A stretch of 64,000 nucleotides of DNA from Moringa oleifera. Its lineage: Eukaryota > Streptophyta > Magnoliopsida > Brassicales > Moringaceae. The DNA lies in assembly GCA_021397835.1 (NCBI GenBank), contig JAJFZO010000659.1:2294501-2358500 (forward strand), read 5' to 3'. Below the pieces are notes generated by a model, which was not told the DNA's origin, did no database searches, and was given only the letters and a program-made list of their open reading frames with translations. The position numbers and the translations under genes are program-made. Below are positions 1-64,000 of the stretch, piece after piece. Each line of letters begins with the position of its first letter. Positions within the stretch are counted from its first letter, which is position 1.

Positions 1-839
1 TTATTTTTTTTATTTGGATAGGATTTATGTTGGTAGATTACCATGTTTAGAGGTTGAGTCGATAGATTAATATCTAGTAGTGGGTCCGATTATATTTTCA
101 ACATTGATTATAGTAATAGTTGATTGCAAATTTGTTGTAATGTTTACTCTATGTTTGATGCTTTATTATTTTCTATTTTAATAATTTTAGAATCTATTAA
201 ATCAAATCCAATAAACATGAGATACATAGTAACAAAAACAATTTTCAATTTTAGAAACCAAAAAAAAAAAAATTGGTAAAGATTTGTTATGTTTGTCTTT
301 TGATTTGAGTTGAAAGCCCAAGAAAGCTTATTTCTTTAAAAAAAAAAAAAAGAAAGAGAAAAGAAAATGTGGTAGTCCTCTATATTCAGCAAAGGAACTT
401 ATAGTCAACAAATTAAGTTTGTTAAAGAAGTCATTATTTATAACATGCGTAATAACCACTACCATGATAGTTCCATCTAGTTTACATTTCTCCCTGTAGA
501 CAAGGTAAGTTATTAATAACAATTTCTAGTAAACTTCTTATTGTTTTAGTTTAACCAAAGGTAAGTTACTTTCTTTTGAGTGCTTATAAGTTTGAAATTA
601 TAATGCATCTAAATGCTTATCTGGACAAGTCATTGTGTTATAATTATGCACAAATGATAAAATACAAATGACTTTTCTGCTAGAGTTACTATACTTTTAG
701 GCACTTGGAGTTTTTACCTCTTTTATATGATTGCTTTCTCTTTACTAATACTTTTGAAAGATTAAATTTGTTATATTTATTATTATTACATATCCTAATA
801 TAGGTTATTTATTTTTTATGCTTTACCAGTGATTTCTTA
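1..839. other. AT-rich non-coding stretch
   Basis: No coding region is recognisable. It is A/T-homopolymer-rich and lies just upstream of a CACTA transposase remnant in the same orientation, so it may be the 5' part of that element. No left terminal inverted repeat was found inside the window. Confidence 0.4.
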
Positions 840-1925
840 ATGGATAATCAATCGTGTAAAAGATGGATGAACTATAGTAGATTAAGCAAAGAATATTTGA
901 ATAGTGTTAATAGTTTTCTGGATTTCACTTTCATGAATAAATCCATCGACGAAAAGATTCCATGTCCTTGTCAAAAATACATACTATGTTATCATAAAAG
1001 TCGGGAAGAAATACATGAACAGCTAAAAGTTAATGGTATTATTTTTAGGTATGATCTTTGGATTAGCCATGGGGGTTTTATGTCCAATGTTGAGCATCCT
1101 GCAAATTTTAGTATGGAAGAAGAACGTTATGAAGGTGATGACATGATAGGAATGTTGCATGGTGCTTTTAGAAAGTTTAACTAACCCATAGATATTAGTC
1201 TAAATAAGGAATAGTTGGGCAATTGTAGTACAAAAGAATCTACTATAAGAGAAGAAGGGTTTAACTAATTGATGAAAGATGCGAACCAACCATTATATCC
1301 AAGATGTGAGAACTTTACCACACTTTCTTTCATATTGCATCTTTGCAACATAAAGTGTCATTTTCGATGGTGTAAGAAATCATTTGGGGTTTTCGTGAAA
1401 CTTTTGAAAGATGCATTTCCTAAAGGTGAGATGCTACTTAATTCTTACAGTGAAGCAAAGATTATTCACGGATTAGGTCTAACGTATGAAAAAATTCATG
1501 CTTGTCCTAATGAATGTTTACTATTTTGGAAAGAACATAATGGTGGTGATGCCTATAGAGTTTATGGGGCTTCTCGACGGAAAACCGATGAAGAAAGAAA
1601 AAGGGAAAAAGTTCCTTCGAAAGCGTTAAGGTATTTTCCTTTAAAACCATGGCTGCAAAGATTATATACATGTTCTAAAACTTTAGCTTTGATGAGATGG
1701 CATTAGAAGGGTCGTACTAAAGACAACATTTTATGGCATCTAGTTGATTTTGAAGCACAAAAAAGGTTTGAATTTTTTGTCTCCAAATTTTAGTGGAGAG
1801 TCTCATAATGTAAGACTAAGCCTTGATTAGGATGGTTAAGATCCAAAGTAATTATAGTACTTGGCCAGTCACATTAGTATCATATAACTTACCATGTGAT
1901 TATGCAAAGTAACATTCTAATCTAG
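840..1925 (+). pseudogene. CACTA (En/Spm) TNP2-type transposase, broken
   Basis: This is the N-terminal part of a CACTA transposase. The first open piece (840-1184) carries the transposase-associated domain: a start such as MDNQSCKRWMNYSRLSKEYL, then CPCQKY and a YHKSR segment. The second piece (1269-1706) continues with the TNP2 region, including DANQPLYPRCENFTTLSFIL, KIHACPNECLLFWKE and LRYFPLKPWLQRLYTCSKT. Homology can be followed in broken frames to about 1925 (a segment reading YSTWPV...YNLPCDYAK). Stops at about 1183 and 1705 and loss of the catalytic core show that it is dead. The following Transposase_24 remnant is in the order expected for an En/Spm element. Confidence 0.85.
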
Positions 1926-2099
1926 AGCCTTCTTCGGAGCAACAAAGTCAACCATAATCTAATATTGAACATTCTATTGAAGAAAGCTGTAGCACAGAGT
2001 CAACCGATACATCTAGTAAAATTTATTTTGTATTAAATGATCAAAGTATTTTTTTTATTACATCACTTATTTCCTTGGAAAATTTAAATATGTTTTTAT

Positions 2100-3510
2100 T
2101 TTCATAGTTTTCATATAAAAGAGGAAAAAATGCTTACATTGCTAGCACATATTGAGAATCAACCTGGAGGAGAAAGGATAATAGTGAAATCTAATGATAA
2201 AGGGCAAGCTATCAGAGATAAAAAGACGTTTACTCGGTAGTTTCTTAGGTAATTTAGCAAAAAAATCCAAATATAACTCCTCTTTATATTGACGATTAGA
2301 GAGTGTTCCCAAAGAAAGACAAAGAGAACTTGTTAACATTGGTGAAGGTAAGCAAACACTAAATTCTAAATATTGTTTTTTATGTTTTGAGATTTATTAT
2401 ATAGGTAGGATATATAGCATATTTATTGATTTTTTTAATATACTTCAATGCAATTAAAATTTTTAATACCTTAAAGTGGTGAAAAATGGGTGTTGAGATC
2501 ACTTGAAAAAAAGTAGAAGGATTACAAATCTGAGATCAAAGCTGAGTTTTTTGAGAGATTCTAAAATAAGGAAGAACTCTTGAACAATAGATCAAAATGC
2601 ATACCAAGAGATCAATGGATTATCTTACTTTCATTTTGGTATTTAGAGAATGCTAAGGCGAGTGGTTGAATTAAAAAAAATAAAATTATTTTTTATTTGA
2701 TAAACTTATATTAATCATTATTGTAATATTAGAAACATAATGAGACAAACAAAAAAATTGATTGAATTTAAATATAGCACATATTAGGGGATCCAAAAGC
2801 ATTGCATGCCTGATGAAAGAAAACATAAGATATAGTTCTTTCATAAATTAATTTTAACAGTAAATCATTTAAAATACATTTTATAATAATTGCAGCATTA
2901 TGTATATTGATCTAATAGGAAAACAATGAAGTAGAGCCTTCATGAGCACATATATTCATAGATACTCACATGGAGCGCTAAAGATAGAAGATCACTCGAT
3001 AAGGAGTTTGCTTGTATAATGGTAAGTTTATGTAAACCCTAAAATGCATTGTCATACCAAGTTCTTAGTTTTAAATATAACTTTTTTTAAATATTAATAA
3101 AAGTATATGTTACCAATATATTTTTATATGTTATACTGAGTATAGGATTTAATGAAAAACAAGTTTAAGTCAATGTGAAAGTTCTAATGAGCAATCAGAA
3201 GAAGCATTAGATTGAGAAAATGATATATATTAGCAAGTAATAGGATTAGACAGAAATGATCTTGTGCATGGATTAGGACTTAGTCCAATCTAAAAAGTTT
3301 ATTGACTTCATCATTCTCTTATACGAGAAAAATTGTGAATAAGAATATAGTTGACGAAAAGGTTCATAAGTTAAAAAATGACTTGAAGATATGAAAGAAA
3401 ATCAAGAATGTTTGGAAGTTGAGCTTATGATGATAAAATCATTATTAACAGGAAGCACTTCTGATACAATACATATTGAATATAATAGACCATTTAACAA
3501 TCAGGTATGA
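2100..3510 (+). pseudogene. CACTA second protein (Transposase_24 / TNPA-like) remnant
   Basis: Broken-frame translation gives segments typical of the plant Transposase_24 family (PF03004): GERIIVKSNDKGQAIRDKKT near 2170-2230, EKWVLRSLEKKWKDYKSE-like text near 2480-2540, and IPRDQWIILLSFWYLENAKA near 2600-2660. A THME segment follows near 2960 and a coiled-coil end near 3410-3500. Introns and frameshifts separate the pieces. It lies downstream of and in the same direction as the TNP2 remnant, as in autonomous CACTA elements. It is not functional. Confidence 0.65.
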
Positions 3511-4266
3511 TTAACTTCGCATCTTCTATGCTTATGATTATTGGTGTTGATTCTAACTATAGATTTAGAATCAAATTATAGATTTATGTTTTTTGTTTTT
3601 TTCCCTTTTTCGTCTAACATTAGATTTAGTAAAAATTTTGCGAAGTGTAAAATATGTTAGATATCAATTTGGTCAAAAACTTGTCCATTTGGGCTATTGT
3701 TAGATAAATCCCTGAGAGTAAAATGAGATTAGGTCATGATTATGTATTATATTTTAAATCTAATAGGCTATTATTGATTCTTGGTACATTGTCTCAATAA
3801 ATGTAAAAATGCTTTATTTACTATTTTTAACATATGTTATTGTCTTCAAAACAGGCCTATGAAGAAGATATGTCTTTTTCTAGAAAGATATTATATCCAT
3901 ATTCATTGTTTTATCACCTTGTCCCAACTAGTTAATCCATGATGGTTTTGTTTTTTTTTCCATGAAGAATATTTGGAAAATGTGATGATATGAGAGTTAC
4001 TTATGCAAATGATAATGATGATAAGTGAAAAGAATTTCTTGCTTTATGGAAGACTACATTTGTAATTTCATGTGGAATGTATATTATTGATCACAAATTA
4101 ATTTGCAATCTGAAATCAAGTTGATATAAACCATAATCATTTCAAATGCATATTTTTTTATTTTTATCTTTTTTGAAAATGTGGAGAGAAACCCACCACG
4201 ATGGAAAACAATATGTTACAACTGAACTGTATTTTATATTACATTATTGAGATACATATTCTTATT

Positions 4267-4300
<34 letters not shown>

Positions 4301-4640
4301 AGAGATTCATGATGCATTTAGTGCTTATAGAGATAACGAAGAAAATAATAAAAATTTGGTGTCTGAACCTTCTCAAGGTAAGTATTATTTTATTCTTATG
4401 AAATAGTTATGTTTTGTACATGTTTTTAAATATATTTTTTGTTTTTAGGTCATACACTAGGAATTAACTATCGTTTGTTGGAAATTGATAAAATGATATT
4501 TTGTAGAGTTAGTGTATTAACTTTTAATTTTTTAAATTTGGGAGCGCTAGTGAACTTTTTACTTAGAATTATATTTTCGTTAAATAACTATTTAACATTT
4601 GGATATATTTTGTTATGTAAGAAAATAATATAAATGAGAT
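3511..4640. other. AT-rich stretch with a (TA)n tract
   Basis: No protein homology was seen. A TA dinucleotide tract lies at about 4269-4297. The stretch is probably the interior or 3' non-coding part of the first CACTA element. Confidence 0.4.
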
Positions 4641-4849
4641 TTTACTTACAAATGAGTATATTTATTTTAATTACATTGTGAGTTACAATTTTAAATTTTC
4701 ATACTTTAATTTGTAATTTTTCTTTAAAAAATAATGGTTATTCAAATGTTAATTATTTTAACAAACTTATAGTTTGATTTATATCAATAATTATATTAAC
4801 ATTTAATGGTAAAAGATTTAATTGTTAATTTTCACAAAAAGAAAAATGA

Positions 4850-5337
4850 AAGTTCAAATTGCTTTTATCAACAATTATTAATTACTTGATACTTACCTAT
4901 AAATACATAGACATTTAGCGATAATTGATAATTGTCGCAAACAAAATAAAAGTTAATTTTTTTTAGTAACAATTGTTATTTGCCTTAATAATTATCATTA
5001 AATAACTAAATATTTAGCAATAATTGATAATTGCAGTAAACAACATAATATCAATTTATTTTTAGTGGCAATTTATAATTGTCACAAATAAAACAAATGT
5101 CAATATACTTTTAGCGACATTAGTCAATTGTTGTTAAAATTTTTAGTAATAATATATATTTTTAAAGGTAATTATTTTATATCTTTACCAGCAATCGTGA
5201 TAATTACTATTATAAGATTTTCTCAACCCGACTATGCCAACTTTTGACCAGTTGCTAGTAAAGACCTTAGTGGCAATTGTAATTGTCGCTAAAAACTCAA
5301 ATCAATTACCATCAAAACCTTTTTTTATGTTGTACTG
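4850..5337. repeat. Subterminal repeats and possible right end of first CACTA element
   Basis: A short motif around GGCAATTATAATTGTCGC is repeated in degenerate form many times between about 4910 and 5300. This looks like the subterminal transposase-binding arrays of CACTA elements. The block ends at 5319-5337 with a T-rich tract followed by ATGTTGTACTG. Its reverse complement begins CAGTACAACAT, close to the CACTACAA ends of the superfamily. The end call is tentative because the matching left end was not found. Confidence 0.45.
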
Positions 5338-6243
5338 CACATGTAGAAAAACCAAAGAAAAAACTATGAGAGCTGAAACAAGATGTATTGAATTATTCAA
5401 ACTTGTCAATTATTGTGATTGGTCTTACTTCATAAGGATTTAATTCAGTAAATAATACAAGAAAAAAGAACTCTTCTTTATAATTTTTTGTTACAAATTG
5501 CATATTTGTAAATAAAAGTATTCATCCTCTACAAATTTTAAGAATTCGTATAGAATGTCCTCATATGAACTAGCTTGAAATCATTCTTCATGAATGTATT
5601 TGCATATAAGGTACAAAATTGTAGAGAATTGTTTTGATGTGTGGGGATATTCTTTTTCGGGTCTCATCCAACTATTAGCGCCATTTTTTGGCATCAAAAT
5701 TATTTCATTTTCTACGAATAAAAGTTTTTCTCTATGAATGTATATAAATTGACGAGAATTATGATTACATAGTCTACAAATAAGTATTCATATAGAAAAA
5801 AATATTTAATTTATTTCTTAAAATAATTGTAAGACTGAATTCACAAAATAATTATTTACAGGTTGATTTTCATTAACTATATTTATTTTTTTAAATAAAA
5901 TATATTTCCTATTTTTCTTAACTAATGATGATTTAATTTCCTATAAATTGTAATTCGTAGAATCTTTTTTATTTTGACATACCCACCTTAAAAGATATTC
6001 TTTCACCAACCTAATCACACTCTTTCTTTTCACACTAATCTCACAACCTTCGAACATCAACACCCATCTACCTCCTTTTGGTCTTCTCCATCTTCATCCA
6101 ATTAACCAACAAGCGAGCCTTAACTTTAACCATAATTTGCCACTAGAAAATCCTAATTTGACTCAATAAAACTCCAAATTGCCACCTTTAATATATCGTG
6201 AGTCTATTGTGCTTTCTCTGTTGATCCAAGTTTTCATTATTAG

Positions 6244-6628
6244 GGAAAGACCCATATCACAAGTCTTGTTTTAAAGAGCTGACCCATCCAAAATGTGAAG
6301 TATGTCACCAATTTGTAACAAAGGATAGCTAGTTGTTTTTCAACCATATTACTTGTTGAAAGATCTCTTTCTTTCTTACTCAGTATCATATTTTTGGAGT
6401 TTGTATTGACCATTTCGCATTTCTTATTTCCATCTCTTGAACTTTAATTGTTGAATGTTCAAATCATGTAACTTGTGATACTTAATTCTTTTGTTCATGA
6501 CTTTTCAGATTCCTACAAATACAGCTGGTCTAATTGAGTACCAATGCCATCCATTTTGGTCCCAAAAGTATTATCCAGCACACAAGATTGATAACACAAC
6601 TCGTTATTATAGTTGCGAACTTTTAGAG
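6244..6628 (+). pseudogene. DA1-related LIM-domain gene fragment (two exons)
   Basis: Exon a (6244-6314) encodes KDPYHKSCFKELTHPKCEVC plus HQF, the second half of the DA1 LIM domain. Exon b (6509-6628) encodes 40 codons starting IPTNTAGLIEYQCHPFWSQK and ending SCELLE. The intron runs GT (6315) to AG (6508) and joins HQF to IPTN in frame, as in DA1 (ubiquitin-activated peptidase regulating organ size). A GT donor follows exon b at 6629, but the next exon is not convincing; a possible trace lies near 6797-6823. The upstream LIM half, UIM motifs and peptidase domain are absent. Two conserved zinc-ligand region cysteines are now Tyr (YYPAH, RYYSC). It is a non-functional capture or relic. Confidence 0.75.
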
Positions 6629-9180
6629 GTATTGATTTGAACTAACACTGCAAATTTTTCTTTTTTCCAGTACTGTTATATCCTTAAACATCACAAAAGA
6701 ACAATACATTAGTATAGTTTTACTCAACATATGCATATTCTGGTGGCTTTTCATGTTTTTTCTTTCTTGCTCAGTAGAACAAATAAAGGCTTAATGTCAA
6801 GAGACGGAATACTTTCACTATAATCAATAATGTTCATGGCAAATTAGTCATGTGAATTCCTAAAGAGGAATTTTTTTTAAAAAAATAGAAATATAATTAT
6901 AATTGCCTTATTTAAATTAGAGATGTCAAAACATGTAGTATTAAGATTTTAGGTTATTAACCAAGTGATCATTATAATTTCATTGTCAAAAATTAGTTAA
7001 TGCTAGGGAAACAATGTTGACTTATTATTATTTTTGTATGACTCATAAAATGGTAAGGAGGGCATAGGAACATACATGAATATAACTTTTCGATAAAACT
7101 AGTTGTTAAACATATTGTAAAAATCAAACAGTGCATTTGTGAATTTCCCATGTGAACTTCTCATATTTCTTTCTTTCCCTCTCTCTTTTGCTCTTACGGT
7201 CTTTTTAATTCTAATGAAAAAGTTACTAATCGATCAAGTAAAATGGGGTCGGCCTAGCTAGGTACATGTGTGTGTCTCTGTGTGTGTGTATATATATATA
7301 TGCATGACTTGCATATGCATGCATGCATGCTTATAATTAGAGTTATGTAAATCAATTACCCATGTGATATTCTTGTTCTTAATTGGTAAATCCATCCTTT
7401 TGATACTTCAAAATTTTAATTCTAGGCATTTTTAGTAGGCATATGAGACCATAATGATATGCATAACTAAAGGAGAATTTGCATTTTAAAGTATACCTTT
7501 TGTTACATTGTCATTAACAACTTATTAATACTTGGTGTGCATTATTTTACATTAATGTTAAAGTAATTATGGACCATCTATTTATTATGGATGTACTCTT
7601 GATGAATGGGTTTCAATTTATGTATCTATCATATTGATATTTGATGGCATGTTAATGATTATTTTGTGCTATTTTTGTAAGTTTAAGCTAGAATGAATGG
7701 ACAAGAATGCTTATTTTTCAAATAAGGCAACCTTTTTTTTTTATAATGAATGTTTAAGAAATTCAGATAATTATTTTAAGTTTTAGTCAGATGAAGAAGC
7801 AAGAGGTTCTAAAGATTCTTAAGGGCAAAAGAGAAAGCGAAACCAACATTCTTAATTTCAATGTCTACTTGTGGATTAAACTTTAGTTAGTGGATGCTTT
7901 TGAAAAGGTTTTGTTTCTTTCCATTCTCATGGAGCAAAATGTTAACGTTGAGGTATGAATTTGAATGATCACAGTTGCCCTTTGGTCATTATAATGAGTG
8001 CAGTTAATAATAATTAAATGAGGAAAGATACAATTTAATAAATGAAGTTGAAAAATAGTAGAATCTGAAATGCTTATTTTAGAGTTACAATCAATCTATG
8101 GGTTAGAGGATCAAGAAACTACTTGAATTACTTGAACTATGTTATGTGATAATTCATAAATTTTAGCACGAATTAACATATGCAAATATCTAAAATTGGA
8201 AAATCTTTGTTATTAATAAGTTTATTGATTGGTTTTTAGAAGGATTTTTTTTTAGAGGGGCCAAAAGGTGTGGACTGCTTTTCTTTTAAAAAAAATAATT
8301 TAGGCATTTTGATTCCTTTTTCCTTTCTTTCTAGGAGAGTAAGTAATTTGCGAGGGTTTGCCCAAATTTAGCTTATGGAAATTAGTAAGTTTTGATGTGT
8401 TATGATGTTATTTCCTTAAGAAAGCATGAAGTTACTAAAATGATATTGATAAATTTGTTACTAGGTGATTATTGTTTTTTGAAAAAAAAAATTAATGTGT
8501 TATGATGCCGATACCCTAAGCAAGCATGAAGTTGATGAGATTTCTTTTAATAAATCCCAATGCAAATTAGCTATTCTCATCAACACAATGGAAATTGATA
8601 TTTTCCATTGCTAGGCCTTCAGTGCTTTGGGAGTGGTGAAATTATTTTTTCCTTCTTGGTCATTGCATTTTTCCAAAGTTTAGCTTGACAATTTTAAGTT
8701 TCAAATCACATCACTTTAAGCCTAATGAAAGGCACTATAATGTAATTATCGATAAGCGAAGAAAAAACAGGGACAAGAAATTCAAATCTTTTACTGCTGT
8801 GCACTAAGGGTAAATCTTTGGTTAGTTCATTGCCTTAGCACTACCATAAGTAGTCTATACTCTTCTTTTTGTTGCTATTCTAAACTAATGTCGCTAATTT
8901 TTTTTTAATGTGCAAATGAGCTGCAAAAAAAAAATAAAAAATAAAAAACCATAGGAAGAGAAAAATTATACCTAAGAATAGGACTAAATCTAATGCTAAT
9001 CATGACATGGCATGAGAAAGACCTGTCAATAAGGGACAAATCATGACACGAAGGAAATGCATTATAATGAAGAGGAAAATTCTTGAACAACTTATAAAGC
9101 ATGCTAGTATTATGTAAGTTAATAATTTTATTTCCATTTTAATTTGTCTTTTAACTATCTAACTACAATTTTTATTTTAG

Positions 9181-9570
9181 GATCACATGATGCCAATTAA
9201 AAAGAAATTAGATAATGCTAAGGATGCTTTTAATAAACTTAGTGACCATTCAAATAATGGATAAAGTTCTTGGAATGCAGTCAACATATTAGAATGGTTG
9301 ATTTAAAGCATAACCTCAATCACGAAAGTCATCAAGTAGTCCTTCTATTAAATTCCATTACAACTATCTTAGGTCAACCATCCTATTAAGAGCTTGTTAC
9401 TGAGCTTGAGATGACTCAAGTTAAGGTAGAGGCTACTAAGTCTAGATTACAGTATTGGCAACACTTGTTCGAGGCTAATAACATCTTCCCATCAATTAGT
9501 AACCTTCCTCATCGCCCTTTTGCAACTACATCCTCGCATTAGTCTAATGATTCCGCTGAACAAAAATAGT
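9181..9570 (+). pseudogene. Coiled-coil coding remnant, probably CACTA protein
   Basis: A frame near 9390-9540 reads LVTELEMTQVKVEATKSRLQ and then a short Pro/Ser-rich tail. This resembles the coiled-coil C-terminus of the second protein of CACTA elements. Stops interrupt it on both sides. The family assignment is an inference from style and location rather than a clear domain match. Confidence 0.35.
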
Positions 9571-10497
9571 TAATATTGTAGTATCGATGTTTAATTAACT
9601 TTGTAATAGTATTTTATGGGTTTATTGTGTTTAAATTTATGACATTGTGTTATAGAGTATTGACTGTTTAGGAGACTGTATTACAAAGTTCTGAATTTTA
9701 AGTTTACGACATTTTATTGAGTATTGAATTTTATGTTTATGATATTGTATTGATGAGTTTGGATTTGACATTTATAACATATTGTCATTCTCCACAATAA
9801 TTAATAATATTTAGATTTAATTTGTAGCTATGTTATATAACTTCTCTACAAATAACAAGTCTTGTATGAATAATTTACATTGTGAAATCATAGTAATTTA
9901 TATGAATAATTTATGTTATAAAATCATAGTAATTTATACTAATAATTTAGGTTATGAAATCATAGTAACTTATATGAATAATGTTATTTTCTTTGAATAA
10001 AATTAATATCAGATTTTGTAATTATTCTATTAATTAATGCCATCCGACGTAAATATTATTTATAAAGGAATCATTATTATTTTATACAAATTATGTCATT
10101 TGGTACAAGAATTATTTGTAGAAAAATTATAATTATTTTGTACGAATGATATCATTATTTACAAAGAATATTCGTAGTTATGTAACACCATTCTTTATAA
10201 AAGAGTTGCGTAGAAATTATTTTTTACAAATTAATCTATCAAAATATCATTTATTTTCTATGTATTTGTCTGTCCTTCTATACGAATAATTTTAAATATA
10301 TTAGTAGGCAAAAGTTACTTCTTCTATATGAATAAATGCATAGTAAAAGATTAATTCTCTCTCATCCTTTACAATGCTTCCTCTACAAATCACTATAGAT
10401 AATATATTAGTAGAAAATTATTGTCTATGGATATTGTATCTTTCTCTATAAATATTGTTAAAAGTCGTAGAAAAAAGTCATTTTTATTATAGTGAAA

Positions 10498-12892
10498 ATA
10501 ATGGATTAACGTCTTTCTTCACCTGGCCTTATTATTACCTGAATCCCTATTTGGTATACATAACAACAAAAGAAGAAATTGAAAATTAGGCACTTTCGCA
10601 CCTCAACATTAGAAAAGAAATGGAATTTGAACTTTATAATAGAGATTTATTCATAACTCCATTTGAAATTGTGGATAATCTTTAAATTGAGATCTTTATT
10701 CACAATTCCTTTAAAACTATGAACTAAGTGTTAACCCTAACCCTTTTAACTTTCTTTCCGTCTTCCTTTTTCTTCCTCATTCACATGATGCTACATGTAA
10801 CATCCTTCTTCATTATGAAAACATCTTACCAATTGGCTATAATCGACTTTCTAAGATTCTTTGGAGGGCTACTAGTGACCTTTCCAAGGTTTACAATTGA
10901 ACTTACTATCTTTAAATTTTTATGATTCAATTTAGACCTATAATCTTTCCATTTGGTTATCCATAGCTATAATTGATTCAATATCCTTTGTTTTTAGCTT
11001 TAAAAGAATGTTTCATTTTGATGTATCAGTTATAAACTTAGTCTTTTCTTTTTTTAGCGCACTGCTTAATATACGATATTAAGATATAATTCGTGAGTAG
11101 AATTCAATAAACCTTGTTGCCAAATAATAAATAATATTCTTGGAATCATATTTAAGTAGTCTAGTCTAGGCTTTCAATGTTAAAGAGAATCAATTTTTCG
11201 CCTGAGTTGAATACTAAAAAGGCATAAAAAAAATTTCTCATTAATTTTATGCATAATTTGACCTTGTTAAATGTAATTATTTATTGTCCATTTTTTCTAA
11301 ATACTTTCCTGGAAAAGAAGCCTTAATGCTTGTACTTACTTTAAGGTTTTCAATTCTTTTATTATAGAATTTTTGTTAAACAAATTTGAAATCTCATGAA
11401 ATATTCTCTTATGGAATTAATTTCAAATTAAGCAAATTTGATTTGATTTTTTTGAAATATTAGATAAATAAAGTTTCGGTGAAAAATTTGTTAAAGTTGG
11501 ATTATATAATGTTTTAAAGACACAGTGTCATGTTAAAGGCTGAATCAATATGCAAAACTATGCTATTAACTAAATAAACAAAATTTTGTGAAGGCTATTT
11601 TGTAGATTTCACCAGAGAAAGTCATCTTTAAGTTAAGCAATAGCTCAATCAGTTGGTCATGGGTTCTTCCTTTCCTCCCTTGTAAATGTTGTCACAAAAT
11701 TTACTTAAATAGGTCTTCCACATCCATCTTGTGTGCTTTGCCTATTTTCTCTTTTTTTTTTCATATAATCTAAAGTCTAGAAACTTGTCAAGTCAACTTC
11801 TGTCTACACGGAGATGGCCAGTAAATTTTAAGAACATTAGTTGATCATCAATATGTCATGCAAAAAAGATGAGAAAGTGAGATATGAGATTCAATTAAGG
11901 TGATTAAAAGTGATAAATCTTCAATATCTTATTTCACATGTTGAATTTATTGTCTTATGAGTCTCAGCACAAGTGCTATATCAAGTTTCTTTTTTTGTGG
12001 TATAAGGTTTAGCTTAATGACCAATTTTCAACACTAAAATATCTATTACTTATTTTTCATAATCACTATCTACTTTCACTTTCTTTGGCTTGTATATGCT
12101 CCGTTTTAACCTCTGTCATTATTTTTTCTTATAGTAGTATTACTTTTCCTTTCTGTCCTTATCAATTTCTTGTTTCCCTTTTCTCATTTTTAAATTTACA
12201 ATATGCTATACTTCCATCTAATGGTTCAGTTAATGATTGTATGGTTTAGAAAATTTATTCTTGTATTGGTAAGGGACTTATCTTTACATTGTTATGCTAA
12301 GTGTAAACCTCGATGGGCTTTATTTCAATTGCCAGAGAGTTTGAGCTAAGGATTTGTATTAAATAACGGATATGAGATTAGGTATCCCTCTAGATTTTTA
12401 TTGGCTAAACCCTTTTCTATGAAAAATTTTAGCTTTTTCTTTCCATTTCCCCAAATTTCCCCATGTTAGAGAGATGAGGGGCTTGTTTCATGGTAACTTT
12501 GCAGGTTTACTAACCTTTAAATAATTCCCACTTAACTAGTTAGTTATCACAAAGCTTAATTTTTTAAATATGCATTATAGCAGTTGCTAATTAGTACCTT
12601 TTATAATGACTTTCCTTTGTAGATAAGCAATTTGAATTCTGAATATTAATTTAGTCACTAATTATAGAGCACTACTCTATCTAGGTTCACCTCGTGAGCT
12701 TTGTGAGATTTATCTTGAAGTTTATGTGCATAATTCATAGTTCTCCATATTATTCAACTAACTTGTTTGTTTATTTATTTGTTTGTTTTTTCCTTTCTCT
12801 TAGAAAAGTTGACAACTTCAAAGATTTAGCAATTAATGATTAACAATTAGTTAATTAGTTGTATTATCCATTTCACTCATCTTTTAGGTCAT
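10498..12892. other. AT-rich intergenic stretch, nothing recognised
   Basis: Only short unconnected ORFs occur here. No protein family, RNA gene or clear repeat boundary was found. Confidence 0.4.
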
Positions 12893-13141
12893 TGTAGATC
12901 ATCTCTCTCTGAATGCCTAGAATGATGACGTCATACTAAAAAAAATCTAGTGTTTGAATATAAGCATGTATTTTTAAGTTTTAGTTAGGAGAATAATTAC
13001 CAATTTAAGACGCTTCGTCGAGCTAAGCATTCATCAATGTTGATCTTGCATCATCTTTTTAGTTTTATTATGTTGTCTTCTAGAATCTCTCTTTTTGTTG
13101 AGATCATCTATAGCATTTTTCATAAGAATATTGCAACGGAT
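12893..13141 (+). repeat. Diverged copy of a dispersed repeat (see 21991-22414)
   Basis: The segment aligns along its length with the 212-bp unit at 21991-22202. Shared stretches include GAGAATAATTACCAATTT, CTAAGCATTCATCAAT and AAGAATATTGCAA. Similarity seems to continue to about 13200 (GCATGCTATCAAGAG against TCATGCTATCAAGAG after the second copy). It sits about 9 kb from the other copies in the same orientation. Confidence 0.6.
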
Positions 13142-13423
13142 CAATATTTAAAATGTCTAATCTACTCGAATTTTGATATTTGTGTTGCATGCTATCAAGA
13201 GAAAAAAATTGGCCTCCTTATAAGGTTAAGTACTGCTGGAGTAGCTTGAGAAGTAGAGGAAATGCTAAAAGCAATAGTGATGAGGTCCATTTTAAGGTTA
13301 GGATACTCATTTAACACTTTATTTTTAGTATCCTGCTTAACCTCCTATAACATTTATGTACATTCCTTTAAAATCTTCTCATTTAATTCCTTACTATCCT
13401 TAAAGGCTGGTATAATTTTTATC

Positions 13424-14990
13424 TTAGTAGCAGCCAACTGCTCCAAGTGTTCTTTCTTCAAGTTTTCCTACTAAAATCCAAAGTTTACCTTTATCTTTTC
13501 CATTTCTACCTTTAGCATGGAAATGTCTTAGTCTGCCTTGTGCTCTTACAGCAAGAGTGTGGAAACTTTTGAGCCTTCTCAAGAGCTTTCTTAACCACTT
13601 GGAACTCAAATTCAAGCTGGCTTCGAATCATGTACTTTTTTTACTATTAAAGCAATCTCTTGAACAACCTTTAAATATAAAAGATTTATGAGTTGACAAT
13701 GGAAAAGAAAAAATGAAGAATGTTCAAGCAAAATATACCTGAGCTAATGAAGTAGACATCATTTCCAATTGTACCCTCTTCCTGTCTGGCAAGACTAGAG
13801 AGGTTAAGGTTAACAACACCATTTCTTGGATAAGTTATGTGATCTTCTAAGCTTGAGAAGTAATGGTGACTACTACTACAAGCTCCTACTGAGGAGAAGT
13901 ATACAAAAGTCACAATCTTAGGGGGCTTACTTTACTGAACACCTGCCTTCTACAGGTAAAGTGCTACCACCTTTCCTTTTTTTTTGAAGAAAAGCATGGA
14001 AGTGGCTTCTTAGCCACTTCTACCGCTTTTCTTAATTTCTCTTCTAACTCTTAGGCATTTTCAAGGTGTGATCTACAAGAAAAGAAATAGAAAGGAATTA
14101 GTGACAATTTGCTAAAGATAGGAGTAGAGGCATTTCTAAGATGAGGTCTTTTGATAGGGAAAGGAAGACTAGGTAGAGTAGAGGATGAACAAGCTCAGGC
14201 AAATTCTAAAAGAGAGTCTACCACTTGAGGAAATAGTGTGAGATTCATGTTGAAAAGCTCTTTGGAGGTTAGAGGGATGTGCTCTTAGGAAACAAGGTAA
14301 GAATGTACTGTAGCTACTTAGGTATCACTAAAAAATACTAACATAAGTAGAGTTTTCTTGCTGCTCATTAAAGTTTGCTTAAAAGTAGCAAGTAGCTTAT
14401 ATAGAGTGGCATCACTGTCACAATCTTGGTTAGGATAAGTCCACTAATTAATCCTTGGAGGAATTATATTCCAAATCACTGAAAAGCATGATTGTCTCCA
14501 ATGTTTCATTACCTTAAGAAGGTCAACGGTAAATAGTGAGGGTCTCTTGGAAGAGAAATACCAATATCTCTAAGGTGTTTTAGGTTAGTTTTTAATTGCT
14601 TTCGCTAAAAAACCCTAAGAAATACTAAGGGAGATAATTCTGTGGTTCCTAAATTTAATCACCTAATAAGGAAAACAAATAACATTCTCCATGAATTAAG
14701 AACCAATTGAAAAGGAGATACCCCATAATTTTCATAGATTACTCTAAACGATGTATTTAGAAGAAGTCTCAACCTTTTTTGAGACATTCCTCAATCAAAT
14801 AGAGGGTGCCTAGCTTTTTAAACTAGGGCTTTTCATCAAGGGTAGGTATCCCCATGCCTACTGAGTCAGGGATCCCATAAGTTCTATTACTCCTAGCCAA
14901 ATCCATATTAGTAATCACTTAAGAACCTATGAATTCCAAGCTTGCTAGAGTTTAAAAGAAGAATAGAGTAAATAAAAGCGAAATTTACCT
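13424..14990 (-). pseudogene. Antisense extra ORF of Tat-type Ty3/gypsy element (upstream copy)
   Basis: On the minus strand, near 14620-14760, a frame reads VIYENYGVSPFQLVLNSWRM and continues LFVFLIR. This resembles the N-terminal part of the putative gypsy-type transposon ORFs (PF04195-like). Downstream on the same strand (13913-13686) is TFVYFSSVGACSSS and following sequence. Stops and shifts are frequent. Tat-lineage elements often carry such an ORF in antisense between pol and the 3' LTR. Here it lies upstream of a presumed LTR and a plus-strand gag, so it would belong to a neighbouring element that shares that LTR. Confidence 0.45.
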
Positions 14991-15349
14991 AAAAAGAGAA
15001 GCTATCTCATTAAAAGAAAAAGATACTTGCATTAAGAAAAATTAGAGGGGATAAAAGGTAGTTTCTCAAGTAGATGGATGAAGAAGACTATAAGAAAGAC
15101 TTAATAGAGTGAAAGAAAGTATCTTAAAAGAAAATTAGTCATTGAATGAGAGCTATCGTGGAGAATAACTTCCTTCAAAGTAACACTATTGATATGACAA
15201 AGCGAGCTAACATGGCATGGCGTGGTTGGGTGCTTATGATGATAAGTGAGAAGAAGATTAACATGATAGGGTGCAATTTGAAGATGCCTCTGCTGACAAG
15301 GCAAGATAGACATTAACAGTAAAAAAAAAAGTGGCCCATGTGACGAAGA

Positions 15350-16977
15350 GTTCCAATTGGCAAGATGCTAGTAGGTGATGTTGAAGTAGCAGGATAGAGC
15401 TGCACCTACTCACCATTAATTAATTAACGTGGAAGGCATCAATGGGCGACATTGATGATGTGGCAAAGTGGAGCTGCTTTTATTTATTAACATGGCGTGA
15501 TGTCATTCAATGATGCGACCATATTAGTATAAAGCATAACGAGGAGGTGATATGGCTAATAGCACTAATTTGGTGGCGTTTCAATAGAAATGGACTTGTT
15601 TAGTCAATTACAACCCTCACGTAACAAGCAAGCCCATTGATGTGATAGTCTAATCAAAGGTGACACACTCTATAGCATAGTTCAAGTAAAATTATTCAAC
15701 CAAATGATGAGATTCAGGTAAAAAATCACACAAAAAAGAGCAAAATGCATAAAAACATTAAAAATCATAGAAAAAACTGGTAAGTTTAGAGGAGTTGAGT
15801 GCCATAAAGGAAGTCATTGGAAAAACTTGTTCTTAAGCTACCTAAGTAAGAATAAATGGAATTAAGGATGTTGCCATGCCCAAACAAAGCCGAAAAGTCT
15901 CGAAATTAACTCAGAATCAATGAGCCCACTTCGACTGAGTCTTGTAAGACCTCTTTAAGTGAAGCCAACTTTACCGAGCTTAAAGGCCAAAACTATTGTT
16001 GGGTGCACTACACTCTTTTGATGTGCCTGCTATTTGTTGCTTTCTTACGCCCTCAAAATTCCATAGATACCTATTGGAGCTAGTAGTTCCTTAAAGACGT
16101 AGATATTCGCATTCAAATTCATAAACATTTATTCACACATATCTAGAGATACAAACACCCATAGATCTCTCAGAAAAAAATCTCTTTCTAGTTTTTTAAA
16201 TTTTGCAGAAGTTTTTATTTTTGAATCAAAGGAGTTTTCATTTGAAATCCTATATCCATCCATATTAAAGAAAGGATGAATACTTCAAAATGTGTAAGTG
16301 ACTTCAAGAGTTATTAAGCAAATCTCTCGAACTCATTTACTACAGCACATTTATTTTACTTAATAAAATTGCTTAAGTTGAGTTAATTAACAATAGATTC
16401 TCGTTAAATTATATGTTTCGATTTATTTAATGTTCTAACACACAGCTAAATCATATTATAAAAGTAGAAAATATTTTCACAGCAGAATTCTTCTTCATAA
16501 AAATTTAATTTTTTTCTCATAATAAAAAAAATTACAAATACTACTTTTAAACCTTATCTTGAGAAGAATGGAGGTAAGCAAGTGCAAACTACTCTTTTCT
16601 CCTTAAAAAATGTTTTGATATATTAGGATAGAGTAAGTACAAAATTCTGAATACTTTAACTAAACTACCATTAAAATTAGTTTGCAAGAAAAGAAATCAA
16701 ATAGTACCAATTATTGGGCATCTTAGGGGTGCTAATCCTTTTCCAAGCATAACCGACTTTTAGACCTGAAATCTTAATTTTTTGTGCATTAATTAGCCTC
16801 ACTTTTAAATGGTAGCTAATTGCACCTATAAAAGAATGGTAGCGACTTTAAAGCTTTTCTCACACTGGGGGTTTTCTCGATTGAAATCTCGATCGTGACA
16901 GTTGGCTTTATTTATCAAAACCAAAAAGAATTTTCTCACATCTAGAGGCTTTCGCCAAATAACATGGTGATGACAGT
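15350..16977 (+). other. Presumed LTR and leader of the Tat-type element
   Basis: No coding sequence is seen. It lies between the antisense ORF remnant and a primer-binding-site-like sequence at 16978, which is where an LTR is expected. A second copy to define the LTR ends was not identified by eye, so the boundaries are unknown. Confidence 0.3.
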
Positions 16978-16994
16978 TGGCGACTCTACGAGGA
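16978..16994 (+). other. Primer-binding-site-like sequence of gypsy element
   Basis: TGGCGACTCTACGAGGA resembles the TGGCGACTC-type primer-binding site (tRNA-Arg) typical of Tat/Ogre Ty3/gypsy elements. A gag remnant of that lineage begins about 0.65 kb downstream on the same strand. Confidence 0.5.
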
Positions 16995-17391
16995 TGATAA
17001 ACAGTCAAGCAAAAATTTTGATTTCTTTTTGTGCTTTTATATTTATGCTTTATTGCTTTATATTCCTTGCTTGTTATGTTTTGTTTGCTTTATTAATTGC
17101 TCATAACATTGCACACATCATGAAAGCATAACATAAGTTCTAAGCTCGAGCTTCACTCTTTATGAGAAGTATATGAAGCTACACTTTCGAGAAGAAGCCT
17201 TTTATCTGCAAAGTTAGTGAAGTATTTCACTCAAATTAAACAAAAATGTGTTGGTAATCCCAAATATTATTTACAACCACAATAATAACAAAGTCCTAGA
17301 GAGCCTTAATTAGTCTGATGAAGGGATCTGGGAACCTTTAGAAGTTGATCTTTCCTTGCTTAGGCAATATATTTATCTAACCCAAGTTATA

Positions 17392-17509
17392 GCCATGGCT
17401 AGGGCAGAGGTTGTAAACCCAACTAGGACACGCATCAAATATACTTGATAACCGTGGCTAAGGCAGAGATTGTAAACCCAACTAGGACACGCATCAAATA
17501 TACTTGATG
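17392..17509 (+). repeat. 59-bp tandem duplication
   Basis: Units 17392-17450 and 17451-17509 differ at only a few positions. Both contain TTGTAAACCCAACTAGGACA and ATATACTTGAT. The duplication is in the untranslated leader between the primer-binding site and gag. Confidence 0.9.
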
Positions 17510-17639
17510 TATTGCCATATTATATATGATAAATAAATTAAAAAATATATTCCAAAATTTATAATGGGAAAAAAGAAATACTTGGTCGTAAAAGAATATA
17601 ACACTTGATTAAGAGACTAATCATAAGAAAATATGGAGG

Positions 17640-18945
17640 ATTATAACGTAAGGATTGAGAGAATTAAAGATGCTAAAGTAGAAATGGCATGCCGATATAT
17701 AGAATAAAATGCTGCAAAATTACGTAAACCTTCAGAACTTTATAACTAAGCAATTCCAAGATATGATGAAGTCCATGGAAAGGCTCATGAAAGGAAACCT
17801 TACTAAAAAGGAAGTGCTAGAATGAAGAAATAGAAAAGAACCATTTATTTTCAATCAACAAATCCAACTGTAGGAGCAATTTCAAAGAATACTTCGATAG
17901 TTAAGAGGGCAAATATTAGTTGTGGACAAAAAAGGAGCAATGAATTCAATAAGGTTGCTAATTCTATAATGGATGCTAAATATCTTATAAAAACTAAAAA
18001 GCATATAAGAGTCAGTGATGTCAATAAAAAGCTGCTCACATAAGCCAAATTCCTAATAGAGAAAGTAAAGGAATTCTAAGGGATAAAAGAACACATGGGG
18101 ATCAATTTAGCTAATCTAAGCTTAGTCTTTAGGCTAGTCATTCTTTCTAAATTTAAGTGCTAGAATTTGACTAATGAGATGGCACTAAATGCCCAAGGAC
18201 ACATCTTAGAGTCTACTTACATAAGATGCACGGTTACGAAAGTAACTAACAGCTATAAATACATTACTTCCAAGATAGCTTGAAAGAAGAAATGTTGGAT
18301 TAGTGCACGAACCTAAAAGCATCACAAAGACAAAATTGAAGGGATCAAGCTATAGTCTTCCTTATTTATTATCAATACATGAAAGGGTTAGCCCCTAACC
18401 AAATAACCTTATAGAACATGTGTAAAACAAGGAATGAAACATTTAAAGAATACACCCAATGATGAAAGGAGGTCACCACAAAGATGCAACCTCGCTTGAT
18501 TAAGAGAGAGTTATCTGATACTTTTATCGAAACCCTCAAGACTTCATTCTACAATAGGCTGATCATCATGATGGGGCAAAATTTCAATGACATTTTGCAA
18601 ACAGGGGAATTCATTGAAAATACTTTATAAAAAGGGAGATTAGAATATCCTACCCCTTCCAAGAAGTTGTTAGCCCCAAAAAAAGAGAGATTAGCGAATT
18701 TCGCATCCAACATCTTTTAACATGGCATATGAGACTCCTTAGAATAATGTAACCAATGTTAACAATGAATCAGCATAGCAGAGGCCATAAAGATAAAATA
18801 TACCTATCCGACCTATACCTTATTCATATTCTGAATTGTATCCTTAACTATTGGAGTATAAGATGATCATTCATCTATTTTTAATGCCACTTTAGCCTCT
18901 ATACCCTAAGTGGTATAATGCCAATACTATATGGAAATACCACAA
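17640..18945 (+). pseudogene. Ty3/gypsy (Tat lineage) gag remnant
   Basis: Broken-frame translation on the plus strand gives a recognisable capsid: DGTKCPRTHLRVYLHKMHGY near 18177-18237, then NRITLQNMCKTRNETFKEYT near 18400-18460, and KELSDTFIETLKTSFYNRL-like text near 18500-18560. A Pro/Tyr segment of the IPYSYSELYP type at about 18810-18850 is typical of the C-terminal gag region in Tat/Ogre elements. There are many stops (for example two in a row just before DGTKC). It is cut at about 18950 by the copia element. Confidence 0.75.
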
Positions 18946-18951
18946 TGATAT

Positions 18952-19040
18952 ATAATTTGATCCAATCATATATTGATATCTAAGGCTAATTAACTTGACT
19001 AATATGACACATAAGCTTAACAACTTAACTAACTCTAATA
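18952..19040 (-). repeat. Truncated 3' LTR of the copia element
   Basis: It matches 20689-20775 closely, sharing ATATAATTTGATCCAATC, CACATAAGCTTAACAACTTA and ACTAAC. The remaining 139 bp of the 226-bp LTR are absent, replaced on the left by gypsy gag sequence. Confidence 0.8.
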
Positions 19041-19091
19041 GCCCTTTTAAGATGGACAGTGAATATCCTTCATAACCATATTAGAAAAAAA

Positions 19092-19450
19092 TTAGAAAAG
19101 AAAAGTGGGAGGTAAAGGCTGAGTGAACAAATTTGCAAGTTGATAAGAGATACGAATTGACATAAGTTTGATGTTACCTACAAAAACAAGATCCCGGATA
19201 GTGTGACAATCAATTTCTATATGTTTTATGCATTTGTGAAAGATAGGATTAAAAGTAATGTGAATGAAAACTAGGTTATCACAAAAGAGCAAAGTCGAAA
19301 GAGAGACAGGAACTTAAAAATCTTTGAGCAATTGATGAAGCCAAATAATCTCACTAGTGGCCATAGCTTGATATTTTACTTCAATAGAGCTTTGAGACAC
19401 ATTGCCATTGATAGATTGAAAGAAGTTGTTCGAGATACCTACTCCATTTG
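19092..19450 (-). pseudogene. Copia pol 3' end (RNase H)
   Basis: The minus-strand frame reads SSIEVKYQAMATSEIIWLHQ, LLKDF, a stop, then LLFCDNLVFIHITFNPIFHK and KHIEIDCHTIRD...QLANLFTQPLP. This is the canonical end of copia RNase H (CDN...A..NP.FH..TKHIE.D.H...D, then ADI.TK.L). Only the final roughly 110 residues remain. Confidence 0.85.
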
Positions 19451-19479
19451 GTGGTAGATATTGGCCTTTGATGTTCCTT

Positions 19480-20330
19480 GATTACTAGAGGAACTATTAT
19501 TGCATTGCTATGAGAGGTGTGATCATTTGCACTTTCCAACTTGTATCCAGGTGCATATCTATGGATTTTAAAACACTTATCAATTGTAAATCATGGATCT
19601 TACAATGAATGCAATATAGTCTACCTTTCTTATGTCCTTTAAAATTCCCAAGCTAAGTGCGTGAATAAAATGACTACTTTTGTGTGTCACCAGTTTTAGT
19701 GGCCAAGAACACTATGTTAGATTGATCGATAACATTAGAGATGTTCACACCTATCTTTTTTTTATGCTTCTTTTAGGCAACCGGTGCACTATAGGATCCA
19801 TTAGTAGTAATTAACTACGAAGTTAGCATAAGAGTCATGTAATCCTAAAAAAAAAAGACAGTAGATACTCCATTTGAAGGTAAGAAATGAAATTGTTTAC
19901 TCTACCACAAATGCATATAGGTATGTAACTATTTAATTCTTCCAAGATATTTTTTAACTTGGTAAAGCAACAACAATAGAGTCTTATTATTATGTTAAAT
20001 GCCAAATCACAATGAAGTTAAAAGATGTGTGGACCATTTTATTGCTAGAAACGATCTTAGAGGTTTGTTTATATTTCATGTATAGTCTCAGCAAATATTA
20101 GGCTGGTAGAGATTTCTTTGGAAATTGAATTCAAGATCCATGAGATGACAATGTTGTTGTTTCAATTGCAAAAATGAAGTGCATTAAGATAAGTACCTTT
20201 TAGTTTTTGAATAGATCCATCAATAAAGCCTAGTTTGTTCTTGACAGAGAGAGTGATAACCATGGCTCTGCTCTAAGATGCGTAGTTATCTATATTGAAG
20301 GACTATGTAATAAGAACAACTATGGGATTA
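19480..20330 (-). pseudogene. Copia gag remnant
   Basis: Minus-strand frames include SRAMVITLSVKNKLGFIDGS near 20267-20208 and NNNIVISWILNSISKEISTS near 20162-20103, the conserved plant copia gag core. Further on, near 19640-19520, is a broken zinc-knuckle region (IHCKIHD...) that normally reads CxxC...GH...C followed by KIHGYPPGYK. The frame is interrupted by stops and shifts. Confidence 0.75.
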
Positions 20331-20549
20331 TGATAGTTATGAAGGAAATAAAGATAGAACGGATCATCAACTGTTAATTAGCTTTGACTAAAGCTTCAGT
20401 TTACAGATTTTGCAAAGCTTGGCATTGCTATCATAACGATGCTGAAATAAGAGAATTATTATCGATCTTCATGTGAAAGAAAAAAGATATGACCAAAAAA
20501 TCAATTTTAAATAGATCACAACGGACGAATAATATTTTCTTTGATACCA

Positions 20550-20775
20550 TGTTAAGATTGATTGAATACCAGAAGGTAATAAAGGGAGAGAGAGAAAGAT
20601 ATGATACTAAGATAGGGGGGAACAAAGAGCAAAATGAAAACTAAACGTCTTAATGCTTTACTACTTTGTGTTTACATTATTAATATATAATTTGATCCAA
20701 TCATATATTCACATGTAATCCTAAGTAACTTAACTAATATGGCACATAAGCTTAACAACTTAACTAACTTTAATA
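20550..20775 (-). repeat. 5' LTR of the copia element (226 bp)
   Basis: On the minus strand it starts TATTAAAGTTAGTTAAG and ends CAATCTTAACA, directly followed by the tRNA-Met-type primer-binding site TGGTATCAAAGA (20549-20538). The expected TG start has become TA. Confidence 0.8.
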
Positions 20776-21990
20776 CTTTTATACTCAAATCTAAAACATA
20801 GTCGTTATTCACAAAATCATACTTTTTGAGATACCACTTCGGTAGCCGCTTCAACTAACCAATACTCACAAAATTTGAATTTAAACTATAGTATCACTTC
20901 ATACTTGCAGTATCTTTTCAGATAAAAGCACTTTCAGTAGTAATAACCTTTACTTGGTAGCATGACTCACCACATGCTAGTAGCATCAAAGCTCTCCCTT
21001 AGTATTAGTACCCAGTAATAGTACCGCCTGATAGTGATAGTACCGCATCAGACAGTAATGTCTCTAGTAGTACGACCTTCAGGCTGATAATGATACTATG
21101 CGGTAATACTGCCTAATCTCAGTAACATTACTCTTTGTATTCTCCACCTTACCATGTTATCTTATCTTTTAGATCCCATCTTCAACTTTTCTTAAAAATA
21201 TTTTTATTAAGTTAAGATCAATTTAAAAAGCTTTTTATAGTTTGTTTTTGAATAACTTGTAAATATATAAATATATATATATATGAGTTTCAAGTTTAAG
21301 CTTATTTGAAAAGGATGCATGATGTGTATGTGTGATTATCTATCTATTTTAAGCAACCTAAGCATTATAATTAAAAGAAAAGTTTAACACTGCCTAGGAT
21401 CTAGCTTTTCCTTTCTTTACTTGAGTTTAATATCTTGCTTTACTTACTTCGTTGCTCATGATTTGACTTTTTAACACTTAAATACTTCACACTTAATAGC
21501 TACAACAGATTTAAGCATAAATAATTTGTTATCATCAAAACTTAAGATAATTATACCTTAATGGTACCATGGAGCTAACATTATTTTCTTAAATGTTGTC
21601 TTTAATGTTCTACTACCTTTTTCTTTATTTGTTTGATATTGTTAGTGTTGGCCCCTCGTGTCATTGTCATCTTTTTTTCTTCCTAATTTTTTCTTTTTCT
21701 GCCATATAATGTTACTTTTCTACATAGTTCATGGTTAACTAGTTGCTGGCTTTAATAACAACATTTAAGTAATTATCTAAACTATCCATTGGTATTCACG
21801 CTTTGTTTGGTATCTGCATATGCAATGATGTAGAGAAAAATCTCAATAGAGATGGCACTCATAATTCAAGTAACACGTAGAAACATTTACTATCTAAGGT
21901 GAATGTAAACTCATTGCTAGTTACTAACGTCTTCTTTCATTAATATAAAATTTATCTAAAATTAAGTCCATTTCACTCCTCGTTCAGGTC
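20776..21990. other. Non-coding stretch with a local inverted repeat
   Basis: No protein homology is seen. At 21041-21048 and 21088-21095, TACCGCAT and ATGCGGTA form an inverted pair inside a GTACCGC/AGTAATA-rich cluster. A short TA tract lies near 21272-21284. Confidence 0.4.
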
Positions 21991-22414
21991 ATGATGGATG
22001 GTGTCCTATTGAATTCATAAGATGATCCATCATACTAAAAATATAGTGTTTGAATACAGGCATTTATTCTTGAGTTTTCATCAAGAGAATAATTACCAAT
22101 GTAACATGCTACGCTAGGCTAAGCATTCATCAATAATGATCTTCTATTATCTTTATGGTCTTATTATTTGTAGTGTTTGCTACAAGAATATTACAATGGA
22201 CCATGATGGATGGTGTCCTATTGAATTCATAAGATGATCCATCATACTAAAAATATAGTGTTTGAATACAGGCATTTATTCTTGAGTTTTCATCAAGAGA
22301 ATAATTACCAATTTGACATGCTACGCTAGGCTAAGCATTCATCAATAATGATCTTCTATTATCTTTATGGTCTTATTATTTGTAGTGTTTGCTACAAGAA
22401 TATTACAATGGACC
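21991..22414 (+). repeat. 212-bp tandem duplication
   Basis: Units 21991-22202 and 22203-22414 are almost identical; the only difference noticed is CAATGTAAC against CAATTTGAC. Both start ATGATGGATGGTGTCCTATT. A third, older copy lies at 12893-13141. The near-identity implies a recent duplication or gene conversion. Confidence 0.95.
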
Positions 22415-22729
22415 AATAGTGGAAATATCTTATTTTCTTGAATTTTGATGTTTACATGTGTTTCATGCTATCAAGAGTAAGGTACTTCCTTACACATCCA
22501 TGCTTTAACTAGGCATTTATCTATTAATCATTATAAACAGAGTGAAGTGACCTAGCGAGAGTCCTCAATACAAAAAAAATTCTAATTTAATAACATTGGC
22601 ATAATCATTAGTTTTAATATTACACTTTCTTTTTTTATTTTGACATGTCTTTATCTACTTATTTGCCATCGGAGTCGCATATATGAACTGTCACATAATA
22701 TAAGTATCTAATTATTCATAGGTTACCAT

Positions 22730-23240
22730 ATTTTAAAGGCCCTCAAAGTCTACCTTGATTATGCTAAGGGAGCATGGGTGGATGAGCTACCAAGCATACT
22801 ATGGGCATTCAGGACTGCTCCCCACTTAACCACAGGGGAAACTCTATTTCATTTAACTTACTAATCTGAGGGAGTGATTTCAATCAAGATTTATATGCTA
22901 GCCACTAAAACTAAATAGTTTAATAAAGAGCAAGGCAATGAGAACTTCATCGCCTAACTTGAGTTAGTGGATGAGATTTTCAATTATGCATGAGTAAAAA
23001 TGGTTGCTATTAAGGCTAGAGATGCCCAAGTTTATGACAAGAAAGTCAAGCACTATCACTTCAGCTTGATGATTAGTCCTTTAATGAGCACTTAGCAGTG
23101 CACCCCAGCAACACACTGGCAAGTTCACAACCAACTAAGGAAGACCTTATATTATACAAGTCATGACGTCAAGCACATACACACTCGAGATCATGGATGG
23201 CAAAGTGTTACCCAAGACTTGGCATGCCTAAAACCTGCAA
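22730..23240 (+). pseudogene. Ty3/gypsy integrase C-terminal remnant
   Basis: The plus-strand frame reads LKVYLDYAKGAWVDELPSIL, WAFRTAPHLTTGETLFHLTY, a stop, then ELVDEIFNYA, AIKARDAQVYDKKVKHYHFS and, after shifts, EIMDGKVLPKTWHA. This is the end of the integrase core and the C-terminal module of Tat-type elements (compare the family pattern AWVDELPSVLWAYRTTP...GETPF.L.YG and ...MDGK.LPR.W.A.NLK). Protease and RT between this and gag at 17.6-18.9 kb were not found. Confidence 0.85.
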
Positions 23241-25252
23241 AGGTCTTACATATAAGCAAAGCCATTGTTACTTTCTAGTTTTTTTTGTCTTTATTATATT
23301 TTAGTTATAATTGTTAGTTGCATTGCTTAATACGTAGCCATGTGGGCATCGTTAGTAAAACTTTAAGGCATCATTCACATGAGTTTTGACATTGACTAAT
23401 CAAAACAACTAAGCTCGAGACATCTTCAAACCTTGTGAGTAGTTTTATGCCTCATATGGACAAGCCTAAAGTGTTCGAGGATACATCTCCTAACCTTATG
23501 AGTAGAGCTTTAAACCCCATTGGACTAAGTTTTAATTGGTCAAGCAAAGCATCTCCAACTAAGAAAACTAGCAAGAATCAAACAAGGGTGACTGTAGCAT
23601 AACCGATTGGAAGATGGTTGAGTATGATATCTAAAATAAAATAGACTTACTACTTGGATGAAGAAGACATGTAAAACAAAAAGCTGAGCAAAATGTGAGT
23701 TTTATCATTAAAAAGTTAGGAGTTCAAATCGACAAAACAAAGTACAACAAATGTGAAAAAGAAAAATAAGGAAACATGATCAAGCATCAATGACTTTAGG
23801 ATTAGCACATAATGGCTCCCAAGGAAATAATAGAGGAGATAGTGGGTTTGGTAAGGGCTTTAAAGGCACCATGGCATATTGGACCTTAAGGGCCATTAAC
23901 AAACTCTCACCTTCCCTAGGTTGGCCTAGATCTACGATCTCTACCCTTGTCGTTGATTTTATAGTCGGCGTGTCCATAAGCATAACCAACATATTTGCAT
24001 CCTAAGTCCATATCAAAGTGCTTTACATGCAACTCAACCTTGATGTTCACATGGGTGACCTAGTAAAAATTTAGGGCATGATTATTTTTCAAATTCTTGA
24101 ATTTGGTTGAGCCCTTAAAATCAGCCACTATAACGATCCAAATTTTTACAGCTTGATCTTATGATGCGAGAAGTCCAAACTGGACAGCAACTCTAATTCC
24201 TTGATCTTTTTAAATAAGGTCTCCATTGACTTACCCTAGTGACCATAGAGTTTTCTAGTTCTAGAAGTCATCGTTCTGCGATCGTCAACTTTTCGCATAA
24301 ATCAGAAGAAGTATTCATAGCTTCAATCATCATTTGATCTAAGCCTTTGGTATCCTTATCATGCTTTATGAATGCCTAGCTACAATGATGACAAACATTT
24401 TTCTAACACGAGTGTCTACTTTTGTAGTGCCTGCACAATTCAAAAGTAGTTCATCTAGCTAGATCAGACAGCCCCTCCAAATAACACAAGACAACCACCT
24501 AAAAGTAAAAACAAAACTAGAAGAGGAAATATACTACTAGTGTCATCACCCTCACGTTGACATGTGATTAGTTATTGTTAATTTCCATCAGTGACACCAT
24601 GTTATTCGATAGTATTAGCCTCCAATATAGGCTATACGTGATGATAGGGTCCCATTTAAGCTCCCTCTCATGACCTTGGTCATGGGTAGATCATCATTGG
24701 TGTAATCCAATATATTATGAGCTTCAGGCTCTGACATGGCCAACCCTACCATTACTCGCTCTTCAAGTTGATCAGTTGCTTAGAATAAAAATTTTCTTAG
24801 GCATTGCCTTAGTGGGGCTCTTTACCACAAGCATCTTCTTCGGCACTATAAATAACGGCATAATAGCAATTGGGGTAATAGATAGCATTGTTGAAGCTCG
24901 GATATGAAGTACTCCTATAAGAAATTAGAGTCCTCCTTTTCTTCATGGACTTAGCTCATCCAAGCAAGTTTTTCACCTCATTAGGATCCATAGGTTTAGT
25001 ATTTATTGAAGGAGGAAAACATGAGTTAAAGTTAAAGGAAGAGTTCAGCTATCTAAAGCATATGAAAAACAAGGAAGTATCACTTCAATCATAACCACTC
25101 TCATTTGTATTGGACTTATCTTCTATGTCCCCCTCATACCATCTAAGCTTCCATATTTCACGCTAGTAGCCTTTTTTGAAGGACAAGCCCTAGCCTTAGT
25201 TTTAACTATCCAAAAAGATTAGGGTAAGCAACCAAGTGTAGTGCTTACATAA
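23241..25252. other. Decayed retrotransposon interior, no clear domain
   Basis: It lies between the integrase remnant and the recognisable part of the antisense ORF. Opposed ORFs at 23780-24005 on both strands are mirror readings with no recognised domain. The minus strand probably holds the C-terminal part of the antisense ORF, unrecognisable by eye. Confidence 0.35.
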
Positions 25253-25700
25253 TCACTTTGGTTGTAAGTAAATGCTCACGTTGTTAGATCTCAACCTATC
25301 TAATAATGAGAAATAATTAGATAAAGGAGTAATTTTGTCATAAGCATAAGATTCCAGGGTATACCATTGATTATAGTAAGAGTTTAACTTATTCCACTTC
25401 ACATAAAAGTAACTCATTTTCCAACCCTTATGAAAACTCAAGATTCCCCACTCACTCTTAGTTCAAAAGATAGAAGCCTTACATGGGCTAAGATACCAAT
25501 AAAGATGCTTTCTTATGAAGTTGCGGTTCATCTTCATATAGAATAAACCAAATAAAACCTCCAAATTATCCCTCTCATACCTTAACTCTAAGCTTATACC
25601 CTAGAAAGCAGTCAAATACTGCCACTTATTTTGGGCCTACTAGGTCAGTGACATCTTTAAGTCATTATAGAAATACAAATGAAACTATGTAAAGGAAGCC
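25253..25700 (-). pseudogene. Antisense extra ORF of Tat-type element (downstream copy)
   Basis: The minus-strand reading (about 25660-25253) is QNKWQYLTAF, a stop, then LELRYERDNLEVLFGLFYMK, and further on HKGWKMSYFYVKW. The pattern is NGWR...GF...C...L.P...LF...F.M followed by KGWK.RFF.V, as in putative gypsy-type transposon ORFs (PF04195-like). It is antisense to, and downstream of, the integrase remnant, the position of the extra ORF in several Tat sublineages. It matches the type of ORF remnant at 13424-14990. Confidence 0.5.
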
Positions 25701-26049
25701 TTAACCCTGACTCTAGCGCACCTTTAAAGATACATAAATAACCACCCTAAGGTATTTATGGCTTATCGTCTAGTTGAGCTATGATTAACTCAACTTCCTT
25801 TGGATTATTATATTCAAACCTAATCTACCTAGCATGTCTTTCGCAATGTTCAAAGATATGCTCACGAGAACCATGGGATCCACTACAATCTTCTCATCCA
25901 ATCCACCCAAAACCCTAGAAACTACCTTGTCACACATAACCACTCAACGTAAAAAGAAAAATAGCTTTAAAAAAGAGAAATTCATCGAAGAAAGAAGAGG
26001 AATTGTGAAATTGATCGGTGCAAAAGCAAACAAGCAGGACTAGTAAATA

Positions 26050-28180
26050 AAACCTAAAAGTATGATTGGATTAACTGAAACAACCAAAAATAATCAAAGA
26101 TTCAAATGCAAAAGCGTAGCAACAAGTTAAAAAGAAAAAAGAAAGAGAAAAGACGATTCAAAAATGAAATGATTTTTGATTAATGCTTTCAACCTTAAGC
26201 CCTTACCCACTTTTGACATCACTGATAAAACGAGAACATCTGGCACTCCTAAATAGCCCTCCTAAATACTAATAAGTGTGAAGTTGACAAATTAAAACTT
26301 TAAATGACAACATTTTACATTCCACACCAACCGTAGCCAAAAATGACATCACTTAAATGCCTATGACTTACCCACAAGTCTTAAAAAAGAGCCTTATCAA
26401 ACCCAATATGAGAACTAGGAGCCTATCAAACCCAATATGAGAACTAAGACTTCTCATAGCTCAATCATACTTCTTGGCAAGTGTTATATCCATTATAATT
26501 ATACCACCAATTAAAAGTAGACACCTTATTAAAAGCTTACTTAATCAGGTCACTCCACATTAGCTTTTTAATAACCCAGCTTAGCATCACAATAGCTACC
26601 TTAGCTCAACTTGAACTCCCAGTAGTAAACATGCTTAGGAAACCTTAATGGTAAGCCAGCTTGGAGCACCTCAGCCTTGAAATAGCCAAAGTCCATTACA
26701 ACCAATTAGTCTCAAAATTTTGAAATGACTTGTCATAACCGCTGTTCGAGATTCTCAAATATCCTTTTTTCGATATACACAAAAATCTCCAACATAACGC
26801 TCTCATTCAGGAGTTTCCAATATTCTTAACTGATAGTCCTTTCAAATGGTCTATAAGCGTTCTATGTATCCCTTTGCTAAATTCTTAATGCTCATTTAAT
26901 TATTGAATACTAATTTTGAATGTCAAAAATATTTTTAATTTGCAGGCCGAACAACCTCACTCTTATCATATTTCAAGTTAAATGGTTTTGAGCGATAACA
27001 ATTTGCAACAATAGAGACTATTCCTTCATTCTTGATAGAAGTGGCGAGAGGGAGAGATTGTAAGGTGTAAGGCGCATGGGTGACGCAATCTATGGATCTG
27101 CCTTGGGAGTGAAGGGATTGGTCAACAATTGGGTGGTAGAACATTTGCAGATATGCTCCCTTTCTTGGATGTCAAGTTCTTTAACTACCTCTCCAAATTA
27201 AAAGAGATACAAGGAAAATGGTCTTGTTTGGAGGAAGCAAGCATGTGATGATGCATGGGACACGTATGCGGCCTGCATGTGGGTGTCGTATTTGTCAACC
27301 TCACTGCAGTATTGAATGATGGCCCTGCTTGCTTCCTCCTTGTAAATATTCAAACAAATTTAACCTGATCTCTATAAATTTACCATCTTCCAAGAAAATT
27401 AATCATGACTTTGAGCAAAAGCATGACTAATAATGAGAACATAAAGTTCATTGTTTGCTGCGTGAATGGATCAGCTGCTGTAAGAAAAGAATGACCAAAA
27501 GTAGCTTTGAAGTTAATGGAAAATCCACATCCATCAACAACGGCATTAAAGCTAGCTGCGCAAGCCTTTCTCCCCCTGATCAAGTCGTGTTCAGTTTGCT
27601 TTTCGTCTGTGGAAAGTCGTGCATCTTAACAACTTCCTGGTAATTGCAATCAATATCAAAAAGGAGAACCCATTTTCCTTACAGAACCAACATAAATTTT
27701 GAATAAGATAAAGACGTTAGTCAAGATGAATAAAAGCAACGGTGTTGAGTTTCTGGGAAGGTGCCCAAACAGCATATAGAAAAGGAGGAGAGCCAAAAAA
27801 ATTAATGAATAGAATCCAACCACTAAGATGCCCCGCGTTTACATTTAAATTGACTTTGGTTCAATACTTTTAAGGCCCACTGCATCTTTATTATTTAAAA
27901 AAAAAAACTTGGAAGATTACGTTTAATTTTATATATTAACTATGTTATATTGTAAAAATTATTTATTTTAAAATTTTTATCTTTTTAGACTTTAAATCAA
28001 ATATATTATTGTGAAAATTTTAAAACTTTTAATTCATATTTTATTAAATAAATAATAAAAATAAAAAAATTGGAGTAAATAGGATACGACGGTTGGAAAC
28101 TTGTCAATCTAGAATTATAAAAGCAATTCAATAAAAAAAAGAAAAAATGATTATAAAAGCGCATAACGTAACAAGCAGTT
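26050..28180. other. Non-coding stretch, presumed retrotransposon end then intergenic
   Basis: A 30-bp direct duplication (AGCCTTATCAAACCCAATAT / AGCCTATCAAACCCAATAT) occurs at about 26390-26450. ORFs at 26935-27144 and 27380-27643 have no recognised domain. From 27840 the sequence becomes AT-rich intergenic DNA leading to the Nudix gene. Confidence 0.4.
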
Positions 28181-28205
28181 GATTACACAGGCATGCATCC
28201 CGGGA

Positions 28206-28649
28206 AAGTCTCTCGCTCTCTCATGCTTCCTATCTCTCTCTTTATCGCCTAAACGGACTTTCTGCTTTCTACTTCTTCCTTCTCCTTTCTCTCTTTGTAA
28301 TTAATTCTATCATACCCCAAAAAGAAAGATAAGAAAATTGGGTCCTTGGCGAGTGACTAGGAAACATTAGCGACCAATTAAAGCTTTCCTCCTCGCCTCA
28401 TTAATTAATTCAAAAATGGTTCGTCTGGATTTATAACGTTCTCCGGAGCTTAGCAGCTGCACATTTGGTTACGGCTGTTGCTTCTATCGTTTCTCTCCTT
28501 TGGTATTCTTATTCTCTTTTTGTTACTTCATATAAAACTATGTATAGATTGTGTCTGCTAGATTTTCAAGTTCCATTGTATCTTTTGTTGATTGTTTTTC
28601 TCGTTTTTCTTTAACCTTCGGACAGAAGGTTATCCTGCCAAAGGAGGTC
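28206..28649 (+). promoter_or_regulatory. 5' region of the Nudix gene
   Basis: A CT-rich tract (28206-28305) of the kind found near plant transcription starts precedes the coding start. A possible 5'-UTR intron could end at GGACAG (about 28625), shortly before the ATG at 28650. No convincing TATA box was identified. Confidence 0.35.
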
Positions 28650-31050
28650 ATGTCACCCTTGTTAGCACGAACAGGACGACACCGACAACGCTATGAGAAC
28701 AACTTCCGCCTTGTGTCTGGGTATGCTCTGCCTTTTGTCTGCTTTTGCTCTTTCGCTTTCTGCATTCCTGACATGCATTATTTTCCTTGGAATTGAACTT
28801 TGCTCTATTCAGTCATTCCTTTTTCCTACCTATAATACCCATTTTTGCATTTTTGCAAATTTACTCCCAAAAATGGGTTTATAAACATTTTTGCAATGAA
28901 CTGAAGATGACATATTAGGGCTTGTATACCCTCCTTTCAGGCTAGTCATGGATGACTTGTTTGTTTAATGATGGAGGAGAAGTGCCACTGCTTCTCTACA
29001 TGATTATCCTCACATCAATGCTAAAATATGGCACTTTACCTCATATCTCCAATAATCTTGTCCTTATCATTGACTTCATATAAATAAAATTCAACTATTT
29101 GTTTGCCCTGCAGCTAGAATCAGTTATTAAATCATCAGTTGTCAGAAATTCCTTCAATAAAAGGGGCAGGATTTAGGTGATGCTTTAATGTTACTTCAAC
29201 TTTACTGGATAAACTTTAGTGCCCGCATACAGTCCCTAATATGTGATTAAGATGACAGGTTTATGAGTTATTTCTGGCTGTCTCTGGAGCCTGTGTACTG
29301 GATTCAGGTTCTGTGAAGAGCATTTGTCTCCTTTCAAATGTGTTAGATACATCAAGTACACCTTAGGATGTGGTGTGCTTTCCTCAAACTGAAATTGGAA
29401 GATCATGAAATCCGGTATCATTTTCAACTTTCAAAACATGAAAATTTGGGACAGATGGTACAATTTCTGGACGGATGTAGGATAGAACTCAATGGTTTCA
29501 TCTTTAGTATACCCCAAATTCTGGCCACATAAATAATTCATATATACAGCAAATTGTATTAAGACTCGTGTAAAAAGTTATGCTTCCTATTTTTTATGAA
29601 AAAGCCAAACAAAATTGAAGGTACTTAACAAATCTTAGCATCCAACCCTCGTACATGTGGACTGAGATTGAAGCTACAAGATACTGATAATTGGAAGCAG
29701 GCCAACTCCTTTGTTCTTTTTGTTCACTCAATATACAACTGTGAACATCAAATGATTGCCTTAACCTGCAAAGTCTTACTCATCCCATCCATTGCACAGA
29801 TGCATTCCCTATAGGCTTGTAAGGGATGATAAGGGTCACGGTGTTGACATGGAAAACAGGATAGAAGTTCTCATGATTTCTTCTCCAAATCGTCAAGACC
29901 TAGTGTTTCCCAAGGTATTTTATATTGATATCCTAAAATTACCATAGAAGCATTTCTACAGTACTAGATTGGAAATGCCATCGCATTTGCTGCCTCTATG
30001 TTTAGTTATCTTTTCTTGTCAGGGTGGTTGGGAGGATGATGAGACTGTTGCAGAGGCTGCATGTCGAGAAGCACTGGAGGAAGCAGGCATCAAAGGAACA
30101 CTGAGGGTATGTTCTGCTGTTTTCTTTATGATAGATTTGAGAGCTTACTGGCACAGTCCTAAGCACGCCATCAAATGGAGGACATTATTTACTTCAGTTT
30201 TTTCTTCTCTCAAAAATGTAATCAGATTACACAGGCATATTAGGAAATTAATTTGTAGCTGGTGATAATTTGCAGCCCTTCAAGATTGTGTTCTAATTAC
30301 TCCCTAATAGTGTGAATTTGGTACTATGGAAATCCTGGAAATTCCAGATTGTGCTCATAAGTTGTGTCTCAGAAAGCAATGAGGAATTGAAGAAATTTTG
30401 ATCTGTTTTTTGTTTACGACAATTTTCTCTTATTCCATAGGCTTGCTCTCTCTTTTTGTTCAGGAAAGTCCACTAGGAATTTGGGAGTTTAGAAGCAAGA
30501 CCAAACAGGATATCTGCACCTTGGAAGGAGGCTGCAAAGGGTACATGTTTGCATTAGAGGTCACTGAAGAACTTGACACCTGGCCTGAACAGGAAAACCG
30601 TGACAGGAAATGGGTGAGTAACTAAATAAGTTTTGTACGCTAGATCTGCAGAAAAATTATGTAAATGGGAGTATCCTACTTCCTGTGGATGCACATAGTT
30701 GGGTTTCTGATATTTTCTTAACCCAATTCTGCATCAATGTTACTGCAAAAGTTTGATTCTTTAAGAATACTAATTTACATATGCAGCTAACCATAAAAGA
30801 AGCTTTTGATCTCTGCCGATATGAATGGATGCATAGAGCGCTGGAGGTTTTTCTCAGAGTTATGGCAGAAGATGCTAAACTTGAAATAAGAGAAGAGAAG
30901 GTTTCCATGCCAGTGTCAGATTTGGCAGAGTGTCAAGTTATGCCTCCAAAAAGCTGCATAGCGCCTTCCAATAGCCCACAGTATGAGTGGCATAAGCACA
31001 TTCTCCTGGCGGATTCCTCTCAAGGGATGGCCATTGACTTGACATATTGA
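28650..31050 (+). CDS. NUDT13: Nudix hydrolase, NUDT12/13-like (diphosphoinositol polyphosphate / diadenosine polyphosphate type)
   Basis: Five exons: 28650-28720, 29800-29914, 30023-30106, 30464-30613 and 30787-31050, all with GT-AG introns and phases that join cleanly (227 aa). The N-terminus MSPLLARTGRHRQRYENNFR leads to CIPYRLV. The Nudix box begins GGWEDDETVAEAACREALEE and continues AGI, matching GX5EX7REUXEEXGU exactly, so all metal-binding Glu are present. GGCKGYMFALEV, WPEQENRDRKW and CRYEWMHRALEVFL are diagnostic of the plant NUDT4/12/13/16/18/21 clade. NUDT13 in Arabidopsis is mitochondrial and acts on long dinucleoside polyphosphates. Homologues hydrolyse diphosphoinositol phosphates. 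The substrate here is inferred from family; which paralogue it is (12 or 13) is less certain. The C-terminal tail of about 60 residues is not conserved. Confidence 0.93.
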
Positions 31051-34000
31051 TGCCTTGTCTTGCCTTGCCTTGCTGCTCTCTGTCTCCTTACAGTGTTTTA
31101 ATAGGTTATTGTTTAACTTTCTGCTGTCTGTCTCCTTCAGATCTGAATGGAACAGATTCTGAAGAAAAACACTGGTTTTACGAACTCTGTTTTAGAATGT
31201 TCAGTTAAATGGTCTCCACTTCATCTCTAATGATTGTAAAAAATGAAAAAGTCACCATCATTATTGCAAGTTCTAAACTGTTCATGAAGCAATGTGGTAT
31301 CATATGGCTCATTTAAGCTCTTAAATGTCCCAGCAACAAATGATCACTTGTATTGCACCAATGCTATTTCTCTGGAGAATTGTCGGGGGTTGAGCATACC
31401 AAGATGCAATTTTTTTGCCTTAGTAAACTAGCTTTGTTCCAATTTTGCCTGAAATCTTGACTTGATGAAGCATGACCTTCTTACATACGAGCACTATGCT
31501 TGATACTCTGATCAGGAAGCCAGGGAACACAAGGTCCCTGGGAGACTAAGTAGACTTGGATTCAAATTTAACTGAGGAACTTTTTGACCATATCATTGTC
31601 TGGTTGAGTGACTATGCCACGTACTATTTTCCATGGTCATGGAAGCTATTGTAGAGCAAGCATCCTTTTCATTTTCAATCACTAACCACTCGATTGAACA
31701 AGTTCATCAAGAAATAATTGCAGTTTGTAGCTACTATGACATGTAAGAGCAAATTCCGGAAAACATGTTTTGATATGCTTTGCTGTAGTGCAAGACACAA
31801 GGTGAGCACTACTGCTTAACAAAAGGATAGGTTAGACTTACTACATGCATCCATTGAAGATCATCTGCAGAAGAAGAAGCACCAAGACAGTCCTACCAGA
31901 TTCCCGGAAAAGGCATGTCAATCACGTGCACTAAAGACACATTCCGATCCCTTAAAACAACTTTAACTCATGTAGAAGCATGATTTCATTTTTTTGGGAC
32001 TTTGAATCTCTTTTCAGGTATTTTGACTCTTACATATTTTGAGCCCAACTGAGCAATCCCTGAGGGAAAAATCCTGCTTGTGTGTTGCCATTTGGAGGGC
32101 ATAGTCCATCACTTTTGGTTGCCGACCTTGCCGTGATAACTTAAGCTTGAAAATCCAAAGAGGCACATGGGTTAACTTGAACTTTCGATTATTCTGTAAG
32201 CACTGATTGTATTGAAAGTGACATTGTTTCATTTGGGTTGCACACATCAGATGCAACCACGAGTAATATAAGTGCTGCATACTTTGCCTGCACATGCAAA
32301 AGAAGGAATTTCATGTTTGAAGAAACCCCACAATCAAACATAGCTTCATGTTCTTAGGGGTTTGGTCTTCCTAGGTATACCTCTTTCTAATTCTATCTTT
32401 AGCATATATTTCTTTTTTCTGCAATTTAGGCTACATGACCAATTTTAAATTAATTGCATAACAAAGTTTCTATTTTGCAGTGCTTTTTCTTTTCTCCCTG
32501 TTTTCTTACTTTTGAAAGGTGGATTTAAGCTTTTCAGGTTTACAAATTTGTCATTTCATGTTCATGTTGAGCTGACAGTCATCTAGTCAATTTTCAGAAT
32601 GGTGAGTTCATAACAGGAGAGCTTCATCCTATGAGTACCCAAACACATTAATTTAAAAAAGGGAACCGCTGACATAGAAATTAGCAGCGGTGGAAGAAGA
32701 CAAAAGGGTCTCAGTAATCACACACAAATCTATAAGAAAAGGACAGTATCAGCCCCTCAAGCCAAATCCCAATGGAACTTTCACTTATCCTTTTCCCCAG
32801 CTCGGTGAGCTTCAATTGGTAAAGGAAAAAATAATTGACAATATTTGGTGTCTCTTTGAAGGCTGTGTAGAATTTTTGACCCACTGCCCTTGGGTGGATC
32901 ACTGGATGGCAGCATCTATGTGACTCATATCAAACATTCCCTAAATTTGGGGTTCTTTTCTTGTTTCATCTCATGTTGATATAATATATAATGTAATTAG
33001 TCCATTTTTTTAGAGGTAAAGTTGCATCTAATAATCTTGTTTAATTGAGAAGGTATTGTACATATAACTCATGAAAAGGAGTGTTCTCTTGCATGTTTTA
33101 TCCTGATCGGTCAAAGTAAGTTGGATGTTGATGTAAGACAGCCTAGTTACCATTAATAATGGTAGAACCTAAATTAATGAACCTCTTATTATGGGACATT
33201 TGGTCAAAATTAACCCAATTTGCTCTCCATGATTAAGTTATGCCTACCCATTGTTTTGTTCAAGAAAAAAAACAAGGGCATCCCTATGTGTATCTCCCAC
33301 ATGCCACCCAACAAGACTTTCCTTCATGATCTCTTAATCCCTAGATCATAAAAGGGATTGCTTCAAATTTTGGGAAAAGAGCAGTGCATATCAGGGAGTG
33401 GAACTTATGATTGATTTTCTGGCTGAAATTGGGTGCACATGGCTGAGCAATCATATTCCTTAAACACCCACTTTAAAAGTCCTTAATTTAATAACTTGAC
33501 ACTGGAAACATCTACTTAATTACAACCTTTTTTCCAATTGTAAGACTTTCATGATAGCAGAAAACACAAGATATTGATGAGTCCAAAAGGAGGAGTTTTT
33601 TTATCAGCAATACTTTGGCTGAAACAATCTACTAATGGATATCGATCAGCTTCATGATCCCCTTCAAAGAAATCTGGATTTTGCAGAAAAAACAAACCAA
33701 AACAAAAAAGAAGCAACAGATAATGAAAAGGGCATTTAGATCCTCTGACAAGAGAGAGGGGGAATGTATGTGGCTCAATATCAAGAAATCATTAACTGCA
33801 AAAGCTTGTCTAATCACAGTTCTTATTTGCATAATGATCTATCACATATCTAAGGGGTCAGGAAATTTTTATATTTTAATCACACCCTGATTTCTTATCC
33901 ACTGCAAGAGAATATAAGAAACAAAAGCTTTACAATATCCAAAGAAAACCTAATTAATTTTTACCCTCTTGAAAGATACTGCCTCAATCTGTAGGGACAA

Positions 34001-34555
34001 ACGAGCAATTTAAGCAAAAAGGACCAAACTTTAAAGTTAACCAAAGTGAATATACTTATTTTTATCTTACGGTAATCATGACATCTTTTTAATCTTCTTT
34101 GCTCAGTTAGTAAACTATATGGTTTAACGGTACTTGTAATTATAATAAGATGATGGGATGGGACCTAATTAACTATGGCAAAGGCATGGAACTCCTCCCA
34201 TCTGCGCTGATGATGATTGGAATATTGTGAAGTTAAGCCTTTTGTTTGGATTGAATAAGAGAGAGTTCATTAATTGTCTATATATGATTAGCTTCGCATT
34301 CATGCATATACTCCATGATTTGAAGGATCCATCACATGCATCAACTTTTGGACTGTGTACTTATGATAATCAGAAACCAACATTTTATGGGGAAGTAGTT
34401 GTTAATTGGGAATCATGACACAATGGTATCTGAGAGAACATGCTAATCATGGCTACTAGGGTTTGTAATCTTGCCAACCCATTTGTTTTTTCTTCAAGCC
34501 TTCTTTATCTGCTTTTTTCTACACCTTTCCCATCTTCTCAAACTCATTTCTTACC
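31051..34555. other. Intergenic, no supported gene
   Basis: The first 200 bp are the 3' UTR of the Nudix gene. ORFs at 32014-32295 (minus) and 32690-32923 (plus) show no recognised domain, start context or neighbouring exons. No transposon signature was seen. Confidence 0.4.
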
Positions 34556-34606
34556 TTTTTTTTTTTTTTTTGGGGGGGCGGGGGGGGGGGGGGGGGGGGA
34601 GGGGGG
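34556..34606. repeat. T16 followed by a G tract
   Basis: Sixteen T (34556-34571) are directly followed by 35 bases that are all G except one C (34579) and one A (34600), then an AG run. ORFs crossing it (Gly-rich) are artefacts. On the G-rich strand the tract could form a quadruplex. Confidence 0.95.
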
Positions 34607-35180
34607 AGAGAGAGAAATAAAGTCAAGAGACTCCTTCCAGTTTGGCTTTTCAAGTTAATTCATCAACTTGGTGAGCTGGATTTCTGACCATCACACCCAT
34701 GTAACTGCACTTAATCAATGTACAAATTAACACACCTAGCCACACATTTATAGAGAGAAAAGAAGAATGACAGTCCTGCATGAAGTTCTGTGGCTTGGTG
34801 TTCATTGATTTCAGACAGTATTAATGACTCTGTTGACGACAACGAGAAAGTAGGATCGGCATTTTTGTGCTTCTTTGACCCTTTGGAAATTAGAGAAAAA
34901 TGGTGTTGCATAAACAACAAAAGATGAGACAGTTTCAGCTATGATTTTCTTTTTAATTTATTCTTATTATACGAAAACAAAAGACTTAACAAATTTAAAA
35001 TTATTTTCCTTCATCCGGCAATGTGTCGCGGAAAGATGGAAAGAATTCAAAGGTGTACAGGATATCATCTGAGAAAGTAAAGGACAGATAAGGAAATTAG
35101 GAGATTTCTACCGCCAATAAGCAAAAAAGAGCAAAGGTCACCATGGACAAGCTCCCTGTTATATGTGTGTTTTGTGCGTG

Positions 35181-35187
35181 TATATAA
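35181..35187 (+). promoter_or_regulatory. TATA box of the LEP-like gene
   Basis: TATATAA lies 179 bp before the ATG, implying a transcription start near 35215 and a 5' UTR of about 150 bp. The UTR is CT-rich (about 35235-35300). Confidence 0.6.
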
Positions 35188-35365
35188 TGCACTCACATAG
35201 CATGCAAGAGCAAAATGTGAGACGCACGACACTCAACTCTTTTCATTGCCTTTTCTAATCAAATTTCTTGCTACCCACCTGCCTCTACTCTCCCTCCATA
35301 CTTAGGATTAACTTCTTTCTCAGCAATAAAATCAAATCTGTCAGATCATCTTTGTTGAGATCACG

Positions 35366-36169
35366 ATGAATGCATCCACGCCCACGAAGAGCAAAAAGAA
35401 GCAAGCGCAAGCGCAGGAGGCAACAGGAGGAGGAAGATTTCTGGGAGTGAGAAGGAGGCCATGGGGAAGATACGCAGCAGAGATAAGAGACCCTTCCACC
35501 AAGGAAAGACATTGGCTGGGCACCTTTGATACCGCTGAGGAAGCCGCCTTGGCCTACGACAGGGCCGCCCGCTCCATGCGCGGCGCTCGCGCCCGCACAA
35601 ACTTTGTCTATTCTGACATGCCTCCTGGCTCTTCTGTCACCTCCATCATCTCCCCCGACGAGCAAACCCACCATCAGAACATCACTTCCCTCTTTGTCGA
35701 CCCTCCTTCTCGACCCAGCCCCATTGACCAGTCAGCGATATTTAGTCAGTACCCGAGTGGGTTCCCTGGAATGACCTCTGATGCGTCAGGAGGCATTTGG
35801 GGTTCTTCAAGCAGTTCATATCATCATCATTATCGACAACAACAAGAAGAACAGCCTGCGGTTGAAAAGAACAATGTGGTTTCCTACAACGAGCTGCCTC
35901 CGTTTCCTTCAGATATGTCAGGGGGGTTTTCAGGTTATAACGAGGCGGTAAGCAGTGAAGGTGGTTGGAGCGAGAGCAGCAGTATGATTGGGTTGACGGA
36001 GCAGACGGCCACACTCACAAGCGGGCTCGAGACGATGGCTACAACAGACTCCTACTTTGACTTCGATTCGACCCAGTACGTGCATAGCCCTCTGTTCAGC
36101 AGGATGCCACCGGTTTCCGATGCGGGTCCAGACGGTTTTGATCTCGGTTCTTCCTCTTATTTTTTCTAA
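35366..36169 (+). CDS. LEP: AP2/ERF transcription factor, LEAFY PETIOLE (LEP) type
   Basis: A single-exon gene of 267 aa. One AP2/ERF DNA-binding domain covers about residues 24-81: [20 protein letters not shown], then [20 protein letters not shown] and ARTNFVY. The Ala and Asp that mark ERF (rather than DREB) proteins are present ([18 protein letters not shown]). A basic KSKKK stretch at residues 8-12 can serve as a nuclear signal. After the domain come [17 protein letters not shown] and, at the C-terminus, [15 protein letters not shown], both shared with Arabidopsis LEP, which regulates leaf petiole/blade development and cell division. The middle is a low-complexity Ser/His/Gln segment. The coding region is GC-rich compared with its surroundings, as usual for intronless ERF genes. 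It is intact; ORFs on the other strand are shadows. Confidence 0.94.
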
Positions 36170-38199
36170 TTGCATTTCTCTCTCTATATATATATACATA
36201 AATTAAGTTTCAGGAGTGTCTCCTTCTGTTTCATGTTGTTTTGTTTTGTTGTTTGGGTTTGCTGTGAAGAAACTGGGACCTAGTCGGTGGAAACTGGGTA
36301 ACGTTTTTTCACGTGTAGAACGGAATGAATGGAGATAGATGGGGTTTGCAATGTATACATTCTACATTAAATAGGTAGGGTTGTTTCACATTTAGCAAAG
36401 CGCAGGGCCAGCCCTCGGTCTATGAACCGAAGTGACTGCTTTGCCTCGTCTTAGTTGCAATATTTGACAATTAACCTTTCTTGTGTGACCATGAAGTACC
36501 TGAAAGAGACAGACTTGTTGTCCTTTTTTTTGTTTAAGAGAGGAGTTTCGTCACTTCGTTTTGTCTTTTATATACCCACGAGAAAAACCATTTAGTCCCT
36601 TTTTTTTTTTTTTTTTGTCTGCTAACTGGAGCTACTCCAAACCAATCAGGTCTGTTTTCTTAACTCTTTGCCTGCTCCCCGGTAGAATGCCACTGGCCTG
36701 GCCCATCCGTTTCCCTAGCTGATGTGTTTGCCGATTAACAAGGAATAGTTACCAATCCAATGGGCCTCCATTTGAGTTCATTTGCGCATTGCTCCAATTT
36801 GACAAACTAAACCTGACAGCCCTAAAACTCCACTTAAATTCAACTTAACACTGTTATATAACATTATAATGAATAGTTTACTTATGAGATATGCTTACAA
36901 ATTAAATATAAAAGATAACCAAATTAGTAATATACCTACCCTTCATTTTGCTAAACTTCTTCTTCTTCTTCTTCAGTTTGTTCTTTGTCAAACTTATTTT
37001 CCATATGAAATACAACTTTGTAGGAATTTTATTGGATAAAAGCGGACAGAAAACAAACTTGTTCAAACTCGAGTAGGAATTTATATGGGAACTATCTTCC
37101 ACGTGAACTAATATGAAAATAACCAAATTAGTAATTTTGTTTTTTCAAATATTTTTTAAAAAATGGACAAAAATACTATTAAAACAACAAAATTTTTTAC
37201 TTATCTTAATGATCTTAAAATCGTCGTTTTAACTAGTGACATTAAAGATCTTGATAAAAATATGACGATCAAAAAAAAATATTATCTAAATTATCTTTTC
37301 TTAACAATCGCTAGACATTTTAAATTATAATTGTCAAAGATCATCATCTAATTTTTTTATTAAATTAAATAAAAATTTAAAAATCTATCCTTTTTTTATT
37401 GATTTTATTAGAATTGATAAAAATATATTATAGTTTTAATTTATTTATTTATTTTTAAAATTAAATAATTAAACTTTTAAAAAATATATGTTTAAGATAC
37501 AATGTCGGTTCTTTGATATGCATCAACATTCATCACTTTCTCAACTTTTTTAAATTTTAATTTATTTAAATTTTAAATTATATATTATTTATTTAAAACA
37601 TCAATTTTTTAATTGAATCCACAATTAATTGAATGCATTAATAATTTTTAAATATTTTTATGACAATTTTTTTTATACTTCAATTTGCATACAAAGAATT
37701 ACACTTTAATATGATTCAACACTTTCATCATTTTTTCAATATTTTCAAACCACACTCTAATTTGCAATAATATTTTCATCACTTCCCTCAATAATAATAC
37801 ATCAAACTACACTCCAATATGCATCAACATTCATCACTTTCTCAACATTACGACAATAATGCATTAAGCAAATTTGCACTATCAATTTAAATATTATATT
37901 CTTTCAACAGTACCAAAAAATTTTTATACGAAATATTCGTTGAAAGCAACTAAATGATCATTCCAACTTTTATATTAAAAGTGCTATGTACAATATGTAT
38001 TAATTGTTCAAATATATATATATATATATATATATATAAGGCGTACACAAAATAAAATTTTTACCTTTTTATTGAATTCCTCAAGAAACTCAATGTGCAC
38101 TTGAAAAAAAAAATTTCTCCAACTTTTTATCTCAAATTCAAAGTATGTGATTTTATACATCAATTGCATTTATAAAATATATATATATATATAAACACA
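36170..38199. other. 3' UTR then AT-rich intergenic DNA
   Basis: The LEP-like 3' UTR probably ends within about 300 bp. A T17 tract lies at about 36601-36617. A (TA)n tract lies at about 38014-38038. No gene is seen. Confidence 0.45.
37515..37846 (+). repeat. Direct repeat of about 30 bp
   Basis: ATATGCATCAACATTCATCA followed by CTTTCTCAAC occurs at about 37516-37545 and again at 37817-37846. Between the copies are weaker matches such as TTCAACACTTTCATCA, suggesting a decayed minisatellite. Confidence 0.7.
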
Positions 38200-38860
38200 T
38201 TAACTAATCAAAAATATTATAAAATTTTAATTTTAATGACTAAGACTTAAAAATATAAGATATAATAATTATAAATAAATAACATAAAAATAATAAAATT
38301 TTAATTTTATTTCCTAGACTTAAAAATTAAAGATATAATAATTATAAATAAATAGTATTATAATAATAAAATTTTAAAAATAAAATAAAAAATTTATATC
38401 TAATTTTATTAATTGAATATTAAAATATTATAAAAAATTTAATTTCATTAACGAAGATTTCAATATTTAAGGTAAAACAATTATAAATAAATAATATAAA
38501 ATAAAAAAAATTAATTTTATTATTTGAATATAATAAAACAAACAACCTATATATAATTTTATTGATTAGGTACTAAAATATTATAAAATTTTAATTTCAT
38601 TTAGCGAGACTTAAAAATTTAAAATATAAAAATTTGAATAAATAATATAAATATAAAATTTTAATTTTATTAATTGAATATAATAAAACAAACAAACCAT
38701 AGATAATTTTATTAATTAGACAGTAAAATATTATAAAATTTTAATTTCATTTCCTAGACTTAAAATTTTAAAATGTAACAATTATAATTAAATATTATAA
38801 TTCATTAATTAAATATAATAAAATAAATTACATGTATCTAATTTTATTAATTGGTCATTC
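38200..38860. repeat. AT-rich tandem repeat, period about 150 bp
   Basis: A unit containing AAAATATTATAAAATTTTAA, TTTCATTTxxxxAGACTTAA, AATTATAAATAAATAATATA and TCTAATTTTATTAATTxG recurs about four times with drift, for example with AAAATATTATAAAATTTTAA at about 38572 and 38727. No coding sequence. Confidence 0.7.
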
Positions 38861-38899
38861 TCTTAAGCTTGATTCAACAAGTGCGTCGATAAAGTAAGG

Positions 38900-39690
38900 A
38901 TCAAAATGATGATAACACTTTTACACTATATATCTAAACTTTTTCACATAATTGACACAAAGATTTAGAATTGTTTGACTAACCTCGACCTCCTTGACTG
39001 ATACCATGACTACTCCTCATATTCCTTTGAAAACAAGAACCATTATGTTGATTGAACTTTTGGATTTTTTAGGGATTAGTACCATCTGGATTTAGAGAGT
39101 AGCTCTTAGGTTTTTAGGCTAACAAAAGACCTAGAACTGCATTAATAATGTATGGTTTTACTCGAGGTGTGATAAACATAATAACTGACTCATATTCTAG
39201 TTCTAAACCATTAATAATAATGATAATCGAATTTTTGTCACCATGTTTATAACTAACAGATGCCAATGCATCAGCCATAGTTTTTAATTTTGAGAGATAT
39301 TGTCTCATGAAGAGATTGTTCATTTTCAATCTCTAAATATCATGTTTCAACTAAGCAACTTTAGCTTTAATTTCAACAATAAACAAACTATTAAGTTTCT
39401 TCTATTTGTCGTAAGTAATATGAAAACCAACTAATCTAGCAAATAACCATTAGAAATACTAATCAAAAGCCAAATAGAAATCAATGCATCTTGGTTTTGC
39501 CACTAATCAAAAGCAAGATTAAACACCTGGTTTCTAATTGAATTAGTCATAATTTCAAATGGACATGGTGTAGTCCCATAAAAAATATCCTTAACAACTA
39601 AAACCTTTCATTGTGTTTGTAACTTGTTGCTCCCATAAAAGATAATTCAAGTCACCTAAGCTTATACCAATAGGTTAATTTGCTAGGTTA
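38900..39690 (-). pseudogene. Ty1/copia gag remnant
   Basis: The minus-strand frame 39329-39114 reads MRQYLSKLKTMADALASVSY ... NGLELEYESVIMFITPRVKP, the UBN2-type plant copia gag core. Further upstream on the same strand (about 39680-39480) are LNYLLWEQQVTNTMKG and, after shifts, WLLARLVGFHITYDK. Stops are frequent. The 38900-39110 part corresponds to the following gag tail. Confidence 0.8.
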
Positions 39691-39754
39691 ACAACAATTC
39701 ATAGTTGATATTTCATTATTAGTGTTGTTGAAAGAATAGATTCCTCACTACTAT

Positions 39755-39766
39755 GCTTTGTTACCA
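39755..39766 (-). other. Primer-binding site of the copia remnant
   Basis: Minus-strand TGGTAACAAAGC resembles the copia tRNA-Met primer-binding site TGGTATCAGAGC. It lies about 80 bp before the gag remnant, so the 5' LTR should lie to the right (39767 onward). Its far end was not identified. Confidence 0.6.
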
Positions 39767-40839
39767 TAATAGAATGTAAAGAAAATGTAATAAAATTTAA
39801 AAAAGTAGAAAAGAGTATTTTATTCTCCACGTAAGACATATAAAGATTATACAAATGAAGTGTAATCAAAATAGTAGTAATAAAGAATAAATTAAAGCAA
39901 TTAGTTGATGCAGTGATTCTTATCCATTCTTATAGGGTAGTTTTCAAACTGCTAATGCTTATCCATTATAGCAATTTGATGTAATGATACTTATCATTTC
40001 TTCTTTACAAAATAGATTTTATATCCTCCCTTTTGAGACGAAAAATAGTACAGGAGAACAGTTTAAAAGACAAAGAATAAATTAAAACAAAAAAAAAACC
40101 ATAAATAACTTGGATAAACATTATACCTCATTGACATGCCAAAATTGATCCCATGAATCTTAGAATAATCCTTATATGTATATGAAGATATATCAACACT
40201 ACGAGAATATTAATTATATAACAATAGAAAAATGAGTAGATATGTATTGACAAACTTGCAAGAACTTTGTTCTAAAAATCAAGCTTCACCATAATACCAT
40301 AATAGCAAAAAACACAAAAAATAAAAACTTTTACCCATCTCTCGAAACTGAAAGACAACATGCATTAATCACTAAAAACAAACATGAATATCAGATTTTC
40401 ATGGATAATGGAGTACTTGCAGAGATCTGAAGGTTGATTGTGCTTTTGACACTTACGGATTTTGATTTTATTCTCGAGTAATAGCATCAACCAAATAAAT
40501 AGTCTAGTGATTAAACGTAATTAAAACATAAAGGTTCAATGTCATTTATAGCTCAAGTTTACTTAATCAAAAAACAAATCTCGTCGCCACTTTGAATGAG
40601 TATAAATAATGAAAGCTCAATTTTATCCTTAATTAACTAGTAATGTTCAACTTGTTAACAAAGGATTTGTCTCGATCGATTTATTGACTTTAGAGTTTGT
40701 ATAATTACTTCCTAAATATGAGGATTTATTTAATAACACAAATTAGGCATCAAAATTTAATGAGACTTTTTATTTTAAACCCTAAAGAATATTCCCTCCC
40801 TTAATTTTTTTATCTTGAACTTTAAAATTAACTTATTTA

Positions 40840-41230
40840 TTATCAATCTACCAACGGTTAATATACTAATTGTTTACTTATCGACTATTTATCTTCAATC
40901 GTTCATTTATCAACTAGATAATTAATAAATAAATAATTGATAAATGAAGAGTTAATAGATAAACGATCGATAGATAAATAATTAATAAATAAGCAATTGA
41001 TACATGATAATTGATAATCAATTTATCGATAAATGAAATATTGATATATAAATATTTGATAAGTAAGCAACCGATAAACTAATGATCAATATGAATGATT
41101 AAGATATATGTTTAGTTTAAAATATGTAATTGAGCGATCGATATATAAGCAACATATAAGCATGTGACCAATAAAAGGGTAAATATATGAGCAACCAATC
41201 AATAATAAATAGACAATAGTCATTTGTTTC
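40840..41230. repeat. Cluster of degenerate ATTGATAAATGA-type repeats
   Basis: Short units such as AATTGATAAATGA, ATAAATAAGCAATTGATA and GATCGATATATAAGCAA recur in both orientations over about 390 bp. TCATTTATCAA (about 40902) and TTGATAAATGA (about 40937) form a close inverted pair. Confidence 0.55.
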
Positions 41231-42382
41231 AAGCCTACTTATTAACCTAGAGTACATTAATTCATCATTTATCATCCGTAAATTATTATGAAATGATTGA
41301 GATATTGGCTAAAAAATGCAATCAATATAATAATAGTCAATAAATTGATAATGGATAATTAAGTAGACTTGAATAAAGAGTCAATAGATGTAATTGAAAT
41401 CTATATTCAAAATAGATGAATGAGATAAATAACTGTTAAAATATATAACATGTTAATTTTAAGATTTCAATTAAACACTAAAATGATTAAAATAAATATA
41501 TAAAAAATTATAAATCAAATTACGTGAAATATTTAAATTTAATGAACTTAGATATTCTTCTCTTTTATTAAAGAAATACCATTAACTACTTCAAATCAAA
41601 ATTTTCAATATTGATATATGAATGTTAAAAATTTTAAATTAACTAAATATAACTGAACTAAAAAAAATTATGTTTTGATACAAAATATAGTAAATTTGAT
41701 AAATAAAACTGATAAGTGAATGAATGTGAGTACATTAAAAAAAATCAATTTTATGATAATAAAAAAATTTTTAAAAAAGAAAGAGAAAGTATAAGGGAAA
41801 CAAAAAAAAAGAATACTCATCCCTCAGAGTTTCTTTAATTTTAATTTAATGAGATAATGTGTAAAAGTAAGTTACAAATAAGCAAATGTAAAATAAAAGT
41901 TAATTTTTTTTATTATCTCCCAAACTTTAGATTTTTCAAACAACTTATCCTATCAAAATTGACATGAATTTTTTTAACAGTTGCCCATAAAAGTATTGAT
42001 GTCAATATATAGCTACAATATACAATCTAGAACTTTATCAAAATGAATATTAAAATCATCTTTCTAACTGATTATTCCGATGGAAGTGTGTGTGTATATA
42101 TATATATATATATTCAAGGACAAAAATATAAAATTTATAAACTAAATAAATAATGATTTAAAACAATCACCTATGCAAATTTTGATAATGTTATTCTTTC
42201 CAACGTTTTCAAATGAAATGAAGCTATTAAAATATATTTATTTTAAATGCATAGCAAAAAAAAAAATCCTGTATTTATACATTAATTAATTATATATATA
42301 TATATACATATATATGTGCATGCGCATGTATTATACATACAAATTCAGCAATAAAGGATCATGCATTTATTAAGAAACCGAG

Positions 42383-42433
<51 letters not shown>

Positions 42434-42434
42434 A
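42383..42434. repeat. C41 tract followed by A11
   Basis: Forty-one uninterrupted C (42383-42423) are followed by eleven A. On the minus strand this reads T11 then G41, the same T-then-G order as the tracts at 34556 and 50373. Confidence 0.97.
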
Positions 42435-43000
42435 TAATAACAAGGAACTTATGATCTTGTTATCTCCTTTCAAGCTGAAAAATGTATTACCAATAAATAA
42501 AGTTATCCAATAAATCTCAAAAGGCACAATGCTGCTTTCTGCCTGATATTATTAAGACTAATCCAAGTATACATTTTCACGACTAATTACCATCTTTGGC
42601 TAAATAATCAATCTATTCTGTCAATGAAAAACCAAGTGCAATAATAAAAATTGAAAGAGCAGCCTTACCTATTTGCTATAGATTTCTTAATTAAAAGAAA
42701 AATATTTGACCAACTTACTTCATAGATAAACTATCAGATTAGTGACTTAAATTTCAAAACATTGTGTTTGAAACAACTAGCTTCGCACAGAAAATAAGTC
42801 ATTTTCTTGTAATAAGCATAAATTTATAACCAAAATAAAACTTCAATTTGAATACATGACTTCTCAAACAGATAATGGACTTCCAGACTTCTCATGAACC
42901 AGAAAATTGACAAGCCACAATGCTTTTCCCAACAAGGTCAACAACAAATATGAGCTCAAGATATACCTAGTCAGGATCTGCAAATTTTTCATTATTATTT

Positions 43001-43832
43001 CAACAACTCAGCAAGGTTCCACAAATGCATAGATGGGTCAGCTTAAAGTCCCTGGAGGAACAATGGCAGCAAGTCTCCAAAGTCAGTATCACAATCAGAG
43101 CTACCAGTACACTGCCCTCAGTCAGTATCATAATCCACCTTCAATCAAAAGGGATTGACAGCAAGAAGAAATTTCTTCAGCTTAAACTCAGGTATACAAT
43201 AAATAGAACCCACTACAAGCAGTCGAAATACAAATAAAAATCGATGTACTCATGAATTGGATGCCAATGGACTACTTTCAGATACATCAATATGGCCCTA
43301 CAATTGACAGGATCGGCAGAATACAAGGCAGCCAGAACAAAGTACAGCTGCACCAGACCACAGTGCCCCGATATAAGCTAGCTTTTATAAAGCCCCAAAG
43401 TGTTGATGATATTCCAATCCTATTCTTTTTAATATCTTATGGCAGAATAATGTTTCACCAAACAGCCGCATAAGAACCACTGCAAAGAATGATATTTTCA
43501 ACAGACCAAACACAAGAGCAGTGACAAAAGAGCAGCCAGAGGGGAAAGCAGAGAAAGGCAATTCTTAAAACAGATGTTAGATGATAGTTATCATCAGTGT
43601 AAGGTAAAATGAAGGTCAGAGTTAAGGCACTAAGAAAACAAATACTAGAACCAATTCAGAAGCATATTTGAAACATCACCGAGTCTTCTACACCATAAGA
43701 CTAAAATCAAAGCACAAAAAAGTACCAAAATTAACATATCATGACAAAACCAAAAAGATGATTCATTTCCATCCAGGCAGTAAAATATGAAACTCTTCCA
43801 TGAAAGTCAAAATATGGCAAAGCAGAGCACAA
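43001..43832. other. Region next to the eS27 3' end, no gene recognised
   Basis: The base composition is more balanced than the flanks, and a plus-strand frame near 43070-43140 is Gln/Tyr/Asn-rich, but no domain, start or splice structure supports a gene. Part of it is probably eS27 3' UTR (minus strand). Confidence 0.35.
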
Positions 43833-44833
<1,001 letters not shown>

Positions 44834-44907
44834 GTTGTTGGACGATGTGGAAGAGCCAACAAACCTCAGAGAATCCTAGCGGAGCTTAAGCGCGGAGCAG
44901 ATGACAG

Positions 44908-45101
44908 AAAACCCTAGCAGACGCTGCTTACGTATATAAAAAGTGAAGACAGGAGGCTTCTAGTCCTTTGGATGAGGGAGTAGATGATCGTAACCCTTGA
45001 TTTTGACACCTGTACACAAGCCCGTCCTCTTGAGCCTAAGGCGGTTTCTTGTGGAAGCCCATCGTGATCAAAGGCAGAGTAAGCCCATCCCAAGCAGCCC
45101 A
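44908..45101 (-). promoter_or_regulatory. eS27 promoter with telo-box and site II motifs
   Basis: On the minus strand, three TGGGCT site II motifs lie at 45101-45096, 45087-45082 and 45061-45056. A TTTTTATATA element follows at about 44943-44934, then a telo-box (AAACCCTAG on the plus strand, 44908-44916) near the expected start. The site II plus telo-box pair is characteristic of plant ribosomal-protein and other growth-linked genes (bound by TCP factors and Pur-alpha-type proteins). Confidence 0.75.
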
Positions 45102-45129
45102 TAGATTTGGAAAAGAAAGTCAAGCTAAT

Positions 45130-47440
45130 TATACAAGTTTTCTCTTTAACATTATCAAAAATAATAAATGAATGTATGAATTTTTTAAAAAAAGTTGTAT
45201 AATTTTATATAAAATTAATTATCTAATATTATTTTAATTTTGAAAAAATCAATATTTCATACTTTGAAGCAAAAATCTTTTAAAAATTTTAAAATATTGA
45301 TAAAAATACCATCCCAAATGAAAATTTTTGTTAAAAAAGAACCCTTTGATTTTTTTAAAAATGTATGATTTGTTTATAAATATTTTTGAATTTAATCATT
45401 TTAAAATTAAAAATATTTGGTTTAAACACAAAAATAGATTACATGTAAAAAGACAAAATAAATAAAACTATAATTTTTTTTATGAATATCATTTAACGCC
45501 TCGAAGGATACTCTCTCATAATTTTTACTTTAAAACTTAAAATATTTTCAAATAAATATTAATTAATAAAAAATAATCAAATTAAATTTTGTAAAATTTT
45601 TAAAATATTTAAATTGATGATTTTACTCTATCAATTTTTGATTTTTTTTTTTGTGAATGTAAAAGAAATATTCAAATTATCATGATAAAAAATTTCAAAG
45701 CTTGAAAATATATTTTTTTAAAATCATTATTAAAAAATTTAAAAATTTTACAATAATAGTTGATAACTCAAGAATTATACAAAATTGAAGAATTAATTCA
45801 AAATAGAGTGTATGATTTATTTGAGTTATTTTTCAGATATTTTAATAATAATAAATATATTTAATTTTTTCAATAATAATTCCTATTAAAATTGGATACA
45901 TTTTAAAGTTCAAGATAAAATTTATGAGAAAAAGTATTTTTCAAGTTTAAAATGCTTTTTACTTAATTTTTGCAATATATTTATTTTAAAAGTTATATGG
46001 TTTAATTTACATCATAAAAATTTTGAAATTATATATAAGCTTAAATTAAGAGATATGAAAAAAAATGTCCATTAAAAATACACATTTTTACATTTTCTCA
46101 ATGTAATATTTTCATGCAATAAACTTCACCTTGGAACATTTTTTAATATATGAAAAATGATAATTATATTTTGCAACAATTAACTATTACAATTCTTTTT
46201 CCTTTTTTATCTTTAAATTCTAAAGTATCTTATTTATATTTTTTAATTAATTTTTTATCAATCTGAAGTATAAAATATTGATCTTGTCAAAGTCAATCTT
46301 TGTTTTTAATTTTTTAAAACAGTAAAATTGAAGACTTTTACAATAAATTTTGATTTAAAATTTTTAATAAATAAAAAAGTTTTAACTACTATTACAAAAT
46401 TTTTTTATAATTTTTTGAATACCGAAAAAATATATTTTTTAGATTTATATTGTTAAAAATTTTAAAAATCTATGAAAAATTATTTTTAAGATTGAAAAAA
46501 TAATAAAAATTTTTGTAATAACAAATAGTACATTTATTTGCATCATTAAAAAATTTAAAATCAAAATTTATTTTACAAAATTTTTAATTTGAATTATCTC
46601 TTTAAAAATAAATTAAAAAGATCAAATTAAAAGCCCATATGTAAACTTAATCTAAAAAAAGTACAAATAATGCAATATTTATTTTGATATTTATCCTTTT
46701 ATCTACTATCACAATATATTATTTTAAAATATAAAATTGAAAAATATATTAAAAAACAAATTAAATATGTTGTTTTATTGTGTAAATTGAAAAAAAAAAA
46801 AGAAAGAGTAAATTGGTGATGACACAGAAAAACTCGAACTTGAGGATGAAAGAGAAAAAAGAAAGAGAGAAAGAAAAAAAAAATTAATTGTTACATGATA
46901 TACTTTCATTTTCATGTGTTAAAAGCCACATTATAGGAATTGACAGATTCAACATTAAAAATGTATATTTTTAATTACTATAATTTTTTTTATTTTTAAT
47001 TAAAAAAAGGAATTAAAAATATGCCTTAGCAAACAGGCAACTGAAACATTATACTATGTAAATACCAATTTAAGGCTGCTTGCCTGCCAAGGTGGGTGAG
47101 CATATTCTGTACCATTAGCCAGCTCCCCTTCCTCTACAAGCTATAGAACATGAAGCTACAGCTCCACTGCAGATTATCATATATGCGACTTGTAGTATCA
47201 TATCATACCACAAACATTAGATTAAGGCACTTCTAAGTACATAAATCATTTACAAATATACAAAAACCAGAAGCTTCATTAGATATAATCATACATTGAC
47301 CAGAATACAAAATGCAGCAAGATGCAGTCCCTTAACATACCAGTTAACCGATGATGTACTTCTCTTCCCACCTCGGTTGATAAGTTCCAATACTATCACC
47401 ATTGCTTCATGATATGGTGGCTGCATAGCTTATTCGGACT
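45130..47440. other. Very AT-rich stretch without genes
   Basis: Dominated by runs of A and T with motifs such as TTTAAAAATTTTAAAA. The final roughly 300 bp are probably 3' UTR of the minus-strand zinc-finger gene. No transposon protein was detected. Confidence 0.45.
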
Positions 47441-47449
47441 TCTTCAATG

Positions 47450-50400
47450 TCAGCGTGAATTCACACCTTCTTGGTTGTTGCCATTTGCAGATTGCTCTTC
47501 TTTCATTCTCTCACACATATTTGAAGCTTCTGCTACTTGGTCATGTGCAACCTGCATGCTACTTTCAAATTGCAACAGATCTTTGCAAATCTCAGGTAAA
47601 ACGAGTCTCAAGTTCCGAAGTCTCAGCCTCATAACAGGTCAGCTGCTTCTCAATTTCAAGAATCATCTTCTTGAAACATGAAACCTTTTCATTAAGTGAT
47701 TTAAAGAGTTTATTAGAAGCCACTAGGGCAGCTAATGGTTCAGAATGTGAGTCAGAGATTCCGTCAAACTGGACCTTCTTAGCATTGTATTGCTCATTGA
47801 ACTCTTGCAAAGGCAATACATTCTGGATGGACGCTTCACTTTCAGCATGTCCTGATGCACAATGGACAAATCCACTCTCATGCTCAACGAGAGGTCCATG
47901 ACCAATTAATAAACTCTCTAAAGCGGTGTGAATAGCCCTAGCAGCCCATGACATGTCACTTTGATCAAACACGTCCATTGAATCGAAAATAGTAGCAATT
48001 TCATGCTTTAAATGCATTGCTGTCCGCTCAAAGGCCTTTAACACATCATTCCGTATTGTACTGGAAGATCTTTTGCATCTCACCGGCCCCAAAACAGCAC
48101 CACCCAAAGGGGAAGCATCCTCCTGATGAGTTTGACTTGATGGAAAGAATGCTGGCTCTTCAACGTCAAAAAGAACATCTTGATGGACAGTGATTCGATC
48201 AAAAGAAGGGAAAACACCTGACAGAAAACTTTTGGGAGTTAAAACCCCAACATTGGAAAAGAAAGTAACTAATCAGGGACATGTAAGCATACTTACAGCA
48301 AAAGATAGGCCTAGGAGGAGGTTCTGTTAAGCATCTAGAAGGAGAAAATGCAAGCCTACCCAACCAACCAAGGAAATGAAGACTCAGAATTTGGTTCCCT
48401 GCAGCTCAGAGAAGAAAACCAATAAACAAAAAATAGAAAGAGTAAAAAAGAACAGCCTTCAGAAAAGTCAATCACTATCATGAATGAATAAATAAGAATT
48501 ACACCTTCAGTTTGGCCATCATCAGCTGCAGAAATCTGCCTCCAGAAGTCCTCCTGTCGGCCAAAAATAGCACATGGGGAGATGAGACCAGGAAGCGGGC
48601 GTCCTTCCTTCATCATGAGATACCATTGTTCTCCTTCCTCTAAGACTAAGTCCCCATTAGTAGAATCAGGGGATAACTTTTCTTTCCTGAGGTTCCTAGA
48701 TTTACTGTCTGATCCCTGATCATGCTTTTGGCTCTCCATCAGCAATACTTTGTCTTTCTCCATCAGCAATGCTTTTGCCTCTCCATCATGCTTTTGGCTC
48801 TCTACATTCCTCATCTCAATAGTTGAGGAATGCGGAGCATCATCCACTACTGGTGAACTAAAATCCCTTCTTTCTTGATGCTCATTAGTCAAATTGGAAC
48901 TGTTGCACAGATCCTTCTCATTTACTGAATGGAAAACATGAATATCATCAAACCCTTTAGGCTGAGGGAAACTGCAGCCTCTGTTTTCGTCTCCAAGTTC
49001 AATTGGGATAGTTCCTACTTGAATATCCTCCCAATGGAAGAATGCACAAGCTCCAAAACCCTACATCAGAGCCATAACACTTAAAATCAGAATTACAACA
49101 AACAGTTATTTGGGATGGATGGTTTAAAATCACAACATCAAATACCTGGCTACATTGGTCACCTACTGTGAATGAATTCATCTGTCCCAAACTTGTGCAC
49201 ATCATAATTTTAATTTTAATAACAAACAAATAGCTACGAAGACATGCAATGCAAATGGTTTTGACCTCTTCTTTTCTATGAAATGAATAAATATCCTCCT
49301 GCTTAATGCAGGCAAGAAGGATATGCAATCCTTTCATGTGTCAATCATGACTTCTTGACTCATAGCACACAGACACATATGCATTCAAAAGCCAAAGTGG
49401 GTTTACCTTATTTTGAAATTATCCATACTTAATATATATAAAGCAACATAGCTATTGAGTTAAGAAGTGAGTTTTTGTGCCTTAGGTTGAATGAATGCAG
49501 TGTATTTGTTACATGCATAACAAAAGATGGTGAATATTGTTCAATAAGTATTCAGGTTTTCATGAATAGAACATTTAAACAAGCCATCCCGTAACTATAC
49601 AGGGTTGCATAATGGTAATTTTCAGGGTAGTAAGATTGGAAAGAGGATCCTCACATTCATCACCAATAAGCAAGTAGGAATCATGGCATTAGCATCTGAT
49701 ACATTCACCTACCCATGGAAAATTGGGAAAGAGATTTTATGGCTGTTTACTTATGATTTAAATTTTAAAAACCTGATGGTTTTCATTTTATGAATGCCTC
49801 CCTGCAATCCAGTGGACCTGACACTCACATGATTTGAGTGAGCCATAACTTTTCAGTCTGTCAGTACATATTACAGACATAAACATAAATAAAGGACCCA
49901 AATTCAGAGTTATAATTTCCATATGAGGTATTCAGATCAAGTAGTCTCTTTCCTTTCAAAGCTTAGAACATCCAACTAACATGCCATGCCCTTCAACCCC
50001 AAGGCTTATTTTTCTGAGCTGTATCCACCACAAATTCTAAGAAGCTCCAATTCCACTAAGAAAATCTCTCAAATATTTCCGTTATTATACTGATTCATTC
50101 AGAAGAAGCCTGCAAACTCTTGAAAAGCAACTTTTTTTTTTTTGGACCAAGTCCACTTATTGAGTGCACATGACGTGTAAAATGACTGCAGCAATGGCAA
50201 CAACTCGGGGAGTAAGAAATGATTAGAGCTTGATATTGAGTAATGGCGAGTAGGGAAACTGCATAGGTTTGGCAAATGCTACTCATAATATATGCAACTG
50301 CAATAACCAAGATTCTTGACATAAAAAGCCAGGCCCAAATGATGTATCTAGCCTTTGAATATTTCAATACTCTTTTTTTTTTTTTTTGTGGTGTGGGGGG

Positions 50401-51429
50401 GTGTGAGGGGGAGGAGGGGGGGGGGGGGATGTTTTGCCGCGGGCCTTGTTTGGTCTGAAAGCAGAATTTTGCTGATCCAAATGCAAAATAGAAAAAGGCA
50501 AGAGGAAAACTGTACAGCAGAGAACCAAAAACTAACTGATAGACTAGAAAACTCCAGTTGTCACCAAAAGAGCTGATCAAGAAATCCAACTTAAAAGTTT
50601 TAATAACATCAGCTACAACAATTTGCAAGTCTGCACTTCAGTGTCTATAACTGTTCAGGAGTTAAAGCCAATTTGCAGAATCAGCCATAGGTGGTTTAGT
50701 CTTTACAGTTAAAATCAAATTTATATAAAAATTACACTTGAACATGAAAGTGCAGGAGCCACTAAACTAAATCATACACCTACCAAACCATAAGAACATT
50801 GATCGAAACACATACATAAGTAGCAGAAACCACTTGAAAGGACACAGGCATACCCGTCTTATCCTGCAAACAAAGCATGTACGACCAGCATTTGGGCCCT
50901 CTTGCAGCGTTAGTCTTCTGCAAGTCCCAGCACCACAAGGACACAAGGGTTGGAGGAACTTAGGAGAGGGGCTGATTTCCTCATTTGTTAGTTCGTCACA
51001 CCACCTGAAGAATTTGCACTTTGTAGCCTAAAGTATCGACAGCAAAAGGGACCAAAACGGATTTTTAATGCTAATAAATAAGTCTAATAATGCCTTAACA
51101 AAGACGAATTATAAACTTTAAAAAAAAAAAGGAAGGGAAACTGCCTGCACGCTTACACCGGGGCATTTATAGAACTTCCTGTCAGGATTCTTTGCAGTAT
51201 GAGAGGTCCAAATGATGCAAACCCCGGCACCACAGGGACATTGAATGGAGGGTGGCTAATGGGTGACCTTGACGATGGCAGAGGAGAGAGAAGGTGGTTT
51301 CTTTGGAGTCTTCATCGGGCAATCTCTGACCCAGTGGCCTTGCTTCTGGCAGTGAAAGCAAGTTTTGTCCTGCATCCTCTGGGCGAGGCTCTGGTGATGG
51401 TGAGGGCTCCTTTCTTCATCGTTAGACAT
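47450..51429 (-). CDS. CCHC- and GRF-type zinc-finger protein (At3g42860-like), with two frame lesions
   Basis: Four coding exons on the minus strand: 51429-51157, 51018-50854, 49060-48505 and 48217-47450, with matching splice phases. In order: MSNDEERSPHHHQSLAQRMQ; a CCHC knuckle CFHCQKQGHWVRDC (about residues 24-37); a GRF finger IQCPCGAGVCIIWTSHTAKN ... KFYKCPGCKFFRWCDE spanning exons 1-2; a second GRF finger LCPCGAGTCRRLTL ... TCFVCRIRRGFGACAFFHW spanning exons 2-3; a long polar segment with MLM/ESQKHD repeats; and a C-terminal region ending in coiled coil. GRF fingers bind nucleic acid in topoisomerase 3 and APE2-like proteins; the role here is unknown. Lesions: an in-frame TAG (51258-51256) between the knuckle and first GRF, and a frame break at a T4 run (47601-47598), which gives an early TGA (47594-47592). 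Otherwise all zinc ligands and splice sites are intact, so either a young pseudogene or sequence error. Confidence 0.75.
50373..50428. repeat. T15 followed by a G-rich tract, inside an intron
   Basis: Fifteen T (50373-50387) are followed by about 40 bases that are nearly all G, with a few T and A. It lies in the third intron region (49061-50853) of the zinc-finger gene. ORFs crossing it are artefacts. Confidence 0.95.
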
Positions 51430-51520
51430 TTTGATTAAATTGTTTGCATGAAGGAGACACTGGCTGTCGATTAGCCACTGGCCTTATGTAGATGCTGGGT
51501 ACATCATATTTTTTGTCCAG

Positions 51521-51572
51521 TACTTTCACATTCTTAAGGGCGAAGGTACTTTTACATTCTTAAGGGGGAAGG
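51521..51572. repeat. Short tandem duplication upstream of the zinc-finger gene
   Basis: ACTTTCACATTCTTAAGGG and ACTTTTACATTCTTAAGGG occur back to back, about 100 bp upstream of the minus-strand ATG. Confidence 0.8.
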
Positions 51573-51589
51573 CATCAATTAATTTTTGG

Positions 51590-52630
51590 TTCATACTACC
51601 ACCCAAATTTTTATATTTAAAAAATAAAAATTTTAATTTTACTAATTTATTAAAAAATTTAAAAATAAATATTATTTAAAATTTTAAGTTTAATTTTTTT
51701 AATTAAATATTAAATATTAAATTATATTCAAACAGAATTTAATTTATTAATTTTATCCAAATTAAATTTGACTCAAAATAATTATAAAAAATTAATATTT
51801 TTTTATTATTAAAAATAACTGAAATCTTTTCAAATAAATTTTATATTTTATTTTGATTTTATTTATTAAATTTAAAATTTTTTTAAACTAACTAACTATT
51901 TTTTATAAATTTTTTAAATTTTTGATAAGTATATTTTTTTAAAAAACATTTTTAATATTTAAAAAATTTAAATTTTTTTATAATGATAATTTAAATATTT
52001 TATTATATTTATAAAAAATTATAAATCAAAATTTGTTGTAAAATATTTTTAATATTTAAATTTTTTAATGAAGTTCAGTTTTGACAAAATTAAACTATTA
52101 AGATTTGTTTGGATACTTTTTAAAAATAAAAGTTTGATTTTAAAAATAAAAATTTGATTAGAGAGAAAAGGTAAAATTTAAAATTTTAAATGATATTTAT
52201 CTAAAATTTAAATATTTAAAATATTTTAATAAAAAATTTTACATAAAAAATTTTAAATTTTTTATAAATATAAAAAATTTGTAATAAATATATATATTTT
52301 TAAAATTTGTAATATCAAAATTTTTTAAAAATTATGTAATTATTCAAAAAATAATAAATTTTTTTATGATAATAATTTAAATATTTTCACATATATATAT
52401 AATTAAATTAAAATTTATTAAATAAAATTTATAATTTAAATATCTTTAATTTTTAAAAATTAAATTTATTATAAATATAAAATTTAATTAATAATATAAA
52501 ATAAATATGAAAATTTTAAAAAAAATTTACACCATTCTTAATTAACGATCCACTAACGTATATTTAGTTATCAAAATGAAGGATCAGGATTAAATACTAG
52601 TTCATCGAACGGACTGCAAACATCTCATTC
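51590..52630. other. AT-rich divergent intergenic region
   Basis: This separates the minus-strand zinc-finger gene from the plus-strand HISN2 gene. It is almost wholly A/T with TTTAAAATTTTAAA-like runs; no ORF or transposon protein is seen. Confidence 0.5.
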
Positions 52631-52636
52631 TCACCT

Positions 52637-52665
52637 TATATATGTCAACAGCTCCTCTAGGGTTT
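52637..52665 (+). promoter_or_regulatory. TATA box and telo-box-like motif of HISN2
   Basis: TTATATAT at 52637-52644 is followed by TAGGGTTT at 52658-52665, near the expected transcription start. The ATG is about 1.2 kb further on, so a 5'-UTR intron is likely; CATCTTCAG at about 53842 could be its acceptor. Confidence 0.5.
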
Positions 52666-53894
52666 GCCTTCGTTTTGCTCTGCTTGGAAACTCTACTGTG
52701 GGTTATCCTGACTTTACTGCTTCCTCTATGTCTTATAACGGTGTGGTGAATACAGATCTTCTCTTAACTGAGCCTTCTGTGACTTTTCTTTGCTGATTTT
52801 TTGAATGTTTTTGTCAGCTTGATGTTTCCTTCATAGTTCTTTGATCCTTCTGTTTTTATATTCGCTTTCGTCATTGCATTCTTAGGCAATGCTATCTGCT
52901 GTCTGGTTCCTGATAAACCTAAGAAACTAAGAGAAAATAATTACATACGTGCGTGCAAGCAAACTCTAGCTTTCGGCAACTATATTGCTCTTATTTGGAG
53001 CTTGGTTTTTATCTTTTAATTCAGAAGCAAGCCAAGGAGCAAATCTCTGGTCATGCCTCAGTCATTTTGAAGTTTTCTTTGCTTTTTAGTAGAATTTATA
53101 TATACTAGTCCTAAAGAAGTTATTCAACTATTCACCCCAGTAACAGGTAAAATGGGATGAGGGAGAGATGAGGAAAGGACCTTTTATTTCCCTTAAAGGG
53201 GACAACTCAAATTAAGCTGGATTAAATCTATCTTTTACTTTGGTCTTCAAAATATTGCTTTTTTGGGTTTGGGTTGAAGCTATCTCTGATATTGTGTCAC
53301 TGTGTTTTACTAATTGATGACATTTTCCGGTTGATGGCTATATGCCTGTGACTCTTTGGTCACATAACTGAAAATTGTCTCAATTTCTGTTTGTCATTGT
53401 AAGGGGTTTAATCTTCTGATGTTGTACACACTTGTATGTGGATTTGATCAACACTCATTTGACTCGTTACATTGAAGCTTATAAAGTTCATTGCTTTTTC
53501 ATTATACCTCCCTCAGTTGACCTGGTACTGGGGTAAACACAGTAACTTAGATAAGTAGATCCTAAATGTAAGATTCTGTGAGAGATTGTTCCCTAAATCT
53601 AGTTGTGGAATGGAGCTTGTGATTGCTTTCTTGATTGAATGCTTGTTTTCTCCGATAGTTGACTGGTTACTGAAAATGATTTTGTACAGTTAGAAATAGT
53701 GTATCCAATCAGCTTATATCAGTCATTCTTCTTTAGCATAACAATCCGTATCAAAATCGTAGAGGGTGGCCCTTTCTGTTTCCCTAATTATATTTGGAGG
53801 CGCATGCTTTTTGGTTAACTGATGTTATAAAATTCATCTTCAGGTAGATTAATGTTAATATGAAATAGCTGTCAGAGATTGTATTTGGTCTTGA

Positions 53895-56800
53895 ATGGCT
53901 GTTTCATACATCCCATGTACTCAATCGGTATCAACTAAAGGTCGGCACCTCTTTTCTACAATTTACTATAGAGAAGACAGGAGGAAGTACAAGAGTTGTA
54001 ATTTAGTAATTGCCTCCTCTAAAAGCTCTGAGTACGATCTCGGTCTTGAGTCAAAGGTAACTTCATCAAGATTCTTCAATTTTGTTTGCAAGTTATTAAT
54101 CTTATAGCGTTCTGTGGTCCCTGATCATTTGGCTTTACTTTCTTATTTCTGTCAAAATGATTATAATGGTGATTAGAAAGCATTTAAATGTTGTGTATTT
54201 GTCTGTGTATATATTTGCAGCCATTCTTGATCAATGAGAACATTCTACAGCATTCAGCAGAAATGTTTGTTTTGTTTTATGCATCAATTCTGATTGTATT
54301 GGATACTGTATAGTTATCTTATTGGAGAATTGGTTTGAAAGCTCTAAGTAACAACATATAGATTTCCAAAAGGCAAATGGTTCCAAATACGTGTAATGTT
54401 GAACATGCCAATCGGGATGATTGTCTAGGTTTGGCCACCTTGTTAATGTTGAAGGGAGAAAATGTAGCCAATCCCTTCTTTTGTTTTAAAGACTGCTAGC
54501 TTTGAGATTGAGTGAACCATGCAGTTGCTCTCCCACCTCCATACCCTAAGGGCTGGTCCCTGGGTTGTGGCTAGCATTAACCTGCATCTACTGCTTCGAT
54601 TTTTGGACTTAAGAAGCCCCCAGAATTTTACCAGACATTGTCAGATGTCTACCTTTGCCATTATGGTAGATATTGTTACATGTCTGGGAAAGAAGAAATA
54701 GGGAAGGAAAATTGATGGATGGGTTTTCTGTCTATCTATTAAGGTCCCTTGAAGGTGTCCATCGTTGCCCAGTAATATGTTGTTCTATTATTATTTGAGC
54801 TACATCTGGACTCTACATCTGTACCTTTATGCATGGAAATACAAGTTGTGCTGGTTTATGTAATTTAGGGTAATAATGTGGCTCTTAGTTGAGCCAGCTG
54901 CACAGTCTTTGTTGTTTTATTTCTTTTCTTATCTTTAGTCTTTGGTCTCTACTGTCTTAAAGTGCAACCAGACATTTGTCAGGTGTCTACCCTGGATATG
55001 TAGGTGGGGACTGTTACATGTCTGGCAAAGAAAAGAAAAAGAAGGAAAGCCTTGAGATGGTTGCCATCTTTGGGTGGGATTTCTTTGGAGGTGTTCATCG
55101 TTGCCCGGTAATCTGCAGTTAATGATTACGCGAGCTACATCTGGACCCCATATCCATATCTCTTTAGTACCAGAATTTCCCAGATAGTCAAATGCATATG
55201 GTGCTCTCATGATTTCTTATGTAGATATATGCATAACCTTTTTGATTTTACAACTTTTCTTATTTCAAACATGTATTGGATATTTGTTAGATACTTGGTA
55301 CATGTCAGAAACATCTTGAATATGTAGGTCTATTTTAGGAGATATTGTCAAGCAGAATTTTGAACTGGTTATGATTTGCGATTGGACTACCTACAAATTA
55401 TGTATGGATGATTTTCAAAAAGTTAAACCATTAGTAAAATTATGATGTGAAGCATTTGGAATTGTTTCACCTACCATATTCTATTGTACTTTTTCTATGT
55501 CATGTCGGAACTTCCTTGTTGATATTGACACCTAAATGCTTCCTTTTGAGCAGCCAATATGGGATGACATTTAAGAAGTGACCCACAGTATATGTTTATT
55601 TGTTTACTGTTCATGCATTGCTGGCTTGTTTGTGATAAGGCTACACCTTGATGGATGCATTCTTTTTTGCTTTTTTATGTCTTGCCCTTGATCATATGTA
55701 GATGGTTCTTAATTGTTTCTATTGATTTTAGCTACTTGGTTGTTTTGATGCGCTGAGGTGATACATTGATGTATGTTTCAGCTCGCTTAAGTTTGCTTGT
55801 TGTTTGGTAATAATGCAGTTACTGTATATTGTTTGTTGTGATATATTCATACAGCATGAGGAAACTAAAATGCATGCCTAATTTGCTGGTTTTTGGTTTT
55901 CTGACAATCCTCATTTTCCTCTGTTATTGCACTTTATTGTGTGGGAGCAGAAAATCTAACAATTTAGTTTTAGGTTCATACTCTGTTAGATAGTGTGAAA
56001 TGGGATGACAAAGGTTTGGCGGTGGCAATAGCACAAAATGTTGACACAGGAGCGATATTAATGCAAGGATTTGTTAACAAGGTTGCCCTGGCTACAACCA
56101 TTTCCTCCCGAAAGGCAACTTTCTACAGCCGGTCACGGTCAACATTGTGGACAAAAGGAGAGACCTCCAAGAATTATATCAATGTTCACGACATTTTTCT
56201 GGATTGTGATCGTGATTCTGTATGTTGTTGACAACTAGTTAGAATAAGTGATCTGTTCTTCATTTATCCTGCTTGGATTTTATTAATTCGAGCTGTGTCT
56301 CAGATAATTTACCTTGGGAAACCTGATGGGCCTACCTGCCACACGGGGTCGGAGACTTGCTATTTCACGTCAGTTTTTGATTGCTTAAAAGAGCAACAGG
56401 TTTGCAGCTCTGATGTTTGACGGTCAGTATACCATGTTTAATCCTGAATTGGTTACTGGTAAATTTGAATTTTTCATGGTAGGTGGAAGGAAATAAATTG
56501 GCATTGACGACATTGTACTCATTGGAATCCACAATTTCCGATCGGAAAGCCAAGTTGGCAGCACCATCAGATGGAAAACCGTCATGGACAAAACGATTAT
56601 TAGTTGATGACAAATTGCTATGCTCGAAAATCAGGTAAAGAGAGCTGACAGTAGCAACCATTTTTTTTTTCTTTTCCTTGGCTTGAAACACTTACTGCAG
56701 TGTATAGCTTTTCATTCTTCAATATGTTCCCAAGCAAAAACACATGTGAAGATGGCCTGTTTAGGTGTTTACTATCATGTTTTCTTCCTGTGCAGGGAAG

Positions 56801-57003
56801 AAGCAGATGAGTTATGTAGAACATTGGAGGAGAAAGAGAGCAGTTCACGCACTGCATCAGAGATGGCAGATGTGCTGTACCATGCCATGGTTCTTCTGGC
56901 CCGCAAGGATGTTAAAATAGAAGATGTCTTAGATGTGCTAGGTAAAAGATTTTCTCAGTCAGGAGTTGAAGAGAAGAAAAATAGAAATAGAGAGAGGCAG
57001 TGA
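53895..57003 (+). CDS. HISN2: Histidine biosynthesis bifunctional protein: phosphoribosyl-AMP cyclohydrolase / phosphoribosyl-ATP pyrophosphohydrolase
   Basis: Five exons: 53895-54056, 55974-56219, 56304-56399, 56483-56634 and 56796-57003, all GT-AG (287 aa). Residues 1 to about 50 form a Ser/Arg/Lys-rich plastid transit peptide encoded by exon 1. The cyclohydrolase (HisI) domain follows: GAILMQGFVNKVALATTISS, SRSRSTLWTKGETS, the metal-binding DCDRDS, and PTCHTGSETCYF with the zinc cysteines. The pyrophosphohydrolase (HisE) domain covers about residues 175-285, with EEADELCRTLEEKE and ASEMADVLYHAMVLLARKDV. Together they carry out the second and third steps of histidine synthesis in plastids (PR-ATP to PR-AMP to ProFAR). 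The frame is fully intact. Intron 1 is 1.9 kb and contains a duplicated segment. Confidence 0.96.
54630..55166 (+). repeat. Two 200-bp repeats inside HISN2 intron 1
   Basis: Copies at about 54630-54829 and 54967-55166 share CCAGACATT, GTTACATGTCTGG, CATCGTTGCCC and GAGCTACATCTGGAC in the same order. A third weaker match lies at about 55272-55340. Identity is moderate, so the duplication is old. No coding capacity. Confidence 0.75.
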
Positions 57004-57168
57004 AGTCCATTTGTGTGGTCCAGAGTCAAAGTGACGTAATTATAAGTTCACAATCATGTTGTAATTACTTAAAATCAATACATTATTGTGAGAATCTACT
57101 GCAATACTGTTGTAACAGTATGATTTGGTTTTATTTAAGATGGCAGGGCAGAGCATTTGAGTGAGAAG

Positions 57169-57438
57169 TTAAAGAAGTTGATTTGGAGCTGGAGCTGGGA
57201 TTCCAGCACATTTGCCCATGCACTGCAGGTTCTGAACGCCGCAAGTTTTAATGCAGCCTAAAGGATCTTGGGCCGATTCCATGGCGCAATTGCCAGCACA
57301 ACTGATGATTGCTTCACAGCAATTGACGAAGCACTGGTTCAATGAGGTCTGGCTTTGAACCCGCGATGCCACAACAAGGCATATCAGCAACATGAACTCC
57401 AGAGAAATGTGCATGCTTGTGATTGGCTTCACACCCAT
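57169..57438 (-). CDS. Small secreted-type cysteine-rich peptide with four CxxxC motifs
   Basis: An 89-aa single-exon ORF. The N-terminus has a hydrophobic signal-peptide core (FMLLICLVVASRVQS), so the mature peptide would start near QTSLNQC. A second Met (residue 9, codon at 57414-57412) may be the real start, as it gives a more typical signal peptide. The mature part has CFVNC, CAGNC, CIKTC and CMGKC: two pairs of CxxxC with an additional Cys directly after the first (NCC). Paired CxxxC is the pattern of helical-hairpin peptides, but no family is claimed. A minus-strand TATA-like element lies 41-49 bp upstream. It is convergent with HISN2, with 165 bp between stops. Low ORF length means expression is unproven, yet the signal peptide plus ordered cysteines make chance unlikely. 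Confidence 0.7.
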   Translation of the reverse strand: MGVKPITSMHISLEFMLLICLVVASRVQSQTSLNQCFVNCCEAIISCAGNCAMESAQDPLGCIKTCGVQNLQCMGKCAGIPAPAPNQLL

Positions 57439-57478
57439 GTTTCCTCAGCTGTGGGCTTGCTCTTCCCAAATGTGAATG

Positions 57479-57487
57479 CTTATATGG
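57479..57487 (-). promoter_or_regulatory. TATA-like element of the Cys-rich peptide gene
   Basis: Minus-strand CATATAAGC lies 41-49 bp upstream of the first ATG. A CT/CA-rich tract (about 57543-57566) lies further upstream. Confidence 0.4.
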
Positions 57488-57609
57488 ATGAGAGGGCTGT
57501 TATCATACGATTGTTAAGTGCTCATGCAGGAGGCGTTGGTGGTCTCTCTCTCTCTCACACACACAACTTTGGCAGCACGAAACCCACTTGCAACTCTCAG
57601 GATTGACTG

Positions 57610-59200
57610 TTAACAAAGGAGTAATTTGGTCTTTTGGTTTGACTAACAAGTCATCTTAGTTGATTGCTGATTTTTGCTCAATCTTGGATGGATGAACCTC
57701 AGAAAAGTGTAAAGAACTGAGAAATTATATTATCACCAAACTGATTAGAAAAAAATTGGAAAGAAGAAGACAAAATGGGGCAGGTTGTGACGTCCCCCGT
57801 AGTTATGGCAGTCATTGTCTCCGTCACCCTGTTATAGTCAAATTTTGCAAAATGGTCAGAAATGTAATTTGGGAAATGTGTTTAGGGTAATGATTTAATA
57901 GTTAAATACAAAACATTATTTTATTATTTTATATTTTCATGAAAAAATAATTAATATGTAGGTGGTATCAATAATATTATAATTTTAAAGATAACTATTA
58001 TTTATATAATAAGTAAAAAATTAAAATCATGATAATAATATATTAAGTCAATAAAATTAACGTTAGTATAGCTTGAATTAAATAAAAAATTTTTAAAGCA
58101 CAAAATTTTAAAAAATAAAAATAAATGTGACCAACTATGAAAAGGTGAGCCCCTATGTTACCCTTGTCGTCGTGGGCTTGCCCTCCCTTGTTTTTGTGAG
58201 ACACAAAAGTCTGTCCATCTTTTGCCCTAATTGCAGGTCGTGGGGGGAGAGAGAGAGAGAGAGGGCCTCTCTGGTCTCTACCTTTGAGTGTGATCTTTTA
58301 ACGTAAATCCAAAATTGAAGAAAAAGAAACTTAATATTCATGTGATTTATGATGTTTTGTTTCTTTTCAGAAAAAGAAAAAGAAAATCATGTTTATGATA
58401 TGAAATAAGATGAGTTAATCAACGGCTAGCATTTTTTTTTGTCTCACAAGCAATCACGCAAATAGAGATGACTAACTGGTGGGATATTCATCCCATTAAA
58501 AAATTTTAATCTTAAATTCGATTAAGATATACATAAAATTTAGAAGCCATTATTAGGTCTATGATTCATGAGTTAGTCCATTATAGTTGAATGTTATTTA
58601 ACTTAACTTTTAGTAATTAGATTGAATTATGGGTTACATATTTTATAAATGGACAAATCATAATTTTTGAATTTTGAATTAAATTGCCCCACGAATTGGT
58701 TTGTTAATACCAATTTTACGAGTTAATGAACCAAACTAATTTGTTTCATTTAAATTTAATTAAATTTATATATGAAATTTTATAAATATACAAAGTTAAT
58801 TAATTAAAATAATTAATAATATAAATATTTTTATTTAATTTATATATTTTTTATAAGTTAATTTATTTTATACAAAAGTAAAGTTAATATTGATTTTTAA
58901 TTAAATATTATTAATATTATTTAAAATTTATCTCAAAACTAAATGACAATATATATCACTCACTAATTGTTTTAAATTTTAATGTTATACATATATAATA
59001 TATTAAATTTATTATATATTTAATATTTTAAAATTTTGAAGTTATTAATTTAATAAAATTTTTATATAATTTTATGATATTTTTAATATATATTTTTTTA
59101 AATAAAATTATCTATCAAAATAATTTATATAAAATTTATTAAGTCAAGGTACATATGATCAATTTTAAATCTATTAAACTGACATGTTTAAGATCTAATA
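57610..59200. other. AT-rich intergenic stretch
   Basis: A GA repeat lies at about 58249-58263. No gene is recognised. Base composition becomes very A/T-rich from 58500 until the LINE starts. Confidence 0.45.
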
Positions 59201-59234
59201 AAAAACATGATGAGGAACACAAAACACGTCTTGT

Positions 59235-60300
59235 GTCGAAGGTTTATTAGACCTTTGTTTAGTGGGAAAGTTTATCATTGATCGAGTGATAAATTTCACT
59301 GCTCTAAAGAACATGATGGCTAGTATCTAGAGGCCTGGGAAAAGATTGTTTATTTAGGAGATCAACCCATACATCTTCTTATTCCAGCTCTACCATGAAG
59401 TTGATTTGCAAAGAGTGGTGGATGGCGACCTTTGGACTTTCGACAACCATCTACTGGTTGTGCACCACTTGTAACTAGGTGAGATCCCATCTTAAGTTCC
59501 CTTTACTCATGTAGCATTTTGGGTGCAAATCTATGATATCCCAATCAGTTATAGTTGGGAAATTTTCTTGGTAGATTCACTGAATATGATGTAGGTAACA
59601 ACTCGGGTGTATAGAAAAACTACATGCAAATCCGAGGGGCCATTGATGTCGATCAAACACTTAAGAGATGGAAGAGAGTCAAAAAAACATGATGGTAAAT
59701 GGTCCGTGGTCCACTTTAAGTACGAAAGACTAAGTATGTTTTGCTTCCTTTGTAGACATCTAGGACACACAGATAGATTTTGTGACAAACTCTTTGAGCC
59801 TCACAAGAAAAGTTTGACGAAGGAATGGGGTGTCTGGTTGCATGCTCCGACAAAGTGAATCTCCAGCATATATGGTAGACGTTAACTTAAGGAAACTTAT
59901 AATGTCAAGGCTAAAATTGGTATGAAATCTGATTAATTAGTGATGAAGTATAAAGAAAAAATTAATGGGAAATCCATAATTAACATAGAAAATCGTGGGA
60001 TAAACGAGATCAGTGGACTTGTAGGGAAGCATAATGGTAGAACAGAAAGGCATAATAGGCTTCATGGGCTGCTAGGGCATAATTAGTGGGTGAGATGTTT
60101 GCACTGCTTCTTAGGTTGGGTTGGACTAAAAAAATCTTGGGCTTCAATTTACTGACAACAGAAAGAGAAGGAGGGCTAAGGGGTTGGAAGCCTCCAATAT
60201 GGACAATAATAAGACCATTAAGGGGAAGGAAGTGGATGATACTGATTCAAGCAAGGTGATGGAAATAGTTTCAAAGTTAACGGCAAAACCTAGAGAATAG
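59235..60300 (+). pseudogene. LINE ORF1 (DUF4283 plus CCHC knuckle) remnant
   Basis: The plus-strand frame near 59240-59500 reads CLVGKFIIDRVINFTALKNM, then FLFQLYHEVDLQRVVDGDLW and TFDNHLLVVHHL, the DUF4283 domain. The open piece 59607-59858 continues with the zinc knuckle region FKYERLSMFCFLCRHLGHTD, RFCDKLF and KEWGVWLHAP. These are standard for ORF1 of plant non-LTR elements. A basic, polar tail follows to about 60300. Confidence 0.85.
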
Positions 60301-60325
60301 GCATGTCGATCATCATAAAGATATT

Positions 60326-63300
60326 AACATGGAACTATTGAGGATCAGGCGATCCTCAAGCAGTGGCAACTCTTAAAGAGTTGGTGAGAGAGGAATAACC
60401 TGATGTAGTGGTTTTATAGGAAACATGGATTAGTGATAGTCGAATGGACATGATGAAGAGACAATAAAGATTTAAGGGATGTTTCTCAGTAAGTAAGGAA
60501 GGATGTGGAGGTGGTTTGGTGCTATTATGGCAAAGATCAGAGCTCTTTACACTAGTTTCATATTTACATAACCATATTAATGTTAGAGTAAAGGATGGAT
60601 AGCATCTAAGCTAGAGGATGACTAGTTATAATGGATTTTTATAGAGATAAAAAAGAAGAGAGGTAAGGGGTTTTTTAAGATAGTTGCATTCATCGTCTGA
60701 ACTTTCATGGGTGAATCAACGATTTCAATGAATTACTTCACCATAATGAGAAAACTGAAGGTAATGTGCACGCAAATTATTTAATTAGTGGTTTTCACCA
60801 GGTAGTTTAGGATTGTAGACTGGTGAATTTGCCATTAATTGGCAATTGTTTCACTTGGGAAAGGGCTCAGGGAATAGAACATTGAGTTGTTGAGAAATTA
60901 GACCTAGCTTCAGTCTTTAAAAATTGACTTTTACAATTTCTTGATGCTCACCTAATCTATTAGATAACGCCATAATCAGATCATTCTCTTTTGATATTAG
61001 ATATGGAACCATGACCCACAGTTAGAAACAAATCAAAGTTTTGATTTGAAAACTTTTAGCTAAAAGAGGAAAGTTTCATTGATATGATTGAAGCTGTGTG
61101 GGGGGATTTACGAGGGCTAGAGATTACATATAAGTTAAAAGAATGCTACAATGCTATGAATGTTTAGAGAAAAGGTAGGTGAGGTGATTTTAGAAAGCTA
61201 ATTCAAAGGCAGAAGAGCTGATTGCATCCTTGCTTCATATAGTTGATATACAAGCAGGAGAGAGTATTATACAAGCTAGAGATGTTTGTCAAGACTTCTG
61301 TTATAGCAGGAAGATTACTAGAGGCAAAGAGCAAAGTGTTTTTTGCTAGAGAATGGTGACACCAACACAAAATTTTTCCATAGTATGGCTTCTACTATAA
61401 GGAAGGTTAACTAGATTCACTTCTTAACTAATAAAGATGGTGTCAGTTTCTCCAAGGAAGAAGATAAGCACCGTGCTGTTCAAGACTATTTCTTTGAGTT
61501 TTTCTCTTCATCAGAACCAAGAAATGAGTGAGTATCACAAGTGTTAGATCAAAAATTATCTAAAACTGATAATACAAAACTACTAATGCCTTTTACCATG
61601 AAGGAATTTGAGACAACTATTTTTCAAATGCATTTGGACAAATCTCCTAAACCAGATGGCCTCGGTGCTAGATTTTATCAGAGGTGTTAGCAACTTGTAG
61701 GTAATGATATTTTCACTTCAGCTTTGAACTGGTTTAATGCTAAAGAATTCCTTGCACTTTTAAATAGTACTTCTATTGTCTTGGTGTTGAAATGTCAACA
61801 TCTAATCTCAATGAAAAAATTTGGGCCAATTACTCTATGTAGTGTAATCTACAATATTATGGCTAAGGTTTTGGCAAACAAACTTAAAGAATTTATGCCA
61901 TAATTGACTTTCGAAGCCCAATTTGCTTTTGTGCCTAGGAAATCTATTATGGATAATATCTTGTTAGCCTTTAAGCTCATTCATTATATGAAAAAGAAAA
62001 CCGGAAGGAAAAAAGGGGATGGTTGCCCTTAAGGTAGATATGAGCAAGGCTTATGATAGAGTCTCTTGGGATTTTCTTAAATCTACCATGTTGTCTATGG
62101 GTTCTGATCGGAGGTGGGTCGAATAAATAATAATGTGTGTCTCTTATATTTCTTATAAGATGCTTTTCAATGGATCTAAAGTTGATCCTATCTACCCTAA
62201 AAGAGGATTGTGCCAAGGGGACCTTCTTTCTTTGTTTGTTTCTTTTTATGTACTGAAGGACTCACAATGTTGATTGAAAGAGTAGCTAACAGGGGCGAGC
62301 TTCATGGGTGTAAAATATGGACAGTTGCCCCTATCATCTCACATTCTCATTTTTGCTAATGATAGCTTCTTCTACTCTAGAGCTAACATTGACAAAAGCA
62401 AGGTTATGAAAAATATCCTTAAGCAATATAAGCAAGCCTCAAGGCAGATGATTAAGTTTTAGAAGTTAGGAGTTTTCTTCAGTGCTAACGTTGATGCAGT
62501 AACAAGGAATTCCATCTCTAGATGCTTAAATGTCTTTACACCCTTAAACATTAGTAAGTATTTAGGACTTCCTTCACTAATTGGAAAGAACAAAAAAATC
62601 TGTTTTCAATTTTATCAAAGAAATAATGTGAAAAAGATTAACTGGATGGAAGAACAAGTTTTTATTAAAAGCTGAAATAGAAATCTTGATCAAGACTGTG
62701 GCACAAGCTCTCCTAACCTGTTGTATGAGCTCTTTCCTATTATCTACTTCTTTATATGAAGAGCTTCAAAGGATGCTTAATTCTTTATGGTGGGGATCCA
62801 TACAAAGTGGATTGAAAAAAATTCATTAGTTAAGTTAGAACAACTTATGCTTAAGGAAAGATTTTGGTGGGATGGGATTCAGAGACCTAAATGCCTTTAA
62901 CCTTGCTTTACTTAGCAAACAAGGATGGAATCTAATCTTTAAACTTGATGCACTGGTAATCATTTGCTTAGAACATGATATTATCCATATAGGGACTTCC
63001 TAAAAGCTTCATTGGATCACAATCCAAGTTACACTTAGAGAAGTCTTTGGAGCTCAATACAGCTGATTAAGAAGGGCTCTAGATGGAGAATTGGTAGGGG
63101 TAACAAAATACTAGTGTGGCAAGATCACTAGTTAATAAATGATAACAATTTCAATGTTCAGACACCTATGACGAATGATCTCCAATTTATGTTAGTAAAA
63201 GATCTCTCTAGTTGCCAAATTCTAAACAATGGGATATGAACCTCTTAAAGGACTTATTTTGTGAAAGAGATATATAGAAAATATCCAAGCTGGTGGTTAG

Positions 63301-63980
63301 GTACACTGAGTAACATGATTGACTAATCTAGCATTCCAGTACGAATGAGGCTTACATTGTCAAATTTGGATATAGAGTGGTTATGATAGAGCAATAGAAT
63401 ATGGAAAGTTTTAGTTACTAGTCAAAAATCTGGCAACTCCAAATGCCTCTTAAAATTAAAAATTTTATTTAAAGAGCTTGCAAGGGTTTACTTCCTACTA
63501 AAAGAGGCTAATTGAGAAGGGCATTGATGTTTAACGAGAATGCTCTTTATATGGAGTTAAGGATGAGACAGTTTGGCATGTTTAGATCTAGTGTCCATAT
63601 GCCCAGAATTGTTGGGGGGCTTCTGGATTATTTTACCAACAAGCAAAACACAGTGCATTTAGCAAGTGGTTTTTCAGCTTAATTAACAACTTGGATGAAC
63701 TAACTAAAATCAAGCTCTGTGTCTTGCTATGAAGTAATGGGTAGCGAGGAACAATAAGATTTGGCATAACAAACTACCTACACCTTAGGTAGTTTTCCAA
63801 ATTTGGTAGAATTTTATGACATGATGGACTAAAGCCAGAAGCAAATAGGTGCTAGGTAGGATGTTAGCTAGAGGGGCAGTTCTAAAAGGATGGACTAAGC
63901 CACGTGAGGGCCACTTAAAATGCAACATAGAGGTAGTAATCTTCATAGAATAAAATGAGGTTGGTATGAGGATGGTAATC
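60326..63980 (+). pseudogene. LINE ORF2 (endonuclease / reverse transcriptase) remnant
   Basis: The endonuclease start reads GSGDPQAVATLKELVREE near 60345, then VVVL, a stop, and ETWISDSRMD. The reverse transcriptase shows IFQMHLDKSPKPDGLGARFY near 61620, AQFAFVPRKSIMDNILLAFK near 61918, [20 protein letters not shown] near 62025 and RGLCQGD near 62208. The catalytic box at 62352-62363 reads FAND instead of F/YADD, so the first catalytic Asp is lost. A zf-RVT-like end (KGLLPTKRG ... LRRALMFNENALY) is near 63480-63550. Stops are scattered throughout. Confidence 0.88.
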
Positions 63981-64000
63981 TAGAATAAGGATGGATAAAT

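Follow-up and report, generated by a model that had tools for sequence, protein, structure and literature searches.

Positions 5453-10494 of the window (the whole 64,000-nucleotide stretch of Moringa oleifera DNA that was analysed, on contig C566) hold a degraded, non-autonomous CACTA element whose interior is a mosaic of seven fragments. The limits put forward in the preliminary description hold, with a tip at both proposed positions and AAA on either side. The assembly searched comprises 279.5 Mb in 669 contigs. Fragments were placed by local BLAST and pairwise alignment, and the limits listed for them are the tighter BLAST limits:

5450..5452, no strand: putative left target-site duplication AAA, read from the sequence, weak alone in A-rich DNA
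5453..6208, plus strand: left terminal and subterminal CACTA backbone, 66-77% matches at at least 8 places
6204..6706, plus strand: fragment A, from a DA1-type gene, two exons with the intron between them and some of the outer intron on either side; 84%, C565:2063752-2064252
6711..6810, minus strand: fragment B; C25:4021298-4021398, 84%, E 2.8e-21, with an NB-ARC open frame about 430 bp away
6869..7076, minus strand: fragment C; C563:6276989-6277210, 78%, E 2.5e-36
7292..7468, plus strand: fragment D; C1:11407521-11407692, 81%, E 1.2e-39
7468..7934, minus strand: fragment E; C517:3063419-3063971, 81% (458 columns aligned), E 6.3e-65 for the best piece
7931..8605, plus strand: fragment F; C549:909803-910474, 76% (BLAST), E 4.1e-131
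8657..8854, plus strand: fragment G; C565:1609337-1609535, 83%, E 3.9e-50
8856..10494, plus strand: right CACTA backbone, including the subterminal repeats and the right tip, about 67-76% BLAST matches
10495..10497, no strand: putative right target-site duplication AAA, read from the sequence, weak alone in A+T-rich DNA

The host-gene DNA that marks a Pack-CACTA element lies between these ends as seven fragments, the DA1 exons among them, each with one home locus among the matches listed, on six contigs. Together they cover 2323 of the 2652 bp between the backbones, leaving 329 bp without an assigned home. Matches of fragments to their homes range from E 2.8e-21 to 1.1e-144 and came alongside short simple-repeat matches; 19 of 25 and 1 of 13 matches in two interior searches were set aside as short and taken for simple repeats. 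For 7077-7291, the genome search returned only the window itself and short matches at 7259-7300, which we likewise take for a simple repeat. The preliminary description had proposed the capture of a DA1 fragment; that piece is confirmed, but the cargo was understated by six further fragments of about 100-675 bp.

Two of the home genes are confirmed by their domains, those of DA1 and of enoyl-CoA reductase. The latter carries PF02544 (Steroid_dh) and matches PDB 22of_A (art-1 reductase) at E 1.7e-57; the home of G lies directly upstream of a long exon of this very-long-chain enoyl-CoA reductase gene, some 454 kb from the home of A, and G is probably one of its introns. The home of C lies about 450 bp past the final open frame of a gene that resembles Orn/Lys/Arg decarboxylases. 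That of E overlaps an open frame without a Pfam match, and its alignment contains 104 gap columns, with internal gaps relative to the parent. The home of F appears to fall between two exons of one gene, as judged from the open frames on either side, and this gene is presumably nickel-transporter-like. Frames from the homes of D, E and F that were submitted to Pfam gave no match.

Fragment A spans 503 bp (6204-6706). As had been claimed, it holds two DA1 exons (6244-6314 and 6509-6628) with a correct intron and intact AG/GT splice letters. Intron DNA flanks and separates these exons, and the template was therefore DNA, as the preliminary description had also argued; RNA-mediated capture of this fragment is ruled out by the retained introns. 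Does the similarity to DA1 run on beyond the fragment? In this one genome the match stops at 6204 and 6706, and the DA1-type gene resides on another contig, C565. This parent gene is assigned to the DA1 family by its predicted LIM and DA1-like domains (PF00412, E 2.6e-8; PF12315, E 3.8e-40 in two stretches), together with a UIM_2 match of 19.4 bits that stays below the cut-off of 21. A search for a solved structure akin to the frame of its second LIM-region exon returned no match. Compared with the parent, the 23 codons of exon 6244-6314 show four silent changes and none that alters an amino acid, and the 40 codons of exon 6509-6628 five silent and eight amino-acid changes, of which three are Cys-to-Tyr. 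The latter exon looks unconstrained and the former gives no such sign, the changes being too few to measure selection.

The main case for a CACTA identity is the recurrence of ends and backbone in the same genome, rather than the tips or the AAA flanks. At least eight other backbone places match the first 848 bp of the element, and at least ten match its last 935 bp, so that the proposed ends do recur, a point on which the preliminary description had staked its proposal. Within the reach of one genome, this result and the limited extent of the DA1 match both favour that proposal. These counts are lower bounds, and the places are not all independent, because two copies on C12 look duplicated and two matches on C518 share limits and scores. 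The left backbone is matched on C24, C517, C12 (two), C627 (two), C49 and, over 59-289 only, C3; one further match of the 848-bp search, on C565, is the DA1 gene itself. BLAST matches of the right backbone lie on C12 (two), C82, C518 (two), C3 and C627. Identity of the backbone places to the focal copy is 66-80%, and the family is therefore old in this genome. A CACTA-like tip was present in five of seven left ends inspected and, in some form, in each of the five right ends inspected out of ten places, several of the tips being offset by some bases from the predicted position.

Read inward, the right tip is CACTATAATAAAAATGACTTTTTTC. In the left tip, TAATACAAGAAAAAAG, two of the five CACTA letters deviate. 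The CACTA/G start of terminal inverted repeats is thus found at the right (CACTATAA) only, the left being decayed (TAATACAAG); tips in relatives read CACTATAAG and CATTACAAG. Taken alone, the tip evidence is weak and the tip-to-tip similarity modest, since the 30-base similarity is equalled by 1.3% of 5000 random pairs drawn from window positions 3001-14000 (p = 0.013). Scored against a tip pattern read by eye from the other copies, the right end reaches 25/30 and is the sole position to do so among 127,940, and the left end reaches 19/30, as do 17 positions with the left end included. Counting both strands, the window contains the eight bases CACTATAA five times, once as the right tip, and also at 6816, in a gap between fragments, and at 8733, inside G. 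The inverted CACTA-like ends of the preliminary description are borne out by the right tip and by recurrence elsewhere; the left tip is decayed and the similarity of the tips by itself modest.

For the internal subterminal repeats, we counted CTACAAAT, TACGAAT, TATGAAT, CTACGAA and their reverse complements, motifs picked after the sequence had been seen. The left backbone (5453-6203, 751 bp) contains 9 against a shuffle mean of 0.75 and the right backbone (8856-10494, 1639 bp) 12, all within 9780-10494, against 1.92; the cargo (2652 bp) is not enriched, with 3 against 2.37.

AAA flanks both ends and may be a 3-bp target-site duplication, but the surroundings are A-rich. Flank searches on both sides in this one assembly found no empty site: the left flank brought up a different, abundant family ending at about 5337, and the right flank six scattered matches, all starting at least 195 bases from the element. 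The longest stop-to-stop frames inside the element do not exceed 77 codons in the open-frame list. By eye, none of the stop-to-stop frames is transposase-like, and frame 6503-6628, the only one from the element submitted to Pfam, gave no match. No second copy with the same cargo was found among the matches listed for the interior searches of this assembly, and the combination appears to be single-copy there.

Sister elements place the cargo within an otherwise shared backbone. Those on C24 and C517 are alike over about 1.95 kb, and where the focal copy has changed over to DA1 they still have about 1.2 kb of backbone in common. Within 7 kb more of each, no similarity to the right backbone was found. 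A sister of about 9 kb on C12 matches at its ends and lacks this cargo. Some of its short open frames may be TNP2-like, as judged by eye; the one submitted to Pfam gave no match. In the sister at C627:2891853, the tested part of the interior yielded some matches to a high-copy repeat and otherwise nothing of length. Its shared backbone ends about 16 bp before the focal switch to DA1 (focal position about 6192), which hints at a preferred break point.

At the left joint, C24 matches the focal copy up to 6208 by BLAST (6213 in a looser alignment) and C517 up to 6180. At the right joint, one C12 copy and C82 start matching at 8856 by BLAST, the other C12 copy at 8925; in looser alignments the first two begin at 8811 and 8820. 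By BLAST limits the overlap is 5 bases between the left backbone and A, 1 between D and E, and 4 between E and F, and spacers of 4 bases and 1 base separate A from B and G from the right backbone. The joints are thus abrupt by BLAST limits. With looser pairwise alignment, the limits of B, C, D, F and G shift outward by anything from tens of bases to about 150, at low identity, and the outer joints blur as well. Overlaps of 0-5 bases may be due to chance.

All seven fragments have diverged to a similar extent. Over 2289 aligned columns (A 500, B 100, C 208, D 168, E 458, F 657, G 198), each fragment being trimmed to its BLAST-alignable part, the mismatch fractions show no detectable difference (chi-square 7.15, 6 df, p = 0.31), although equal divergence is no proof of one event. 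The differences are asymmetric: C-to-T/G-to-A differences number 196 from parent to fragment versus 59 in reverse (p = 2e-18). By block the counts are 50/8 (A), 6/3 (B), 16/9 (C), 14/1 (D), 50/6 (E), 49/23 (F) and 11/9 (G); the asymmetry therefore comes from A, D, E and F and is weak in G, C and B. We infer the direction of change from this asymmetry, as the parent is not the ancestor. Parental cytosines read T in the fragment at 68/162 CHG, 19/53 CG and 109/611 CHH sites; the reverse view gives 7/43, 5/21 and 47/597 (CHG versus CHH, p = 0.08), and hence a weaker context bias that way too. A C-to-T bias highest in CHG and CG is the pattern that DNA methylation would leave, and suggests a silenced fossil. 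At substitution rates of 4e-9 to 1.3e-8 per site and year, the K2P distances of fragments to parents (0.146-0.236) correspond to an age of some 6-30 million years, a figure that methylation has probably inflated.

How did pieces of seven loci come to lie side by side between two CACTA ends? We propose that a larger CACTA element lost its middle when the double-strand gap of an excision was incompletely repaired. The repair strand would have copied short stretches of several host loci in turn, by abortive gap repair with template switching, and introns would have come along because the templates were DNA. The element, between its AAA duplicates, would then have been methylated and have decayed by C-to-T change. 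The mechanism of Rubin and Levy is reportedly abortive gap repair. We give a probability of roughly 0.85 to the reading as a Pack-CACTA remnant that gained its seven-locus cargo through gap repair and template switching, was methylated, decayed by C-to-T change and most likely has no function today. Repair with template switching is favoured because the joints abut and divergence is similar. A tentative step further, and somewhat less than an even bet, is that a single repair joined all seven fragments, the template changing serially between seven loci spread over six contigs. If true, the element would be the fossil of a single abortive gap repair, datable by methylation-driven decay.

Stepwise capture is the strongest competitor, though we consider it unlikely. 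Here the cargo would have accumulated by repeated fusion of neighbouring CACTA insertions through local hopping, loss of inner ends and re-mobilisation. Such fusion is the published model for Pack-CACTA elements of Arabidopsis and Pack-TYPE elements of rice and maize, as argued in PMC8903248 and reviewed in PMC13317346. In the present case it would require several rounds, and inner ends are unrecognisable in 6200-8860, where the best 30-base matches score 18 for the right tip and 19 for the left, against 20-21 elsewhere in the window. That the fragments abut to within a few bases where the joints are clearer, and that their divergence is alike, also speaks against it. Far less probable is a present role in which the DA1 fragment, transcribed or read through, gives small or chimeric RNAs acting on the parent DA1 gene. 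Exon 6244-6314 shares 3 of 51 21-mers perfectly with the parent, and all 51 at no more than two mismatches; the splice letters of the DA1 exons are retained, the decay pattern implies methylation in the past, and fragments of soybean Tgm-Express1 are described as spliced into transcripts (PMC1947982). Exon 6509-6628, however, shares none of 100 21-mers perfectly, and 8 of its 40 codons bear amino-acid changes, including the three Cys-to-Tyr; the reading frames of the element reach at most 77 codons, and the element is old and present in one copy. Any role for the DA1 piece, small-RNA control included, would be speculation. The degraded left tip and the modest tip-to-tip similarity (p = 0.013) might suggest that the ends arose by chance and that the mosaic is a scrambled region unrelated to them. 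This is contradicted by the many other places with homologous backbones, whose boundaries fall where the cargo begins and ends.

We class the element as a Pack-CACTA resembling Tgm-Express1, and thus as a kind of element already known. Tgm-Express1, a soybean CACTA element in F3H (wp allele), is described as 5.7 kb long with five gene fragments; the two have in common the CACTA superfamily, several unrelated host-gene fragments, exonic and intronic, and a similar size (PMC1947982). Unlike its five fragments, which are spliced into transcripts in that account, the seven here are strongly diverged from their parents and known from sequence alone. Pack-CACTA and Pack-TYPE elements of Arabidopsis, rice and maize are likewise non-autonomous, with terminal parts common to relatives and a unique captured interior; the examples presented in PMC8903248 belong to multi-copy groups and hold one or two gene pieces, whereas seven pieces in the one copy found make up the present case. 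The CACTA-like Jozin elements of Chenopodium have also captured gene fragments, key flower-development genes included, but are described as carrying them outside a persisting transposase coding sequence, and the same account credits Rubin and Levy with a capture mechanism (PMC8978399). No report of DA1 as CACTA cargo was found in the literature searched, as judged by titles and abstract openings. The element adds a rich case to a known class and does not establish a new one. One way in which plants shuffle exons is through CACTA elements with captured gene scraps, and a copy whose seven donors are mapped, whose joints are sharp and whose decay resembles that left by methylation bears on whether such cargo stems from one chaotic repair or many small steps.

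Several observations concern the surroundings and relatives of the element. Just to its left, 804-1184 encodes a Transposase-associated domain (PF13963, E 1.6e-16), and a region ending at about 5337 matches at least about 39 other genome places at 73-83%, scores being given for 40 of 179 candidates. We infer that domain and repeat region belong to one element, a second CACTA-type element at 804-5337. The right ends at C518:6318346 and 6342272, 24 kb apart, have identical scores and tip sequence and are probably a recent local duplication. The copies of about 9 kb at C12:7445329 and 7777951, 332 kb apart, have similar flanks, which looks like a segmental duplication and not two insertions. At C627:3570826-3571877, a right and a left CACTA end stand back to back with about 120 bp between them.
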